Of a stretch of 64,000 nt of DNA, positions 1 through 64,000 are shown piece by piece. Where the stretch lies: the NCBI RefSeq assembly GCF_001552215.1, contig NZ_BCQT01000005.1:124001-188000 (forward strand), written 5' to 3'. This stretch comes from Actinomadura macra NBRC 14102 (lineage in GTDB: Bacteria; Actinomycetota; Actinomycetes; Streptosporangiales; Streptosporangiaceae). Position 1 is the first letter of the stretch; each line of letters starts with the position of its first letter. The notes under the pieces are model-generated. The model was not told the DNA's origin and did no database searches. It worked only from the letters and a program-made list of their open reading frames with translations. Made by a program: the position numbers and the translations under genes.

Positions 1-1571
1 CGCGGCCGGTGCCGCGGGCGCCTCGGGCCTGGCCTTGCGCGCGGCCCTGCCCGCCGTCCGTTTCGCAGCCCTGCCCGCCGTTTCGGACTTGGCCCTGCGC
101 CTCACCTTGCGCTCCTTCGCCGGACGGGACGGCTCGTCCGGCGGGCGGCGCAGGATCATCCAGTTCGCCGCCCACGCCGCGATGGCCGCGGAGATGCCGA
201 CCTCCAGGGCCGCCATCAGCCCGATCTGCCACGCCGAGGGGCCCACGGTCGCCATCCGGCCGCCGCCGAGCGGGCCGCCCGACAGCGCGGCCAGCAGCGC
301 CACGACGGCGCCGGTCAGCGCCCCGGACAGGAACCCCCACAGCGGAGCCCCCTCATACGCCGGGCTGGGCAGTGAACGGATCGTCAGGACGCCGCCCACG
401 CCCCCGGCGACGAACGGCGCTGCCAGCGCCAGCAGCGAGATCGCCGGGGCGGGGCCCGGCTCGGGCAGGGCCGCCAGCGGCGGGAACGCGGGGACGGTGT
501 CCAGGAACACCCCGGTCGCCGAGACGCTCGTCCCGCCGCCGACCGAGAAGCCGGGGCCGATCGCGTACGCCATGCCCCAGATCACCGCGTTCGGCAGGAA
601 CGCCAGCTCGACCACCAGCAGCAGGACACCGCCGACGATGCCGGGGGCGAGGATGTCGTACAGGCCGTCCGCGTCCGGCATGTTCATCGCGAGGGAGCCG
701 CCGACCAGCAGCGCGCCGGAGGCCAGCAGCACGGCGAGCGAACCGGCGACGCCGATGACGAGCGAGCGCGGCCGGTCGGGCAGCAGCCGCAGCAGCGCCC
801 CGAGCCCGGACCGGAGCCGCTCCCCCTTGGCCTCCGCGGCGACCTGCGCCGCGACGACGGCCCGCGCGGCGCCGAGACCGCCGGCGATGACCGCGACGAG
901 GAAGCAGGCGATCAGCGCCTGCCAGGCCGACGGCCGCACCGCCGAAGACGACGCGGCGAGTGCGAGCATCCCGTTCAGCGCCGCGTACGGGACGGACAGC
1001 GCGGCGGCGACGTGCATGACCGCGACGCGTGGCCGGGCCGGCAGGCCGAGCCCGCGGATCATCCACCCGCCGCCCCGGTACAGCAGCGCGCCGGGCAGGA
1101 CGAGCAGGCCGAGCGGCAGCAGCCCCACCCGCCCGTGGCTGGTGGAGAAGCCCGCGTGATGGGACACGAGCCAGAAGTTGACGGCCGTCCGGAACACCCC
1201 GGACATGCCGTGGCCGAGCGCGGTCTTCGGCGCGGCGATCCAGCCGATCAGCGTGACCGTGGTGAGGACGGCGAGCCCGATGCCGATGCACCACAGTGCC
1301 GCCACCAGCCCGGTCACGTAGAGCGGGCGCGCCACCCCGGGTGGCTGCGGCGGTGCTCCGGGCGGCTGGGGCGGGAGCTTGTCCTGCGCGGGGCCGGGGC
1401 GCCGCTGAGCGCGCGGAGCGCGCACGGCACCGGCCGGCTCCGCGCCGGGCGGCTCCGCCCTGTCGGAGGTGCCACGTTTTCCGGGGCTCACGTCGCTCAC
1501 GCGCTCCATGCTGGCATCACGTCCGGGCCCCACCGGCACCCTCGCCCGGCGTGTCGTCTTTGTCGTCAGCA
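1..1571 (-). CDS. DUF6350 (PerM-like) polytopic membrane protein, C-terminus cut by window edge
   Basis: The complementary strand reads open from an ATG at 1571 to the window edge (523 codons visible). A Pro/Arg-rich cytoplasmic N-terminus of about 70 residues is followed by many alternating Ala/Leu/Val/Gly membrane helices, and the visible end turns into a Lys/Arg/Ala/Pro-rich tail. This architecture, and its place directly after sucD, match the DUF6350 family, whose Mycobacterium tuberculosis relative PerM lies in the same sucC-sucD-perM-purN-purH neighbourhood and supports cell division. An internal ATG at 1509 is an alternative start; neither has a good Shine-Dalgarno sequence. A hairpin separates it from sucD, so it may be transcribed separately. 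The family call rests on topology and synteny, not on a catalytic motif. Confidence 0.75.
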
Positions 1572-1648
1572 TGCGGCCGCCGCGCGGACCGGCACGCGCC
1601 CCGGTCATATCCGGCGGGCGACTCGGCGAGCCGATGGCGGCCCACGAC

Positions 1649-1687
1649 GAAAGACGCCCGGGCCCTCAGGGGGCTCGGGCGTCTTTC
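1649..1687 (-). terminator. Hairpin terminator after sucD
   Basis: Perfect 12-bp arms GAAAGACGCCCG (1649-1660) and CGGGCGTCTTTC (1676-1687) enclose a GC-rich loop that can extend the stem. It lies 17 nt beyond the sucD stop. The TTTC end gives only a short U-run on either strand, usual for actinobacterial terminators. Confidence 0.7.
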
Positions 1688-1703
1688 GGTGGCCGAACGG
1701 AGA

Positions 1704-2597
1704 TCAGAGGTTCTTCATGATCTCCCGCATCAGGACGGCCGCCTCGCTCGGGGTCTTGCCGACGCGGACGCCGACCTTCTCCAGGGCCTCCTTCTTCGCC
1801 TGCGCGGTGCCGGCGGAACCGGACACGATCGCGCCCGCGTGGCCCATCGTCTTGCCCTCGGGGGCGGTGAACCCGGCGACGTAGCCGACGACCGGCTTGG
1901 TCACGTTCTGCTCGATGTAGGCGGCGGCGCGCTCCTCGGCGTCGCCCCCGATCTCACCGATCATGACGATGGCGTCGGTGTCCGGGTCCTCCTGGAACGC
2001 CTTGAGGGCATCGATGTGGGTGGTGCCGATGACCGGGTCGCCGCCGATGCCGACGCAGGTCGAGAAGCCGACGTCACGCAGCTCGTACATCATCTGGTAG
2101 GTCAGCGTGCCGGACTTCGACACCAGGCCGATGCGGCCGGGCGAGGTGATGTCCGCCGGGATGATGCCCGCGTTGGACTTGCCGGGGGACGCGATTCCGG
2201 GACAGTTCGGACCGATGACGCGGGTCTGGTTGCCCTTGGACTCGGCGTACGCCCAGAAGTAGGCGGTGTCGTGTACCGGGATGCCCTCGGTGATGACGAC
2301 GCAGAGCGGGATGCCCGCGTCGACGGCCTCGACGACGGCGTCCTTGGTGAACTTCGGCGGGACGAAGACGACCGACACGTCGGCGCCGGTCTCGGCCATC
2401 GCCTCGGCGACGGTGCCGAACACCGGGAGGGTGGTGCCGTCGAAGTCGACCGTCTGCCCGGCCTTGCGGGCGTTGACGCCACCGACGACGTTCGCGCCGG
2501 AGGCCAGCATCCGGCGACCGTGCTTGGAGCCCTCGGACCCGGTGATGCCCTGGACGATGATCTTGCTGTTCTCGGTGAGCCAGATGGCCATGCTCAT
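1704..2597 (-). CDS. sucD: Succinyl-CoA ligase (ADP-forming) alpha subunit
   Basis: Alpha subunit of succinyl-CoA synthetase, the TCA-cycle enzyme that couples succinyl-CoA cleavage to nucleotide triphosphate synthesis in the cytosol. The 297-residue product has the CoA-binding Rossmann start ([17 protein letters not shown]), the IGPNCPGI loop, and the phosphohistidine segment [11 protein letters not shown] in the C-terminal third. The length is typical. The ATG at 2597 overlaps the sucC stop as ATGA, so translation is probably coupled; a second in-frame ATG lies at 2591. The two genes form one operon with sucC first. Confidence 0.97.
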
Positions 2598-3775
2598 GCA
2601 CCTGCCGCTGCGAGTTCGGCGGCGCGCCTCGCCGCGTCGTCCATGGTGTCGACCTGCTGCACGCCGGCCAGCCCCGCGTCGCTCAGGATCTTGCGGCCGA
2701 GCTCGGCGTTGTTGCCGTCCAGCCGGACGACGAGCGGGCGGTTGACGCTCTCGCCGCGGTCGGCGAGCAGCTTGTAGGCGGCGACGATGCCGTTGGCGAC
2801 GGCGTCGCAGGCCGTGATGCCGCCGAACACGTTGACGAAGACCGACGTGACGTCCCGGTCGGACAGGACGATCTCCAGGCTGTCCGCCATGACCTCGGCG
2901 GACGCGCCGCCGCCGATGTCGAGGAAGTTCGCGGGCCGCTGGCCGTCGCCGAGGCCCTCGCCGGCGTAGGAGACCACGTCCAGGGTGGACATGACCAGGC
3001 CGGCGCCGTTGCCGATGATGCCGACGCTGCCGTCCAGCTTCACGTAGTTGAGGTCCCTGGCCTTGGCCGCCGCCTCCAGCGGGTCGGCCGCGGCCTTGTC
3101 CTCCAGCTTGTCGTGCTCCTGGCGGAACGCGGCGTTGTCGTCGAGGGAGACCTTGCCGTCGAGGGCCTTGACCTGGCCGTCTGCGGTAAGGATCAGGGGG
3201 TTCACCTCGACGAGCGTCGCGTCCTCGTCGGTGAACACGGCCCAGAGCCGCTCGATGAGCTCGGCGGCGCCGTCCAGGGCCTCCTCGGGCAGCCGGCCCG
3301 CCTCGGCGATCTCGCGTGCCTTGGCCCGGTCGACGCCGGTCAGCGGCGAGATCGGGACGAGGCCGAGCCGGTCGTGCGGCACCTCCTCGATCTCCACGCC
3401 GCCCTCGACGGAGCAGATGGACAGGAAAGTGCGGTTCGCGCGGTCGAGCAGGAACGAGAAGTAGTACTCCTGCGCGATGGCGCTCCCTTCCTCGATCAGG
3501 ACCTTGTGGACCGTGTGGCCCTTGATGTCCATGCCGAGGATCTGGCCGGCGAGTGCTTGCGCCTCGTCGGCCGTGTCGGCCAGCTTCACGCCGCCGGCCT
3601 TGCCGCGGCCACCGGTCTTCACCTGGGCCTTGACGACGACCTTCGAGCTTCCCGCGGCGAACAGCTCCGCCGCGATGGCCCGGGCTTCCTGGGGAGTATG
3701 GGCGACCTTGCCGGTGGGCACCGGTACCCCGTACTCGGCGAAGAGCTCCTTCGCCTGATGTTCGAACAGGTCCAC
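2594..3775 (-). CDS. sucC: Succinyl-CoA ligase (ADP-forming) beta subunit
   Basis: The 393-residue beta subunit carries the ATP-grasp domain and pairs with SucD. The start [20 protein letters not shown] is the family hallmark, followed by [19 protein letters not shown] in the ATP-grasp fold, EVNPLILT near the metal site, and the C-terminal ligase segment [11 protein letters not shown]. Size and motifs are standard. It is the first gene of sucCD; its stop overlaps the sucD start by four bases. The pcrA > sucC order is conserved in actinobacteria, but here 7.8 kb of other genes lie between them. Confidence 0.97.
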
Positions 3776-3930
3776 GAGGCGTCCTTTTTAACGGATCGAC
3801 AGCCTGATGACCACACGAGTGGGGGTACACGGTTCTCCGTGCGGCCGGCACTCTGCGGTCCGCTCCGTCGATGCAGCCTAGTCAACCCGGGTCCATGGTC
3901 ATGCGCCCGGGTCCGTTCCGCTTCGCTCAG

Positions 3931-4021
3931 GCCGGTTCCGAAGCCGGTTCCGGCTCGGTCCCGGGTCGGTTCTCCAGCCGGTTCCGGAGCCGGTTTCCGC
4001 CCGTTTGTCAGGCCGGTTCCG
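3931..4021. repeat. Interspersed GCCGGTTCCG decamer cluster in the sucC upstream region
   Basis: The 423-bp gap 3776-4198 between divergent sucC and the GH15-like gene has no convincing gene. It holds four exact copies of GCCGGTTCCG (3931, 3943, 3977, 4012) and one with an inserted T (3989-3999), among other GGTTCCG/GGTCGGTT fragments. Copies are unevenly spaced and all in one direction, so this is a degenerate simple repeat rather than an array with fixed period. Confidence 0.7.
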
Positions 4022-4198
4022 AGGGTCGGTTCCGGGACCGGTCCCCTGGTCGGTCAGCGTGCAGGAAACCGAAGGGTGTCGGCCCCGAGGAGGAGGGCAC
4101 GAGTGGCTCCTGAGGAGGATGAACAGAATGGCGTAGTTTGATGTACTTATTTTCGCTCAATCCTGTACGGAGGCTGCCGGAAGGGGGAACGGACGGCT

Positions 4199-5638
4199 AT
4201 GGCGGGCGAGCACCCGGTGCCGGGCGGCATGCGCCGCTTCCGGCGTGCCGCCGCGCTGCTCGTCGCCGCCACGCTCGTCGCGACCACCGGTTCCACCATC
4301 CCGAACGCCTCGGGTCCCGGCTGGGCCAGCCCGGGGCTCGTCGGCGGTGGCGGCTGGCCGATCACCGGTGTCCCGCTGTCCCCCGTCGAGGCGCCAGGGG
4401 CCGGCTACCTGCCGGACAGTTCGGTCGTCCGGCTCGCGGACGGACGGATCAGGCTCGTCCCCTCCGGGGCCGAGACGTCCGCCCTCGTCCCGGCCGATGA
4501 CCCGCAGGTGGCCGCGGCGGTGCGGGCCGACAGCACCTGGCTCGCGGACGGCACGGTCCCGGGCGACGGGTTCGTCGAGCGGGGCCGGTACGGGGACCGC
4601 TACCGCGACATGGCGGCGCGGGCGCTGCTGGACCTGCGGCTCCTCACCCGCCCGAACGGCGCGTCCCTCGCGTCCTGGTACGGGGCGTGGCGGTACTGCT
4701 GGCCGCGTGACTCCGCCTTCGCCGCCGCCGCGTTCACCGTGACGGGCCACCTGCCCGAAGCGCGGCGTGTCCTGCGGTTCCTGGCCCGCGTCCAGCACGA
4801 GGACGGCGTGTGGGCCGCCCGCTACCGGCCCGACGGGACGGCCGTCGCCGACGGCCGCGACCCACAACTCGACTCGCTCGGTTGGGTGCTGTGGGCGGGC
4901 TGGCTCTACCGGGCCCAGACCCCGGCCGCGGAGGATCTGCCAGAGCTGTGGCCCATGGTGCAGCGCGCCGCCGACCACCTCGCGGGCTCGTTGGACACCG
5001 AAGGGCTGCCGCCCCCCTCGTCCGACTACTGGGAACGCGACCGCGGGCGCGAGCAGGACCCGCGACGGCCCACGCTCGGCGTCGTCGGCCCGGTCCTCGC
5101 GGGCCTGCGTGCCGCCGCGGCCCTCGCCGACGACTACGGCGGCGACGCCAAGGCCGCCCGCTGGCGGACCGCCGCGCACCGTGTCTCCGCCGCCGTGGCC
5201 AGGCAGTTCGCCCCGTACGGCTATCCGCGCTCGCCGATCCGCGGCGGCCTGATGGACACCTCCGTCACCTTCATCGCGCCCCCGTTCGCACCGCCCGATC
5301 CGAGCGTGACGGCCGCGGTCGCCGACGCCGCGGGCAAGCAGTCGCTGCCGAACGGCGGCGTCCTGCCGGGCGAGCGCTGGGCGGGTAACAAACTGGTCGC
5401 CTGGACGCCCGAGACGGCACTGTTCGGCCTCAACGCCGCCGCCTCGGGCCGGATCAACGAGGCGCTGGGCCGCCTCGACTGGCTCACCGTCCATCGCACG
5501 TCCCTCGGCGCCCTGCCCGAGAAGATCGGCGAGACCGGCCGCCCCGCCGGGGTCGCCCCCCTCGGCTGGACGGCGTCGCTGGTGGTCCTCACCCTGTCCG
5601 CGCTGAAGCACCCGCTCCCCGTCCCGCCGATCAGCTGA
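4199..5638 (+). CDS. Secreted glycoside hydrolase family 15-like protein
   Basis: A 479-residue protein with an N-terminal signal-like segment (Arg-rich stretch, then a hydrophobic run at residues 18-32). The core has the (alpha/alpha)6 signature of GH15 glucoamylases and trehalases: WRYCWPRDSAFAAAAF at about residues 165-180, the DPQLDSLGWVLWAGW helix, SDYWERD, and NKLVAWTPETALFGLNAA. The acidic residues in YWERD and WTPETA are candidate catalytic Glu, but substrate cannot be read from sequence. It is shorter than bacterial glucoamylases, which carry an N-terminal beta-sandwich. An ATG at 4229 is an alternative start. Its stop overlaps the convergent TSUP gene by 8 nt. Confidence 0.75.
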   Translation: MAGEHPVPGGMRRFRRAAALLVAATLVATTGSTIPNASGPGWASPGLVGGGGWPITGVPLSPVEAPGAGYLPDSSVVRLADGRIRLVPSGAETSALVPADDPQVAAAVRADSTWLADGTVPGDGFVERGRYGDRYRDMAARALLDLRLLTRPNGASLASWYGAWRYCWPRDSAFAAAAFTVTGHLPEARRVLRFLARVQHEDGVWAARYRPDGTAVADGRDPQLDSLGWVLWAGWLYRAQTPAAEDLPELWPMVQRAADHLAGSLDTEGLPPPSSDYWERDRGREQDPRRPTLGVVGPVLAGLRAAAALADDYGGDAKAARWRTAAHRVSAAVARQFAPYGYPRSPIRGGLMDTSVTFIAPPFAPPDPSVTAAVADAAGKQSLPNGGVLPGERWAGNKLVAWTPETALFGLNAAASGRINEALGRLDWLTVHRTSLGALPEKIGETGRPAGVAPLGWTASLVVLTLSALKHPLPVPPIS

Positions 5639-6398
5639 ACTGCTCGTAGCCGAGCTTGACGACGAGAGCGGTGACCACGCACAGCAGCACGGCCCGGACG
5701 AACCCGGTCCCCCGGCTGATCGCCATCCGCGCCCCGGCCTGCGCGCCGATGATGTTGCACGCGGCCATGGCCAGCCCGAGCGCCCACAGCACATGCCCCT
5801 GCACCGCGAACACCAGCAGCGCCCCGAGATTCGTGCCGGTGTTGATGATCTTCGAGGTCGCCGAGGCGACGACGAAGTCCATGCCGAGCAGCGTGGTGAA
5901 GGCGATCACCAGAAACGTCCCGGTGCCGGGCCCGACGAGGCCGTCATAGAAGGCGATCACCACACCGGGGACCAGCACCGCGGCGGCGACCCTGCGCCGG
6001 GTCCGCAGCACCAGCGCGGGGGCCCGTCCGAGATCCGGCTTGAGCACCACGACCGCGGCGACCGCCAGCAGGACGACCATGATGACCGGCTTCAGCACGT
6101 TCGAGGAGACCGCCGCCGCACACAGCGCCCCGACGGCCGCGAAGCAGACCGCCGTCCCCGCCGCGGGGACGGCGACATGCAGATCGGGCTTGGTCCTGCG
6201 CAGGTACGCGACGGCGGCGGACGAGGTGCCCGCGAGCGACCCGAGCTTGTTCGTGGCGAGCGCCGTCGCCACCGGCTGCCCTGGGTTGAGCAGTAGCAGC
6301 GCAGGCAGTTGGATCAGGCCGCCTCCACCGACCACGGCATCGACCCAGCCCGCCGCCGCGGCGGCCAGCAACAGCAACAGCACGTGCTCCGCGTGCAA
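5631..6398 (-). CDS. TSUP (TauE/SafE) family membrane exporter
   Basis: A polytopic membrane protein of about 255 residues with the two hallmark glycine motifs of the TSUP family: AGWVDAVVGGGGLIQLPALL at the N-terminus and the inverted second-half counterpart FYDGLVGPGTGTFLVIAF. Family members move sulfite, sulfonates or other organic anions; the substrate here is unknown. I chose the TTG at 6398, preceded by GGAG at 5 nt spacing, because further upstream the frame becomes Pro/Arg/Ser-rich and non-membrane. GTG at 6383 is possible. It converges on the GH15-like gene. Confidence 0.85.
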   Translation of the reverse strand: MHAEHVLLLLLAAAAAGWVDAVVGGGGLIQLPALLLLNPGQPVATALATNKLGSLAGTSSAAVAYLRRTKPDLHVAVPAAGTAVCFAAVGALCAAAVSSNVLKPVIMVVLLAVAAVVVLKPDLGRAPALVLRTRRRVAAAVLVPGVVIAFYDGLVGPGTGTFLVIAFTTLLGMDFVVASATSKIINTGTNLGALLVFAVQGHVLWALGLAMAACNIIGAQAGARMAISRGTGFVRAVLLCVVTALVVKLGYEQFS

Positions 6399-6429
6399 GA
6401 CGGCTCCAGAGTGTGTGAGAAGCGCATGA

Positions 6430-6780
6430 GGACGGCGCTTAGGGGTGCCTGGGAGGGGGTTGGAGGGCCTGGGAGGGGGCTGGGGAGTGTCAGGGAGAAG
6501 GCGAGGAGAGGTCGGGGAGAGGGTTAGGGAGCGCCCGCACTGGGTGTGGAGACGTTTGCGGGAGGACGTCGAGGCGTTTCCGGGAAACGTCGGGAGTGTC
6601 TGGGAGGGCCTTGAGAAGCACCCTGGAGGACCTTGGGAACGCCCGGGACGTTGTTTCGGGAGCACTCAGGGAGACGCTGAAGAATGCTCGGGAAGGGCTC
6701 CTGAGAAAACGACTGGAAACCGTGCTCTGGAGTGGCTGGAGCGCTCGGGGGAAGTGACGGGAGTGGCCAGGTATTGAGCG
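6430..6780. other. Strongly purine-skewed, G-rich intergenic stretch
   Basis: The gap 6399-7150 between the divergent TSUP and NLR genes has no convincing long gene. From about 6440 to 6780 the plus strand is dominated by GGGAG/GGGAAG blocks every 8-14 nt, giving an unusual purine-on-plus, pyrimidine-on-minus composition. Several GGG runs lie close enough for G-quadruplex formation. From 6780 to 7150 composition is more normal; a perfect 9-bp inverted repeat lies at 6950-6973. Confidence 0.6.
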
Positions 6781-7150
6781 TCATGAGAGTGGTCGGATCG
6801 GAGTGATGAAGTAGGCGTGAGGGACTGCGATGGTGCGTGCGCAAAGGAGCGCGTTTGGGAGGTGTGTGGATGGCGCCCGCAAGCACGTAAGGAGTCACAT
6901 GCGTGTTGCAGATGACCTTACCGGCCCGCATCGAGCTTCAACTTCTCGACCAGGACGACCGGGATCGTCCTGGACACACGTCACGTGAACCTCCTCCACC
7001 TCCGCCGCGGACCTGAGCGAAAGGCGTCTCGCCGCGTCACCTGCCACAGAGCGATACATTGGCCACTTAGGGTCAATGGCCCACCTGATCAGGTCCGGCT
7101 TGTAATTTCCTTGCTGAGAGCTCCGCTCTAGGGCCTGGCGGGAGGCCGGT

Positions 7151-9487
7151 ATGGCCGGTGACGGGGATAACCAGATCAGCGTTGGCGGCGCGTTCCAAGG
7201 TCAGCTCGTCGTAGGGGACAACAACGTCGTCGTCCACTCGGACGGGGTCACCGAGGTGGTGGTCCGGCATGAGTCCATGCCCGCGCCCCGGCCTCGCAGC
7301 CGCCCGGCCGGGACGCCGCTGCCGTTCGGCGAGCCCGATCTCCTCGGCCGCGACGACGACCTCGACCGCATCCGAGGGCTCCTCGACGAGCGGATGCCCG
7401 TCCAGGTGACGGGGCCGTCGGGCGTCGGCAGGTCCGCGCTGCTGCGTACCGTGGCCGCTCGACGCGAGGCCGCCGGCACGGACGTGGTGTTCCTGTCGGC
7501 CGCCGGTATGGACATGGACGACGTCCTCCAGGAACTCTTCCAAGCCTGCTACGACACCCGCGACTACCGGCCCGCCCAGCCCCAACTCCGGCGCCTGATG
7601 GGAACGATCAACGCGCTCGTCGTCGTCGACGACGCCGGTGGGGACGCCGCCGACCTCGCGAAGCTCCTGGATGCGCTGCCCGGCTGCGGACTCGTGGTCT
7701 CCACCGCGAACCGGGTGCCGTGGGACGGCGAGACGATCGCACTCGCCGGGTTACCAGAGGACCGCGCCGCCGAGTTGCTCGTGCGGGAGATCCGCAGGGA
7801 CTGCTCGGCGGACGAGCGACGGCTCGCCGAGCGTTTCGCCAGGTCGGTGGACGGGCATCCCGCCGCGCTCGTCCAGGCCGCGTCCGCCCTTCGGTCGGCC
7901 ACCGTCACCGACGTTCCCGCCGACCGGGAGATGCTGGCCGACGCGCTGGCCACGGGCCTCGGCGACACGGCGCGGGCCGTCCTGACCACCGTGCGCGCCG
8001 CCGAGGGCGTCGCGGTGCCGGCCCCGCTCGTGGCCGACCTGACCGAGGAACTCGGCGAGGACGACGCGGAGGATGTGCTCGGGCGCCTGGCCGACGCCGG
8101 TCTCGTCGTCCGGGAAGGCAGCGGGTACAGCCTGTGCGGGCCCCTCGCCCGCAGCGTCACACGCGACGACCCGCCGACGGAACCGGGGCGCCGCGCCGCG
8201 GTCCTCGCGGCCTGGGCACGGTCGGCGGGCGCGGACGAGGTCGCGGCCACCGGCACCCTTGTGGTCACGGTCCTGGAGACGGCCTACGAGGAGGGCCACT
8301 ACGCCGCTGCCCGAGACCTGGCCAAGGCCACGGCTCCGGCCTTGTGCCTGACTCTGCGGTGGGGGGCGTGGCGCCGCGTCCTCGCCCTGGGCCGCCAGGC
8401 ATCGCGCGCCTTACGCGCCGCGGACGACGAGGCGTACTTCGAGCAGCAGGAACACCTGCGCCGCAAGGCTCTCACCAAGGGCGCCCTCGTCGGTGCGGCG
8501 GTCGGGACGGCGCTGCTCACGGGCAAGCATCTGGCGGGTGCGAGCTCCGCCAAAGGAGGCGCGGCCACGGCCTCCAAGAGCCTGCTGGCGAAGCCGTCCG
8601 TCCTCGGAGCGTGCGCCACGGTGGTGGTCGGCGGCACGATCGCGGCGATGGGTCTCGGCTGGACGCCCGCGTCGTCCAACGGGGGTCTGACCAGCCCCAC
8701 GACCCGCGCCGGACTCCCGCAGACGTCGCTGTCATCGGCGCCGCACGACAACGGGAACGGAAACGGCGGCAACGGAAACGGCTCGAACGGGAAGAACGAG
8801 GAAGACAAGAGCCAGGGCCAGAGGCAGGGCAACGGCGGCAGGGGCGGATCCAACTGCGTCGCGGAGCAGCCCAAGCCCCACGACTTCGGCACGTTCAAAC
8901 CGCGCGACGACCGCTACAACCCCGAATGGCACTCCGTCTGGACGTTCCCGGTGTGCGACCGGCGGCTCGACGGGCCGAACTGGTCGATCAGGGGCGGTGA
9001 GGGGCACTTCCGCAAGGCCATCGACGACACCTGCGGCTTCGGGATCATCCTGCCGGGCTCCCGCTGCCTCCTCGGGCTGACATTCGACCCCGGACCGGTC
9101 GCCAACATGAAATACGAGGCGACCGTGGTCCTGCCCGGCCTGGGACTGTCGGGCGGCTCGGCCGCGCCCCAGGAGATCAAGCTGTTCGGCGCCACCGGCG
9201 ACGCCGACCCGGCGCCCGCCTCGCTCTCGGTCACGGTCACCGGTCCCGGCGAGGTCGAGATCAGCCGGAACGGCGGGACGCTCGGCCGCTGCTCACAGAA
9301 CTCGTGCACCAACCTCAGCGGGACGAAGCAGGGCGACCGGATCACCCTGACGCCCATCGGCACCGCGTCCAATCCGTCCACGGGGCAGCCGACGTGGCCG
9401 TCACCGTGCCCCGCGGGCGCTCCGGGCGACCGCCCCTGCGAGTTCGTCGTCACAGGCGATGTATCGATGACCGTGAAGGTCGACTGA
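7151..9487 (+). CDS. Membrane-anchored STAND/NB-ARC-type ATPase with N-terminal GDNN motif (NLR-like)
   Basis: A 778-residue protein. Residues 8-30 form a short motif [19 protein letters not shown], repeated at the start of the next gene product. A STAND NTPase module follows: Walker A GPSGVGRS (88-95, with Arg where Lys is usual), Walker B ALVVVDD (155-161), an STAN sensor-like segment (184-187), the NB-ARC-type GHPAAL motif (235-240) and a winged-helix/alpha-helical region to about 440. Two hydrophobic segments (about 445-462 and 484-503) are followed by an Asn/Gly linker and a Cys-containing beta-rich C-terminus with an Ig/repeat-like stretch ([19 protein letters not shown]), probably outside the cell. 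This fits a membrane NLR-type signalling ATPase, with the adjacent gene as partner. The domain calls are by eye; ligand and output are unknown. Confidence 0.75.
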
Positions 9488-9490
9488 GAA

Positions 9491-9522
9491 CAGCGTCGAC
9501 CGACATCAGCGTCGACCGACAT
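9491..9522 (+). repeat. Exact tandem duplication of 16 bp between NLR and cyclase genes
   Basis: CAGCGTCGACCGACAT occurs twice back to back (9491-9506 and 9507-9522) in the 52-nt gap between the NLR stop and the cyclase start, followed by the AGAGAGG ribosome-binding site. It lengthens the spacer of the two-gene operon. Confidence 0.9.
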
Positions 9523-9539
9523 CAGAGAGGTTGCGTGCC

Positions 9540-10259
9540 ATGACGCCCCGGAACCCCGGAATCCGGATCGGCGGCGACTTCGCCGGGCAACTCGTCGTCG
9601 GCGACCACAACCAAGTGATCAGCGGCTCGGACGGCGCCGCGCATGACCTGCGCGGCGAACCGCATCGTGCGACCTCGGGCCCGTCCGTCCACCACACGAT
9701 CGTCTGTGTGGATGTCGCGAAGTTCGGTGACGATCGCAGGACGACTCCGCACCAGGTCGCCGTCCGGGACGGCTTGTACCGCGCGCTCCACACCGCCTTC
9801 GACCGGTCCGGAGCGGACTGGGGAGACTGCTATCACGAGGACCGCGGAGACGGCGCCCTGGTGCTGGTGCCGTCCGAGGTTCCCAAGGCCCGGCTGTCCG
9901 CCGGGCTGCCACCCGCGCTCACCGCGGCATTGGACGAGCACAACCAGATCCACGCAGAGGAGTCGAGAATCCGGCTCCGCCTGGCCTTGCACGCGGGCGA
10001 GGTCCGGCACGACGCGCAGGGAGCGACCGGCAATGCGCTCACCCATGCCTTTCGCCTGCTGGACGCCCCCGCCATCAAGGAAGCACTCGACGCCTCCCCC
10101 CATGTCCTCGCGGTGATCGCCTCTGACTGGTTCTTCGAAGAAGTCATCCGCCATGACCCGGCAAGCTCCCCGGGCCTGTACGGGCGGGCGGAGATCACCG
10201 TCAAAGAGACCAGAGCACCCGCCTGGCTACGCCCCGTGAGCCCCGGGCCTCGAACGTGA
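9540..10259 (+). CDS. Class III nucleotide cyclase-homology domain protein sharing the NLR's N-terminal motif
   Basis: A 239-residue cytosolic protein. Residues 9-27 (RIGGDFAGQLVVGDHNQVI) closely match residues 10-28 of the upstream STAND ATPase. After a linker, residues 52-235 look like a class III adenylate/guanylate cyclase fold: CVDVAKFGD supplies the first metal-binding Asp (D58), HEDRGDGAL the second (D104), followed by RIRLRLALHAGEV. At the transition-state site the usual GDAVNVAARL-type sequence reads GNALTHAFRL, so Asn is replaced by Thr168 while Arg172 is kept. Catalysis is therefore possible but uncertain. I used the ATG at 9540, which has AGAGAGG 9 nt upstream, instead of an earlier TTG. 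Likely co-transcribed with the NLR. Confidence 0.75.
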   Translation: MTPRNPGIRIGGDFAGQLVVGDHNQVISGSDGAAHDLRGEPHRATSGPSVHHTIVCVDVAKFGDDRRTTPHQVAVRDGLYRALHTAFDRSGADWGDCYHEDRGDGALVLVPSEVPKARLSAGLPPALTAALDEHNQIHAEESRIRLRLALHAGEVRHDAQGATGNALTHAFRLLDAPAIKEALDASPHVLAVIASDWFFEEVIRHDPASSPGLYGRAEITVKETRAPAWLRPVSPGPRT

Positions 10260-10929
10260 CGCGCCTCCCTCCCGAAGAACCCTGTAGGGCAGTGGGGGCG
10301 GAGGCAGCCAGCTGTGCGGCCGAGGCCGGATGCGGGTGGTGGGTCGGTGGGGGCTCGTGCGGTGCGTGGTTCGCTGCCGACTTGCGGGGCTGTTCCGCCT
10401 GTCTGGCCGCCGCAACTGACCGCGGTTCGGGTAACCGTTCGACTACTGACTATTAGATGCCGTGGTCGGCGGGGTCCGCTGAGGCGATTGCGGAGCTCCT
10501 GGATTTTGACATTCCATGACAGTCCTCACGGGAGATACCGCCGATTCTCCTCGTTCTTCACCTGACTCCTGTTATGAGCTCTTGTAGAGGCTGTGCGGAA
10601 ATCGTGATCTCATAGAAGTTTTTTCCGGGATCGATGTGGTATCAGGTGACTAGTTTACGGCCCTGACCTGCCCAGACGGACGAGAGTCGACAACAGTACC
10701 CGCGGGTATCTGGTGTGCTCGGATGGGGTGAGTTAAAAAAGTTAAGGTTGAATGTGGATCGAAAAAGACGGCATTGACCCCCTTCACATGGCGGGATTAC
10801 CGTCACGGAGGAATTACCGGATGCGACGTGACCAGCCCCGAAGTCGCGATCGTCGATAGTTCGGAAATTCCGGCCGGGACGGCCAGCCGGGCCGTGCTGG
10901 ACTTCCGCCAATTGACATGGAAGACCCCG
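10260..10929. other. Long intergenic region, AT-richer than its surroundings
   Basis: No convincing gene. From about 10430 to 10790 the sequence is markedly less GC-rich than neighbouring genes, with TTTTTT and AAAAAA runs (near 10618 and 10735). It is upstream of the DUF4360 gene, so it probably contains that gene's promoter and leader. I could not assign a defined RNA or operator. Confidence 0.5.
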
Positions 10930-11571
10930 ATGATGAATGTGAAACACACGATGATCACGGCGGTGGGCGCCCTCGGCCTGTCCGTCATGATCGCCTCCCC
11001 CGCTCCCGCGGCTACCGCCGACGACGACACCGCGGCGCCCGACAACGCGACCGTCGAGGTCGCGACCGTCAACGGTTCCGGCTGTCCAGCCGGAACGGCC
11101 ACGGTGACGTCTTCCGAGGACAAGTCCTCTTTTACGGTGACCTACAGTGACTACCTTGTCTACGCGGGCGGCGACGCCTCGCCGACGAACTCCCGCAAGA
11201 ACTGCCAGCTGAGCCTCCAGGTCAAGAGCCCCGGCTACACCTACGCGGTCCGAGGACTCGACCACCGCGGCTTCGCCGGTCTGCAGCCCGACGCCGTCGG
11301 CGTGCAGAGGACGAACTACTACTTCCAGGGCAGCCAGGAGAGCCGGACCATCCAGCGGACCATCAAGGGCCGCTACTTCGGCGAGTGGCGGGTCAACGAG
11401 AGGCTCAACAAGGACGAGCTGCTCTACAAGCCCTGCGGCGAGGAGCGGAACCTCAACGTCAACACGGAACTGCGTGTGACTCCGGGCGACGACGAGTCCA
11501 AGGTCAGCTTCCTGGCGACGGACACGACGCGCGGCAGTGTCACGTACCACTTCGCGTGGAAGCGCTGCTGA
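10930..11571 (+). CDS. Secreted DUF4360 domain protein
   Basis: A 213-residue exported protein. The ATG at 10930 has GGAAG about 7 nt upstream and begins a clean signal peptide (VKHTMITAVGALGLSVMIAS, cleavage expected after ASPAPA). The mature part has the DUF4360 pattern: GSGCPAGTATV near the start, SRKNCQLSL, the central aromatic TYAVRGLDHRGFAGL, and a C-terminal pair of cysteines, suggesting two disulfides. DUF4360 proteins are small secreted beta-rich proteins of actinobacteria and fungi with no established function. It is convergent with pcrA, separated by a palindromic terminator. Confidence 0.85.
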   Translation: MMNVKHTMITAVGALGLSVMIASPAPAATADDDTAAPDNATVEVATVNGSGCPAGTATVTSSEDKSSFTVTYSDYLVYAGGDASPTNSRKNCQLSLQVKSPGYTYAVRGLDHRGFAGLQPDAVGVQRTNYYFQGSQESRTIQRTIKGRYFGEWRVNERLNKDELLYKPCGEERNLNVNTELRVTPGDDESKVSFLATDTTRGSVTYHFAWKRC

Positions 11572-11583
11572 CCTCAAGATCTC

Positions 11584-11611
11584 GGAACCCCCGGCCCGGG
11601 CCGGGGGTTCC
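11584..11611. terminator. Perfect 28-bp palindrome between convergent DUF4360 gene and pcrA
   Basis: A fully self-complementary segment beginning GGAACCCCCGG and ending CCGGGGGTTCC lies 12 nt after the DUF4360 stop and 8 nt after the pcrA stop. Position and strength fit a shared bidirectional terminator. Confidence 0.85.
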
Positions 11612-11619
11612 GTGCGTCG

Positions 11620-13881
11620 CTAGAGCTTTTCCACGGGGGCGTAGCGCAGGACGAGGCGCTTGACGCCGTACTCGCCGCCGAAGTCAACGCTGGCGGCGGC
11701 CTTGTCGCCGGCGCCGTCCACGGAGACGACGGTGCCCAGGCCGAACGAGTCGTGGGTGACCTTGTCGCCCGCGGACAGGGCGGGAACCTCACGGTTTCCC
11801 GGGGAGCGGACGCCGGGACGAGCCGCCATCCGGGACATCGCCGGGGACGAGGTGGACGAGGCCTCGCGCTCCCAGGCGATCAGGACCTTCGGGACCTCGC
11901 CGAGGAAGCGGGACGGCGGGTTGACCTGCGGTGCCCCCCAGGAACTGCGCATCGCCGCGCGGGAGAGGTAGAGGCGCTGGCGGGCGCGGGTGATGCCGAC
12001 GTAGGCGAGGCGGCGTTCCTCTTCCAGTTCCTTGGGATTGCTCATGGCGCGCAAATGGGGGAAGACGCCGTCCTCCATTCCGGTGAGGAAGACGACGGGG
12101 AACTCCAGGCCCTTGGCGGTGTGCAGGGTCATGAGGGTGACGACACCCTGGTCGGTCTCCTCAGGCTGCTCGCCCGGAGGGACAGGGCCGCCCTTGGCGC
12201 CGCCGGGAATGGAGTCGGCGTCGGCGACCAGGGCGACCTGTTCGAGGAAGTCGGGGAGGCGGCCCTCGGCGCTTTCGCCGTCGAGTCTCTCCTCGAACTC
12301 GCGGGCGACGGCTTCGAGCTCCTGCAGGTTCTCGATGCGGGTCTCGTCCTGCGGGTCCTTGGAGTTCTGGAGTTCGGCGAGATAGCCGCTCTTGGTGAGG
12401 ATCTGGTCGACCAGCTGGGCCGGGGTCGCGGACGCGGCGGCGGCGCGTAGTTCGTCCAGCAGGGCGACGAATTCGCGGACGGAATTGATCGAGCGGGTCG
12501 CCATGCCCGGGACGTCCTCGGGACGGCGGAGGGCCTGCCAGAACGAGATCCGCTCGCGGGAGGCGTGGGCCTCGACGCAGGCTTCGGCGCGGTCACCGAT
12601 GCCGCGCTTGGGGACGTTCAGGATGCGGCGCAGGGAGACGGTGTCCTCGGGGTTGGCGAGGACGCGCAGGTAGGCGAGGAGGTCGCGGATCTCCTTGCGC
12701 TCGTAGAAGCGGACGCCGCCGACGACCTTGTACGGCATGCCGACGCGGATGAACACTTCTTCGAAGACACGGGACTGGGCGTTGGTGCGGTAGAACACCG
12801 CGACGTCGCCGGGGCGGGCGTCGCCGGCGTCGGTGAGCTTGTCGACCTCGTGTGCGACGAATGCGGCCTCGTCGTGCTCGTTGTCGGCCACATAGCCGGT
12901 GATCTTGTGGCCTTCGCCCTGGTCGGACCAGAGTCTCTTGGGCTTGCGGTCGGCGTTGCGCTCGATGACCGCGTTGGCGGCGGAGAGGATCGTCTGCGTG
13001 GAGCGGTAGTTCTGCTCCAGCAGGATGGTGGTGGCCTCGGGGTAGTCGCGCTCGAACTCCAGGATGTTGCGGATCGTGGCGCCGCGGAACGCGTAGATCG
13101 ACTGGTCGGCGTCGCCGACCACGCAGAGTTCGGCCGCACCCACCTCGGTCACAGGGGCCGTCAGCTCGCGGACGAGTTCGTACTGCGCGTGGTTGGTGTC
13201 CTGGTATTCGTCCACGAGGACGTGGCGGAAACGGCGGCGGTAGTGCTCGGCGGCCTCCGGGAACACCTGGAGCAGGTTGACCGTCATCATGATCAGGTCA
13301 TCGAAGTCCATCGCGCCGGCCTGCTGGAGGCGCGCCTGGTACATCTCGTACGCCTCGGCGAGCGTCTGCTCCATGTGCGTGGAGGCGCGGTTCTTGAACG
13401 TCTCGTAGTCGATCAGCTCGTTCTTCAGGTTGGAGACCTGGGCGCTGAACGACTTCGGCGGGTACCGCTTGGGGTCGAGGTCCAGTTCGCGGCAGACGAG
13501 GGCCATGAGGCGGTTCGCGTCGGCCTGGTCGTAGATCGAGAAGCTCGTGGGGAAGCCCAGGCGCTTGGCCTCGCGGCGCAGGATGCGGACGCAGGCGGAG
13601 TGGAACGTCATCACCCACATGGCGCGCGAGCGCGGGCCGACGAGGGCGTCGACGCGCTCCTTCATCTCGGCCGCGGCCTTGTTGGTGAACGTGATCGCCA
13701 GGATCTGGCCGGGGTGCACGTCCCGTTCGCCGAGCAGATGGGCGATGCGGTGCGTGAGCACGCGGGTCTTGCCCGAACCGGCGCCCGCGACGATCAGCAG
13801 GGGGCCGCCGGAGTGCACGACGGCGGCACGCTGCTGCGGGTTGAGGCCATCGAGCAAGGGGTGAGCTTCGGTCTTCGACAT
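11620..13881 (-). CDS. pcrA: UvrD/PcrA-type ATP-dependent DNA helicase
   Basis: A 753-residue superfamily 1A 3'-5' helicase for replication-fork clearance and excision repair. Visible motifs: Q motif LNPQQRAAVVH, motif I AGAGSGKT, motif Ia ITFTNKAAAEMKER, motif II VDEYQDTN, motif III GDADQSIYAFRGA, motif IV EQNYRST, motif V VTLMTLHTAKGLEFPVVF, motif VI YVGITRARQRL. The C-terminus ends in the basic Tudor-like segment typical of PcrA. The ATG at 13881 is preceded in frame by GTG at 13884. It is upstream of sucCD on the same strand, as in other actinobacteria, but separated by accessory genes. Confidence 0.97.
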   Translation of the reverse strand: MSKTEAHPLLDGLNPQQRAAVVHSGGPLLIVAGAGSGKTRVLTHRIAHLLGERDVHPGQILAITFTNKAAAEMKERVDALVGPRSRAMWVMTFHSACVRILRREAKRLGFPTSFSIYDQADANRLMALVCRELDLDPKRYPPKSFSAQVSNLKNELIDYETFKNRASTHMEQTLAEAYEMYQARLQQAGAMDFDDLIMMTVNLLQVFPEAAEHYRRRFRHVLVDEYQDTNHAQYELVRELTAPVTEVGAAELCVVGDADQSIYAFRGATIRNILEFERDYPEATTILLEQNYRSTQTILSAANAVIERNADRKPKRLWSDQGEGHKITGYVADNEHDEAAFVAHEVDKLTDAGDARPGDVAVFYRTNAQSRVFEEVFIRVGMPYKVVGGVRFYERKEIRDLLAYLRVLANPEDTVSLRRILNVPKRGIGDRAEACVEAHASRERISFWQALRRPEDVPGMATRSINSVREFVALLDELRAAAASATPAQLVDQILTKSGYLAELQNSKDPQDETRIENLQELEAVAREFEERLDGESAEGRLPDFLEQVALVADADSIPGGAKGGPVPPGEQPEETDQGVVTLMTLHTAKGLEFPVVFLTGMEDGVFPHLRAMSNPKELEEERRLAYVGITRARQRLYLSRAAMRSSWGAPQVNPPSRFLGEVPKVLIAWEREASSTSSPAMSRMAARPGVRSPGNREVPALSAGDKVTHDSFGLGTVVSVDGAGDKAAASVDFGGEYGVKRLVLRYAPVEKL

Positions 13882-14231
13882 CACGTGCGATTCTACGGCG
13901 CGCCACGGACGTTTTCGGCGCGCTCGCCGGTACCAGCGGGTTGCTCACCCGTCGCCCGAGCGCACCGGGTCGTTCACTCAAGGTCACCGGGCCGTTCGTC
14001 CAAGGTCACCAGTCCGGATGAGGTCAACCGGTTCAGTGTGGCCTCTCGTTGGCTTGACTCTGCTCTGTGACGGGCGGAGCGTAAATCGCGCAGGGCGGCG
14101 CGCGGGGGCCCCCGGCCCGACATCGGACCAGCCACCGGGGGGATCTGCATCCCTGCCGCGGCTCCCGCACGTCCACCCGCAGACGCGTTGGGCCACCAGG
14201 GGCCCACGCACGGTGACGGAAGGTGGCGCCG
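13882..14231. other. Divergent promoter region between pcrA and the metallopeptidase gene
   Basis: About 350 bp with no credible gene. It must contain the promoters for pcrA (leftward) and the M4-like peptidase (rightward). I see no clear consensus boxes, riboswitch or operator. Confidence 0.5.
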
Positions 14232-15704
14232 ATGACGATCCACCAGGAGCTCCAGGTTCACGAGCAGGACCGCGTCCCATGGGGCACGGAGGTCCCCGAA
14301 ACGCGCGCCGAGGAACTGGCGCCGCGGCTCCGTGTCGAGGGGGCGGTGCAGACCGCCCGCCGTCCGGTCGAGCGTGCGGTGCCGGTGCCGGCACCCGCGG
14401 TGACCGGTCACCGTTTCCTCGTCTACAAACAGGACCCGTCGGTCACCGTCCTCGGGGTCCGGCCGGTGTTCGTCCCGACGGTCGTTCTGAACGGCCCGAC
14501 GGACGCGCGCATCACGACCGTGCTGCCGAATGTGACCCCGGTCGCGCGCAATATCAACGGCGACTTCATCTTTACCCCGAACTCGCCGCAGTTCGACTGC
14601 GCGCACACGTTCGCCGTCGTCCGGGAGACCCTGACGATGTACGAGCGGCACAACGGCGGCGACCCGATCCCGTTCGCCTGGAACGTCGGAGGCAGCACCG
14701 ACCGGATCTCGGTGTTCCCCCGCGCGGGCCAGGGGGCGAACGCGTTCTACAGCCGGACCGCGAAGGCGCTGAAGTTCCTGTTCTTCACCCCGCAGGGGCA
14801 GCCCGCGTCCACGACGGTGTTCACGTGCCGGTCGCTCGACATCGTCTCGCACGAGACCGGCCACGCGGTGCTGGACGGGCTGAAGCCCGGCTGGCTCGGG
14901 ACGGGCAACCCGCCGCAGACCGGTGGCCTGCACGAGTCGTTCGGCGACCTGTCGGCGGTGTTCCTCGCGCTGGCGCAGCCCGACCAGGCGGACGCGCTGG
15001 TGGCGCTCACCAAGGCCAACCTGCACGACAAGTCGTTCCTGTCGGCGGTCGCGGAGGAGTTCGGCGCGGCGCTCGGCAAGCCGACGGGACTGCGCAACGC
15101 CGACAACGACCTCAAGCTCAGCCAGGTCGGCAACGAGGTGCATGCGATCTCGCAGGTGTTCACCGGCGCGATCTACGACGTGCTCGCCGACATCTACGCG
15201 TTCGAGCTGGCCCGGCAGCGCCGCACCAAGGACCCGGCGGTCGTGCTGATCGAGGTCGCGGCCGCCCTGTGCAAGCTGCTGTTCGACGCGATCGTCGCGG
15301 CCCCGGCGGTGGGGGCCGGGTACGTGGACGTGGCGAACAAGATGCTGCAGATCTCGGCGAGCCGCGGCGACCCCGCGATCTACCGGACGTTCATCCGCAA
15401 CCGGTTCGCGGTCCGCGAGATCACGACGGCGGCGACCCCGCTGCGCGATCTGCTAAGCGGCGAGATGAGGATGACCGAGGCGGACTACACCGGTGACGGC
15501 CAGGACATCACCGAGGTCGAACCGTTCGACGAGCGTTCGGCGAGCCTGCTGGCCGAGCAGGACAGGTCCCTCTGCTGCGGCACGATGCAGATGCCCGAGT
15601 ACCGCGTCATCGACTCCGAGCGGCTCGCCAAGCGCGACCCGCTGGAGGACGACGACATCCTCCGGAACGAGCTCGACGAGCTCCGCCGGGCCTTCAGCAC
15701 GTAG
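14232..15704 (+). CDS. M4-like (thermolysin-fold) zinc metallopeptidase without signal peptide
   Basis: A 490-residue protein with the gluzincin signature SLDIVSHETGHAVLDGLKPG (HExxH at 207-211, the glutamate acting as general base) and the third zinc ligand in LHESFGDLSAVF (E235), spaced as in thermolysin-family enzymes. The ATG at 14232 has GGAAGG 8 nt upstream. There is no signal peptide, and the N-terminal 60 residues are polar and Pro/Arg-rich, possibly a short pro-segment. The next gene encodes an emfourin-like protein, the inhibitor class paired with protealysin-like M4 peptidases. The sequence is divergent from classical M4 (HETGH rather than HE[LM]TH), so substrate and localisation are open. 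Confidence 0.8.
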   Translation: MTIHQELQVHEQDRVPWGTEVPETRAEELAPRLRVEGAVQTARRPVERAVPVPAPAVTGHRFLVYKQDPSVTVLGVRPVFVPTVVLNGPTDARITTVLPNVTPVARNINGDFIFTPNSPQFDCAHTFAVVRETLTMYERHNGGDPIPFAWNVGGSTDRISVFPRAGQGANAFYSRTAKALKFLFFTPQGQPASTTVFTCRSLDIVSHETGHAVLDGLKPGWLGTGNPPQTGGLHESFGDLSAVFLALAQPDQADALVALTKANLHDKSFLSAVAEEFGAALGKPTGLRNADNDLKLSQVGNEVHAISQVFTGAIYDVLADIYAFELARQRRTKDPAVVLIEVAAALCKLLFDAIVAAPAVGAGYVDVANKMLQISASRGDPAIYRTFIRNRFAVREITTAATPLRDLLSGEMRMTEADYTGDGQDITEVEPFDERSASLLAEQDRSLCCGTMQMPEYRVIDSERLAKRDPLEDDDILRNELDELRRAFST

Positions 15705-15828
15705 ATCCCGGCCCGGCGGGACGAGATGATCGTGATCGGCGGGCCCGTCCCCGGTCGTGATGTCCGTTGGCGGGCATGACGACCGGGGAGGTGGGCCGGC
15801 GCCGTCCGGCCCGGAAGGTGGACGAGTC

Positions 15829-16188
15829 ATGCGCGTGACGGTGGAGAGCACCGGGGGTTTCGCGGGGCGGGACGTGGTGATCGCGCACTACGACACCGCC
15901 GACCTGCCCCCAGGCCAGGCTGAGCGTGTCCAGGACGCCGTGGAGGCGCTGGCGGCGGGCACGCGCGACGACGTGGCGGAGATCGGCGCCGACCTCCCGT
16001 CCTACCGTGTCACCGTGACCGACACCGAGCCGGGCGCGGAGGCGGGCACCGAGCCGGGCACCGAGGCGGGCACCGAGGGTGGGGTGCACAGCGAAGCGGA
16101 GCGGGGCGCAGCCGTCGCGCGGCGCGTGTTCGAGGTGCGCGGCGATCCCACGTCGGATCCTCTGATCGCTCTGCTAACGGCCACCTGA
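15829..16188 (+). CDS. Emfourin-like metallopeptidase inhibitor
   Basis: A 119-residue protein beginning MRVTVESTGGFAGRDVVIAH, the pattern of emfourin inhibitors (short beta-strand, Ser-Gly-Gly-hydrophobic-Ala-Gly). A second helix (QAERVQDAVEALAAG) and an acidic Gly/Thr/Glu repeat (residues about 66-82) follow. The ATG at 15829 has GGAAGGTGG 8 nt upstream; in-frame codons extend upstream but lack this site. It lies 124 nt after the M4-like peptidase, so the two probably form a protease/inhibitor operon. The acidic repeat is likely flexible. Its stop overlaps the convergent dhaM gene by 15 nt. Confidence 0.7.
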   Translation: MRVTVESTGGFAGRDVVIAHYDTADLPPGQAERVQDAVEALAAGTRDDVAEIGADLPSYRVTVTDTEPGAEAGTEPGTEAGTEGGVHSEAERGAAVARRVFEVRGDPTSDPLIALLTAT

Positions 16189-16587
16189 TCCCAGCTTGCG
16201 GAGGTCGCGGGCGGACTCGGCGGCGGCGTGCACGGTGTCGAGGTCGGCTCCGGTGGCGGCCATGGACGCGGCGGCGACGGCGCCCTCCACCAGCGGCGCG
16301 TCCGCGAGGCGGACGACGGCGGTCACGGTCTCCTCGTCCTCGGCGTCCTCGATGAAGGTCCTGGCGGTGAGGACGGAGCTGCCCAGGTCGGCGAGCAGCA
16401 GGACGCCGTCCCCGCCGTCCGCGGCGGTGACGGCACGTTCTACCAGGTCGATGCTGGTGCCGAGCCCGCCGCTCGCGTCTCCCCCGGCGGGCTCGACGAC
16501 GGCCTTGCCGACGCCCATCGCGCGGGCCAGTTCGGCGACGCCCTCGGCGAGGGTACGGCTGTGCGAGATCAGGACGATTCCGACCAT
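16174..16587 (-). CDS. dhaM: PTS-dependent dihydroxyacetone kinase phosphotransfer subunit
   Basis: A 137-residue EIIA-mannose-type domain that receives phosphate from the PTS and passes it to the ADP bound in DhaL. The start VGIVLISHSRTLAEGV contains the phosphorylated His (ISHS). I chose the ATG at 16587, which has GGAGGG about 10 nt upstream and gives the family's usual beginning; an ATG at 16596 overlaps the dhaL stop. Unlike the E. coli DhaM it has no fused HPr or EI domains, so it depends on general PTS proteins, not encoded in this window. Confidence 0.93.
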   Translation of the reverse strand: MVGIVLISHSRTLAEGVAELARAMGVGKAVVEPAGGDASGGLGTSIDLVERAVTAADGGDGVLLLADLGSSVLTARTFIEDAEDEETVTAVVRLADAPLVEGAVAAASMAATGADLDTVHAAAESARDLRKLGSGGR

Positions 16588-16592
16588 GGACG

Positions 16593-17240
16593 TCATCCCT
16601 CCATGATCACGTCAGCCAGGCCACGCAGGATGAGGGCCGTGGACGAGGCGCCCGGGTCCATGTGGCCGACGCTGCGCGCGCCCAGGTAGCTGGCGCGTCC
16701 CTTACGCGCCTGCAATGGAACGGTCGCGTCAGCCCCTTGGGCGGCACCGTCGCTAGCGGCGCGCGCGCAGGACGCGAGGTCCGCGCCGCCAGCGACGGCG
16801 GCCTGGTAGGCGGCGACGGCCGGGATCAGCGCGTCGACCATCGTCTTGTCGCCCTCGGTGGCCTCGCCGAGTTCCTGGACGCCCTCCAGCGCGGCGGTGA
16901 GCGCGGTCCCGAGCGTGACGGCGTCGAGTTCGGGCAGGTCGGCGACGGCCTTGCCCGCGCGGCGCAGCGCCGTCCCGTACAGGGGGCCGGACGCGCCGCC
17001 GGTCTTGGACACGATCGCGCGGCCCGCGGTGATGAGGACCTTGGAGGGCGGCGCGTCCCCGGGCAGCGCGCCGATCGCCTCGACGGCCGCGGTGAATCCG
17101 CGGTCGAGGTTGAGGCCGTGGTCGCCGTCGCCGATGGCCGCGTCCAGCCGGGTGAGGTGCTCGGCGTCGGCGGAGACGAGCCCTGCGGCGTGCCGGATCC
17201 AGCCGGCCGCGAGGCGGGATGTCAGGACCGCGGCGCTCAC
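16593..17240 (-). CDS. dhaL: Dihydroxyacetone kinase ADP-binding subunit
   Basis: A 215-residue subunit that holds ADP as a permanent cofactor and transfers phosphate to dihydroxyacetone on DhaK. The metal/ADP-binding aspartates are seen in [17 protein letters not shown], followed by [14 protein letters not shown] and GDKTMVDAL, all family signatures. The GTG start overlaps the dhaK stop as GTGA, indicating translational coupling. It is the second gene of dhaKLM. Confidence 0.94.
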
Positions 17241-18232
17241 CGTCCCCACCGCAGCGCCGGGGTCTGGACGGGCGCGTCCCACAGCCGGGTCAGTTCCGGT
17301 GTCAGCCGGCACACGCTGATCATGCACCCGGCCATCTCCAGGCTGGTGACGAACGGGCCGACCAGCGGGCGGACGACCGTCGCGCCGTGCGCCGCCAGCC
17401 ACTCGGCCGCCGCCGCGTAGGCCACGTACTGCTCGATCAGCGGTGTGCCGCCCATCCCGTTCACCAGCACCAGCAGCTCGGTCCCGGAGACGGGCAGGTC
17501 CGCGTCGATCGCGCTGAGCGCGGCGTCCACGATCTCGGCGGCCGTGCCGGCCTTGACGCGCTCGCGGCCCGGCTCGCCGTGAATGCCGATGCCGAGCTCC
17601 ATCTCGTCCTCGGCCAGCTCGAAGGTGGGCGCCCCGGCGGCGGGCACCGTGCACGGCGACAGCGCGACACCGAACGAGCGGCTGCGCTCGTTCACCTCCC
17701 GCGCGACGGCCGCGACGGCGGCGAGGTCGGCGCCCTCCTCGGCGAGCGCACCGGCGATCTTCTCGACGAACAGCGTCGCGCCGGTGCCGCGCCGTCCGGC
17801 GGTGTAGGTGCTGTCCTCGACGGCGACGTCGTCGTCGACCACGACGGCCGCGACCTCGATGTCCTCGTCCTCGGCCAGTTCGGCGGCCATCCGGAAGTTC
17901 AGGACGTCACCGGTGTAGTTCTTCACGACGTGCAGGACGCCCGCGCCACCGTTCACCGCCATGGTCGCGGCGATGATCTGGTCCGGGACCGGCGAGGTGA
18001 ACACCTCGCCGGGGCACGCGGCGTCCAGCATCCCGTGCCCGACGAACCCGACGTGCAGCGGCTCGTGGCCGGAGCCGCCGCCCGACACCAGGCCGACCTT
18101 CCGGGCGCGCGGGGCGTCCGCCCGCACGACCGTCCCGCTCGCCGCGTCGACCCGCAGCGAGGGATGGGCCGCGGCGAGGCCGCGCAGCGCGTCCGGGACG
18201 ACGTCCGCCGGGGCGTTGATGAGTTTGCGCAT
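17237..18232 (-). CDS. dhaK: Dihydroxyacetone kinase substrate-binding subunit
   Basis: A 331-residue subunit that binds dihydroxyacetone covalently through a histidine ([13 protein letters not shown], the E. coli His218 equivalent). The start [16 protein letters not shown], the [15 protein letters not shown] loop and the [12 protein letters not shown] segment are all typical. It is the promoter-proximal gene of dhaKLM. The operon converts dihydroxyacetone to dihydroxyacetone phosphate using PEP as donor. The glpD fragment at the right end of the window is also part of glycerol metabolism but is 45 kb away. Confidence 0.95.
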
Positions 18233-18325
18233 GTCTCAGCTCTACCCCGGTGGGGCGTCCCGTCCCAGGCCCAATCGCGATCAGCTCCGCACCGGGGTCT
18301 TGGATCGCCGCATAGGGTGGATTTC

Positions 18326-19063
18326 GTGACCAATGTTCTGGACGACGGCGAGATGCAGCGGATCCTCGCCGTGATGGCGCACCCGGACGATGTCGACTTC
18401 GGCGCGGCGGGGACGGTGGCGGGCTGGACCGACCGGGGCATCGAGGTGGTGTACCTGATGGTCACCGACGGCGACGCGGGCGGGTTCGACGACGGGATCA
18501 CCCGGCCCGAGATGGCGGCGCTACGGCGGGACGAGCAGCGCGCCGCGGCCAAGTGCGTGGGGGTGGAGGACGTTCGCTTCCTCGGCCGTCCCGACGGGCG
18601 GGTCGAGGCGACGCTGGACCTGCGCCGCGACATCTCCCGGGTGATCCGGCAGGTGCGGCCCGACCGGGTGGTGATGCCGAGCCCGGAGCGCAACTACGAG
18701 CGGATCTATCCGAGCCACCCCGACCACCGGGCGGTCGGCTCGGCCGCGTTGGACGCCGTCTACCCCGACGCTCGCAATCCGTACGCGTTCCCCGAGTTGC
18801 TCGCCGAGGAGGGCCTCGGCGCCTGGACAGTCCGGGAGGTGTGGATCAGCGGCGGCCCGGCCGCGAACCTGAACCACTTCGTGGACGTCACCGACCGGTT
18901 CGAGCGCAAGGTGAGCGCGTTGCGGGCGCACGCCAGCCAGACGGGTCAGATGGGGGACGGGCTGCCGCAGATGCTGCGCGGCTGGATGTCGGGGAACGCG
19001 ACGATGGCCGGCCTGCCCGACGGACGGCTCGCCGAGTCGTTCCAGGTCGTCAACACGGCCTGA
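18326..19063 (+). CDS. PIG-L family (LmbE-like) zinc deacetylase
   Basis: A 245-residue protein with the metal-binding AHPDDVDFG (residues 18-26) and a second histidine pair in SHPDHRAVG, as in MshB, BshB and other N-acetylglucosamine-type deacetylases. The GTG at 18326 has GGGTGG 5 nt upstream; an ATG at 18353 is possible. MshB-type enzymes act in mycothiol synthesis, and related ones in mycothiol-conjugate cleavage, but the specific substrate cannot be read here. It is divergent from dhaK and followed by a separately spaced SRPBCC gene. Confidence 0.85.
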   Translation: MTNVLDDGEMQRILAVMAHPDDVDFGAAGTVAGWTDRGIEVVYLMVTDGDAGGFDDGITRPEMAALRRDEQRAAAKCVGVEDVRFLGRPDGRVEATLDLRRDISRVIRQVRPDRVVMPSPERNYERIYPSHPDHRAVGSAALDAVYPDARNPYAFPELLAEEGLGAWTVREVWISGGPAANLNHFVDVTDRFERKVSALRAHASQTGQMGDGLPQMLRGWMSGNATMAGLPDGRLAESFQVVNTA

Positions 19064-19222
19064 GCCGGAGCGACCCCCTCGATCGCCCTGTTGTCACGTT
19101 CCAATCCCTACCCTCACAAGCCGTAATCTCCCCGAAATCGGGCATGAAACCCGGGCCACGCGCGTGCGCGACCGCCCGGAGGCGGCCGGAGAGCGGGCGC
19201 GGGCCGAACTCGGGGGGTCGAC

Positions 19223-19681
19223 ATGTCACTGGAGATCGAGGCCACCGCAACGTCCTTCGCCGCACCCGAAGTGATCTTCAAGCATCTGTGCGTCGCGGAG
19301 GCATGGGACGAGTGGGGCACGTTCTGGATCAGGCCCCGGCGGGAGCGCGCGGGCGACGGGCACCCGAACGGGATCGGTGCCGTCCGGCGCGTGGCCCGCA
19401 GCCGCGAGGAGGTCGTGGAGTGGGACCCGCCGCGGCACTACGCCTACATCACGATCGCCGGGCCGGCGCCGCGCGGGTTCCGCGCCGACATCACCCTGGA
19501 GCCGCACGGCACCGACACCCTCATCCGCTGGCACGGCGCGTTCGAGCCGCGGCTCCTCGGCGCCGGGCCGCTCACCCGCCGCAGGCTGCGGCGCCGCTTC
19601 GACGCGTACGCCCGCCGGATCGCCTGGCATTCCGAGCGCTGCGAACCCGGCTGCCCGGCGCGGCTCCCCGGCGCGCTCTGA
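19223..19681 (+). CDS. SRPBCC-fold (polyketide cyclase/START-like) protein
   Basis: A 152-residue protein that begins MSLEIEATATSFAAPEVIFK, the first strand and helix of the helix-grip fold, and continues with GIGAVRRVARSREEVVEW and HYAYITIAGPAPRGFRADIT typical of SRPBCC proteins of the polyketide cyclase/dehydrase type. Such proteins bind hydrophobic small molecules or lipids; no catalytic residue or ligand can be assigned. The C-terminal CEPGCPARL has two cysteines. It stands alone between the deacetylase and the serine hydrolase. Confidence 0.75.
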   Translation: MSLEIEATATSFAAPEVIFKHLCVAEAWDEWGTFWIRPRRERAGDGHPNGIGAVRRVARSREEVVEWDPPRHYAYITIAGPAPRGFRADITLEPHGTDTLIRWHGAFEPRLLGAGPLTRRRLRRRFDAYARRIAWHSERCEPGCPARLPGAL

Positions 19682-19859
19682 GCGGGTGACCAGCGGAGCA
19701 CCTTCCGGAGGGGTCTGCATTCCCGCAAGCCGGTAATGGACGACAAAGAGTCCGTACGGGCGTAACGCCGCCAGGTGAGCATATGGACGGACCCGGGTAG
19801 GGCCGCCAGTGATCATGGCGGCTCCGGGGGCGGCCGCCGTCGCGCGAATCGGGGGATCG

Positions 19860-20756
19860 ATGCGACGCCAACTCATCGTGCTCGCCCTGGCGGCGAGCGC
19901 CGCGGCGACCGCCGGGGCGGGGCTGACGGCCCACTGGATCATGTCGGACGAGCCCGCTCGCAAGAAGGGCGTCCAGGCGGGCGCCGCCGAACCGATCAGC
20001 GGCGACCGGGCCGCCGGGGCGGTGGCGGAGCGGCGTCCGCTCGACACGGTGCAACTGCGGCGGACCGTCCGCGCCTACAACGCGCAGCGGCCGGGCAGGG
20101 CGGGCGTGATGGCGCTCGACCTGCGCACCGGATGGTCCTTCGGGGAGAACGAGAAGGCTCGTTTCGTCTCCGCGAGCATCATGAAGGTCGACATCCTGAC
20201 CGGGCTGCTGCTCCAGCGGCAGAACGACCGCCGGGGCCTGTCCGAGAACGAGAAGGACCTGGCCAAGCAGATGATCCGGGAGAGCGACAACTCCGCGGCC
20301 GACGCCCTGTACGCCCAGTCCGGCTACGGTTCCGGCATCCGGAAGGCCAACCAGCGGCTCGGCCTGACCCAGACCACGCCCTTCCAGACCTCGTGGGGCT
20401 CGTCCCTGACGAGCCCGGCCGACCAGGTCCGGCTGCTCGGCGCCCTGGCCGCCGGCGGCCCCCTCGACGCGTCCGGGCGCCAGTACATCCTCGGCCTCAT
20501 GGGCTCGGTGCTGCGCGAGCAGGCGTGGGGTGTCAGCGCGGCGGCGCGGCCGGGCGAGCGGGTGGCGCTGAAGAACGGCTGGACGCCCGTCCACGAGCAG
20601 GGAAGCGGCTGGGCGATCAACAGCATCGGCCGGATCACCGGACCGGACCACGACTTCCTCGTGGCGGTCTGCAGCGGTGAGAACCCCACGATGGAATCCG
20701 GGATCACGACCGTCGAGCACATGGCCGACCTCGTGGTATCCACCATGCGCCGGTAG
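19860..20756 (+). CDS. Exported class A beta-lactamase-like serine hydrolase
   Basis: A 298-residue protein with an N-terminal signal or signal anchor (RRQLIVLALAASAAATAGAG). The penicillin-interacting fold shows SxxK as SIMK (S106-K109), SDN as ESDN (142-144), and a KTG-like box as LKNGW near residue 240, where Asn replaces Thr. The missing Thr and absence of a clear omega-loop ExxLN make a true beta-lactamase doubtful; a D,D-peptidase or esterase-like function is equally possible. The ATG at 19860 follows GGGGGA. It has no obvious operon partner. Confidence 0.8.
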   Translation: MRRQLIVLALAASAAATAGAGLTAHWIMSDEPARKKGVQAGAAEPISGDRAAGAVAERRPLDTVQLRRTVRAYNAQRPGRAGVMALDLRTGWSFGENEKARFVSASIMKVDILTGLLLQRQNDRRGLSENEKDLAKQMIRESDNSAADALYAQSGYGSGIRKANQRLGLTQTTPFQTSWGSSLTSPADQVRLLGALAAGGPLDASGRQYILGLMGSVLREQAWGVSAAARPGERVALKNGWTPVHEQGSGWAINSIGRITGPDHDFLVAVCSGENPTMESGITTVEHMADLVVSTMRR

Positions 20757-20897
20757 CCCCGCCGAGGCACCGGTCAGCGGGGTATCGGGGCCGGCATCGT
20801 GGAGATGCCCGCGTCTCGTCGTGACCGCGGCGGGTCGCCGGCGGAGGACTGTCCAGGACCGGGCGGCGGGCCGGCCGCCCAGCGTGCGGGACGTCCG

Positions 20898-21668
20898 TCA
20901 GCGGCGGATCGGGCGGGTGAGCTTCTTGCCCTCCGTGGCGTGCACGGCGACGCAGGTCACGTCGCGGTCGCCTCGGGTCCACGACTCCGCCGTCGGGTAG
21001 TAGTAGGACGTCGCGAGGCTGGCGGCGGCGGGGTCGCGGCGCAGCCTGGGAGCCATCAGCCGCTTGCAGCCGGCCGATGCCTTCTGGCTCATCTCGTTCT
21101 CGCTCGGGAAGAGCCCGCCGAGCTTGAAAGCGGCGAGCACCTCGCCGTCGTGCGGCCCGGTGCACGGCACGACCTTGACGCTCTCGACCTCCACCGGGCC
21201 GTCCGTCGAGGTCGACGTGGACGCGCCGGAGTTGTCGTTGATGCAGTCGCCGACCTTCATCTTCTTGGCGTCGACGCTCTTGGGCTTGGTCGAACTGATC
21301 TTCGGCTTGGCGATCTTGCCAGTGCCGGAGGAGTCGTCGCCGAGCAGCAGGTAGCCGCCGATGCCGCCCACGACCCACAGGCACGACAGGATGATGCCGG
21401 CCATCGCCAGACCGCGGCCCTTGCCACCGTTCCTCCCGATCTGCCGGAGCGAGATCACACCGAGGATCAGGCCGAGCACACCGAGGCAGCCGAGAAGCCC
21501 GGTGATGAAGGCCGCGATGGCCAGACCGTTGGTCTTGTTGCTGGTCGGAGGCCCGGAGCCGTACGAGGACGGTTCACCGGGCATGGGATAAGGCGAGGGC
21601 GGTACGGGCGGTGGCGGCGGATCCATACCCGGCTGTCCGGGTCCAGGGGGTCCAGGGGGATAGGTCAT
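20898..21668 (-). CDS. DUF4190 membrane protein with septum-formation-type extracellular domain
   Basis: A 256-residue protein with a Pro/Gly-rich cytosolic N-terminus (TYPPGPPGPGQPGMDPPPP), two membrane helices of the DUF4190 type (LAIAAFITGLLGCLGVLGLI and LAMAGIILSCLWVVGGIGGY), then an extracellular domain with VGDCI, VPCTGPHDGEVLAAF and CKR. The last pattern is that of the septum_form family (one Cys pair around a PHxGEV motif). The ATG at 21668 gives the family's usual start but has no Shine-Dalgarno sequence; a GTG at 21698 is an alternative. Role unknown; the family name comes from one septation phenotype. Confidence 0.8.
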   Translation of the reverse strand: MTYPPGPPGPGQPGMDPPPPPVPPSPYPMPGEPSSYGSGPPTSNKTNGLAIAAFITGLLGCLGVLGLILGVISLRQIGRNGGKGRGLAMAGIILSCLWVVGGIGGYLLLGDDSSGTGKIAKPKISSTKPKSVDAKKMKVGDCINDNSGASTSTSTDGPVEVESVKVVPCTGPHDGEVLAAFKLGGLFPSENEMSQKASAGCKRLMAPRLRRDPAAASLATSYYYPTAESWTRGDRDVTCVAVHATEGKKLTRPIRR

Positions 21669-21810
21669 GAGGAGCGACTTTTGCATATCGCGGCCCACGC
21701 CTGATCACCATGCGGCAAAAACCGACATTACAATTTGCTCTCAGTCATCCCTGAACCATTGCGTAAAGATCCACGGACTCACTCACCGTTCACCCGCCAC
21801 CACGCGCCGT

Positions 21811-22452
21811 TCAGACGAGCCGGCGGGCCGCCGCCCAGCGCGACAGCTCGTGCCGGTTGGACAACTGGAGTTTGCGCAGCACACTGCTGACGTGCGTCTC
21901 CACCGTCTTGACGGAGATGAACAACTCCTTGGCGATCTCCTTGTAGGCGTAGCCCCGGGCGATGAGCCGCAGCACGTCCCGCTCCCGCTGGGTGATCTGG
22001 TCCAATTCCGGGTCGACGGCCGGCACGTCGGTCGCGGCGAACGCGTCCAGCACGAAGCCCGCGAGCCGCGGCGAGAACACCGCGTCACCCTCCGCGACCC
22101 GTCCGATCGCGTCGGTCAGTTCGGGCCCCGAGATGGTCTTGGTCACATAGCCGCGCGCCCCGCCGCGGACGACACCGATCACGTCCTCCGCCGCGTCCGA
22201 CACCGACAGTGCGAGGAACTTCGACGCGACGTTGCCGTGCAGCCGGCGCAGCACCTCGATCCCGCCGCCGCCCGGCAGGTGCACGTCCAGCAGCACCACG
22301 TCCGGCTGGACGGCCTTGATCACGGTGACGGCCTCGTCGACGTCGCCCGCCTCCCCGACGATCTCCACGCCGCCGCCCAACTCGGCCTTGACGCCCGTCC
22401 GGAACATCTGGTGGTCATCGACCAGCACGACCCTCTTCAACGCCTCGCTCAC
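21811..22452 (-). CDS. NarL/LuxR-type response regulator
   Basis: A 213-residue regulator with a receiver domain (VVLVDDHQMFRTG; phospho-acceptor D56 in VVLLDVHLPGGGG; switch Thr/Ser in ALSVSD; Lys in YVTKTI) and a C-terminal LuxR HTH (ITQRERDVLRLIARGYAYKE, then SVKTVETHVSSVLRKL). The GTG start overlaps the kinase stop as GTGA. It forms a coupled two-component pair with the upstream PspC-kinase. Its targets probably include the divergent PspC/LiaF-like operon, by analogy with LiaFSR-type envelope stress systems. Confidence 0.94.
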   Translation of the reverse strand: MSEALKRVVLVDDHQMFRTGVKAELGGGVEIVGEAGDVDEAVTVIKAVQPDVVLLDVHLPGGGGIEVLRRLHGNVASKFLALSVSDAAEDVIGVVRGGARGYVTKTISGPELTDAIGRVAEGDAVFSPRLAGFVLDAFAATDVPAVDPELDQITQRERDVLRLIARGYAYKEIAKELFISVKTVETHVSSVLRKLQLSNRHELSRWAAARRLV

Positions 22453-23672
22453 GTCTTCTTCATCTCCAAACGCACTTCGGTGCCCTCGCCCGGCGCGGTA
22501 CGGACGGTGGCCTTGCCGCCGTTGCGCTCCATACGTCCGATGATGGACCCCCGGACGCCCATCCGGTCGTCCGGGACCTGGTCGAGGTCGAATCCCTTGC
22601 CCCGGTCGCGGACGAAGATGGCGATCTCCTCGCCCTCCACCTCGGCGTACACCGACACCGACGGCGCCTCGGCGTACTTGGCCGCGTTCACCATCGCCTC
22701 CCGCGCGGCCTGGAGCGCCGCGCCGATCCGCTCGTCCAGGACGGTGTCGCCCACGCAGACGATCTCGATCGGCACGCCGTGGTCGTCCTCGACCTCCCCG
22801 GCGATCTCCCGGATCGCCGCGGCGAACGTCTGGTCGGGATCGGCGCGCGGCTGGTAGAGCCAGGTGCGCAGCGTCCGCTCCTGGGAACGGGCGAGACGCT
22901 GCACCTCGCGGGTGTCGGCGGCGTTCCGCTGGATGAGCGTCAGCGTGTGCAGCACCGAGTCGTGGATGTGCGCGGCGAGTTCGGCGCGCTCCTGGGAGCG
23001 GATGCGCTCATGCCGCTCGGCGTCCAGGTCCTGCCAGAGCCGCACCACCCACGGCGTGACGATCACCGCGACACCGGTGAGGATGATCAGCATGGCGATG
23101 ACGACGGAGCGGGCCTGCCCGGCGTCCACCTTCTGCGCGACGAACCCGCCGATGCCACCGACGACCAGCAGCAGGCCGAGCAGGCTGCGCAGCCACCGCT
23201 GGCGCAGCGGCAGCACCCACCGCTGCCGCTGGTCGCGGTCGGCCTGCTGCCACAGGATCGCCGCGCCGACGCCGCCGACCACGAACGGCCACAGCGCCCA
23301 CTGCACGATCCCGGCGCCGAGCGGCAGGACCGCCAGGCCCACCCCCACCGCCGTGTAGGCCAGGAGTTGGCCCCAGTCCCGCCGCCGCCCGGAAGCGGCT
23401 GCCGGCAGCGCGGCGTTGTCCTCGTCCCCGCGCGGGAGGAGGACCCAGAACGCGGCGTAGGCGGCGACCCCGAGGCCGCTCGCCACCGCGAGCAGGACGA
23501 ACGCGGCGCGGACGATCAGGACGTCCACGCCGAGGTGGAGGGCCAGACCGCGGGCCACCCCGGCCACGAGCCGGCCGCGCGCCGCGCGCTCCAGCCGCGG
23601 CGGCTGGCCGCCAGGGCCCGCCGTCGCGCCGGGGCGACCCGTCTCATCGGACGGGCCGGTCACCGATTCCAT
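22449..23672 (-). CDS. Sensor histidine kinase with N-terminal PspC domain
   Basis: A 407-residue kinase. Residues 28-80 are a PspC domain (LERAARGRLVAGVARGLALH followed by a membrane helix), and further helices occur at about 103-140 and 163-212. A HisKA_3 dimerisation segment follows, with phospho-acceptor H237 in AAHIHDSVLHTL, then an HATPase_c domain with NAAKYA (N box) and DRGKGFD (G1). It lacks a large extracellular sensor, so it probably senses the membrane or a partner protein. The ATG at 23672 is preceded by AGGAG; a TTG at 23684 is in frame. Divergent from the other PspC protein at 23807. Confidence 0.92.
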   Translation of the reverse strand: MESVTGPSDETGRPGATAGPGGQPPRLERAARGRLVAGVARGLALHLGVDVLIVRAAFVLLAVASGLGVAAYAAFWVLLPRGDEDNAALPAAASGRRRDWGQLLAYTAVGVGLAVLPLGAGIVQWALWPFVVGGVGAAILWQQADRDQRQRWVLPLRQRWLRSLLGLLLVVGGIGGFVAQKVDAGQARSVVIAMLIILTGVAVIVTPWVVRLWQDLDAERHERIRSQERAELAAHIHDSVLHTLTLIQRNAADTREVQRLARSQERTLRTWLYQPRADPDQTFAAAIREIAGEVEDDHGVPIEIVCVGDTVLDERIGAALQAAREAMVNAAKYAEAPSVSVYAEVEGEEIAIFVRDRGKGFDLDQVPDDRMGVRGSIIGRMERNGGKATVRTAPGEGTEVRLEMKKT

Positions 23673-23806
23673 CGCTCCTCGCAATCCCCCACGTCAACGA
23701 TCGTCACACGCCGGAGAGCCGCACGCATCAGGGGCCGTCCCTGGCCCATTTCCCAGGGTCGTGTCAGGGACCTCCCGGATACCGCGCACGGGCGCGTGGC
23801 AGCACC

Positions 23807-25117
23807 ATGGTGACCATGGGCGACGAGCACAGGCCGATCACCGACGAGGAGCAGCCGACCGGCGCGACACGGGAGCCGGCGGAGCCGGAGTACCGGCGGC
23901 TCGCCCGCGACCCCGAAAGGCGCGTGCTGGCCGGGGTGTGCACCGGGCTGGGCCGCTACACCGGCATCGATCCCGTCGTGTACCGGGTGGGGTTCGCGAT
24001 CCTCGTCCTCGCGCACGGGCAAGGGATCATCCTCTACATCGCGGCGGCGCTGCTGATGCCCGCGAGACCGGGCGGGTCGTCGCCGGTGGAGCAGGTCGTC
24101 CGGCGCTGGTTCGACGCCCCGGCGGTGCTGACGATCCTCGGTGCGCTGCTGTGCGTGGGCGTCGCGGGCAGCCTGTTCGGCGGCGTGTCCAGCGACGCCA
24201 TCGCGATCATGGTCGTGTTCGGGCTGGTCCTGCTCGTCTCGCACGCGCGCGGCGTCGACCTGGTCTCGGTCGCCCGGACCGTACCGGAACGGCTCGCGGG
24301 GCATCCGCCGGAGCCGTCCGCGCCCCGGGAACCGTCCGCCCCGTCCGAGGTCTCGCTGGGCAAGGAGCCGACGCCGGGCACCGGGGGCGGGCTGCCCGAG
24401 GGAATGATCGACCTGGGCGCGTACGGGCGGGCATCGCACGCGGCCACGGAGACCGGCGCCACCGCCCTCCGCTACTCGGACGTGCCCCAGGCGCGGCGAG
24501 AGCGCGGCAACTCGCCCGCCGCGTCCATCACGCTCCTGGCCGCCATGGCCGTGGGGGCGGCGATGATCCCGGTCGCGAGCGGCTACCCGGCACCGGACTC
24601 GTGGTTGATCGTCATGGCGCCCGCGCTCGCGGTGATCGGCCTCGGCCTGGTCACCGGCGGCTGGCTGCGCACCCGCGGTCTCGCCACCGCGGGCACCGTG
24701 CTCACACTGGCGCTGCTCACCACGTCCGTCGCCGGAGAACTGCCGCGCAACGCCCAGTACGGGGACGTGGAGTGGCGGCCCACCGACGCGAGCCGCACGA
24801 ACCAGGAGTACAAGATCGGGGTCGGTCAGGGCACGCTCGACCTCACCGCGCTGCCGCTCGCTCCGGGACAGCGGGTCACCATCGAGGCGAGGATCATGGT
24901 CGGCGAGCTGCGGGTCAGGGTGCCGCGATCGGCGCGCATCCGGCTGGACGCGCGGATCGGCCTCGGCGACGTGCGCGTGGACCTGCGCACGACCAGCGGA
25001 CCCAACGCCAAGGTGCAGCGGGTGCTGGAGCCGGAGGTGCCCACCGTGAAGAACCCGCCGGAGATCGTCCTGCGCATCCGCGGGAAGGTCGGAGACGTGG
25101 AGGTGAACCGTGGCTGA
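23807..25117 (+). CDS. PspC-domain membrane protein with LiaF-like C-terminal domain
   Basis: A 436-residue protein: PspC domain at about residues 30-90 (RRLARDPERRVLAGVCTGLG then a membrane helix), several more helices to about 320, and a C-terminal beta-rich part (YKIGVGQGTLDLTALPL ... VGELRVRVP ... IGLGDVRVDL) with the repeating strand pattern of LiaF/DUF2154 domains, probably outside the membrane. In LiaFSR systems LiaF inhibits the kinase. Together with the divergent PspC-kinase and regulator it forms an envelope-stress module. The start ATG at 23807 has no strong Shine-Dalgarno site. Confidence 0.82.
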   Translation: MVTMGDEHRPITDEEQPTGATREPAEPEYRRLARDPERRVLAGVCTGLGRYTGIDPVVYRVGFAILVLAHGQGIILYIAAALLMPARPGGSSPVEQVVRRWFDAPAVLTILGALLCVGVAGSLFGGVSSDAIAIMVVFGLVLLVSHARGVDLVSVARTVPERLAGHPPEPSAPREPSAPSEVSLGKEPTPGTGGGLPEGMIDLGAYGRASHAATETGATALRYSDVPQARRERGNSPAASITLLAAMAVGAAMIPVASGYPAPDSWLIVMAPALAVIGLGLVTGGWLRTRGLATAGTVLTLALLTTSVAGELPRNAQYGDVEWRPTDASRTNQEYKIGVGQGTLDLTALPLAPGQRVTIEARIMVGELRVRVPRSARIRLDARIGLGDVRVDLRTTSGPNAKVQRVLEPEVPTVKNPPEIVLRIRGKVGDVEVNRG

Positions 25118-25358
25118 GGACACCATGCCCGAAGACACCAGGGACGGCCGTCCGGCGCGCGTGCGCCGCCGGTTCGACCCCGCCGGGCCCGTCACCGGGC
25201 TGTTCTTCCTCACCCTGGCGGGGCTCTTCCTCGCCGAGGGGCTCGCCGGGGAGCCGATCCTGCCGACCACGGCGCTGGTCCCGGTCGTGCTGATCGGCCT
25301 CGGCCTGGTCGGGACCGTCCGGGTGCTGACCCGGGGACGCCGCCGTACCCTCCGCTGA
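25110..25358 (+). CDS. Small two-helix membrane protein
   Basis: An 82-residue protein with a charged N-terminus and two hydrophobic helices (VTGLFFLTLAGLFLAEGLAG and ALVPVVLIGLGLVGTVRVLT), ending in a basic tail. The GTG start overlaps the end of the LiaF-like gene by 8 nt and has GGAGG 7 nt upstream, so it is translationally coupled and likely part of the same envelope-stress module. I recognise no named family. Confidence 0.75.
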   Translation: MAEDTMPEDTRDGRPARVRRRFDPAGPVTGLFFLTLAGLFLAEGLAGEPILPTTALVPVVLIGLGLVGTVRVLTRGRRRTLR

Positions 25359-25486
25359 CCCACGCGACACCCTCCCGCGGTGACCGTGAACAGACACGGC
25401 GGGTTATCGCCGGTTTCCGATCATTGTGGTATAGATCATGCGAGGGATCGGGAACGTCCGGTCCATACCCGTCGTTGAGGCAAGCC

Positions 25487-25573
25487 GTGAAGTTCTCCGA
25501 GAAGAGCGTTCTGCTCGTGGCCCGGCTGCACGTGGACCTGTGCCGCCTCGCCAGCGTGCTGTGTCACGCCTGA
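25487..25573 (+). CDS. Short cysteine-containing leader peptide upstream of the symporter gene
   Basis: A 28-codon ORF with GTG start and GAGG 6 nt upstream. Its C-terminal half RLHVDLCRLASVLCHA matches the pattern of actinobacterial leader peptides (HVDL.R..S..C) found before sulfur and cysteine genes, where ribosome stalling at Cys codons controls downstream expression. Here two Cys codons lie close to the stop. It ends 164 nt before the SLC1-type symporter and is followed by a nested hairpin and a C-rich tract. It is probably a regulatory peptide, not a functional protein. Confidence 0.75.
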   Translation: MKFSEKSVLLVARLHVDLCRLASVLCHA

Positions 25574-25588
25574 GCAGCCGTCCCCACT

Positions 25589-25710
25589 GACGGCCGTCCC
25601 GGGCCGGACCGGCCCGACCCACTGGGTGGCCGTCGCTCCCCCGACCAGCCTCCCGCCCCCTCTTCTCCCTTCCACCCACTCGCCGCCGCGCCCGCCACCC
25701 CTGGGTCCGC
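25589..25710 (+). promoter_or_regulatory. Candidate attenuator: nested hairpin followed by C-rich, G-poor tract
   Basis: After the leader peptide, GACGGCC (25589-25595) can pair with GGCCGTC (25628-25634), enclosing the palindrome CGGGCCGGACCGGCCCG (25600-25616). Downstream, about 25634-25700 is strongly C-rich and G-poor, the composition of a Rho-loading (rut) site. A mechanism in which leader translation controls Rho or hairpin termination is inferred, not shown. Confidence 0.45.
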
Positions 25711-25737
25711 GCGGCGACCGCGCCTGGAGAACCTTCA

Positions 25738-27096
25738 GTGAACCTCCGCGTCTGGAAATGGCATTTCTGGCAGCAGATCGTGCTGTCGCTCGTGCTCGGC
25801 GCCGCCACCGGCGTCCTGATCTACAACTTCGCCGACGGCCAGAAGACCGCCGAGGACTGGCTCGACCCGTTCGGCGACGTCTACATCAGCCTTCTCAAGA
25901 TCGTCGTCGTCCCGCTGGTGTTCGCCGCGATCGTGGTGAGCGTCGGACGGCTGCGCAACGTCGGCAGCGTCGCCCGGCTGACCGGCAAGACCCTCGGCTG
26001 GTTCGTCGTCACCTCGGCCATCGCCACCGCCATCGGGCTGGCCGTCGCCCTGATCGTCAAGCCGGGCGAGGGCCTCGGCAAGCTGGCCAGCGAGAGCGCC
26101 GAGACCGACCCGGTCACCTGGACGCAGGTCCTGCACAACCTGTTCCCGTCCAACATCGTCAAGGCGATGGCGGACGGCAATGTCCTCGGCGTCGTCACGT
26201 TCGCGGTGCTGTTCGGCGCCGCCCTGGTGGCGATCGGGGAGCGCGGCGAGCGCATCACCGGCATCGTCGACGACCTCTACCTGGTCATGCAGAAGGCCGT
26301 GTGGTGGGTCGTCCGCCTCACCCCGATCGGCTCGTTCTTCCTGATCGGCTCGGTGGTGGCGACCTACGGCCCGAGCTCGCTGGAGCCCCTCGCCAAGTTC
26401 ACCGGCGCGATCTACCTGGCCGTCGCCATCATGCTGCTGCTCGGCTACCCGGCCCTGCTCCGGGTGTTCGGCCGCGTGAACCCGCTGAAGTTCCTGCGCA
26501 ACTCCTGGCCGGCGCTGGAGTTCGCATTCGTCTCCTCGTCCTCGATCGCCACGCTGCCGATCGCCCAGCGGGTGTCGATCGAGCGCAACGGCGTGCAGCG
26601 CGACTACGCCAGCTTCGCCCAGCCGCTCGGCGCGACGATCAAATTCGATGGCTGCGGCGCGATCTACCCGGCGGTCGCGGCGGTCTTCGTCGCCCAGTAC
26701 ACCGGCGTCAGCCTCGGCATCGCCGACTACGCCCTGATCGCGCTCGCCGCGGTGATCGGCCAGCTCGGCACCGGCGGCACCCCGGGACCGGCGCTGGTCG
26801 CGCTGACCCTGACCCTCACCACGGTCGGCCTGCCGCTCCAGGCGGTCGGCTACCTGATCGCGATCGACAAGGTCATCGACATGGCCCGGACGACCCTGAA
26901 CGTCGCCGGCCAGCTCACGGTGCCCATCCTCGTGGCCCGGTCGGAGGGCCTGCTGGACGACGACGTGTTCAACAGCAAGCCCATCGAGTTGACCTCCACC
27001 GAGGCCGACGAGACCCGTACGGAGCGGCACGCCGAAGAGCGGCGCGAGGAGGGGCGGCGCGGGAAGCCCCACCCTCCCGAGCCCTCCCCGGCCTGA
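25738..27096 (+). CDS. SLC1/DAACS-family dicarboxylate/amino acid:cation symporter, possibly for cystine
   Basis: A 452-residue membrane transporter of the glutamate/dicarboxylate symporter family. The re-entrant loop motifs are visible: VSSSSIATLPI (hairpin 1, Ser-rich) and GTGGTPGPALVALTLTLTTVGLP (hairpin 2), with FDGCGAIYPAVAA (helix 7, in place of the usual NMDGTA) between them. The N-terminal half is a set of membrane helices, the last 40 residues a charged cytosolic tail. The GTG start has GGAGA 8 nt upstream. Family members move glutamate, C4-dicarboxylates, Ser/Thr or cystine (TcyP). The cysteine-containing leader peptide upstream and the convergent cysteine-dioxygenase-like gene favour a sulfur amino acid, but this is inference. 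Confidence 0.85.
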   Translation: MNLRVWKWHFWQQIVLSLVLGAATGVLIYNFADGQKTAEDWLDPFGDVYISLLKIVVVPLVFAAIVVSVGRLRNVGSVARLTGKTLGWFVVTSAIATAIGLAVALIVKPGEGLGKLASESAETDPVTWTQVLHNLFPSNIVKAMADGNVLGVVTFAVLFGAALVAIGERGERITGIVDDLYLVMQKAVWWVVRLTPIGSFFLIGSVVATYGPSSLEPLAKFTGAIYLAVAIMLLLGYPALLRVFGRVNPLKFLRNSWPALEFAFVSSSSIATLPIAQRVSIERNGVQRDYASFAQPLGATIKFDGCGAIYPAVAAVFVAQYTGVSLGIADYALIALAAVIGQLGTGGTPGPALVALTLTLTTVGLPLQAVGYLIAIDKVIDMARTTLNVAGQLTVPILVARSEGLLDDDVFNSKPIELTSTEADETRTERHAEERREEGRRGKPHPPEPSPA

Positions 27097-27115
27097 CGAT
27101 CGTCACGATCCTGGA

Positions 27116-27145
27116 ACGAGGCGTCCCTTCCGGGGGGCGCCTCGT
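27116..27145. terminator. Hairpin between the convergent symporter and cupin genes
   Basis: ACGAGGCG (27116-27123) pairs with CGCCTCGT (27138-27145) around a 14-nt loop in the 64-nt convergent gap. It can serve both genes as a bidirectional terminator. Confidence 0.7.
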
Positions 27146-27160
27146 CCTGTCATGTGTTGC

Positions 27161-27574
27161 TCACGCGTGCAACGTCACCGCGTAGGCGGGGCCCGGGTTG
27201 GTGAACGCGTGGGTCCGGCTGCCGTGGACCCGCACCCGGTTCGCCTTCAGGGGCCGCTCGGTCACCCCGTCCGGCGCGATGACGACCTCGGCCAGCTCAC
27301 CGGCGATCAGTGTGCTGACCCGGGTCTTGCCGTGGACGTGCACGGTCGTGCGGTAGCCGGGCGGCCAGGTCGCCAGCCACGCGGGGACGCCGTCCACCTC
27401 GTCCAGCGAGATCGTGACGGGGACGGCGTCGAAGCCGACGAGCCGCCACCAGCCGCCGGGCCGTGCGGCGAGGTCATGGATGCGGGCCGCGAGCTGCCCG
27501 ACGGTGGGCGGACGGGCGGTGATGGTGCGTCCGTGCGGGTCGTCCTGACCACGCATGGTGAGATCGGGAACCAT
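27161..27574 (-). CDS. Cysteine dioxygenase-like cupin
   Basis: A 137-residue single-cupin protein. The pattern follows cysteine dioxygenases: WLATWPPGYRTTVHVHGKTR supplies two iron-ligand histidines (H79, H81), GELAE follows, and THAFTNPGPAYAVTLHA near the C-terminus supplies the third (H122) in the context seen in CDO (H-x-x-x-N, then A-V-S/T-L-H). Such enzymes oxidise cysteine or another thiol to the sulfinate. It is short and ends immediately after the last CDO motif, lacking the C-terminal extension of larger CDOs. A cysteine-rich leader peptide lies 40 nt upstream. The substrate may be a different thiol. Confidence 0.72.
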   Translation of the reverse strand: MVPDLTMRGQDDPHGRTITARPPTVGQLAARIHDLAARPGGWWRLVGFDAVPVTISLDEVDGVPAWLATWPPGYRTTVHVHGKTRVSTLIAGELAEVVIAPDGVTERPLKANRVRVHGSRTHAFTNPGPAYAVTLHA

Positions 27575-27613
27575 GTCCAGATGTCCTTCGGTGGTGGGGC
27601 CGGTGCGAAAGAT

Positions 27614-27691
27614 TCAGCGGCAACACGAAGGACACAGCGCGCTGGCCACACGGCGGAGAGCCACAGGGCCGAGAGACAGACGCGCAGACAT
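27614..27691 (-). CDS. Short cysteine-rich leader peptide upstream of the CDO-like gene
   Basis: A 25-codon ORF on the minus strand, ATG at 27691 and TGA at 27614-27616, 39 nt before the CDO-like start. Its C-terminal part VALRRVASALCPSCCR has three Cys codons among the last six and shares the R-[LV]-A-S-[VA]-L-C core with the leader at 25487. A TTGACA-like box lies about 30 nt upstream of the ATG (complement of 27722-27727); the ribosome-binding site is weak. It fits a cysteine-responsive leader; protein function is not expected. Confidence 0.65.
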   Translation of the reverse strand: MSARLSLGPVALRRVASALCPSCCR

Positions 27692-27815
27692 GGGTCCAGG
27701 AGACACTCAGTCACCGAGCGTTGTCAAGTCGATCGCGCGTGTTCACCGTCCGTCCACCATCGGGCCGCCGGAAACCGCGAGCATGCGGCCTTGAGATCAA
27801 CGGAACGGAGTCGCC

Positions 27816-29417
27816 ATGCCCCCTCGAAGCACGCTTCCGCAGAGCACGGTCCTTCACGAAACAGTGGTTCAAGACACGGACCGACGAGACGTGGACCGTC
27901 GGAGCGTTCTGCGCGGTGGCCTGATCGCGACCGGCGGGACCGCCGTCGCCCTGCTCGCCGGCGGCCCGGCCGCGGCCCTCGTCAGGGCGGACCGCCCCCG
28001 TCTGACCCACGGGGTGCAGAGCGGCGACGTGACCGCCCGTGAGGCGGTGGTGTGGGCCCGCGCGGACCGTCCGTCCCGGATGCTGGTCGAGTTGAGCGGC
28101 CGCCCGGACTTCCGGAACGCCCGCACGATCAAGGGTCCCGTCCTCACCCCCGACACGGACCTCACCGGCAAGACACTGCTGCGCGGCCTGCCGCCCGGCG
28201 AGGAGTTGCACTATCGCGTGCGCCTCGCCGACCTGGACGGCCGGCTCACGTCCGCGCCCGTCCCCGGCCGCCTGCGCACCGCGCCCCGCCGCCCCCAGGA
28301 CATCCGCTTCGTCTGGTCGGGCGACCTCGCGGGGCAGGGCTGGGGCATCGCCCCCGAGTTCGGCGGCTACCGCATCTTCAAGGCGATGGGCGCGCTGGAC
28401 CCCGACTTCTTCCTGTGCAGCGGTGACCTCGTCTACTCCGACGGCCCCCTCGCCGAGACGGTGAAGCTCCCGGACGGCCGCATCTGGCGCAACATCGTCA
28501 CCGCGGAGAAGGCCAAGGTCGCCGAGACGCTCCCCGAGTACCGCGGCCAGTTCCGCTACAACCTCCAGGACGCCAACCTCCAGGCGTTCAACGCCCGCGT
28601 CCCGACGATCTACCAGTGGGACGACCACGAGACCGTCAACAACTGGTACCCCGGCGAGATCCTCGACCTCCCGCAGTACACCGAGAAGCGCGTCGACGTC
28701 CTCGCCTCCCACGCCCGCCGGGCGATGTTCGAGTACACCCCGGTCAGGACCGCCCGGTCAGGCCGGCTCTACCGCAAGATCTCCTACGGCCCCCTGCTGG
28801 ACGTCTTCGTCCTGGACATGCGCACCTACAAGTCCCCGAACGACGCGAACAACTCCCCCACCCAGAAGGACGGGCTGCTGGGCGCCGAGCAGACCGCCTG
28901 GCTCAAGCGCGAACTCCGCCACTCCACGGCGACCTGGAAGGTCATCGCGAACGACCTCCCCCTCGGCCTGGTCGTCCCGGACGGAACCGCCCAGGAGGCC
29001 GCCGCGCAGGGCGACAACGGCGCCCCTCTCGGACGCGAACGCGAGATCGCCGACCTCCTCTCCTACGCCAAGAGGCACCGCGTCCGGAACATGGTCTGGC
29101 TCACCGCTGACGTCCACTACACGGCGGCCCACTACTACGACCCGTCCAAGGCCGCCTTCTCCGACTTCGACCCCTTCTGGGAATTCGTCTCGGGCCCGCT
29201 GAACGCCGGCGCCTTCGGTCCCAACACCCTTGACGGCACATTCGGACCACAGCTGAAGTTCGTCCAGGCTCCGCCGCACGCCAACACCTCACCCGCCGAG
29301 GGTTTCCAATTCTTCGGCGAAGTCGACATCAACGCCCGTTCCCAGGTCCTCACCGTCCGGCTGAGGAGTCTTGATGGGACGGCGCTTCACACCCAGGCTC
29401 TTACTCCGATCCGATAA
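27816..29417 (+). CDS. Tat-exported PhoD-like alkaline phosphatase/phosphodiesterase
   Basis: A 533-residue protein with a twin-arginine signal (DRRSVLRGGL, Arg28-Arg29, then a hydrophobic stretch ending near AAALVRA). A Fn3-like N-terminal domain begins LTHGVQSGDVTAREAVVWAR, typical of PhoD. Metal-site motifs include SGDLVYSDGP, QWDDHETVNNW, NDLPLG and LTADVHYTAAHYYDP. The family hydrolyses phosphomono- and diesters using Fe/Ca. The ATG at 27816 has GGAG upstream. It is divergent from the CDO-like gene. No Pho-box was identified by eye. Confidence 0.92.
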   Translation: MPPRSTLPQSTVLHETVVQDTDRRDVDRRSVLRGGLIATGGTAVALLAGGPAAALVRADRPRLTHGVQSGDVTAREAVVWARADRPSRMLVELSGRPDFRNARTIKGPVLTPDTDLTGKTLLRGLPPGEELHYRVRLADLDGRLTSAPVPGRLRTAPRRPQDIRFVWSGDLAGQGWGIAPEFGGYRIFKAMGALDPDFFLCSGDLVYSDGPLAETVKLPDGRIWRNIVTAEKAKVAETLPEYRGQFRYNLQDANLQAFNARVPTIYQWDDHETVNNWYPGEILDLPQYTEKRVDVLASHARRAMFEYTPVRTARSGRLYRKISYGPLLDVFVLDMRTYKSPNDANNSPTQKDGLLGAEQTAWLKRELRHSTATWKVIANDLPLGLVVPDGTAQEAAAQGDNGAPLGREREIADLLSYAKRHRVRNMVWLTADVHYTAAHYYDPSKAAFSDFDPFWEFVSGPLNAGAFGPNTLDGTFGPQLKFVQAPPHANTSPAEGFQFFGEVDINARSQVLTVRLRSLDGTALHTQALTPIR

Positions 29418-30044
29418 GAGCAGACGACAGTCTGCCAGAATCCCGCAAGATAGCAGCCCTTTCTGGAACCCACCGGACACCGTCACCCCCGCGAAAACCT
29501 GATCCCCGCCGCCGACGAGGTGCGGGCCCCGCCACGTCTCATCGTCCCGGGAGCCGGGCCGCTCCAGACTCGCCGCGCGAAGCACCAGCGAGCGGCGTAG
29601 CGCGTCGGCGACGGGCCCGCGCCCGATGCCCAGTCGGAATTGGGCAGGAGCATTAGGCAGCCGAAAGAACGGTCAGGCCGTCCTATCGAGAACTGGAACT
29701 CAGGGCGCACGCGGCCGGTTACTCGGGTTCCGGCGGCGAACGCGGTGTCCGCGCGGCCCCGAATCCGATGCAGCCTTTCATACGCGAGGCGGCGGATAAC
29801 GGGTGTCTGTCGGCGATCGGACCGGATCGGGCGCAACTATCCGAATCATAAATCGGAAGATTGGTGTGTAAACCGGACTTTTTCTGTCCAATTTTACTCA
29901 CCGCATACCCAAGGCTTACCTGTTCTATACAGCTTGGATGCGTAACTATTCACCACACGGAATGTCGATAATTCCGTGATCAGTTCTTGGTACGGCGGCC
30001 CGGCGGGTCACCTCCCCCGGTACACAAGATCAGAGGAGTGATAC
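29418..30044. other. 627-bp intergenic region before the lyase/transporter operon
   Basis: No convincing gene; the short frames present have skewed Arg/Pro/Ser composition and no start signals. The right part (about 29830-29990) is AT-richer than the flanks and probably carries the promoter of the isocitrate-lyase-superfamily operon; AGAGGAG before 30045 is that gene's ribosome-binding site. No operator or RNA motif identified. Confidence 0.5.
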
Positions 30045-30917
30045 GTGAATTACGGAGACGAGCTACGACGCGAGATCCTGTCGAATGGAGTCACCCCGCT
30101 CATCGGGGTGTTCGACATGTTCTCCGCCTCCGTCGCCGCGCAGCACTACAACGGCCTGTTCGTATCCGGCTTCGGGTTCGCCGCGTCCTACTACGGGTTG
30201 CCCGACATCGGCTTCATCGCCTGGCCGGACATGGTGGCCTTCGTGCAGCGGCTGCGGCTCGCCTTCCCCGGCAAGCACCTGCTGGTCGACATCGACGACG
30301 GCTACGTCGACCCCGAGGTCGCGTGCCATGTCATCGAGCAGCTGGAACTGATCGGCGCGTCCGGCGTGATCCTGGAGGACCAGCAGCGTCCGCGGCGCTG
30401 CGGGCATGTGGACGGCAAGCGGATCCTGCCGCTGCCGGAGTACCTGGAAAAGCTCGACATGGTGCTCAGCACCCGCAAGGACCTCGTCGTCGTCGCCCGC
30501 ACGGACGCCAGCGACGAAGAGGAGATCCTGGCCCGCGCCAAGGCGCTGGCGGAGACCGAGGCGGACGTCGTCCTGGTGGACGGCGTCCGCAGCATCGACT
30601 GGATCCACCGGGTCCGCGCGGTGATCGGCGACAAGCCGCTGCTGTTCAACCAGATCGCGGGCGGCAAGTCGCCGCGCGTCTCGCTGCCGGAGCTGGCCGA
30701 TCTGGGGGTGAACGTCGCCATCTACAGCACCCCCTGCCTGTTCGCGGCCCAGAGCGCCATGGACGAGGCGCTCCAGCGGCTCAAGGGGAACGAGGGCCGG
30801 CTGCCCGAGGTCACGGCCGGGAGCATCGGGGTCAAGGAGTCGCTCGCGCTGCTGGAACGCAACATCAGCCGGAACCATCCGAAGCTGGAAAGGGAACTGG
30901 CGGACGCCCTGGTGTGA
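30045..30917 (+). CDS. Isocitrate lyase/PEP mutase superfamily C-C lyase
   Basis: A 290-residue TIM-barrel enzyme. Metal-binding motifs are LLVDIDDGYVDP and ILEDQQRP, and the flexible gating loop RRCGHVDGK resembles the KKCGH loop of lyases that act on 2-methylisocitrate, isocitrate or dimethylmalate. PEP mutases have a different loop, so a lyase is favoured. The GTG start has AGAGGAG 6-7 nt upstream. It is followed after 43 nt by a BASS-family transporter and probably forms an operon with it, suggesting uptake and cleavage of an organic acid. The natural substrate is unknown. Confidence 0.8.
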   Translation: MNYGDELRREILSNGVTPLIGVFDMFSASVAAQHYNGLFVSGFGFAASYYGLPDIGFIAWPDMVAFVQRLRLAFPGKHLLVDIDDGYVDPEVACHVIEQLELIGASGVILEDQQRPRRCGHVDGKRILPLPEYLEKLDMVLSTRKDLVVVARTDASDEEEILARAKALAETEADVVLVDGVRSIDWIHRVRAVIGDKPLLFNQIAGGKSPRVSLPELADLGVNVAIYSTPCLFAAQSAMDEALQRLKGNEGRLPEVTAGSIGVKESLALLERNISRNHPKLERELADALV

Positions 30918-30960
30918 TCCGTCCGATGGCAGGCACGTCGGCCGACGAACGAGGAAACAC

Positions 30961-31953
30961 ATGCGTGCTGTCTCCGCGGTGATGACGCGGCTGCATATCG
31001 ATCCCTACATCGCGGCGATTCTCTGTTCGGTGGGAATCGCCGCGATGGTCCCGGCCAGGGGACGTGTCGCCGAGGCCCTCGACTGGACGGGCACGGTCGC
31101 GATCACCCTGTTGTTCTTCTTCTACGGTGCCCGGCTCTCCACCGCCGAGGCGTTGCGCGGATTGCGGCATTGGCGGCTGCACACGGCGATCTCGGCCGTG
31201 ACCTTCGTGGTCTTCCCGGTGCTCGGGATCACGTGCGCGCTCTTCCTGGAGGACGCGCTCCACGCGGGCGTCGTCTTCCTGTGCGTGCTGCCGTCCACCG
31301 TGCAGTCATCGATCACTCTCACCTCGATCGCGGGCGGCAACGAGGCGGGCGCCATCTGTAGCGCCTCGCTGTCCAACCTGGCCGGAGTGGTGCTGACGCC
31401 CCTGATGGCGGCGGCCCTCATCTCGGTGGAGGGCGGGTTCTCACTCGGCTCCATCGGCGACATCACGGTGCGGCTGCTGCTGCCGTTCCTGCTCGGGCAG
31501 TTCGTCCAGCGCTGGATCGGTGACCACGTGCGAGCCCGGCGCAAGCTGCTGGCGCGATACGACCGCGGCGTAATCCTGCTGGTCGTCTACACGGCGTTCA
31601 GCCAGGGCGTCGTCACCGGCGTCTGGGACGGCCTCGAAGCGGCGGAGCTGGGCGTCCTGGCGCTGGTCGTCGTCGGGCTGCTGGCCGTGGCGCTGACCAT
31701 CGCGGGGCTGATCTCGCGATTCGGCGGCTTCTCCGATGCCGACCGCATCGCCGTCCTGTTCTGCGGCTCGCAGAAGAGCCTGGCGAGCGGCCTCCCCATG
31801 GCGAGCGTCCTGTTCGCCGGCGCGGCGGTCAGCACCGCGGTGCTCCCGCTGATGCTCTACCACCAACTCCAGTTGCTGGTGTGTTCATGGCTCGCGCAGC
31901 GTTTCGCGAAACGTCCCGCGCCGGTGCCGCGACCCGCCGGCATCAGCACGTGA
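30961..31953 (+). CDS. Bile acid:sodium symporter (BASS)-superfamily transporter
   Basis: A 330-residue, roughly ten-helix membrane protein of the SBF-like type. Characteristic features are the FFFYGARLS segment, the polar break VLPSTVQSSITLTSIAGGNE near mid-protein and FCGSQKSLASGLPMASVLF in the second repeat, which form the crossed-helix ion and substrate site. The family transports bile acids, pantoate, pyruvate, 2-keto acids and other organic anions. The ATG at 30961 has GAGGAA upstream. The partner lyase gene suggests a carboxylate substrate. Confidence 0.88.
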   Translation: MRAVSAVMTRLHIDPYIAAILCSVGIAAMVPARGRVAEALDWTGTVAITLLFFFYGARLSTAEALRGLRHWRLHTAISAVTFVVFPVLGITCALFLEDALHAGVVFLCVLPSTVQSSITLTSIAGGNEAGAICSASLSNLAGVVLTPLMAAALISVEGGFSLGSIGDITVRLLLPFLLGQFVQRWIGDHVRARRKLLARYDRGVILLVVYTAFSQGVVTGVWDGLEAAELGVLALVVVGLLAVALTIAGLISRFGGFSDADRIAVLFCGSQKSLASGLPMASVLFAGAAVSTAVLPLMLYHQLQLLVCSWLAQRFAKRPAPVPRPAGIST

Positions 31954-31962
31954 GGGGACAGC

Positions 31963-32277
31963 ATGATCATCAAGGCCCTCGTGGGCGCCGTCCTCGTCGG
32001 CGTCATCGCCCTCGGGACCGCCGTTCCGGCATCGGCGGCACCTGGGGACGTCAACCTCAACATCTACAACGTCCACAACAGCGGCGAGGACGCGGGGAAC
32101 GACAGCATCCTGGAGATCGACCGATCACTGAACCTCGCGAAGGGCGACGGCAGCCCGGGGAGCGACATCATCAACGAGGTCGGTGGCGCCTCCAGCGGCA
32201 TGTCACCCGGGTCGACCAACGGCTCACTGACCGGGTCGTCAACCCATCTGGCGCCTGGTGACTCTGACGACGAGTGA
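31963..32277 (+). CDS. Small exported protein of unknown function
   Basis: A 104-residue protein with a clean signal peptide (IIKALVGAVLVGVIALGTAV, cleavage after ASA) and an acidic, Ser/Gly/Asn/Asp-rich mature region (about 78 residues) that contains no cysteine. It starts 9 nt after the transporter stop with GAGGGGA upstream, so it may be the last gene of that operon. I recognise no family; it looks disordered. It is not a chaplin, whose hydrophobic repeats are absent. Confidence 0.65.
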   Translation: MIIKALVGAVLVGVIALGTAVPASAAPGDVNLNIYNVHNSGEDAGNDSILEIDRSLNLAKGDGSPGSDIINEVGGASSGMSPGSTNGSLTGSSTHLAPGDSDDE

Positions 32278-32419
32278 CGGGTTTTCTTACCTTTCGGTCG
32301 TGTGATTTCAGGGCGAAGTCCGGAGATGTATGAGGTGACTCCGTTACGGTCAGTAAACAGACATCCACTCAGTGGGACGGACGCGAAGTCGACGCTCCGG
32401 AGGAGCAGTGACCCCCCAG

Positions 32420-32572
32420 ATGAGAACTGACGCGAATGAAATGTCCAACATGGACAAAGTCGATGTTCATCCTGATGTCCATAGACCCACCGAAACCGAT
32501 GAAGAGAAGATCCTCAGCGACCTGTACGGCGAACCGGACGCGGAAGGCACCTACCAGGGAGAGGACGTCTGA
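32420..32572 (+). CDS. Short acidic protein coupled to the CHAP hydrolase
   Basis: About 50 residues, polar and acidic (MDKVDVHPDVHRPTETDEEK at the centre), with no signal peptide or membrane segment. The stop overlaps the next start as TGATG, which is good evidence that it is translated and coupled to the CHAP-domain gene. The start is uncertain: GTG at 32408 is only 2-3 nt from GGAGGAG, ATG at 32420 is 14 nt from it, and ATG at 32441 has no site. Function unknown; a regulator, chaperone or inhibitor of the hydrolase is possible. Confidence 0.55.
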   Translation: MRTDANEMSNMDKVDVHPDVHRPTETDEEKILSDLYGEPDAEGTYQGEDV

Positions 32573-33282
32573 TGGGCACGGCGGCGGGAATGCTGGCCGA
32601 GGCCCGCAAGTCCCTCGGCATGTCGGGTCGTCCGAATAAGATCAGCCGAGAGTACGCGTCCCGACACGGAGACGAGTTCCTCAGCGCGTCCTGGTGCGAC
32701 ATGGCCGTCACCTACTGGGCGCGGCACAGCGGGAACTCCGACGCCGTCCTGCCCGGCGGGGACCGCGCCTACACCGTCTGGCACGCGGAGGACTTCCAGA
32801 AGGCCGGGCGCTGGCACAAGGGCACCACCGCCGAGGTCAACCGCGCCAAACCCGGCGACATCGTGTTCTTCGACTGGGACGAGACCAACTCGATCGGAGC
32901 GATCGACCACGTCGGCGTCGTCGAGAAGGTCCTCGGCGGCGGCCGGCTCCAGACCATCGAGGCCAACACCGCCAACGCCTGCAAGCGCCGCGTGCGCGGC
33001 TCCGGCGTCATCGCCGGGTACGGGCGGCCCGCCTACGGCGGGTCCGACTGGATGGAGAGCATGGTGAAGAAACTTCCGCAGCTCGCGAAGGGCGACACGG
33101 GCGAGCACGTCGAGAGCGTGCAGGGCCTGCTGGTCGCGCGCAGCCACCCCGAGATCCGCATGACGGGCAGGTTCGACGACGCGACGGAGGCGGCCGTGAA
33201 GGCGGTACAGAAGTGGGGCGGTGTCACCGCCGACGGCATCGTCGGGCCGAAGACCTGGCCCGTCCTGCTGCGCGTCCACTAG
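32572..33282 (+). CDS. CHAP-domain amidase/peptidase with C-terminal peptidoglycan-binding domain
   Basis: A 236-residue murein hydrolase. The CHAP domain shows the catalytic Cys in [14 protein letters not shown] (C42), His in IDHVGVV (H113) and the third polar residue in QTIEANT (E130). Residues about 165-236 form a PG_binding_1 domain ([17 protein letters not shown] ... [13 protein letters not shown]). There is no signal peptide, so release requires lysis, holin-like export or another secretion route, as in phage endolysins. No phage genes are nearby. The preceding 50-residue ORF is coupled by TGATG overlap. Confidence 0.88.
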
Positions 33283-33437
33283 AAAGTCTGGTGCGCGTGC
33301 ACCAGGGCCCATCAGTCCGCCACCCTGGGGTAAACAAATCTCAGCGGGGGCTAGTACACGCTTCAACCTCGGCATACGTTCGTTAGGTCGCTTCCACGGA
33401 GGTGGCCCCGATGACGTGGCCAGACCAGCGTGCTCCG

Positions 33438-33480
33438 CCCAGGGACGTCTCTCTCCAGCCAACCCCGAGACGTCCCTGGG
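33438..33480. promoter_or_regulatory. Perfect 14-bp inverted repeat ending 7 nt before coxS
   Basis: CCCAGGGACGTCTC (33438-33451) and GAGACGTCCCTGGG (33467-33480) are exact reverse complements separated by 15 nt. The right arm overlaps the GGGAGA ribosome-binding sequence of coxS (ATG at 33488). As RNA it would form a strong hairpin covering the ribosome-binding site; as DNA it could be an operator. Either would control the cox operon. Confidence 0.75.
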
Positions 33481-33487
33481 AGAACGC

Positions 33488-34012
33488 ATGCCACGTATCC
33501 GTGTCGAGGTCGATGGTGCGACGTATGAGGATGACGTCGAACCCCGCCTCCTTCTCGTCCACTACCTGCGCGACCGGCTGGGCAAGGTCGGCACCCCCGT
33601 CGGGTGCGACACCAGCAACTGCGGAGCCTGCACCGTCCTGATGGACGGGATGAGCGTGAAGAGCTGCTCCGTGCTCGCCGTCCAGGCCGACGGCCGCGAC
33701 ATCACGACCATCGAGGGGCTCGGGATCGACGGCACGGGGCATCCGATGCAGCGCGCCTTCCACGAAGAGCACGCGCTCCAGTGCGGCTACTGCACCCCCG
33801 GGATGATCATGGCGTCGATCGACCTGCTGCGGGAGAACGCCGACCCGTCCGAGGAGGAGATCCGCGAGGGCCTCGAAGGGAATCTGTGCCGCTGCACCGG
33901 CTACCAGAACATCGTCCGGGCCGTCCGGCGGGCGGCGGGCGAGATGCGCAGCCCCGCCGAACCGGAATCCGGGGAACGGCCCCGGTCCGCTGAGCGGGAG
34001 GTCACGCCATGA
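33488..34012 (+). CDS. coxS: [2Fe-2S] small subunit of a CoxL-family molybdenum hydroxylase
   Basis: A 174-residue iron-sulfur subunit. The plant-type ferredoxin cluster is seen in [16 protein letters not shown] with its fourth Cys in KSCSVL, and the second cluster in [10 protein letters not shown] and [11 protein letters not shown], exactly as in CO dehydrogenase and xanthine dehydrogenase small subunits. A Pro/Glu/Arg-rich C-terminal extension follows. The ATG at 33488 follows GGGAGA and an inverted repeat. First gene of coxS-L-M; its stop overlaps coxL as ATGA. Confidence 0.93.
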
Positions 34013-36462
34013 CCGCGACGGCCGAGGGACCCGCGAAGGAGATCGGGACACCGCGCAAGCGCTCCGAGGACGCCCGCCTCATCACCGGGCGCACCCGCTG
34101 GACCGACAACATCACGCCGGCCGGGACGCTGCACGTGGCGTTCCTGCGCAGCCCGCACGCGCACGCGCGGATCACCGGGGTCGACACCGAGCAGGCGCGG
34201 AGCCATCCCGGTGTGGTGGCCGTCCTCAGCGGCGCCGACCTCGCCGACGAACAGGGCGCGCTCCCGTGCGCGTGGGTCGTCACCGAGGACATGCGGCATC
34301 CCGACCACCCGCCGATGGCGGTGGACGAGGTCCGCTACGTCGGCGAGCCCGTGGCCTGTGTCGTCGCCCGCGACCGGTACGTGGCGGTCGACGCGCTGGA
34401 GGAGATCGACGTCGACTACGAGCCGCTGCCCGCCGTCGTCGACATGGAGGACGCGCTGGCCGAGGACGCCGACCTCGTCCACACCGACCTGGGCACGAAC
34501 AAGTCGTACACGTGGGTGTACGAGAACGGCGATCTCGACGCGGCGCTACGGAACGCGCCGGTCGTCCTGGAGCGCCGATACGTCCAGCAACGCCTGATCC
34601 CCACCGCGATGGAGCCGCGCTCGGTGCTGTGCGTCCCGGAGGGGGACGAGTTCACGCTGTACTCGGCCACGCAGATCCCACACATCCTGCGGCTGATGCT
34701 CGCCACGGTCACCGGGATCGCCGAGCACCGGCTCCGGGTCGTCGCCCCGGACGTCGGCGGCGGGTTCGGGTCCAAGCTCCAGGTGTACGGCGAGGAGGTC
34801 ATCGCGCTGCTGCTCGCGCGGCGGCTCGGCCGGCCCGTCAAGTGGACGGAGTCGCGCAGCGAAGGCAACATGACCGTCCACCACGGACGCGACCAGATCC
34901 AGCGGCTCACCCTCGCGGCGGAGCGCGACGGCCGCATCCGCGGGCTGAAGGTCGATCTGCTCGCCGACATGGGCGCCTACCTGATGCTCGTCACGCCCGG
35001 AATCCCGCTGCTCGGCGCGTTCATGTTCAACGGCATCTACAAGATGGACGCCTACTCCTTCACCTGTTCGGGCGTCTTCACCACCAAGACCCCGACGGAC
35101 GCCTACCGCGGCGCGGGCCGGCCCGAGGCGACCTACGCGATCGAGCGGCTGATGGACGAGCTGGCCGCCGAACTGGACCTCGACCCGATCGAGGTGCGGC
35201 GCCGCAACTGGATCGAGCACGCGGAGTTCCCGTACGAGACGATCGCGGGCCTCACCTACGACTCCGGTGACTACGAGTCGGCGACGGAGAAGGCCCTGCA
35301 CCTGTTCGAGTACGACAAGCTGCGAGCCGAGCAGGCCGACCGGCGCGAGCGCCGCGACCCGGTACAGCTCGGCATCGGCGTGTCCACATTCACCGAGATG
35401 TGTGGGATCGCCCCATCGCGGGTGCTCGGGTCGCTGTCCTACGGCGCCGGGGGCTGGGAGCACGCCGCGGTGCGCGTCCTGCCGTCCGGGAAGGTCGAGG
35501 TCGTCACCGGCTCGTCCCCGCACGGCCAGGGGCACGCGACGGCGTGGGCACAGATCACCGCCGACCGGCTCGGCGTCCCGTTCGAGGACGTCAAGGTACT
35601 GCACGGTGACACCGCCGTGTCACCGAAAGGCATGGACACCTACGGGTCTCGGTCACTGGCCGTCGGCGGGATCGCGCTCTACTCCGCCTGCGACAAGGTC
35701 GTCGACAAGGCCCGCCGCGTCGCCGCGCACCTGCTGGAGGCCGCGGAACAGGACCTCGACTTCACCGGCGGACGGTTCAGCGTCCGCGGCGTCCAGGACG
35801 AGGGCAGAACGCTCCAGGAGGTCGCGGGCGCCGCGTTCGCCGCCCACGACCTGCCGGACGGCGTCGAACCGTCCCTCGACTCCGACGCCACCTTCGACCC
35901 GGAGAACTTCTCCTTCCCGCACGGCACGCACCTGTGCGCCGCCGAGGTCGACACCGAGACCGGGATGGTGAAGCTCCGCAAGTACGTGGCCGTGGACGAC
36001 GTCGGCAAGGTCGTCAACCCGCTGATCGTCGAAGGCCAGGTGCACGGCGGGCTCGCCCAGGGCATCGCCCAGGCGCTGTACGAGGAGGCCGTCTACGACG
36101 CCGAAGGCAACCTCACGACCACCACCATGGCCGACTACCTCATCCCGTCCGCCGCCGACCTGCCGGAATTCATCACCGACCGCACCGAGACCCCCGCCAC
36201 GTCCAACCCGCTCGGCGTGAAGGGCGTCGGCGAGGCGGGCACCATCGCCTCGACCCCGGCGGTCGTCAACGCGATCGTGGACGCGCTCCGCCCGTACGGC
36301 GTCCATGACGTCCCGATGCCGTGCACGCCCGAACGCGTCTGGCGCGCGCTGCGCGCGGAACCACCGCCCGGCGGCGCCACGCCGGGCGCGGGCGGCGGCC
36401 TCGGCTCGGCGCAGGCCACCGACGGCGGCACCGCGCAGGACACCACCGGAGGTGCCCAGTGA
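34009..36462 (+). CDS. coxL: Molybdopterin large subunit, form II CoxL type
   Basis: The 817-residue molybdenum-cofactor subunit. Motifs include the N-terminal [38 protein letters not shown], the active-site loop [16 protein letters not shown], and [14 protein letters not shown] with the conserved catalytic Glu. The loop AYRGAGR is the form II signature; true (form I) CO dehydrogenases carry AYxCSFR. A CO-oxidising role is therefore unproven, and an aldehyde, purine or heterocycle oxidase is equally possible. A Gly/Ala/Thr-rich tail ends the protein. Stop and start overlap with both neighbours. Confidence 0.92.
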
Positions 36463-37316
36463 TCCCAGCGACATTCGACTACCTGCGCCCCGCGACCATC
36501 GACGCCGCCGTCTCGGCCCTGTCGGACGCCGGTGAGGACGCCAAGATCCTCGCCGGCGGGCAGAGCCTCATGCCGCTGCTGCGGCTACGGCTCGCCTACC
36601 CCGACGCGCTGATCGACCTCGACCGGATCGAGTCCCTGCGCGAGATCCGCGACGAGGGCGACACCCTGCTCATCGGCGCGATGGCCACGCACCACCAGGT
36701 GATCCGCGACCCGCTCGTCCGCGAGCACGTCCCGCTGATCGCGCAGACGACCGAGACGGTCGCCGACCCCGCCGTCCGGCACCGCGGCACGTTCGGCGGA
36801 TCACTCGCGCACGCCGACCCGGCGGGCGACCTGCCCGCCGTGGCGCTGGCGCTGGACGCGGTGTTCCTCGTCCGCTCCGTCCGCGGCGAGCGGGAGATCC
36901 CCGCCGCCGACTTCTTCGTCGACTGGATGACGTCCGCGCTGGAGGCCGACGAGATCCTCACCGGTGTCCGCGTCCCGAAACTGGGCACAGGGTGGGGCAT
37001 GCACTACGAGAAGTTCCACCGGACGGCCCAGGCATGGGCGATCGTCGGGGTCGCCTGCGCGGTCCGCCGCGAACGCGACGCCATCGAGGACGCCCGGATC
37101 GCCCTCACCAACATGGGCCCGGCACCCGTCCGCGCCACCGAGGTCGAAGGGTCACTCCAGGGTCGCCCCGCCTCCGAGGACACCTTCCGCTCCGCCGCAG
37201 AGCACGCCCCGTCCGGCACCGAACCACCCGGTGACCTGCACGGATCGTCCGAGTACCGGGCACACCTCGCCACCGTGCTCACCGCCCGGGCCCTGACGGC
37301 CGCCGCCACGCTCTGA
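36459..37316 (+). CDS. coxM: FAD-binding medium subunit of the CoxL-family hydroxylase
   Basis: A 285-residue subunit that carries electrons from the Fe-S clusters to FAD. FAD-binding motifs are AGGQSLMPLLRLRL near residue 31 and TVADPAVRHRGTFGGSLAHAD near residue 105, typical of CoxM/CutM, followed by the CO_deh_flav_C domain (MHYEKFHRTAQAWAIVGVA). The GTG start overlaps the coxL stop as GTGA and has GGAGGTG upstream. Subunit order is small-large-medium, unlike the M-S-L order of classical form I clusters. Confidence 0.93.
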   Translation: MIPATFDYLRPATIDAAVSALSDAGEDAKILAGGQSLMPLLRLRLAYPDALIDLDRIESLREIRDEGDTLLIGAMATHHQVIRDPLVREHVPLIAQTTETVADPAVRHRGTFGGSLAHADPAGDLPAVALALDAVFLVRSVRGEREIPAADFFVDWMTSALEADEILTGVRVPKLGTGWGMHYEKFHRTAQAWAIVGVACAVRRERDAIEDARIALTNMGPAPVRATEVEGSLQGRPASEDTFRSAAEHAPSGTEPPGDLHGSSEYRAHLATVLTARALTAAATL

Positions 37317-37438
37317 CCACGATCGTGCGGCCGGATCCGCGTACCCTTCGATCCGGCCGCATGATCTCCGACTGGCGGCGGCCCGTCCGACGGTCGTAAG
37401 GTCACAAACAAGGTCTCCGGACGAAAAGGACTGCGATC

Positions 37439-38383
37439 ATGGAACTCGACCACGATTTCACCGTCCCCGTGCCCGTGGACCAGGGCTGGCAGGTCCTGCT
37501 GGACGTGGAACGCGTCGCCACCTGCATGCCGGGCGCCACCCTCGACTCGATCGACGGCGAGGAGTACACGGGCCGCCTGAAGGTGAAGGTCGGCGCGATG
37601 ACCATCACCTACCGGGGCACCGCCCGCATCGTCTCCGCGGACGAGTCGTCCCGCACGGTCACACTGGAGGCCGCCGCCAAGGAGGCCCGCGGTCCCGGCA
37701 CCGCCTCGGCCACCGTCCAGGCCCGCCTCCACGAGGAAGAGGACGGCACGACCCGCGTCACCGTCCACACCAAGCTCAACGTCACCGGCCGCCCCGCACA
37801 GTTCGGCCGCAACATCCTGTCCGAGGTCGGCTCCAAGATCATCGACCGGTTCGCCAAGGCGCTGGCCGCCGAACTGGAATCGCCGGCCTCCGCGAAGGCC
37901 CCCAAGGCCACGGAGGCGAAGGCGACCACCAAGCCCGCCACCCGCACCAACGGCAGCCCCCAGCCGAAGACCACCCCCAAGGCCGGATCGGCCAAGAAGA
38001 ACGCCGCGTCCGAGAAGGCCCCGAAGCCCAAACCCACCACGAGGGCTGAACCGACCCCGGACACCGAAGCCGCCCCGCAGACCGGACCGACCGCGGGAAC
38101 CGAGCAGGCGTCCAAGGCCGAACCCACGTCGAGCAGCGCCTCCGAGGCCGAGCACCCCGCCAAGGCCGACCCCGCCCCGCAGAAGGCCAAAGCCGACAGC
38201 GCCGAACCGGTCACCCCCACCTCGGATCAGCCGGCGGAGAAGCACACCCAGTCGGACGATGCGATCGACCTGCTGGAGTTCGCCGGCCCGTCCCTGGCCA
38301 AGCGGGCCGTCCCCGCCATGGGCGGCCTGGTCGTCCTCGCGGTGGCCGTCCGCTACCTGACACGCCGCCGCAAGCGCCGCTGA
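37439..38383 (+). CDS. coxG: CoxG-like SRPBCC protein with C-terminal membrane anchor
   Basis: A 314-residue protein. Residues 1-145 form the CoxG SRPBCC domain (MELDHDFTVPVPVDQGWQVL, CMPGATLDSID, GSKIIDRFAKALAAELE). A long Lys/Ala/Pro/Thr/Glu-rich linker (about 150-275) is followed by a single hydrophobic helix (AVPAMGGLVVLAVAVRYL) and a basic RRRKRR end, a tail anchor. CoxG recruits CO dehydrogenase to the membrane for electron transfer to quinones. It lies 122 nt after coxM, so it may have its own ribosome-binding signal in the same transcript. Confidence 0.88.
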   Translation: MELDHDFTVPVPVDQGWQVLLDVERVATCMPGATLDSIDGEEYTGRLKVKVGAMTITYRGTARIVSADESSRTVTLEAAAKEARGPGTASATVQARLHEEEDGTTRVTVHTKLNVTGRPAQFGRNILSEVGSKIIDRFAKALAAELESPASAKAPKATEAKATTKPATRTNGSPQPKTTPKAGSAKKNAASEKAPKPKPTTRAEPTPDTEAAPQTGPTAGTEQASKAEPTSSSASEAEHPAKADPAPQKAKADSAEPVTPTSDQPAEKHTQSDDAIDLLEFAGPSLAKRAVPAMGGLVVLAVAVRYLTRRRKRR

Positions 38384-38502
38384 CATCGAGGACGGCCGAC
38401 CCTTCGAACACCGCCTCGCACGGGTCAAGGCACGGCCAACGATCCCCCTGGAGACGGCGCCGACAATGGCCCGGGACGGGCACGATCCCGTCGGCTTGTC
38501 CT

Positions 38503-39204
38503 GTGGACACCATCGAGCTCCAGCGGGTCGCGCGTATCGAGAACGACAACTGGTGGTACCGCGAACGCCGGGCGATCCTGTCCGAGGAACTGCTGCGGTT
38601 CAGCATGCCCGGCGAGGCCGTCGACATCGGCGCCGGAGCGGGCGGCAACTCCCGTGAGCTGGCCGCCCACGGCTGGCAGGCCACGGCGATCGACCTCAGC
38701 CCCGCCGCCGTGGCACTGGCGCGCGCACAGGGCGTCGAGGCATACGAGGGCGACGCCCGCTACCTCCCGCTCCCCCCGTCCCACTTCGACCTGGTCCTCG
38801 CGATGGACGTCCTCGACCACATCGAGGACGACGCCCGCGCCGCCGCGGAGATCACCCGCGTCCTCCGTCCCGGCGGGACGGTGCTGCTCTCCGTCCCGTC
38901 CGACATGTCCCTGTGGTCGGCGCACGACGTCTCCCTCGGCCGCGTCCGCCGCTACACGCCACGGACCTTGACCGACCTGCTGGAGAACGCCGGCCTCCTG
39001 CCCATCCGGGTGTGGAGCCGCGGCGTCCTCTTCCGTCCCTTCCTCCGCCTGCTCCGCCACCGCAGCGCACACTACGAGGACCTCGCCCCGCTCCACCCGC
39101 TGGCCAACGAGGCCCTCCGCCTGTCCGCCGCCCTGGAACGGCGCCTCCCCCTCCACTCCTGCCCCGGCACCACCCTCTTCGCCCGAGCCCAAAAGCCAGG
39201 CTGA
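38503..39204 (+). CDS. Class I SAM-dependent methyltransferase
   Basis: A 233-residue methyltransferase of the Methyltransf_11 type. Motif I is AVDIGAGAGGNSREL, the acidic end of beta 2 is TAIDLS, motif II/III region EGDARYLPLPPSHFDLVLAM, and post-motif LRPGGTVLLSVPS. The N-terminal ENDNWWYRERRAIL helix is typical of methyltransferases acting on glycosylated lipids or small metabolites, but the substrate cannot be assigned. The GTG at 38503 is the start used; the upstream site is weak. Confidence 0.85.
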   Translation: MDTIELQRVARIENDNWWYRERRAILSEELLRFSMPGEAVDIGAGAGGNSRELAAHGWQATAIDLSPAAVALARAQGVEAYEGDARYLPLPPSHFDLVLAMDVLDHIEDDARAAAEITRVLRPGGTVLLSVPSDMSLWSAHDVSLGRVRRYTPRTLTDLLENAGLLPIRVWSRGVLFRPFLRLLRHRSAHYEDLAPLHPLANEALRLSAALERRLPLHSCPGTTLFARAQKPG

Positions 39205-39657
39205 CCCGCGCTCCGCACCCGCCACGCCAGAGTGACGACCAGCGACGATCCGAAAGCGCTGGCGCCCCCATCACCGCCCGTCCCCGCCGCACCCCGACTC
39301 CCTGGACGGACAGGCAACCGAACATCCGTCCGTCCCCAAGGGCCGCGGCAGCTGTCCGCGGGTCATCTGGCGATTCCACACCGGCGGCCTCCACCGGCAG
39401 CGGAACACGGTGGGACGCTGTACCCAGCGAGATTCAGGCATGCCAGGGCTGGATGCCCGCCCGCCGCGGCAAGACGCCCGAGAGCCTTCTCGCCGCTCTC
39501 CGCCCTCGCAGGCTGTGATCTGGCCCCGCGGCCTCCGCCCCACAAGGTGACCGCTGACGAGGGCCTTAGAGCGCGAGCTTGAACCCTTCGTGGCTGCGCG
39601 CGAAGCGCTCGTCTGCGGACACGCCTCGGACGCCCCTTCGTTCCTGCTCGTCCGGAG
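39205..39657. other. 453-bp convergent gap without a gene
   Basis: Between the methyltransferase and the convergent GT2/TagF gene. Several short frames exist but they are Pro/Arg-rich without start signals. I see no strong terminator hairpin or repeat here. Confidence 0.5.
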
Positions 39658-42600
39658 TCAGGTGAGGAGGCATTCGACGGCCCTGGCCGACGCCTTGCCG
39701 TCGTCGTGGGGGCAGTACTTGTCGAAGAAGGTGTCGTAGGCGTCCACGTAGACGTCCTGGACCTCATCGATCGTGCGGAGGGCCTCGGCGACCTCGGCGG
39801 ACGTGGCAAGGAGCGGTCCCGGGGCCTCGGCCTCGAAGTCGATGGTGAAGCCGCGCACGTGGTCGCGGTAACGCTCCAGGTCGTAGGTGTAGAAGAGCAT
39901 CGGGCGGCCGGTGCACGCGAAGTCCACCATGGCCGACGAGTAGTCGGTCACGAGCACGTCGGCCACCAGGTACAGGTCGGCGATATCGGGATAGCGGGAG
40001 ACGTCGAGCACGAAGCCGTCCGATACGGGGCGGTCCCGGTCGGTGATCAGGTGGTGGGACCGGATGAGCAGCACATGGTCGTCGCCGAGCGTCCGCCGCA
40101 GGGCCTCGACGTCCAACTCCAGGGAGAAGGCGCGTCGGCCGGGGGCGTGGTGCAGGTCGTCACGCCATGTCGGCGCATACAGGACGGCCTTCTTGCCGTG
40201 GGGAATCCTGAGGCGTTCGCGGATGCGGGCCCCGATCCGTCCGAAGTCAGGGCTGCTCAGGACGTCGTTGCGAGGGTATCCGGACTCCAGGATCTCACCG
40301 TCGTATCGGAAGGCCCTGCGCATGACCTCGGACGTGAGGGCGTTGGGAGAGAGCAGGACGTCCCATCGCGGAACCTCCTGACCTATCCAGTCGAGCTTTT
40401 CGGTGCGCTGGTACGGCATGTCGGTGAGGTCGTGGCCCATCCGCTTCAGCGGGGTGCCGTGCCATGTCTGCATGTAGATCTGTCCGGGACGCTTGACGAA
40501 TCCCGCCGGCAGGCCGAAGTTCGTGACGATGTACCGGGCGCGCGCGAGGACCCGATAGTGGTCTCGGCTACCCGCCAGGATCGTCCTGGCCTCTCCTTCG
40601 ACCGCGAACTGGGCGTCGTTGGACACCCAGACACACTCCAGGTCGGGGTGGCTCCTCGCCAGTTCCTCGTAGATCGCCCTGGGGTTGCAGCTGTACTGCG
40701 ACGCGCCATAGCTGTCGAACACGGCCGTCTCGGTCAGCGGGCTCCGCAGATAGACCGGGTAGTCACGTTCCCAGAGCAGCCGCTGCGCATATCCGCCACG
40801 CTCATCTTCGGCCAGGACGGTGCGGCTCCGCAGTTGCAGCGCATCCGTCTGGTGGACGCCGACCTCGATCTCGTGCGTTCCCACGGCCCGCCATGCGGGG
40901 AGCCGCGAGATCACTCCGCGTTCGACGACGACAGCGACTTCCCCTGCGGCGCTCCAGGCCGAGGCCCCGTCGGGGCCCGCCACCGACTCGGCGCGCTCCC
41001 CTGCCCCCTCGCCGGCCGCGCGGTCGGCCCCCAGCGAACCAGCCGACCGGCCGAACGCCCGACCGGCCCCTTCGGACGCGACAGCCGAGGAAGTCACCGC
41101 GCCAGCAGGCTGGCCGAACACCCTTCCGGTCCTCTCGGGCGTGACCGGGGACAAAGGGGTTTCACCTCGTGTGCCCGGCGGCCGTTGAACAGCCCGACCC
41201 GTGCCCCCTGGGCCGGCCGCCTGCTGCGACTCCACACCACCCGCTCCGGCTGACCGGCCGAACGCCTGGCGGGCCCCCTGGAAAGTGGACGCCGGCGAAG
41301 CCGTCTCACCTCGTGTACCCGGCCGCTGCTGTGCGGGCCGGCCCGTACCTCCCGGGTGAGGTGTCTGACTCGGCTCCTGGTCACTCGCACCAGCTGTTCT
41401 TCCGACCGCCCGGCCGATTCTCCTCGCGACAGCCGTGGGCGTGGCCAATTCGCTGCGTGCAGGGGCCGGCTGTTCCTGTGGTCGGCCTGTGGGCGGCGGC
41501 CCCACCCTGTGCCTCGCATCCACGCCGCTCGTCTTGATCGGCTGCCCTGCGGGCCCGCCGGGCACCGAGGCGCTCTGCGTTCCCGTGTTCATGGGGGTCA
41601 GGAGTTCCCAGGGGCCGCTGGCCAGCGGGGCCGTCGTTCCGAAAAGGGGCATCGCGCCCGGCTTGAAGGTGGTGGTGAACTTCGGGCCGTCCCAGGTAAG
41701 GGGGAGGTGGTGCTCATCGTGGGAACGATGGCGGCGGAGGATCAGGTGGTCTGGACGGTGGGCGGGGTCGGCCAGGTCGCCGCTCACGGTCAGGTGGTCG
41801 TCGGCGGTCCATTCGACGGACGTGACGACGGGGCGGAAGCTGCGTTCGACGCCGCGGAGGTTGCCGTATGCGGTGCGGGTGAGGGCGAACTCGCGGCCGC
41901 GGGAGGCGAAACGGGCCCCGGGGAGGTTGCGGGCCACGGTCAGCCGGACAGGGCCACCGGCGCCGGTGAGGCGAATGTCCCAGTCGATCGCGTCGCGCAG
42001 ATGGGCGGCGCAGGGGCCGCGCTCGGCGGCATCCGGGTCGGACAGGAGGTCGTCGAGAAGCAGAGTGGCGGTGAAGTCGAAACCGGTGCCCCGCTCCATG
42101 CGCATACCCGACGCCGGGCGGACCGTCACCTCGCCGCGGACCTCGGTGCCGCCGTGCCGGCGGGCGGCGACGATCGCCGCGCCGGCGCCCAGGGCACGCC
42201 TCGTCCAGCCGGTGACTTCGAGCAGGCCGCCGACCTGCCGGTAACCGGTGACCACGGCCTTGGCGCGCTTGACGTGGACGACGAAGCCATGGTCGGCGGC
42301 GGGCTGGACGGCGACGTGTTCGTCCACCTGGCGCGCGGCCGCCCAGTTCACCGAGGGCTCGGAGGAGGTGAGCCGCTGGACCGCCTTGCGACCGGCCGTG
42401 GTGACCTCGGCGAACAGCTCCCATGTGGTCGTCGGCCATTCGTCGCCGTCCTGGAGGAGTTCCGGCTCGATCCGGACGGAGAACCCGGACCAGTCATAGG
42501 AGACCAGCGACTGCCCCGACCGGACCGTCGCCTCCGGGCACGGGGTCCGTTCCACGGGGAGCCGGATCTCCTTGCCGGTCGTGGCGTCGTGCATCCAGAT

Positions 42601-43785
42601 CCGGATCCGGGAATCCTTGGCGGAGGCCACCGCGAGACGGTCGAAGTGGGCGTGGCCCTCGACGAGGAGCGCGCCGGCGTCCCAGCTGACGCGGTCCACC
42701 TCCGTCCACAGGCGGAACTCGCCGGTGACGTCATAGACGTCGTTCGGGATCGCGCGTTCCGCGTCGCCGAAGAAGGGGTAGCGGGCATACCAGCGCTGGC
42801 GGCGCCTGCCACGGACGACGGTCGGTACATCGTGCAGACCGTTCTCCTCGAAGCGGAGCACGGTGAGCAGTTCTGGCAGCATCCGCTCGCGGAGGAGGTA
42901 CAACTCCAGGCGCTTGATCGCCTCCAGGCCGCCGACGGCGGACGGGGACGCGGCGGCGACGATGTCGGCGCCCGCGTCCAGCAGGCGTTCGCGGTCCTCG
43001 CCCGACGCGGTGGGGAGAGTGTGGATCAGCGCGCGGACGTCCAGGTCGAGCGCGTACCTGTCGTAGGCGGGCAGCAGGGCGGGGGCACGGTCGCCGAGGA
43101 TTCCCCGGACCATCTCCAGCGAGGCCAGCAGGTCGGCGATGTCGTGCCGGAGGCCCGGGCGGCTCCGCCAGAAGTAGACGGTCGTGTCGAGGACGTCCAC
43201 GGCCGAGGCCAGGACATGGGCCTCCATGCTCACCGGCGGGTTCTCGAAGGACATCGCGGGGAACTCGAACCGGTGCGCGTCCCAGAACGAGCGCTGGAAC
43301 ACCTTGTTCCCGACGGTTCTGTCCTGAAGCAGGGCGGGATGGCGCGTGATGTGCGTGGAGGTCACCGTCGCCGCGTAGGGCTCGGCGTGCGGCGGGGACT
43401 GCCGGACGCGGTCCTCGTCCAGGCGGAGCACGTTGCCGCCGGCAAAGTCGGATCCGGTCGTTTCGAGTGTGCGGACCAGGAGTTCGTACGCGTACGGCGG
43501 CAGGGCGTCGTCACCGTCGACGAAGGCCAGGTAGTGGCCGGTGGCGCGCTCGACGGCGGCGTTCCGCGCCGGCCCCAGGCCGTCCTTGCCGCGCTGGAGC
43601 AGGGTGAACCGGTCATCGCGGCCGGCGAACTCCTTCGCGATGATGGGCCCCCCGTCGGCCGACCCGTCGTCCACCATGATCACTTCAAGGTCGCGAAAGG
43701 TTTGCCTGGCCAGCGACTCCAGGCACTCGGCGAGGTACTCCTCGACGTCACGGAACGGGACGACGACGCTGATCTTGGGCGGCAC
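39658..43785 (-). CDS. GT2 glycosyltransferase fused to CDP-glycerol glycerophosphotransferase (TagF-like), with repeat linker
   Basis: A 1375-residue bifunctional wall-polymer synthase. N-terminus: GT-A glycosyltransferase family 2 (ISVVVPFRDVEEYLAECLES, VIMVDDGSADGG, metal-binding FVDGDD). Middle: about 600 residues of beta-rich segments (VSYDWSGFSVRIEPELL and similar) of unclear role. A low-complexity linker holds about four degenerate copies of a RxFGRSAGA-type unit. C-terminus (about residues 1000-1375): Glyphos_transf fold with QTWHGTPLKRMG, LYAPTWRDD, DVLVTDYSSAMVDF and GRPMLFYTYDLERYRD, which polymerises glycerol- or ribitol-phosphate from CDP-polyol. Followed closely by its upstream paralogue (14-nt gap). 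Likely makes a teichoic-acid-like glycopolymer at the inner membrane. Confidence 0.9.
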   Translation of the reverse strand: MPPKISVVVPFRDVEEYLAECLESLARQTFRDLEVIMVDDGSADGGPIIAKEFAGRDDRFTLLQRGKDGLGPARNAAVERATGHYLAFVDGDDALPPYAYELLVRTLETTGSDFAGGNVLRLDEDRVRQSPPHAEPYAATVTSTHITRHPALLQDRTVGNKVFQRSFWDAHRFEFPAMSFENPPVSMEAHVLASAVDVLDTTVYFWRSRPGLRHDIADLLASLEMVRGILGDRAPALLPAYDRYALDLDVRALIHTLPTASGEDRERLLDAGADIVAAASPSAVGGLEAIKRLELYLLRERMLPELLTVLRFEENGLHDVPTVVRGRRRQRWYARYPFFGDAERAIPNDVYDVTGEFRLWTEVDRVSWDAGALLVEGHAHFDRLAVASAKDSRIRIWMHDATTGKEIRLPVERTPCPEATVRSGQSLVSYDWSGFSVRIEPELLQDGDEWPTTTWELFAEVTTAGRKAVQRLTSSEPSVNWAAARQVDEHVAVQPAADHGFVVHVKRAKAVVTGYRQVGGLLEVTGWTRRALGAGAAIVAARRHGGTEVRGEVTVRPASGMRMERGTGFDFTATLLLDDLLSDPDAAERGPCAAHLRDAIDWDIRLTGAGGPVRLTVARNLPGARFASRGREFALTRTAYGNLRGVERSFRPVVTSVEWTADDHLTVSGDLADPAHRPDHLILRRHRSHDEHHLPLTWDGPKFTTTFKPGAMPLFGTTAPLASGPWELLTPMNTGTQSASVPGGPAGQPIKTSGVDARHRVGPPPTGRPQEQPAPARSELATPTAVARRIGRAVGRTAGASDQEPSQTPHPGGTGRPAQQRPGTRGETASPASTFQGARQAFGRSAGAGGVESQQAAGPGGTGRAVQRPPGTRGETPLSPVTPERTGRVFGQPAGAVTSSAVASEGAGRAFGRSAGSLGADRAAGEGAGERAESVAGPDGASAWSAAGEVAVVVERGVISRLPAWRAVGTHEIEVGVHQTDALQLRSRTVLAEDERGGYAQRLLWERDYPVYLRSPLTETAVFDSYGASQYSCNPRAIYEELARSHPDLECVWVSNDAQFAVEGEARTILAGSRDHYRVLARARYIVTNFGLPAGFVKRPGQIYMQTWHGTPLKRMGHDLTDMPYQRTEKLDWIGQEVPRWDVLLSPNALTSEVMRRAFRYDGEILESGYPRNDVLSSPDFGRIGARIRERLRIPHGKKAVLYAPTWRDDLHHAPGRRAFSLELDVEALRRTLGDDHVLLIRSHHLITDRDRPVSDGFVLDVSRYPDIADLYLVADVLVTDYSSAMVDFACTGRPMLFYTYDLERYRDHVRGFTIDFEAEAPGPLLATSAEVAEALRTIDEVQDVYVDAYDTFFDKYCPHDDGKASARAVECLLT
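41020..41400 (-). repeat. Degenerate intragenic repeat, about 144-bp period, in the TagF-like gene
   Basis: Inside the 39658-43785 gene, CACCTCGTGT recurs at 41163 and 41307 (144 bp, 48 codons), each followed by similar sequence, and the encoded units share GGTGRxxQxxPGTRGE and RxFGxxAG patterns. Four FGRSAG-like units occur (RAVGRTAG, RQAFGRSAG, RVFGQPAG, RAFGRSAG). The paralogue at 43800 has a low-complexity linker in the same place but without this repeat. Confidence 0.7.
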
Positions 43786-43799
43786 GGGCGGTTCCGTTC

Positions 43800-46700
43800 T
43801 CAGTGGGCGGATGTGGCGTTGTGCAGGACGCGGTCGAGTACACGGGAGGCGGCGCGGCCGTCATCGTGCGGGCAGTAGCGGGCGGCGAACACGGCGCGGG
43901 CCGCGCGGAACCCGGTGTCCAGTGCGGCCGGTTCGGACAGTGCCTCGACGACCTCGCGCGAGGTGCCGAGCAGCGGACCGGGAGCCTCCGCCTCGAAGTC
44001 GAAGTAGAAGCCGCGGACGTGGTCGCGGTAACGCTCCAGGTCGTAGGTGAAGAAGAGCATCGGCCGTCCGGTGACGGCGAAGTCGAACATGGCGGAGGAG
44101 TAGTCGGTGACGAGGACGTCGCTGATGAGGAACAGCTCGGAGATGTCCGGGTAGACCGACACGTCGAGGACGCAGTCGCCGGGCCGCCATTTCGGTCGGT
44201 CGGTGACCAGGTAGTGCGTGCGCAGGAGCAGCATGTGGTCGCGCCCCAGTGCCGTCCGGAACTGGTCGACGTCCAGTTCGAGGCTGAACGCGCGCTTGCC
44301 GATGGCGAAGTGGAAGTCGTCCCGCCATGTCGGCGCGTAGAGGACGACCTTCTTGTCCTGCGGTATGCCGAGCCGCCGCCGCACCGCGTGGGCGATCTCC
44401 TCCCGGTGCGGGCTGCTCAGGATGTCGTTGCGGGGATAGCCGCTCTCGAGGATCTCCCCCTCGTAGGCGAACGCCCGCCGGAACAGCGGCACCGAGAAGG
44501 CGTTCTGGGAGAGGAGCAGGTCCCATTGCGGGACGTCGTGCTCCATCCAGTTGAGGCCCTCGGTCCGTTTGAACGGCATCGTCTTGACGTCGTAGCCGAG
44601 TCTCTTCAGCGGGGTGCCGTGCCAGCACTGGACGTACGTCTGGTCGTCGCGTTTGGCGAACCACCGCTGCTGCGACCAATTGCCGAACACATAGCGCGCG
44701 CGGGCGAGTGCCTCATAGTGTTCGCGCGTTCCCGCCAGGACAGTACGCGCACCGGTCGGCCTGCCGAACTGCCCGTTCTCGGTGACCCAGACACATTCGA
44801 TGTCCGTTTCACGGCGGCGCAGCTCGTCGTAGATCCCGCGCGGGTTGCAGGAGTACTGGCGGCCCTTGTAGGCGTCGAACACCGCCAGGTCACGGACGGG
44901 CAGGTTCAGGTGCCGCCGGTAGTGGCCCGAGCGCAGCCGCGCCTGCGCGTAGGGTCCGCGCTCGTCATCGTCCAGCGAGGTCTCGATCTTCAGCGTCAAC
45001 TGGTCGGTCTTGCGGGCCAGCACGCTGACACGGTGCAGGCCGGCGTCATGCGGTTCCGGCAGGTCGCGCAGGCTATGCCGGCGGATGACCACGGGCTGCT
45101 CCTGACCACCGGCCGTCGCCAGCACGTCCCAGCGACCGGCGACGAGGGGGCGGGAAAGCCCGAGCACGGGCATCCGGGCGGGTGAGAACGAAGCGGTGAA
45201 ACGGTCGCGGTCCCAGTGCACCGCGACGGTGTGCTCCTCGCTGGACCGCCGCCGCCGCAACACCAGCACGGCTGGACGGCTCGCCGCGTCGGAACACGTC
45301 CCCGCCAGGCACAGGGCTCCGTCCGCCGACCAGGTCACCTGGTCGACGACCAGGACGCGCCCGCGGACGACGATCCGCAGCGTGTTCCGGCGGGTCCTCG
45401 CGATCTCCAGTTCCCCGCCGGGGAACGGGAACGACGCGCCCGCCGCGGCCTCGTCCAGATGCGGCCTGATCCCACCGGGCAGCGAGACCTCCCAGTCCCC
45501 GGGCTGTCTGGTCAATCCCGCCAGCGGCAGCCTGGCCCGGAACCCGCCTTCCGCTTCCTCCGCCCTGCCCCGGCCGGCTCTCCAGGCCACACTCCCGATG
45601 CGTCGCTCACTCCGAGCCCCCGGCAGGGCGCGCAGCACACCGAGTGCCTTCTCAGACCGGACCGCGTCATCGCCGATCTCGTCGGGCGCCCGGCCGGCGT
45701 CACCGCTCACCGCATCCTGACCAAGGCCGGCCTCTCGATGGGCCAGTCCGCCGCTCAAGGCGCCTTCACCCTGCCCGATCGCCGCCCTCGCATCGCCATC
45801 GACCGGCATGCGGCGAGCGTCCTCGAAGGCCTCACCGGTCGTGGTGCCGGGCGGCCCGGTGGTGTCACGCGCCCGAGTGGGCGGACTCGCGAAGGGGTCG
45901 CCGGTCGCATTCGCGGGTGCGTTGGAGGCCACATCGGGGAGCGGGACAGGCAGGACCGCGGAGGACAGGGCTGCGGCCGGGCGGGCGGGGATGGGCGCGG
46001 TGGGTCGGCCGATGGGGCCGATCACCATTGCGCGGCCGGTTCGGGGGGTGACGGTGATCCTTGGCTCGTCGCCCAGCGGGACCCGACTCCAGCCGTCCAG
46101 CCAGAGTTCATCACCCTCCAGATGGCAGCCGACGATCTCCGCCGCCGTCCGCCGCACCTGCAGGACGAACCGGCGTTTGCCGGCGACGGCCTGGACCAGG
46201 ACGCCCGGCGCGCACTCGTGCTCCTGCGGCCACTGCCGGTTGGTGAGGCTCGGGTTCCCGAACGTCCGGCGACGCCAGAGCCCGCGGTTGATGATCTCGA
46301 CGCAGGGGATCCAGTCGACGTCGCGCCAGCGGCCGAAGATCCTCAGGCTGGACGGGTCGATCTCTGCGACGAAGCCGGACCAGTCGTAGGAGACCACCGG
46401 CTGCCGGGAGCGGGCGGTCACGTCCGGCCGCCGCACCCGCTGAACGGGGACGCGCAGGAGGCCGCGGCGGTTCGAGGCCAGCAGCCACACACGGATTCGG
46501 GAGCCGTCCTCGGTGGAGGAGTCCAGGTGCTTGATGTAGGCGTGGCCCTCGATGCGCAGGCGCCCGTCGACCCACACCGCGCGGTCGATCGCCGCCATCG
46601 GCGTGAGCTCGTCGGTCACGTCGTAGACGTGGGACGGGACGGCGCGCTCCTCGTCCTCGAAGAACGGGTACTCCGCGTACCAGCGTGGCCGCAGCCCACG

Positions 46701-47699
46701 CCGGACCCGGGGTGTCTGCGCCGGCGACCCCAGATGGACGAAGCGCAGCACCTCCAGCAGTTCGGGTGTCATCCGCCGGCACAGCAGGTGCAGTTGCAGG
46801 CGGAGCAGTGCCGGGAACCTCTTCAGGACGCGGGGGTTGATCTTCTCGACCAGCGCGGCACCTATCTCGACCAGGTCCTCGCGGTGCTCGTCGTCCGTCC
46901 TGGGCAGGGCTTCCAGGAGCACTCGGAGATCGACGTCCACCAGGGCGTGCTCGTCGAACGCGGCCAGCAGGTGCGGCGCGTAGTCGGCGAGCCCGGCCCG
47001 CAGGGTGCCGACCGAGCGCATGCGCTGGGAGATGTTGTCCCAGCCGTAACGGTCCTCGGTGATGGATCCGGGGCGCTTGCGCCAGAAGTAGACCGTTTCC
47101 TTCAGGACGTCGACGGAGCCGGCGAGTGCGTGTGCCCGCGCCATGACCGGCGGGTCTTCGTAGAAGCCCGCAGGGAACCGCAACTCGGCCTTCTCCCAGA
47201 ACGTCCGCCGGTACACCTTGTTCCAGGACGTCCGATCACGGATCAGGAGCGGGTGGGAGGAGACGTGCGTCCGCGGGCGATTCTCGGTGAACGGCCCGTC
47301 ATGCAAGACCGATTGCCAGCTGCGGTCACCGTCGAGCCGCTCGACGTTGCCGCAGGCGAAGTCGGAGCCGGTGCGCTCCAGGGATCCGACCAGCCGCGCA
47401 TAGGCCTCGCGTTCGACCACATCGTCGGCGTCGGCGAACGCCAGGTACGTGCCCCTGGCCTCGCGCACCCCGGCGTTGCGGGCCGGGCCCGGCCCCTCGT
47501 TGTCGCGCATGAGCAGCCGGAACCGGGGATCTCGGTCGCACACGTCCTTGGCGATCACCGCGCCGTTGTCGGTGGACCCGTCATCCACGATGACCACTTC
47601 CAGGTCGCGGAGGGTCTGCCCGGCCAGCGACTCCAGGCACTCCCGGAGGTACTCCTCGGTGTTGTGGAACGGGACGACGACACTGAGCTTCGGTGACAT
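43800..47699 (-). CDS. GT2 glycosyltransferase fused to CDP-glycerol glycerophosphotransferase (TagF-like), paralogue
   Basis: A 1299-residue homologue of the next gene with the same layout: GT2 domain (LSVVVPFHNTEEYLRECLES, VVIVDDGSTDNG, FADADD), long beta-rich middle (VSYDWSGFVAEIDPSSL), Ala/Pro/Gly-rich linker (about 630-770) and a TagF-type C-terminus (QCWHGTPLKRLG, LYAPTWRDDFHFA, DVLVTDYSSAMFDF). The ATG at 47699 has GGAGG 4 nt upstream; the frame extends further upstream but without this site. It is the first gene of a two-gene operon, probably from tandem duplication. Different middle regions and linkers suggest the two enzymes make different linkages or act in sequence. Confidence 0.9.
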   Translation of the reverse strand: MSPKLSVVVPFHNTEEYLRECLESLAGQTLRDLEVVIVDDGSTDNGAVIAKDVCDRDPRFRLLMRDNEGPGPARNAGVREARGTYLAFADADDVVEREAYARLVGSLERTGSDFACGNVERLDGDRSWQSVLHDGPFTENRPRTHVSSHPLLIRDRTSWNKVYRRTFWEKAELRFPAGFYEDPPVMARAHALAGSVDVLKETVYFWRKRPGSITEDRYGWDNISQRMRSVGTLRAGLADYAPHLLAAFDEHALVDVDLRVLLEALPRTDDEHREDLVEIGAALVEKINPRVLKRFPALLRLQLHLLCRRMTPELLEVLRFVHLGSPAQTPRVRRGLRPRWYAEYPFFEDEERAVPSHVYDVTDELTPMAAIDRAVWVDGRLRIEGHAYIKHLDSSTEDGSRIRVWLLASNRRGLLRVPVQRVRRPDVTARSRQPVVSYDWSGFVAEIDPSSLRIFGRWRDVDWIPCVEIINRGLWRRRTFGNPSLTNRQWPQEHECAPGVLVQAVAGKRRFVLQVRRTAAEIVGCHLEGDELWLDGWSRVPLGDEPRITVTPRTGRAMVIGPIGRPTAPIPARPAAALSSAVLPVPLPDVASNAPANATGDPFASPPTRARDTTGPPGTTTGEAFEDARRMPVDGDARAAIGQGEGALSGGLAHREAGLGQDAVSGDAGRAPDEIGDDAVRSEKALGVLRALPGARSERRIGSVAWRAGRGRAEEAEGGFRARLPLAGLTRQPGDWEVSLPGGIRPHLDEAAAGASFPFPGGELEIARTRRNTLRIVVRGRVLVVDQVTWSADGALCLAGTCSDAASRPAVLVLRRRRSSEEHTVAVHWDRDRFTASFSPARMPVLGLSRPLVAGRWDVLATAGGQEQPVVIRRHSLRDLPEPHDAGLHRVSVLARKTDQLTLKIETSLDDDERGPYAQARLRSGHYRRHLNLPVRDLAVFDAYKGRQYSCNPRGIYDELRRRETDIECVWVTENGQFGRPTGARTVLAGTREHYEALARARYVFGNWSQQRWFAKRDDQTYVQCWHGTPLKRLGYDVKTMPFKRTEGLNWMEHDVPQWDLLLSQNAFSVPLFRRAFAYEGEILESGYPRNDILSSPHREEIAHAVRRRLGIPQDKKVVLYAPTWRDDFHFAIGKRAFSLELDVDQFRTALGRDHMLLLRTHYLVTDRPKWRPGDCVLDVSVYPDISELFLISDVLVTDYSSAMFDFAVTGRPMLFFTYDLERYRDHVRGFYFDFEAEAPGPLLGTSREVVEALSEPAALDTGFRAARAVFAARYCPHDDGRAASRVLDRVLHNATSAH

Positions 47700-48012
47700 G
47701 GGGCCTCCAGGTCGGTAGCGCGGGGTGCCGCCGGAGGGTGAGCGGCCCAACGGACGGGACCTCGCCACACCGAGCATGGTGACGTGATGCGATGATCCGA
47801 ACGCGCATCGCGATTGCGAGGCCGTCACCTGACATAGACTTGACCTGCCCTGGCCCACGTTTACCGCCCCCTGACTTCGGTCCCGGCGAGCGGCACTCAC
47901 TCCGCTCCCGGCTCGCCCTCCCGCTCGGAGGCCGACAACTCAATGTTCCGAGCCAGGAACGGAGCGCAACAGTAGAACGGTATTCTGTGGATAAACCGGG
48001 GCCAGGCGGGGC
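47700..48012. other. Promoter region of the tandem TagF-like operon
   Basis: 313 bp between the oxyR stop and the GT2/TagF start, both genes on the minus strand. No gene seen. It probably carries the promoter of the wall-polymer operon; no confident -35/-10 pair or terminator was found. Confidence 0.45.
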
Positions 48013-48957
48013 TCAGACGGGGCGGACGCCGGGGGTCGCGGTCGCGTGCAAAGCGGTCACGGCGGCGCGGATGCTGGCGGCGAGGGTCGCGAACTCGTCC
48101 GAGCGCGGCGACGTCGAGCGGTAGCCGAGACCGATGCGGCGGAACGGCGCGGGAGACTTGAAGCGGTGCAGGGCCAGGTTGGGCGCCCGCCGCGTCTCGA
48201 CAGGCAAAGCCGTCTCCGGGACGAGGGTCACCCCGAGTCCCCCTGAAACAAGTTGCACCAGGGTCGCAAGGCTTGTGGCATAGGTGGCGGCCGCTGCGCG
48301 CGCCCCCACCTCCCGGCAAACGTCCAGGGCCTGGTCGCGAAGGCAGTGCCCCTCATTGAGCAGGATCACGTCCAGGTTGCTGAGCGCCTCGCGTGGGACC
48401 CCCTCCGCCGGCCCCACGAGATCGGACGAGGCGGGCGCGACCAGCACGAAGTCCTCGTCGTAAAGGGCGACCTCGGTCACCCCCTGGACGGGCGTGGGCA
48501 AGGCGAGCAGCACCACGTCGAGCCGTCCGGCAAGGAGCTCGGCGACGATGTGGTCGGTCTGCTCCTCGTGCACGGACAGTTCCAGTTCGGGGAACTCCTG
48601 CGAGAGGCGCGGCAGCACCACCGGAAGCAGGTAGGGCGCGACGGTCGGGATGACGCCTACCCGGAGCGGCCCCACGAGCGGTCCCCGGACGGCCCTGACC
48701 TCTTCGACGAGCCGGTCGAGTTCCGCTAGGACGAGTTCCGCTCGCCGCGCGACCCGCTCTCCGGCAGGGGTCAGCAGGACCTTACGAGTCGTCCGTTCGA
48801 CGAGGCGTGTATCGAGGCTCTCCTCAAGGGCCGCCACGGACCCCGACAACGCGGGCTGGCTCATCCGCAGCGCGGCGGCGGCATCCCGGAAGTGCAGGTG
48901 TTCCGCCAGCGCCAGGAAGGCCCGCAACTGAGCCACCGTCGGTCTGCTGATCGCCAT
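48013..48957 (-). CDS. oxyR: LysR-type peroxide sensor OxyR
   Basis: A 314-residue LysR regulator with N-terminal winged HTH (TVAQLRAFLALAEHLHFRDA, MSQPALSGSVAALEE) and the OxyR-specific redox loop EGHCLRDQALDVC, whose cysteines C205 and C214 have the spacing of E. coli C199-C208. This distinguishes OxyR from other LysR proteins. I chose the ATG at 48957 because it gives the standard family start; the open frame extends upstream to 49215 without family sequence. It is divergent from ahpC-ahpD, and a perfect OxyR half-operator lies between them. Confidence 0.95.
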   Translation of the reverse strand: MAISRPTVAQLRAFLALAEHLHFRDAAAALRMSQPALSGSVAALEESLDTRLVERTTRKVLLTPAGERVARRAELVLAELDRLVEEVRAVRGPLVGPLRVGVIPTVAPYLLPVVLPRLSQEFPELELSVHEEQTDHIVAELLAGRLDVVLLALPTPVQGVTEVALYDEDFVLVAPASSDLVGPAEGVPREALSNLDVILLNEGHCLRDQALDVCREVGARAAAATYATSLATLVQLVSGGLGVTLVPETALPVETRRAPNLALHRFKSPAPFRRIGLGYRSTSPRSDEFATLAASIRAAVTALHATATPGVRPV

Positions 48958-49224
48958 CTCGCCCGGAACACTACCCAACCGTGAGTGCGGATGAGACGCT
49001 CCGGACAGGGCCGGATGTGGCTTCACGATCGCGTGTGTTTGACCACAACGGGGCGCTGGAACCGATGCGCACCCCTCGTCCGGAAGCGGAGTCACCTCCG
49101 CACGCCAACTACACAGAGTAAGGAATGAACAGGGCATTCTGGTGTGATTTACATCAACCAGGCACACATCGGACGCCACGGCAGGAGTACATATTAGCTG
49201 CTCACAGCCTTGCAACGGCTTCTG

Positions 49225-49239
49225 ATAGGCAGCCCCTAT
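49225..49239. promoter_or_regulatory. OxyR-box (ATAG-N7-CTAT) in the oxyR/ahpC intergenic region
   Basis: ATAGGCAGCCCCTAT is an exact ATAG-N7-CTAT OxyR recognition unit, 154 nt upstream of the ahpC start and 268 nt from the oxyR start. A further ATAG at 49252-49255 lies on the downstream side but without a correctly spaced CTAT. The gap 48958-49392 has no gene; it holds the divergent promoters and is AT-richer near the box. Confidence 0.75.
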
Positions 49240-49392
49240 TGATCCCTTGCGATAGATCGATTTCTCTTTTCACCGAGCGTGCGGCACGCTGAGTGACATC
49301 AGCCGCTGAGCCCAACGGCGCTTCGGCGGCCTCCCACCACTCGTCTGCCTCTCCCGTCAGAGGCGGCTGTTTCCGTAGACGAAGGAGCCTGC

Positions 49393-49947
49393 GTGCTTAC
49401 TGTCGGTGACCAGTTCCCCGAGTACGAACTGACCGCCTGCGTCTCGCTGGACCCGGACAACGCGTTCGAGACGATCAACCACAAGACCTACGAGGGCCAG
49501 TGGCGCGTGGTGTTCTTCTGGCCGAAGGACTTCACCTTCATCTGCCCGACCGAGATCGCCGAGTTCGGCCGGCTGAACGAGGACTTCGCCGACCGCGACG
49601 CCCAGGTGCTCGGCGCGTCCGTGGACAACGAGTTCGTCCACTTCGCGTGGCGCAAGGACCACCCTGACCTGCGGGACCTGCCGTACCCGATGCTGTCGGA
49701 CCTCAACCGGGAGCTCGCCGCGGCGCTCGGCATCCTCACCAACGACGGCGTGGCGCAGCGCGCGACGTTCATCGTCGACCCGAACAACGAGATCCAGTTC
49801 TCCATGGTGACCGCCGGCTCCGTGGGCCGGAACGTCACCGAGGTGCTGCGCGTCCTCGACGCCCTGCAGAGCGACGAGCTGTGCCCCTGCAACTGGAGCA
49901 AGGGCGAGGACACCCTCGACGCCACCAAGCTGCTGGCCGGGGTCTGA
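49393..49947 (+). CDS. ahpC: Alkyl hydroperoxide reductase peroxiredoxin
   Basis: A 184-residue 2-Cys peroxiredoxin of the AhpC/Prx1 group that reduces hydrogen peroxide, organic peroxides and peroxynitrite. The peroxidatic Cys is C51 in FWPKDFTFICPTE, and further cysteines occur in the C-terminal ELCPCNW, the resolving region. The GTG start has AAGGAG upstream. It lacks an AhpF partner; AhpD, the next gene, recycles it with a dihydrolipoamide pathway as in Mycobacterium tuberculosis. Divergent from oxyR. Confidence 0.97.
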   Translation: MLTVGDQFPEYELTACVSLDPDNAFETINHKTYEGQWRVVFFWPKDFTFICPTEIAEFGRLNEDFADRDAQVLGASVDNEFVHFAWRKDHPDLRDLPYPMLSDLNRELAAALGILTNDGVAQRATFIVDPNNEIQFSMVTAGSVGRNVTEVLRVLDALQSDELCPCNWSKGEDTLDATKLLAGV

Positions 49948-50046
49948 CCTTCACCACCGGCTTGCTGGCCCCTGCTGGACGGCCCCTGCTGGACGGCACG
50001 GCCGGTCGCGCGTCGTCGCGGCCGGCCGTTCGCACGGAAAGGACGC

Positions 50047-50595
50047 ATGATCATGAGCGTTGACGCGCTGAAGGGCGCCCTCCCCGGGTACGCCAAGGAC
50101 ACCAAGCTCAACCTGGGCTCGCTGACCTCCACCTCACAGCTCACCGACCAGCAGTTGTGGGGAACGGTGCTGGCGTGCGCGCTCACCACGCGCAGCACGA
50201 CCGTCATCCGCGAACTGGCCGAGGAGGCCGCCGACAACCTGTCGGCGGAGGCGTTCGAGGCGGCCAAGGGCGCCGCGTCGATCATGGCGATGAACAACGT
50301 GTACTACCGCGCCACCCACCTGATCGGGGACGAGACGTACGCGACGCTGCCCGCCAGGCTGCGGATGTCCATCATCGGCAAGCCGGGTGTGGACAAGCTC
50401 GACTTCGAGCTGTGGTGCCTGGCCGTGTCGGCGATCAACGGCTGCGGCCGGTGCCTGGACTCGCATGAGAAGGTGCTGCGCGACGGCGGGATGTCGCGCG
50501 AGCTGATCCAGGAGGCACTGCGCCTCGCCGCGGTCGTCAGCGCGACCGCCGCGACCCTGGACGCGGAGGCGGCCCTGGCCCCCGCCACCGTCTGA
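50047..50595 (+). CDS. ahpD: Alkyl hydroperoxidase AhpD
   Basis: A 182-residue carboxymuconolactone-decarboxylase-fold reductant for AhpC. The thioredoxin-like CxxC with the distal catalytic His is seen in [14 protein letters not shown] (C133, C136, H140). The ATG at 50047 follows AAAGGA; an ATG at 50053 gives MSVDALKG as start. It lies 99 nt downstream of ahpC, in the same transcript by context, and ends at a strong terminator hairpin. Confidence 0.96.
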
Positions 50596-50609
50596 CACGC
50601 GGTACGCCG

Positions 50610-50637
50610 AAGGCCCGGACGTGATCGTCCGGGCCTT
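50610..50637. terminator. Terminator after ahpCD, facing guaA
   Basis: Perfect 11-bp arms AAGGCCCGGAC (50610-50620) and GTCCGGGCCTT (50627-50637) around a 6-nt loop, 15 nt after the ahpD stop. The next gene, guaA, is convergent, so it may act for both. Downstream, GCGCGTCTCGGCT-like direct repeats fill 50658-50698. Confidence 0.85.
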
Positions 50638-50702
50638 GCGGGCCTTCGCGTGGCAGGTCGGCGCGTCTCGGCTTGACGCGTCTCGGCTCGGCGCGTGTCA
50701 GG

Positions 50703-52283
50703 TCACTCCCACTCGATGGTGCCCGGGGGCTTGGACGTGATGTCCACGGTGACCCGGTTGATCTCACGGACCTCGTTGGTGATGCGGGTGGAGATCCGCT
50801 GGAGGACGTCGTATGGAAGCCGCGCCCAGTCGGCGGTCATGGCGTCCTCGCTGGTCACGGGGCGCAGGACGATCGGGTGGCCGTAGGTGCGGCCGTCTCC
50901 CTGGACTCCGACCGAGCGGACGTCGGCCAGCAGCACGACCGGGAACTGCCAGATCTCGCGGTCGAGCCCCGCGCGGGTCAGTTCCTCGCGGGCGATGGCG
51001 TCGGCTTCGCGGAGGACGTCGAGGCGCTCGCGGGTGACGGCGCCGATGATGCGGATGCCGAGGCCGGGCCCCGGGAACGGCTGCCGCCAGACGATCTCGG
51101 ACGGCAGGCCGAGCTGCTCGCCGAGCGCGCGCACCTCGTCCTTGAACAGGGTGCGGAGCGGCTCGATCAGCTTGAACTGCAGGTCGTCGGGGAGCCCGCC
51201 GACATTGTGGTGCGACTTGATGTTGGCCGCGCCGGTACCACCGCCCGATTCGACCACATCCGGGTAGAGCGTGCCCTGGACGAGGAACTCGACGGGCTCG
51301 GACGCGCCGTCCTCGGAACCGCCCTCGACGATCTCCCGGGCGGCCTCCTCGAAGACCCGGATGAACTCGCGCCCGATGATCTTGCGCTTGTCCTCCGGGT
51401 CGGTGACGCCGTCGAGGGCGGCGAGGAAGCGGTCCTGTGCGTCCACGACGTGCAGGTTCACGCCGGTCACGGCGACGAAGTCCTTCTCGACCTGCTCGGC
51501 CTCGCCCTTGCGCAGCAGGCCGTGATCGACGAAGACGCAGGTGAGCTGGTCACCGACCGCCTGCTGGACGAGCGCGGCGGCGACGGCGGAGTCCACGCCG
51601 CCCGACAGCGCGCAGATGGCGCGCCGGCCGCCGACCTGCTCCCGTACGGCCTCGATGGACTCGTCGGCGATGTTCACCATCGTCCAGTTCGGACGGCAGC
51701 CGGCGCCCTCGTACAGGAATCGCCGCAGGATCTCCATACCGTGCTCGGTGTGCAGCACCTCCGGGTGGAACTGCACGCCGAAGAAACCGCGTGCGCGGTC
51801 CTCCATGCCGGCGACGGGAGTCACGTCCGTGCTGGCGGTGACGGTGAAGCCGGCCGGGGCGCCGCTGACGAAGTCGCGGTGCGACATCCACACGGCCTGC
51901 TCGTGTGGCAGCCCCGCGAAGAGCATGCCCGGCGAGGTGACGACGATGTTCGCGCCGCCGAATTCGGCGACGTCGGAGTTCTCGACCTTTCCGCCGAGCG
52001 CCTGCGCCATGACCTGGTGGCCGTAGCAGATCCCGAACGTCGGGACGCCGAGGTCGAAGAGCCCCTCCGGCGCTGCCGGGGCGTTCTCCTCATACACCGA
52101 GGCGGGACCGCCCGACAGGATGATCGCCTTCGGTCGCTTTGCGAGCATCTCCGCGGCGGGCATGGTGGACGGCACGATCTCGCTGAACACATGGCACTCG
52201 CGGACGCGCCGCGCGATGAGCTGCGCGTACTGCGCGCCGAAGTCGACGACGAGCACGGTGTCAAAGGACTGGTCTGCGGCCAC
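50703..52283 (-). CDS. guaA: GMP synthase (glutamine-hydrolysing)
   Basis: Converts XMP to GMP with glutamine-derived ammonia in purine synthesis. The 526-residue product has the class I glutamine amidotransferase domain ([20 protein letters not shown]; nucleophile in GICYGHQ; FHPEV) followed by the ATP pyrophosphatase loop [14 protein letters not shown] and the dimerisation domain ending [10 protein letters not shown] chose GTG at 52283, with AAAGG upstream, which begins [16 protein letters not shown]; the open frame extends to 52331 without homology. Single gene, convergent with ahpCD. Confidence 0.97.
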
Positions 52284-52510
52284 CAACAACGCCTTTCGCA
52301 CGGCCGGAAGGGCTTTCAGTCTAAGGGGCACCTGCCTGGAACGATGCCCGCACCCCTGACCGGCCCATCACTTAGTGAAACTGGCCGATAACGGTCAGCT
52401 ACCGTTTACCTTGATCACACACTCAGCAGGACTTCGTTCTGATACCTCTTGATAACGCTCTGTGTTCCTTTGGTTTCCATCCGCGTTCGTACGCCCTCCC
52501 TAGGAGTGTC

Positions 52511-53500
52511 GTGAAGCTGCTCGCCGCCGCCCTGATCGCCGCCCTCGTCCCCGCCGTCCCGACCGGCCCGGCGGGCATGGGGACAGCAGCCGGACGCCAG
52601 TACCCCGCCGGGCACCCGCACGCCGGGCATCCGCACGCCGCCGGGCACCGGCACGCCGATGACTGCGCGTCCCCCGAGGCCCGGCTCCGGCCCGGCGCCC
52701 ACGTCCGCGAACGCAACGACCTGACGCCAGAGCAAGCCGCCGCGACCGATCTCGGCCTCGACCGGATCCTCTCTCGTCAGGGCCTCGCCGGCCCCGGCAC
52801 CGCCCACTCCCCCATGGCGGCCAGGCGTCTGGCCGCGCCGATCGGAGTGCCCGTCTACTTCCACGTCCTGCACGACGGCGCCAGTGGGAATGTCTCCGAC
52901 GCGGAGGTCCGGCGGCAGATCGACGTGCTGAACGCCTCCTACGGCGGACGCAACGGCGGAGCCAATACCAGCGTCACCTTCAGGCTCCAGCAGATCAGCC
53001 GCACCAACAACGCCAACTGGCACCGCGATCCGGAACGGTACGAGGGGACGTACAAGCCGAGGCTCCACAAGGGCGGCAAGAACGCCCTCAACCTTTACAG
53101 CGCCTATATCGGCGGCGACCTGCTCGGCTGGTCGACCTTCCCCTGGAAGTACAAGGCCGAGCCCAAGATGGACGGCGTGACGATCCACTACGGCAGCATG
53201 CCGGGCGGGCCGATCGAGAACTTCAACAAAGGGTTCAGCGCGACCCACGAAGTCGGGCACTGGCTCGGGCTGTACCACACCTTCCAGGACGGCTGCGGCG
53301 GCAAGGGCGACCGGGTGGCCGACACGCCCCCTGAGCGGGAACCGACCAACGGCTGCCCGTCCGGCAAGGACACCTGTCCCTCCCCGGGCGTCGACCCCGT
53401 GCACAACTACATGGACTACAGCTACGACACCTGTATGAACTCCTTCACCGCCGGTCAGGGCGCCCGAATCCACAAGGCCTGGGCCGCCTACCGCGCGTGA
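52511..53500 (+). CDS. Secreted M43-family zinc metalloprotease, His-rich N-terminus
   Basis: A 329-residue secreted metzincin. The signal peptide is KLLAAALIAALVPAVPTGPA; a His-rich stretch (HPHAGHPHAAGHRHAD, about 35-50) follows. The catalytic motif THEVGHWLGLYHTF (HExxHxxGxxH at 246-256) and the Met-turn NYMDYSYD (M301) define pappalysin/cytophagalysin-like proteases. Four or more C-terminal cysteines probably form disulfides. The GTG at 52511 has TAGGAG 4-5 nt upstream. A paralogue lies at 54530, with an AlkD-like gene on the opposite strand between them. Confidence 0.92.
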   Translation: MKLLAAALIAALVPAVPTGPAGMGTAAGRQYPAGHPHAGHPHAAGHRHADDCASPEARLRPGAHVRERNDLTPEQAAATDLGLDRILSRQGLAGPGTAHSPMAARRLAAPIGVPVYFHVLHDGASGNVSDAEVRRQIDVLNASYGGRNGGANTSVTFRLQQISRTNNANWHRDPERYEGTYKPRLHKGGKNALNLYSAYIGGDLLGWSTFPWKYKAEPKMDGVTIHYGSMPGGPIENFNKGFSATHEVGHWLGLYHTFQDGCGGKGDRVADTPPEREPTNGCPSGKDTCPSPGVDPVHNYMDYSYDTCMNSFTAGQGARIHKAWAAYRA

Positions 53501-53612
53501 CACGACCCGTCCGGACGCGCCTCAGGCAGCCGGCCGTTCCTTCCTGCCAGGCAATACTTCACGCTTCACCAAGCCGTCGCATTCGCGCCTGGGCCGCCGC
53601 ACCCGGCGGCGG

Positions 53613-54347
53613 TCAGCGGGACCGGTAGGCACTCATCAGGCGTGCCTTGTCGTTGTCGGGCAGATGTCGGACGGCTTCGCGGATCGTCACACCGGACACG
53701 GCGTCCGTGCGGGCGTCGACCCAGGCGGTCACCCACGCCGGGTCTTTCCTGGACAGTTCACGCAGGACCCAGCCCAGAGCCTTGCGTATGAAGAACTCCT
53801 TCTCGCCGATCAGCGCGTCGCCGAAGCGGGAGAGCCGGTCCAGGTCCGGGGTGCCGGAGCGCACGCCCGGGAGCAACGCCAGCATGGCCGTGCGCCGCAC
53901 CCACATATAAGGGTCGGTGACCCATACGTCCAGTGCGGCGCCTAGGGACGGGTAGCGGATGACCAGGGCACCGGCCACCTTCTCGGCCAGGTGATCGACG
54001 TACACCCAGCTGACCGAGTCCCGGACGAGCCGCTCCGCGACACCCAGGTCTCCGGGTTCCAGCAGGGCCGCCCGCTTGGCGAGGATCTCCACCGCCGCCA
54101 CGCGGGTCTCGTGCACCGGACGACCGTCGTCGGTGACCGTCCACAGGCTGTGGACAAGCGCGAGCAACTCGTCGCGCGTGGGCGCCTTTCGCACCGTCGA
54201 CAAGGCCACCTTGCGCACAGCCGGGACGGAGACGCCCACGTGCGCGAAATCACTCTTGAGGTAGCGCTTCTCGTTCTCGGCGCGCGCCGGATCCCCCTGC
54301 ACGCGTAGTTCCGCCAGAACCCGCGCCGCCTCCGCCTCGACGTCCAT
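53613..54347 (-). CDS. AlkD-like DNA alkylation repair (HEAT-like) protein
   Basis: A 244-residue all-helical protein of the DNA alkylation repair family, which removes bulky or cationic alkylated bases by a non-base-flipping mechanism. Features: AENEKRYLKSDFAHVGVSVP at the start, the family segment DHLAEKVAGALVIRYP, and WVRRTAMLALLPG plus EKEFFIRKALGWVLRELSRK with catalytic-face Arg/Trp/Asp residues. Length is usual. Opposite in direction to the flanking metalloprotease genes; no operon partner. Confidence 0.88.
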   Translation of the reverse strand: MDVEAEAARVLAELRVQGDPARAENEKRYLKSDFAHVGVSVPAVRKVALSTVRKAPTRDELLALVHSLWTVTDDGRPVHETRVAAVEILAKRAALLEPGDLGVAERLVRDSVSWVYVDHLAEKVAGALVIRYPSLGAALDVWVTDPYMWVRRTAMLALLPGVRSGTPDLDRLSRFGDALIGEKEFFIRKALGWVLRELSRKDPAWVTAWVDARTDAVSGVTIREAVRHLPDNDKARLMSAYRSR

Positions 54348-54529
54348 GCCGCCACGCTACGCCCCGCCTCCGACGTTCGGTGGACCGCGCTAGGGCGCCG
54401 AATTCAGCATTATCTGTACGGATTCGTCCAGGATTGCCAAAGACGCGGCAATTATGGGCTACCAGGCTTGTTCCAGCGATGACTCCGCTCCCACGCGCGT
54501 CCCCACCGCGCCGGCCCCCAAGGAGTTCT

Positions 54530-55432
54530 ATGAAACGCGCTGGAATCGCCACCGCCGTCGGCATGCTCGCCGCGTTCTCCGCGTACGTGCCCGCGAACGC
54601 CCCTGCCATCGTGTCCGCCCAGGCCGCCGAGTGCGCCCCGGAGAGCGGGCACCTCGCGCAGGCCCGTGTTCGCGCCGGCTCGCACGTCACCGAACGCAAC
54701 CAGCCCAACGCCGCCAAGGTCACCGAAATGGAGAAGGACTTCCGCGACCGGCTCGGACGGCTCGCCGTGGCCGGCAAGAAACCGGCCGCCGCGATCACCG
54801 TTCGGGTGCACTTCCAGGTCGTGTACGGCAGTGCCGGCAACGTCCCGGACGCGACGCTCGCCAAGCAACTCGACGTGCTCAACAAGGCGTACGCCTCAAG
54901 CGGCGTATCGTTCACGCTCGCCGAGACCAAGCGGACGAACAACGCGACGTGGTTCTCCGACCCCCAGGCCAACGAGTCCAAGATGAAGAACGCCCTGCGC
55001 GCCGGCGGTGCGCAGGATCTCAACTTCTACACCGGCAACCTCGCCGGTGGGCTGCTCGGATGGGCCACGTTCCCGAGCAGCTACCGCTCACAGCCCAAGT
55101 TGGACGGTGTGGTCGTCCACTACCAGAGCCTGCCGGGCGGCACCCTCACCAACTACAACGAGGGCGACACCGGAACCCACGAGGTCGGGCACTGGCTGGG
55201 CCTGTACCACACGTTCCAGGATGGGTGCAGTGGCCAGGGCGACGCCGTGGCCGACACTCCGGCCGAGCAGAGCCCCGCCTCGGGCTGCCCGACCGGTCGC
55301 GACACCTGCACCGCACCCGGCGTTGACCCGATCCACAATTTCATGGACTACAGCTACGACGCGTGCATGACCGAATTCACCACCGGACAGAACACGCGCA
55401 TGAGCGAACAATGGGCCGCCTACCGCAACTGA
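54530..55432 (+). CDS. Secreted M43-family zinc metalloprotease
   Basis: A 300-residue paralogue of the 52511 protein. Signal peptide: RAGIATAVGMLAAFSAYVPA, cleaved near AQAAE. Catalytic motif THEVGHWLGLYHTFQDGC (HExxHxxGxxH at 217-227) and Met-turn NFMDYSYDAC are identical or nearly so, and the C-terminal Cys pattern (DGCxGxGDxVADTP, GCPxGxDTC) is shared. It lacks the His-rich region. The ATG at 54530 has AGGAG 4 nt upstream. Family members of actinobacteria are extracellular proteases of broad or gelatin-like specificity. Confidence 0.93.
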   Translation: MKRAGIATAVGMLAAFSAYVPANAPAIVSAQAAECAPESGHLAQARVRAGSHVTERNQPNAAKVTEMEKDFRDRLGRLAVAGKKPAAAITVRVHFQVVYGSAGNVPDATLAKQLDVLNKAYASSGVSFTLAETKRTNNATWFSDPQANESKMKNALRAGGAQDLNFYTGNLAGGLLGWATFPSSYRSQPKLDGVVVHYQSLPGGTLTNYNEGDTGTHEVGHWLGLYHTFQDGCSGQGDAVADTPAEQSPASGCPTGRDTCTAPGVDPIHNFMDYSYDACMTEFTTGQNTRMSEQWAAYRN

Positions 55433-55571
55433 ACGACCTGAAGCGCATGACCGGCGCCTGTCCCTGATGACCGGCACGTTCGGCGCTCGGCGCGAACAGA
55501 GCAAGCAGAGCAAACAGAGCGAACAGGGCAAGCGACAAGCGCACAGCAGACAGAGCGCGGAGGACGCGCAG

Positions 55572-56009
55572 CTAGCGTCCGGCGTTGGAGCAATGGCTCA
55601 CCCGCATGCCCCAGGCACGCATGAGCCGCTCCGGCGCCGGACGCGCGCACGGGTCGTACGCGCCGTCCACCATGGTCACCGCCCAGCGGCCCTTGGGACC
55701 GGGCTTGGAGAACCCGGTTCCGGCGTCGGTGTTCCTGGTCGGGCTGTCGCGGTACCAGAGGGACAGGACGGCGTAGTACCGATCACCGATCCGTCCGTAG
55801 TGGGCGCCCCGCTTCTCCACGACGAGATCCCGGAACCGCCCGGGGTTGTTCGCGCGCTTGTAGAGCTGGGCAAGGTCGTCCCGTAGTTTCGCGCTCATCG
55901 GCAGGACCTGCGGGGACGGTTCACTCGCCCGTGCGGGACCGGCTGGGGCGGCGATCGCGAAGGCCAGGGGGAGGCCCAGCGCGGCAATGAGGGGCAACGA
56001 CGTGCGCAT
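55572..56009 (-). CDS. Small secreted protein of unknown function
   Basis: A 145-residue protein with a signal peptide (RTSLPLIAALGLPLAFAIAA, cleavage after ARA). The mature part has LRDDLAQLYKRANNPGRFRD, HYGRIGDRYYAVLSLWYRD and WAVTMVDGAYDPCARPAPE; two Cys near the C-terminus may pair. I recognise no named family, though GDxYYAxL resembles other exported actinobacterial proteins. An ATG at 56036 is an alternative start. It is separated from the GMC operon by about 120 nt on the same strand. Confidence 0.7.
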   Translation of the reverse strand: MRTSLPLIAALGLPLAFAIAAPAGPARASEPSPQVLPMSAKLRDDLAQLYKRANNPGRFRDLVVEKRGAHYGRIGDRYYAVLSLWYRDSPTRNTDAGTGFSKPGPKGRWAVTMVDGAYDPCARPAPERLMRAWGMRVSHCSNAGR

Positions 56010-56131
56010 GCACGAAGAGTAAAACCGCCTGGCCATCGGCGCACGGTTACGGAGTGTCACGACTTTCGACGCTTTTCGCCCTGATAGCCCGCACGAAGCC
56101 CGTATCAGGCTCCCTACCGGGCTCGGGAGAG

Positions 56132-57883
56132 TCAGGTGCCGTCCACGATGGGCAGGCGCAGCGCTGCCGGGGCATCGGACGGAACGACCGGGTTCTTCGG
56201 CGCGACGGGCGAGACGCGCCGGTACCCGCCGCCCAGATCGGGACGCGGATCCCGCTCGCCGCGGTTGGGCCAGAAGGACATCGCCCGCTCGGCCTGCGCG
56301 GTGATCGTCAGCGACGGGTTGACGCCGAGGTTGGCCGAGACCGCCGAGCCGTCCACGACGTGCAGTCCCGGGTGGCCGTAGACCCGGTGGTAGGCGTCGA
56401 TGACGCCGGTCTCGGCGGAGTCGCCGATCGCACAGCCGCCGAGGAAGTGCGCGGTCATCGGGATGTCGAACAGATCGCCCCAGGCGCCCCCGGCGATGCC
56501 GCCGATCTCCTCGCCGATCAGCCGGGTCGCCTCGTGCCCCTCGGGGAGCCAGGTGGGATTCGGCTCGCCGTGCCCGGCGGTCGCGTGGACGTCCCACCCG
56601 AACGGGCCCTTCCTCGGCCGGAGGGTGATCGAGTTGTCGCGGGTCTGCATGACGAGGGCGATGACCGTCCGCTCCGACCAGTGCCCGACGTCGAACAGTT
56701 GGAGCAGGTCGCGGGGCCGCCGCACCGCCTCACGGGCGAACTTCACGAGGCGCGGGGTGTGCCGCTCGCCTGGACGGTCACCGTCCACCAGCAGGGTCTG
56801 GAGGCCGGCCAGCAGGTTCGAGCCGCGCCCATACCGGACGGGTTCGATGTGCGTGTCGGGAGTGGGGTGGAACGACGACGTGATGGCGACGCCCTCGGAG
56901 AAGTCCGGTCCCGGCCTACCGCGCCGGCGCCCCGCGCCGAGGATCGCCTCGGAGTTCGTGCGGGTCAGCGCGCCGAGCCGGTCGGACAGGCGCGGGAGGG
57001 CGCCGGTCGACTTGAGCTTGTGCAGGAGCTTCTGCGTCCCGTAGGTCCCGGCGGCGAGGACGACCTGCCGCGCGGTCAGCGTCTTGCGGTTGCGTCCGAA
57101 CGATCCCGTCCGGACGATCTCGACCTCGTACCCGCCGCCGGTGAGGGGCGCGACGCGGGTGACGCGGCTCAGCGGCATCACCCGGGCACCCGCCTTCTCG
57201 GCCAGGTAGAGATAGTTCTCGGTCAGCATGTTCTTGGCGCCGTGGCGGCAGCCGACCATGCACTCGCCGCATTCCAGGCAGCCGCGGCGACGCGGGCCCG
57301 TCCCGCCGAAGTACGGGTCGGCGCTCTCGACCCCGGGGCCGCGCCCGAAGTAGACGCCGACCGGGGTCCGGACGAACGTGCCGCCCGCGCCCATCCGGTC
57401 GGCGACCTTCTTCATGACCTTGTCGGCCTCGGTGGTCGAGGGGTTCCGGACGACGCCGAGCATCCGTTTCGCCTGCCCGTAGTAGGGGGCGAGCTCGTCC
57501 TGCCAGTCGGTGATGTGCGCCCACTGCCGGTCCCGGAAGAAGGGCTCGGGAGGCACGTACAGGGTGTTGGCGTAGTTGAGCGACCCCCCGCCGACACCCG
57601 CGCCCGCCAGCACCAGGACGCGGCTGGACCTGGCGCCACGGATCAGGTGCATCCGCTGCATGCCGGTCAGGCCGAGCGCGGGCGCCCACAGATAGCGCGC
57701 GACACGCCAGTTCGTCTTGGGCAGCGCCGGATAGCGGGAGCCCGGCGCCCCGGACGGATTCGTGTCGAAACGCCGTCCCGCCTCGATCACACCGACCTTG
57801 TAGCCCTTCTCGGTCAGCCGCAACGCCGAGACGCTGCCGCCGAACCCCGACCCGACGACGAGGACGTCGAAGTCATGCTTCAC
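56132..57883 (-). CDS. GMC-family oxidoreductase, cholesterol-oxidase (ChoD)-like
   Basis: A 583-residue flavoprotein. The FAD-binding beta-alpha-beta motif is VLVVGSGFGGSVSALRL near residue 9, followed by a GAGVGGGSLNYANT loop. A Cys-rich CLECGECMVGCRHGAKN is typical of the larger ChoD-type GMC group, and TAHFLGGCAIGDSAETGVID plus the C-terminal NPSLTITAQAERAM hold the active-site His/Asn region. No signal peptide. Related mycobacterial ChoD proteins are not firmly proven steroid oxidases, so the substrate is open. The ATG lies 9 nt after the aldehyde dehydrogenase stop, hence an operon. Confidence 0.88.
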   Translation of the reverse strand: MKHDFDVLVVGSGFGGSVSALRLTEKGYKVGVIEAGRRFDTNPSGAPGSRYPALPKTNWRVARYLWAPALGLTGMQRMHLIRGARSSRVLVLAGAGVGGGSLNYANTLYVPPEPFFRDRQWAHITDWQDELAPYYGQAKRMLGVVRNPSTTEADKVMKKVADRMGAGGTFVRTPVGVYFGRGPGVESADPYFGGTGPRRRGCLECGECMVGCRHGAKNMLTENYLYLAEKAGARVMPLSRVTRVAPLTGGGYEVEIVRTGSFGRNRKTLTARQVVLAAGTYGTQKLLHKLKSTGALPRLSDRLGALTRTNSEAILGAGRRRGRPGPDFSEGVAITSSFHPTPDTHIEPVRYGRGSNLLAGLQTLLVDGDRPGERHTPRLVKFAREAVRRPRDLLQLFDVGHWSERTVIALVMQTRDNSITLRPRKGPFGWDVHATAGHGEPNPTWLPEGHEATRLIGEEIGGIAGGAWGDLFDIPMTAHFLGGCAIGDSAETGVIDAYHRVYGHPGLHVVDGSAVSANLGVNPSLTITAQAERAMSFWPNRGERDPRPDLGGGYRRVSPVAPKNPVVPSDAPAALRLPIVDGT

Positions 57884-57892
57884 GGGTGATCC

Positions 57893-59473
57893 CTACTTGA
57901 TCCGCAGCTTCTTCATGAGCTTGACGCTGGTGGCCATCAGATCGGCGAACCTCTCGTAGCCGATGGCACCGGGCGGTTCGAGGTCCATGAGGTGCTGGCT
58001 CGCGACCGTCTGGGACTCGGTGAACCTCAGCAGGCCCTCGGCGCCGTGGCGGCGCCCCACGCCCGACTGCTTCATGCCGCCCATGGGCGAGTCGTAGGAG
58101 GCGTACGCGGCGCCGTACCCGTCGTTGATATTGACGGTGCCCGCCTGGATCCTGGCCGCGACGCGCCGCCCGGCGGCGACGTTCCGCGTCCACACCGAGG
58201 CGTTGAGGCCGTAGGGGCTGTCGTTGGCGCGGGCGATGACCTCGTCTACGTCCCGGTACTTATAGAGCGCGACGACTGGGCCGAATGTCTCGTTCGCACA
58301 CAAGTCCATGTCACCGTTCACGCCGGTGAGGATGGTCGGCTCGTAGAAGAGCGGGCCCACGTCCGGTCGTGCCTTACCGCCGGTGAGGACGGTCGCGCCT
58401 CCCTTGACGGCCTGGTCGACGTGCCGGGTGACCGCCTCCAGTTGGCGCTGATGGGTCAGCGATCCCATCTCGGCCTCGAAGTCGAGGCCGGCACCGAGCC
58501 TCATGCCCTTGACCAGCTCCACCAGGCGCGGGACGAAACGGTCGTAGACGTCCTCATGGACGTACATCCGCTCGATCGAGATGCAGAGCTGCCCGGCGTT
58601 GGTGAAGCAGGCGCGGACGGCGCCGCGTGCGGTGCGCTCCACGTCGGCGTCCGCCATCACGATCATCGGATTCTTGCCGCCGAGTTCCAGCGAGTACGCG
58701 ACCAGCCGCGGCGCGACCTTCTCGGCGATGGCTCTGCCGCCCCGCGTCGAGCCGGTGAACGACACGTAGTCGGCGCCGTCGACCAGCGGATCGCCGATCT
58801 CGGACGGATCGCCGACGATGATCTGCCACAGGTCCTTGGGCAGCCCGAGCGCGACCAGCAGGTCCAGCACCCACAGGCTCGACAGGCAGGTCTGGGTGTC
58901 GGGCTTGTGGATCACCGCGTTGCCCGCCATCAGCGCGGGCGCGATGTCGCTGGTGCCGAGCGCGAACGGGTAGTTCCACGGCGCGATCAGCGCGACGACG
59001 CCCTTCGGGTGCCGCAACTCCTGGACGCGGGTCAGCCCCGGCATCATGCCCTGCCTGCGGCGCGGCTTCAGCAGGCGTTCCGCGCGCCGCGCGTAGTAGA
59101 GCGAGCACAGCGCCACGTCCAGGAACTCCTCCATCGCGTGGCGGCGCGCCTTGCCCGTCTCCAGCTGGATGATGTCGAGGATCTCCGAGCGCCGGCCGAC
59201 CAGCGCGTCCGCCAGCCGCAGGAACGGCTTGACCCGCTCGCGGACGGGCAGCGCCGCCCAGGCGCGCTGCGCTTCGTGGGCCCGCTCGTAGGCCGCACGG
59301 ACGTCATCGGTGCTGGTGAGCGGGACGGTCGCGAGCGGTTCGCCGGTGAACGGGCTCGGGATCGTCGCCTTGCCGGCGCCGTCCGAGACGATGTGGGACG
59401 CCAGCCGGTCGGTGAGCGCCTGCGGGAGCGTGTGCTCTGCCGCACCTGTGGCGGGGACCGTCGGGGATGCCAT
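57893..59473 (-). CDS. Aldehyde dehydrogenase, succinate-semialdehyde dehydrogenase type
   Basis: A 526-residue NAD(P)-dependent aldehyde dehydrogenase. Motifs: APWNYPFALGTSDIAPALMAGNAVIHKPD, written here as APWNYPFALG with AGNAVIHKPD; SFTGSTRGGRAIAE; general base in LELGGKNPMIV; catalytic Cys in FTNAGQLCISIERMYV; ETFGPVVALY. The C-terminal extension (about 40 residues) is typical of the actinobacterial succinic-semialdehyde dehydrogenases next to GMC oxidoreductases. The ATG at 59473 has no clear ribosome-binding site. First gene of the ALDH-GMC operon, divergent from TetR. Confidence 0.9.
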   Translation of the reverse strand: MASPTVPATGAAEHTLPQALTDRLASHIVSDGAGKATIPSPFTGEPLATVPLTSTDDVRAAYERAHEAQRAWAALPVRERVKPFLRLADALVGRRSEILDIIQLETGKARRHAMEEFLDVALCSLYYARRAERLLKPRRRQGMMPGLTRVQELRHPKGVVALIAPWNYPFALGTSDIAPALMAGNAVIHKPDTQTCLSSLWVLDLLVALGLPKDLWQIIVGDPSEIGDPLVDGADYVSFTGSTRGGRAIAEKVAPRLVAYSLELGGKNPMIVMADADVERTARGAVRACFTNAGQLCISIERMYVHEDVYDRFVPRLVELVKGMRLGAGLDFEAEMGSLTHQRQLEAVTRHVDQAVKGGATVLTGGKARPDVGPLFYEPTILTGVNGDMDLCANETFGPVVALYKYRDVDEVIARANDSPYGLNASVWTRNVAAGRRVAARIQAGTVNINDGYGAAYASYDSPMGGMKQSGVGRRHGAEGLLRFTESQTVASQHLMDLEPPGAIGYERFADLMATSVKLMKKLRIK

Positions 59474-59506
59474 GTCTGCAGAGTATGACCCCCCGGCCAC
59501 TTATGG

Positions 59507-59520
59507 CTACCCGCAAGTAA
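59507..59520. promoter_or_regulatory. Candidate TetR operator, imperfect palindrome
   Basis: CTACCCGCAAGTAA, 34-47 nt upstream of the aldehyde dehydrogenase start, follows the pyrimidine/purine-symmetric pattern YTACYYGCRRGTAR on both strands. It is in the 261-bp divergent region (59474-59734) between that gene and a TetR regulator. No second copy was seen. Assignment to this regulator is inference from position. Confidence 0.35.
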
Positions 59521-59734
59521 CGCACCAGTTGTACGGAGATGCCCAACCTGCCCCAGTTCGCCCCCGGCGGCACCGAAGCGGACCGTTCCAACCTGGCCGG
59601 ACTTGTGCAACTCAGGGAATGACCATGTCCAGCCGGTGTATCCCGGAAGCAGGAGGAGAAAACCGGCGTCGCTCCCGGACGTCCGCTGCCGCGCGCCCCG
59701 GGGGCGAACGCCCGACCCCCGAAGGGAAGTGCGC

Positions 59735-60412
59735 ATGAACGACACCCACGGACCGCCCGAGGGTGACGCGAGCAGCCGGGATGACACCCCGTCCCGGACG
59801 AGCGGCAGCAGACCACGCCCCGCCCTCCCGGCCGCGAGGCGGGACCGGCGCGAGCAGACCCGCACCGCGCTGCTCGGCGCGGCCGAACGGCTCTGGGCCG
59901 AGCACGGCATCCACGGCGCCTCACTCGACGACATCGCCGCGGCGGCGGGGCTCACCAAGGGAGCCGTCTACTCCAACTTCGCGGGCAAGACCGACCTGCT
60001 GCTCGCCCTGATGGACCGCTTCACCCGCGACCGCGCCGGCATGGGCGTCCTCGACGAGATCCAGGCCGCCGCCGCGGACGAGTTCCTTGAGGCCGGCGGC
60101 CCCTCCCGCCGTACCCACCCGTGCCCCGACGCCCAGGAGCACGCACGCCGTGTCGCCCTGCTGCTCGTCGAGTTCTGGCTCTACGGCATGCGCGACTACG
60201 CCGCGGGCTGGCGGATCGCCGACTGGTACGCCGAGCGCCGCGCCCAACTGGCCCGCGACCTCACCGAGACCGACGGCGTCCCGGTCGCCGACCGCGCCAC
60301 CCTGGCCCTGGCCATGGAGATCGGCCTGCCCTTCCAGCAGCTCCTGGACCCCGAGCGGGTCCCCGCGCGCATCTACACCGTGCGCCGGGACCTTCTTTTC
60401 GGTCCACCCTGA
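59735..60412 (+). CDS. TetR/AcrR-family transcriptional regulator
   Basis: A 225-residue repressor-type protein. After a polar 45-residue N-terminal extension, the HTH is TRTALLGAAERLWAEHGIHG, SLDDIAAAAGLTKGAVYSNF and KTDLLLALMDRF. The ligand-binding C-terminal domain has an ARRVALLLVEFWLYGMRDYA helix. The ATG at 59735 has AAGGGAAG upstream. Divergent from the ALDH-GMC operon, which it probably controls; ligand unknown. Confidence 0.92.
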   Translation: MNDTHGPPEGDASSRDDTPSRTSGSRPRPALPAARRDRREQTRTALLGAAERLWAEHGIHGASLDDIAAAAGLTKGAVYSNFAGKTDLLLALMDRFTRDRAGMGVLDEIQAAAADEFLEAGGPSRRTHPCPDAQEHARRVALLLVEFWLYGMRDYAAGWRIADWYAERRAQLARDLTETDGVPVADRATLALAMEIGLPFQQLLDPERVPARIYTVRRDLLFGPP

Positions 60413-60519
60413 CTTTTCGGTCCACCATGGAGCGAACCAACTACGACCTCCATAAAGCACCCTAACTCCGACACATCTCACTATTCTGAGCCTCCAACGG
60501 ATCACGCCGTAGGGGGACG

Positions 60520-61194
60520 ATGGCGAGGCGGTTCGGCGGGGGCGCTTTCAGGTTCGGGATCAGGCGACGGGGCCGACGAGATGTGCTGACCACCGCGGTG
60601 CTGATCGCGGTGTTCGGAGGGCTTCTCGCGCTCTACCGCCCGCTCAACGACGGCCCGGCGCGCTGGTCGCCGAGGACCCCGCTCGACGAGCACATCCCGC
60701 TGGTCGTGGAAATGGTGATCCCCTACATCTCGGTGCTGGCACTGGGACCGTTCACGCTGGTGTTCTTCCTGCTCACCTCGGCGCGGCTGGCGCGATCGGC
60801 GCTCGTCGCGGGCATCGTGCTACTGATCGTCGCCTACCCGTTCTACATCTTCGCGCAGACCCATGTAGCCCGACCCGAGGTGACGGGGGAGGACGTGTTC
60901 TCCAAGCTCCTGCGCCTGGTGTACGGCGGCGACAACGCCTACAACTGCTTCCCGAGCCTGCACACCGGCTTCTCGGTGATCTTGGCGGTGTACTGGCTCC
61001 GGCACCGCAGGCGGGCGGGGAGGTACGTCGCGGCCTGGTGCGTGCTCATCGTGGCGTCCACGCTGTTCGTCCACCAGCACTACATCCCCGATATGGCGGC
61101 CGGCCTGGCGGCCGGCTCCGTCGCCTGCTGGGTAGGCCTCCGCTTCATGGGGCGGCCGCCCGCTCAGGTGTCGGAACGGCCCAGCTCGCCCTGA
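60520..61194 (+). CDS. PAP2-family membrane phosphatase
   Basis: A 224-residue, about six-helix protein. The phosphatase triad segments are only partly canonical: FPSLHTGFSVILAVYWLRH (PSxHT, acid His) and VHQHYIPDMAAGLAAGS (last domain, H-x3-D type), while a preceding KxxxxxxRP is not obvious. Likely a lipid phosphate phosphatase or inositol-phosphoceramide/phosphatidylinositol-type enzyme such as those in actinobacterial lipid metabolism. An upstream basic N-terminus (RFGIRRRGRRDVL) precedes helix 1. It overlaps the convergent NACHT gene by 31 nt. Confidence 0.8.
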   Translation: MARRFGGGAFRFGIRRRGRRDVLTTAVLIAVFGGLLALYRPLNDGPARWSPRTPLDEHIPLVVEMVIPYISVLALGPFTLVFFLLTSARLARSALVAGIVLLIVAYPFYIFAQTHVARPEVTGEDVFSKLLRLVYGGDNAYNCFPSLHTGFSVILAVYWLRHRRRAGRYVAAWCVLIVASTLFVHQHYIPDMAAGLAAGSVACWVGLRFMGRPPAQVSERPSSP

Positions 61195-63197
61195 AGGTAG
61201 ACGTGCTGGAACTGGTACACGGGCCCCACCCGCCGTAGGACGCCCCGCCGGTGAGCCTCGTCGAGGAAGTCCATCAGCTTCCAAGGGGGTGGTGTCTTGC
61301 CGCGGGGCCACAGGACGATGGTGAACAGGAACAGGTGCACCGAGGCGACGACCCCCGCCTTTCCCTTCGCCGACCTCAACGCCAGCACCCAGGGCAGCCC
61401 GTACAGCAATCCCCCGCACAGCGCGCTACAGACGCCGAAGATGACGCCGAACAGCGGATGGACGAGGAACCAGGCGACACCGCCGCTGGTCAGCCCGTAG
61501 GCGAGGCCGAAGAACACCACCACCCGTCTGTCCCGGCGTAACAGGATGCGTGGGCTCCCGATCCGCACGGTGGCATCCGGTTGCGCCCCGCTATAGGCCA
61601 CCCCGAGGGGTATGCCGACGACCGACCCGACGAGAATCGCGCCCCCCGCTCCGCCCAGGAGAAACCCGCTCGTTCCCCCGGCCAGCGCCGTGAACATGCT
61701 CCCCAGGATCATGGTCTGCCACTTGTCCTGCCAGCCGAACTGCAGCTCGGACGGGATGGGCAGGTTGCGCGCCGCCGGCACGGCCATCCCCGCCCCGCCG
61801 ATGGCCGCGGCCACGACGCCGAGCAGCAGCCCCGTCACCGACCCCCATTTGAGCCAGCCCACCGTCCCGAAGGCGAGCCCGGCAGTGACGGCGGAGATGG
61901 ACCCGCCCACCAGGCCCGCCAGGACCCGCTGACGACGCCCCGCCAGCTGGGGCAGCGTCCACCAGGCGATGTTGGGCAGCTCCCGCGCGTTCATCCCGGC
62001 GGCCAGGAAGCGCAACCAGCGCCCGACGTCCGCGCCATGCCAGCCGTCGCGCCGATCCTGCGCCGGGAGTTCGGGGAACACGGCCGGAACCAGCCGCCGA
62101 AGGAGATGACCCCGAATGTCCTCGGCCTCGGGGAAGGAACTCGTGTCCAGTAACTCCGTCGGACGAGTGCGCGGGTCCTTGTAGACCTCCCGGGCCAGCG
62201 CCACCATGAGCGGGGTGGAGAGGGCATCGGCGAGCCGCCCGTCCGGTTCGTCGCGCAGCACCTCGAAGACCGGCTCCCAGCGCGCCAGGCCGTCCATAAC
62301 CCCGGTGAGGTAGTCGACGACCTTCCGGGGATCCAGATCCCGGAGCTCGACCTGCTTCGCGTCGCGGATCGGCGCCCTGTCCCTCGTGGCGTCCTGGAAG
62401 TGCCCGGCGCGGCACGTGATGATCAGCCCGGGCAGCCGCACGAGGGCGTGGTTGATCTGTTCGATGGGATTCGTTCGAATTGCTTCACTGTCGGACCGCC
62501 CTGCCGCGTCCCAGCTCAGCTCGTCCAATCCGTCCAGGACCGGCAATATCTTCCGCGTGGTCAGGAGCCGCTCGATCGTGTCCGGGGGGTACTTGCCTTT
62601 GTTCCGCAGGAAGAGGAACTGCGTGCCCAGTTCCTCCTCCAACCATTTCAGCAGACCCTGCTCGCACGGCATCCAGTTCGCCAAGGACAGCTTGACGGGA
62701 ACAGGACCGGTTCCGTTCTCCGTGCGGCGTTTCACCAAATCGAGAGTGAGCAGCACCGCGAGCGACGTCTTGCCGGTGCCGGGCGCGCCGGTGATCACCA
62801 GCCGTTTGGACGCAGACGCCTCGAAGGCGTCCATCATCGTCGGAATGTCGACGACCGTGCCCTCGTCGAAACCGGTCAGCGACCACCGAAACGGCACCAG
62901 GCCCGCGTGCAGGTCAAGGTGCCGGACCGCCGCCTCCTGATGCCAGTCCTCGTTCACGAGTTCGGCGAGCTGCGCGGCCACGGCGTCGAGGTCGTCCACC
63001 GTCACCCGATCGGCCCTGGCCTGCAGAATCAGCCAGATCACCGCCACGACACCCAGCAGGATCACGGTCCAGGGCCAGTGCTGCTGCCCCCAGTCCTCGA
63101 ACGGCTTCGAGGCCAGCCCCGACAGGATTCCCACGATGAGGGACAGAATGAGAGTCAAGATGGCGAGGCGCGCCGAGTCACCACCCCGGCGACTCAT
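61164..63197 (-). CDS. NACHT-domain ATPase with N- and C-terminal membrane regions
   Basis: A 677-residue protein. Two N-terminal helices (LAILTLILSLIVGILSGL and WTVILLGVVAVIWLILQ) are followed by a NACHT module: Walker A VITGAPGTGKTSLAVLL (GAPGTGKT at 137-144), Walker B ILPVLDGLDELS (218-227, with the NACHT-type DGLDE), and sensor GLIITCRAGHF. The C-terminal third (about 435-640) has some six to eight Gly/Ala/Leu/Val helices, then a soluble tail ending RRVGPVYQFQHVYLQGEL, typical of actinobacterial NACHT proteins. Bacterial NACHT proteins include anti-phage NLR relatives, but function here is unknown. The ATG at 63197 was chosen; sequence upstream is Arg/Gly-rich. Confidence 0.85.
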   Translation of the reverse strand: MSRRGGDSARLAILTLILSLIVGILSGLASKPFEDWGQQHWPWTVILLGVVAVIWLILQARADRVTVDDLDAVAAQLAELVNEDWHQEAAVRHLDLHAGLVPFRWSLTGFDEGTVVDIPTMMDAFEASASKRLVITGAPGTGKTSLAVLLTLDLVKRRTENGTGPVPVKLSLANWMPCEQGLLKWLEEELGTQFLFLRNKGKYPPDTIERLLTTRKILPVLDGLDELSWDAAGRSDSEAIRTNPIEQINHALVRLPGLIITCRAGHFQDATRDRAPIRDAKQVELRDLDPRKVVDYLTGVMDGLARWEPVFEVLRDEPDGRLADALSTPLMVALAREVYKDPRTRPTELLDTSSFPEAEDIRGHLLRRLVPAVFPELPAQDRRDGWHGADVGRWLRFLAAGMNARELPNIAWWTLPQLAGRRQRVLAGLVGGSISAVTAGLAFGTVGWLKWGSVTGLLLGVVAAAIGGAGMAVPAARNLPIPSELQFGWQDKWQTMILGSMFTALAGGTSGFLLGGAGGAILVGSVVGIPLGVAYSGAQPDATVRIGSPRILLRRDRRVVVFFGLAYGLTSGGVAWFLVHPLFGVIFGVCSALCGGLLYGLPWVLALRSAKGKAGVVASVHLFLFTIVLWPRGKTPPPWKLMDFLDEAHRRGVLRRVGPVYQFQHVYLQGELGRSDT

Positions 63198-63600
63198 CCG
63201 AACCCACCCCTGCGAGCCCCGCCGTCCCCCACGACACCGCCCCTCTCGGAGTCCTCCTCCTGCCCGGACGCGGAGCACAGTAGAGGCAGGGACGGGCCAT
63301 GTCCATAGCATCGGACACAGAGGTCTATTTCGGGCATAAAAGTCGCATTAGGAGGGCTTTCCCCCAAGTTGTTATGCCATGTCAGGCACCCCAACTCTGG
63401 CAAAAAGAACCAGACCTCAGCCCTTGGCAAAGCCCGAAACCCACAGCCGAAGCGAAGCGGCTCAGTTGGCCGCAAGCCCGCAGTGACCCCAGCCGGCAAC
63501 TACCTCAACGTTGCGATCACGTCCGAAGGCAGGTGCGAGCGAAGCGAGAACCCGATCGCGCAGCCAGTCTCTAGGCGAGTCCGAAGCGATGCAGCGATCG
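63198..63600. other. 403-bp gap between glpD and the NACHT gene
   Basis: No convincing gene. It follows the glpD stop and precedes the NACHT start, both on the minus strand. An AT-richer stretch at 63300-63380 is a plausible promoter region for the NACHT gene. No strong hairpin terminator was recognised after glpD. Confidence 0.45.
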
Positions 63601-64000
63601 CTAATAAACCGGAACGATGTCGGGGGCGCCGCGGCGGTGGGCGTTGGCTTCCTGGTCGTCGTCCTGAGTCTGGGACGCCCGTTCCGCCTCCACGCGCTTG
63701 CGGTAGTACTCGATCTCGCGGTCGCGCTGTTTCTTGGACCAGCCGAGGACGGGGGCGAGCAGGTCGGCGGCCTCCTGGGCGACGCCGACGCCCCGGTCCC
63801 AGGTCTCGATGGAGATGCGGGTGCGGCGGGCGAGGACGTCGTTGAGGTGCCGGGCACCCTCGTGGGACGCGGCGTAGACGATCTCGGCGCGGAGGTAGTC
63901 GTCGGCGCCGGCCAGGGGCTTGGCCAGGTCGGGCTTCTCGGCGATGAGGCTGAGAAGGTCGTCCACGAGCGTGCCGTGGCGGCGCAGGAGGTGCTCGATG
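63601..64000 (-). CDS. glpD: Glycerol-3-phosphate dehydrogenase, C-terminal fragment (gene continues off the window)
   Basis: The open frame runs from the right window edge to a stop at 63601-63603, about 132 codons. It contains DYLRAEIVYAASHEGARHL and DVLARRTRISIETWDRG, the hallmark C-terminal DAO_C segment of FAD-dependent aerobic glycerol-3-phosphate dehydrogenase, and ends LGWSKKQRDREIEYYRKRVE with a short polar tail. GlpD oxidises glycerol-3-phosphate to dihydroxyacetone phosphate at the membrane. The N-terminal FAD domain is outside the window. Confidence 0.93.
   Translation of the reverse strand, partial: IEHLLRRHGTLVDDLLSLIAEKPDLAKPLAGADDYLRAEIVYAASHEGARHLNDVLARRTRISIETWDRGVGVAQEAADLLAPVLGWSKKQRDREIEYYRKRVEAERASQTQDDDQEANAHRRGAPDIVPVY

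Follow-up and report, generated by a model that had tools for sequence, protein, structure and literature searches.

The closest described counterparts of the gene pair studied here are the BASS systems, RHIM-like BASS3 in particular, in which a motif of 20–40 residues, N-terminal in the NLR, is common to adjoining NLR and effector genes. According to the accessible parts of PMC7889193, PMC8086366, PMC12261475, and PMC9815663, BASS1–10 (NLR–Bell pairs, with the RHIM-like BASS3) were described by Dyrka et al. 2020 and occur mainly in filamentous actinobacteria and cyanobacteria, and the non-Bell effectors TIR and CHAT are known. In the fungal signalosomes NWD2/HET-S, PNT1/HELLP (PP motif), and PUASM with PNP_UDP, the N-terminal motif of the receptor templates the effector; as far as the available text goes, the motif of the fungal effectors, unlike that of the effector described here, is C-terminal, and effectors of the HET-S type act on membranes (PMC7889193, PMC9815663). 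The conflict systems with effector-associated domains (EADs) likewise have a small noncatalytic module that the core protein shares with the effector encoded next to it, with cNMP cyclases among the recruited enzymes; in the accessible portions of Kaur et al. 2020, 2021 (PMC7159879, PMC8195603), EADs are folded, mostly alpha-helical, and belong mainly to MoxR-vWA and GTPase systems. Amyloid signaling linked to NLRs is documented in fungi; for bacteria it has been proposed, chiefly with Bell effectors, whose presumed target is the membrane.

Adjacent receptor and effector genes with a common short motif, N-terminal in the receptor, are also present in the window, the whole 64,000-nucleotide stretch of Actinomadura macra DNA that was analyzed. 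Its effector is a predicted cyclase with an N-terminal motif, whereas the published BASS effectors, in the parts of the sources available, carry it C-terminally and typically on a Bell domain. The receptor differs from those of BASS in its predicted transmembrane helix and probable ectodomain, the motif differs from BASS3 in having no Gln at core position two, and many effector types lie behind one motif in this receptor family. A PNP_UDP effector is common to the fungal signalosomes and one relative of the receptor (L030). Cyclase recruitment is shared with EAD systems, but the window has a short, unfolded-looking, beta-type motif and a STAND receptor. Pycsar, in which a class III-like cyclase generates the phage-defense signal and acts with a cyclic-pyrimidine effector, is similar in its signal generator; the cyclase of the window, in contrast, is partnered by a receptor that would act upstream, and among the neighboring genes looked at no candidate cyclic-nucleotide effector was found. 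The word "cyclase" is absent from the accessible part of PMC9815663, and listings of open-access papers showed neither a link of cyclases to NLR-amyloid systems nor a membrane-spanning system of this kind; Dyrka et al. 2020 might describe a cyclase effector. From its sequence features, the pair is likely a variant of NLR-amyloid signalosomes, the new elements being the cyclase effector and the predicted membrane receptor.

Results

The two ORFs were located where the initial annotation had placed them, with both reading frames intact (Table 1). The cyclase starts at ATG 9540 in the database entry (P0001), and an alternative TTG lies at 9531. The Rfam scan of 6500–11700 gave no match at gathering score, and with the PADLOC defense models the receptor, the cyclase, and a DUF4360 protein all remained without a match at E values up to 1.

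Table 1. Features of the receptor–cyclase locus, in window positions.
Feature	Position	Strand	Remarks
STAND/NLR-type ATPase receptor, 778 aa	7151..9487	+	Weak Pfam matches; Foldseek match of AF2 model
Motif in receptor, residues 9–31	7175..7243	+	
ATPase and helical region, residues 64–440	7340..8470	+	Walker A GPSGVGRS
Predicted transmembrane helix, residues 484–502	8600..8656	+	Kyte-Doolittle mean 1.97
Predicted extracytoplasmic beta-rich, Cys-rich region, residues 570–778	8858..9484	+	Topology inferred
16-bp tandem repeat, 2.9 copies, at junction of receptor and cyclase genes	9479..9525	+	
Class III nucleotide-cyclase-fold protein (predicted), 239 aa	9540..10259	+	Predicted structure, profiles
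Motif in cyclase, residues 8–30	9561..9629	+	Low model confidence
Cyclase domain, residues 50–235	9687..10244	+	Metal Asp D58 and D104, Arg R172, Lys K222

The cyclase motif IRIGGDFAGQLVVGDHNQVISGS (residues 8–30 from ATG 9540, 11–33 from TTG 9531) was identical to the receptor motif at 13/23 amino acids and 42/69 nucleotides. As the initial annotation had proposed, the motif lies near the N-terminus of two otherwise unrelated proteins: in a BLASTP comparison of the cyclase with the receptor, the motif segment alone was meaningful (2e-5; runner-up 0.13). A PSSM made from 21 NLR relatives, the window's receptor excluded, gave the cyclase motif 46.6 bits, compared with a maximum of 1.2 over 40,109 shuffled windows. 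The exact degenerate DNA pattern of the motif matched the own genome at the receptor and cyclase sites only. Over the 65 genomes of the genus it had 8 matches, all in the receptor family or a neighboring gene, and the reversed pattern had none, indicating that the motif is not a generic segment. Recent duplication at the DNA level as the source of the two motif copies is not favored, because only 42 of 69 nucleotides agree and different codons are used at 5 of the 13 identical residues (the same codon at 8).

The motif is a segment of only some 20 residues, modeled with low confidence, Gly- and Asn-rich, and with aliphatic runs. The RHIM core is [IV]-Q-[IVL]-G. The accessible text of PMC9815663 gives the PP core as NxGxQxGxN. 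Neither core was matched in the window, where the sequence is L-V-V-G and the Gln stands four residues ahead of the Gly, not two. The core Q-x-V-G-x-x-N given in the initial annotation was not matched either: the window has Q-L-V-V-G-D-x-N, with one extra residue between Q and G. The window motif and the Frankia BASS3 peptide VDLRDAKGVQVGDGNVQINRF can be aligned ungapped on VGDxNV. Similarity to the single published BASS3 peptide compared was weak, with 158 and 470 of 20,000 shuffles scoring equally well; for a Methanothrix BASS3-like peptide the counts were 122 and 38 of 20,000.

The Pfam matches of the receptor, AAA_16 (9e-6) and ATPase_2 (2e-5), were both below the gathering score, as were those of the nSTAND profiles. 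Foldseek with its AF2 model returned Apaf-1 (3sfz, 1.3e-11) as the top match and also found the solved STAND protein 6mfv (2e-10). The predicted fold is consistent with an NB-ARC/NACHT-like ATPase with a helical extension. No C-terminal repeat sensor (WD40, TPR, LRR) was recognized, as Pfam gave no repeat family at E values up to 1, and the receptor is labeled "STAND, NLR-type" because a predicted transmembrane helix and beta-rich region replace such a sensor. At the Walker-A position normally occupied by Lys, the window's receptor has Arg; in a close relative (L082) the receptor retains this Lys and the cyclase retains the Asn discussed below.

At least one hydrophobic segment (Kyte-Doolittle ≥ 1.5) follows the ATPase region in 23/23 full-length family members. 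Two such segments occur in 14 of the 23, the window's receptor not among them; if both cross the membrane, the C-terminal region would be inside in these members. In one relative (P0126), PASTA domains occupy the C-terminal region. Hydropathy and domain clues together suggest that the receptor is probably membrane-anchored with an ectodomain.

The nucleotide-cyclase fold assigned to the partner by the initial annotation is backed by predicted structure and profiles, which place it in class III; the AF2 model has block pLDDT values of 92–98 over residues 51–230. D58 and D104, R172, and K222, which we take to be the metal Asp pair, the transition-state Arg, and the phosphate-binding Lys, were each present in 38/38 aligned sequences. 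At the transition-state Asn position, the window's cyclase has Thr168 where 29/38 sequences have Asn. Together with the Walker-A Arg, this residue suggests that the window's copy of the receptor–cyclase pair may be impaired. The predicted fold, metal Asp pair, Arg, and Lys are as in the class III cyclases Ma1120, CyaC, Cya2, and soluble guanylyl cyclase; unlike these, the window's protein has Thr for Asn and a flexible N-terminal motif in place of a classical input domain. Judging by Glu100 and Gly161, the preference of the enzyme would be of the guanylyl type. It would not be general, since the other cyclase partners, L093 and L094, have His and Asp in place of Glu100 and only 2/20 cyclases of the second pair described below have Gly at 161.

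The N-terminal receptor motif was found in 22/24 close homologs (P0121–P0144); in the exceptions, P0134 and P0135, the annotated starts lie further downstream, and the motif is present in the DNA of the P0135 locus (L030). Across the genus, 14/65 genomes have the receptor, 11 of them with the motif. A motif-bearing neighbor gene was present in 24 of 32 assessable receptor-family loci and weakly in 3 more; in the remaining 5 (L036, L038, L040, L041, and L052) none was found. These results support a receptor–effector pair joined by a common motif, as first proposed. With regard to co-occurrence, the expectation of a motif-bearing partner held, but the cyclase itself was that partner in only 4 loci. 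The other partner types were TIR, nucleoside phosphorylase (PNP_UDP_1 in L030), small helical domains, and tiny adaptors; for the small helical partners, in which a Bell identity was sought, no Pfam family scored above threshold. The motif occurs at the N- or C-termini of these unrelated effectors, being C-terminal in L030, L037, L049, and L055 and N-terminal in the window's cyclase.

Motifs within pairs were more alike than in shuffled pairs (0/20,000 shuffles; at most 1 when shuffled within effector class). Of the 22 pairs, no more than 5 (BLOSUM) or 8 (identity) had the receptor's own partner as its top-scoring match, so that specificity is visible on average, not pair by pair. The test omitted L085 and L087 (gapped motif), L095 (weak), and L079 and L081 (found later), and the receptor motifs of L046 and L084 were gapped by hand. 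The outcome was unchanged in a less redundant set (minus L082, L054, L049, and L032). The covariation may partly reflect shared ancestry.

A second cyclase–STAND pair with a different shared motif is encoded in the same genome, and the pair was retained in 20/20 loci examined. The tree test of the Ile/Phe co-switch in its motifs was concordant in all 3 supported independent contrasts (p = 0.25), too few for adequate power. When the terminal extensions of the 13 own-genome cyclase paralogues were compared with their neighbors, L021 alone was convincing (4e-9); the remaining matches were weak and of low complexity. Over these 13 loci, a loose motif regex found just two unrelated matches (L013 and L020), and the receptor-side PSSM gave nothing above 6 bits. 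The partner-side PSSM gave, over 244,246 windows, one control match at 15.1 bits and 9.1 bits for the next. Two cyclase paralogues of the genome are fused to cyclic-nucleotide-binding domains. The predicted membrane-receptor architecture, the effector swapping, and the second pair were absent from the initial annotation.

Discussion

We consider it somewhat probable, on the sequence evidence, that the predicted membrane-anchored STAND receptor nucleates a prion-like co-assembly via the shared 23-residue motif, which would join and activate the predicted cyclase domains. The C-terminal region would sense something extracellular or in the envelope, as suggested by the predicted transmembrane helix, a low-complexity linker, the Cys-rich and beta-rich region, and PASTA in one relative. 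ATP-driven oligomerization is established for Apaf-1/NLR ATPases, and the STAND ATPase of the window's receptor would likewise oligomerize on ATP. The clustered receptor motifs could then fold as beta-arches and serve as templates for this fold in the flexible N-terminus of the cyclase; that templating would be pair-specific is supported by the covariation of the motifs. Class III cyclases are dimers with active sites at the interface, so that packing along the assembly would activate the enzyme, presumably of guanylyl-type preference. The cyclic nucleotide may act via proteins encoded elsewhere, as the two paralogues with cyclic-nucleotide-binding domains suggest. In relatives, the same motif would recruit TIR, nucleoside phosphorylase, small helical domains, or adaptors.

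That the motif is a chance or generic N-terminal segment is extremely improbable: it is short and of low complexity, but its score of 46.6 bits, when the shuffled windows reached 1.2 at most, the covariation of pairs, and the confinement of all 8 exact pattern matches to the receptor family, with none for the reversed pattern (65 genomes, genus only), argue against this. A more serious alternative is an ordered, non-amyloid homotypic docking segment, such as a beta-hairpin or a beta-solenoid stack, which would form a stoichiometric complex with no templating. Adjacency and pairwise covariation would look identical in that case, and the one BASS3 peptide compared shows little similarity; effector-associated domains, in the accessible parts of PMC7159879 and PMC8195603, engage in homotypic pairing, with cNMP cyclases among the enzymes they can bring in. 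We nevertheless regard docking as fairly unlikely, given that a Gly/Asn-rich motif of about 20 low-confidence residues at the termini of unrelated effectors is as in amyloid signalosomes, and that the available text of PMC8086366 describes aggregation of a peptide from an archaeal NLR-side motif, also with the G-Q-x-V-I-G spacing.

The nature of the output was also considered. The window's cyclase could be catalytically dead and serve as a subunit that binds nucleotide or acts as a scaffold, or the entire locus could be decaying, in line with Thr168 for the usual Asn, Arg for the Walker-A Lys, and the inactivity of several vWA-fused cNMP cyclase domains of related conflict systems (PMC7159879, accessible part). 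This is unlikely, as the metal Asp pair, Arg, and Lys are kept in 38/38 sequences, both frames are intact, and Lys and Asn are both retained in the L082 sister pair. It is possible, though doubtful, that the pair is not immune and instead responds to envelope stress or developmental cues by raising a cyclic nucleotide. The predicted transmembrane helix and ectodomain, the PASTA domains of P0126, and the lack of a match in the PADLOC defense models would fit such a sensor. However, TIR and PNP_UDP_1, known effectors in NLR-linked immunity and cell death, are among the effectors swapped behind the motif, and the receptor is patchy (14/65 genus genomes, 11 with the motif), a distribution usual for conflict systems.

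Templated activation of the cyclase, the preferred reading, can tentatively be extended, with somewhat less than an even chance of being right, to a class of actinobacterial amyloid-gated second-messenger switches, in which a STAND receptor that spans the membrane and senses the envelope turns on a class III cyclase through prion-like templating of a common terminal motif, at least two receptor–cyclase lines in one genome are kept apart by different, co-evolving motifs, and the motif is a plug for the exchange of effectors (cyclase, TIR, phosphorylase, helical). If the cyclase effector is true, amyloid can control the making of a diffusible second messenger, and if the membrane-spanning receptor is true, NLR-amyloid systems can monitor the cell's surroundings. 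A natural experiment on the specificity of prion-like signals is provided by this genome, with the covarying motifs of its two separate cyclase pairs.

A motif shared by the receptor and the cyclase

The initial annotation had claimed that a STAND/NLR-type ATPase (the receptor) and the product of the next gene, a cyclase-fold protein (the cyclase), share an N-terminal motif; both ORFs were recovered, with the motif as claimed, and the cyclase is predicted to have the class III nucleotide-cyclase fold. For the cyclase, the ATG at 9540 is a more likely start than the ORF start. The two 23-residue copies are identical at 13 positions, and no meaningful similarity between the two proteins was found outside the motif. 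With a PSSM built from 21 receptor relatives, leaving out the window, the cyclase motif scored 46.6 bits, compared with a maximum of 1.2 for shuffled windows (n = 40,109). An exact degenerate DNA pattern, which is strict and is escaped by variants of the motif, matched eight times in the 65 genomes of the genus. The window's own genome and G073 each had a match at both receptor and cyclase; G094, G097, and G098 each had a single match, in the receptor, and the one match in G100 lay in the partner gene. None of the 65 genomes matched the reversed pattern used as a control.

Features of the receptor-cyclase locus and related loci (window coordinates unless a locus or genome is named)
Feature	Position	Remark
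Receptor ORF	7151-9487	
Receptor Walker A	7412-7435	GPSGVGRS; Arg at the Lys position
16-bp tandem repeat, 2.9 copies	9479-9525	GTCGACCGACAACAGC; covers receptor gene end and intergenic stretch
Cyclase ORF	9531-10259	
DUF4360 protein	10774-11571	Downstream of the pair; Pfam 6e-53
Second cyclase-STAND pair, L021	G000:C4, about 536550-539600	Same genome as the window; different shared motif GDGQNA[IF]GNTV
Cyclase-domain paralogue, L010	6548-8239 (-)	
Cyclase-domain paralogue, L017	5248-6930 (-)	
Vestigial-looking motif, L089	about 6134	GNVHGRVMVGDHEVEI
Very short partner, L029	8079	Ending TISGDVHFHQ
Very short partner, L046	8469	
Very short partner, L048	8572	
Very short partner, L051	7918	
Very short partner, L054	8607	

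The DUF4360 protein is probably secreted and is not evidently part of the receptor-cyclase system.

The motif recurs in genes next to receptor relatives

The receptor was found in 14 of 65 genomes in the genus search, and 27 loci emerged when genomes were scanned with the receptor alignment. Once duplicates were dropped (L083 = L042, L086 = L044), 39 distinct loci were obtained. Three of these (L088-L090) have another architecture without the N-terminal motif. A contig border cuts the receptor gene at six loci; for two of them, L044 = L086 (G096) and L092 (G097), the remainder was located on another contig and could be assessed, and the four others (L033, L034, L050, and L053), where the rest was not assessable, were left out, leaving 32 assessable loci.

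A neighboring second ORF bearing the motif at more than 6 bits (receptor-side PSSM) was present in 24 of the 32 loci, with L079 and L081 standing for the two receptors divided between contigs, and the 13 control loci gave no match above this threshold. The lowest-scoring counted neighbor (L051) had 10.5 bits; stray receptor-side matches of 6.3-10.4 bits occurred elsewhere within the scanned loci, and L089 had a 13.0-bit match within its protein. Three further loci (L085, L087, and L095) have a weaker neighbor, called by partner-side PSSM, position, and a recurrent helical domain; their partner-side scores (7.2, 7.2, and 13.0) all fall short of 15.1, the highest score in the controls. No motif-bearing neighbor was found in the remaining five (L036, L038, L040, L041, and L052), among which L040 and L041 are nearly identical and the L052 receptor frame is interrupted. 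The vestigial-looking motif of L089 adjoins the ATPase domain inside a differently built STAND protein.

The partner is a cyclase at four loci (the window, L082, L093, and L094), a PNP_UDP_1 protein at L030 (3.8e-28), and a TIR_2 protein at L055 (5.5e-14), the latter two with the motif C-terminal. Helical domains that we labeled A, B, and C occur at seven, seven (including all three weak cases), and two loci, and matched no Pfam family above threshold where tested. At L031, L032, L035, L039, L042, L045, and L047, a conserved small helical domain (LDELEEAI..PDLATMEhVr.WF.RkmP.LA), with no Pfam family where tested, follows the motif and is a possible Bell-like executor. Five partners are very short proteins that bear the motif close to the N-terminus; all except that of L029 have a second motif, of beta type, close to the C-terminus (TNTAsdn..VYtVmNGdmHIH), and the five are possibly adaptors to another protein. 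The partner gene may lie downstream, upstream, divergent, or convergent. Since both partner type and gene order vary, the motif rather than the effector is the constant element. Two metagenomic cyclase relatives (P0007 and P0022) have other glycine-rich motifs at their N-termini, perhaps further coupling types.

Motif similarity follows the pairing on average

Across 22 pairs, motif similarity to the own partner (mean BLOSUM 44.7) exceeded that to shuffled partners (35.5; 0/20,000), also when shuffling was confined to the effector class (39.3; 0/20,000). Identity behaved likewise (8.7 versus 7.0, 0/20,000; within class 7.6, 1/20,000), and the outcome was unchanged with 18 less redundant pairs. 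Of the 22 receptors, only 5 by BLOSUM and 8 by identity had their own partner as the single best match, and common ancestry can contribute to the similarity within pairs.

The second pair of the same genome was analyzed in the same genus. Its cyclase, the paralogue L021, ends in ISGITISGDGQNAIGNTVGGDFHQGR, and the following gene, a STAND-like ATPase with weak domain matches only, starts with MTEFDDVTVTGDGQNAIGNTVSGD. This STAND family is present in 33 of 65 genomes, and a cyclase with a C-terminal motif lies directly upstream in all of the best 20 loci, own genome included; all 20 cyclases retain the two metal Asp residues, the Arg, and the Lys. Motif covariation was 59.8 versus 53.5 (0/20,000). 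The residue preceding Gly-Asn was matched (Phe/Phe, or Ile/Val on both sides) in 19/19 pairs by script, and L105 has Phe on both sides by eye. The best tree needs six changes of this trait on either side; well-supported branches carry only three contrasts, every one of them concordant (p = 0.25). The paralogues L010 and L017 have fused cyclic-nucleotide-binding domains, one of them also a Crp helix-turn-helix.

The receptor is predicted to span the membrane

Pfam matches of the receptor (AAA_16, ATPase_2, and nSTAND) were all below threshold. Its AF2 model, which has a mean pLDDT of 70 and is good over roughly residues 60-440, matched Apaf-1 best (1.3e-11), closely followed by NLRs of plants and by 6mfv, a solved STAND protein. 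The Walker A position has Lys in most relatives and Arg in the window and P0132. C-terminal to the helical region lies a hydrophobic segment (residues 484-502); next come a linker of low complexity and a region rich in Cys and beta structure, where the relative P0126 has two PASTA stretches (3e-19). At least one hydrophobic segment past the ATPase region was found in 23/23 full-length members among P0121-P0144, a count without the truncated P0143 and the distant P0145 and P0146; 14 of the 23, the window not among them, have two. The receptor is thus predicted, not proven, to be a single-pass membrane protein with motif and ATPase inside and the sensor outside.

Comparison with known systems

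In the excerpts considered here, bacterial amyloid signaling sequences (BASS) are placed at NLR N-termini and Bell C-termini, BASS3 is described as kin to RHIM and PP, and TIR and CHAT appear as rarer effectors (PMC7889193, PMC8086366, PMC12261475, PMC7885112, PMC9815663). In vitro aggregation is reported for VQVGDGNVQIN, the BASS3 peptide of Frankia, and for GQKVIGQQINV from Methanothrix (PMC8086366, section 13). The likeness of our motif core to these two peptides is somewhat above that of their own shuffles; for two sigma-type peptides, the excess was smaller. Folded effector-associated domains, again according to excerpts, recruit cNMP cyclases (PMC7159879, PMC8195603). The principle of a shared module with swapped effectors and the idea of amyloid coupling are therefore already known. 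In open-access papers, we found no report of a class III cyclase partnering an amyloid-type motif, of a membrane-spanning receptor in such a system, or of two amyloid-type-motif cyclase lines within one genome. We classify the receptor-cyclase pair as BASS-signalosome-like in its working, not as a member of BASS1-10.
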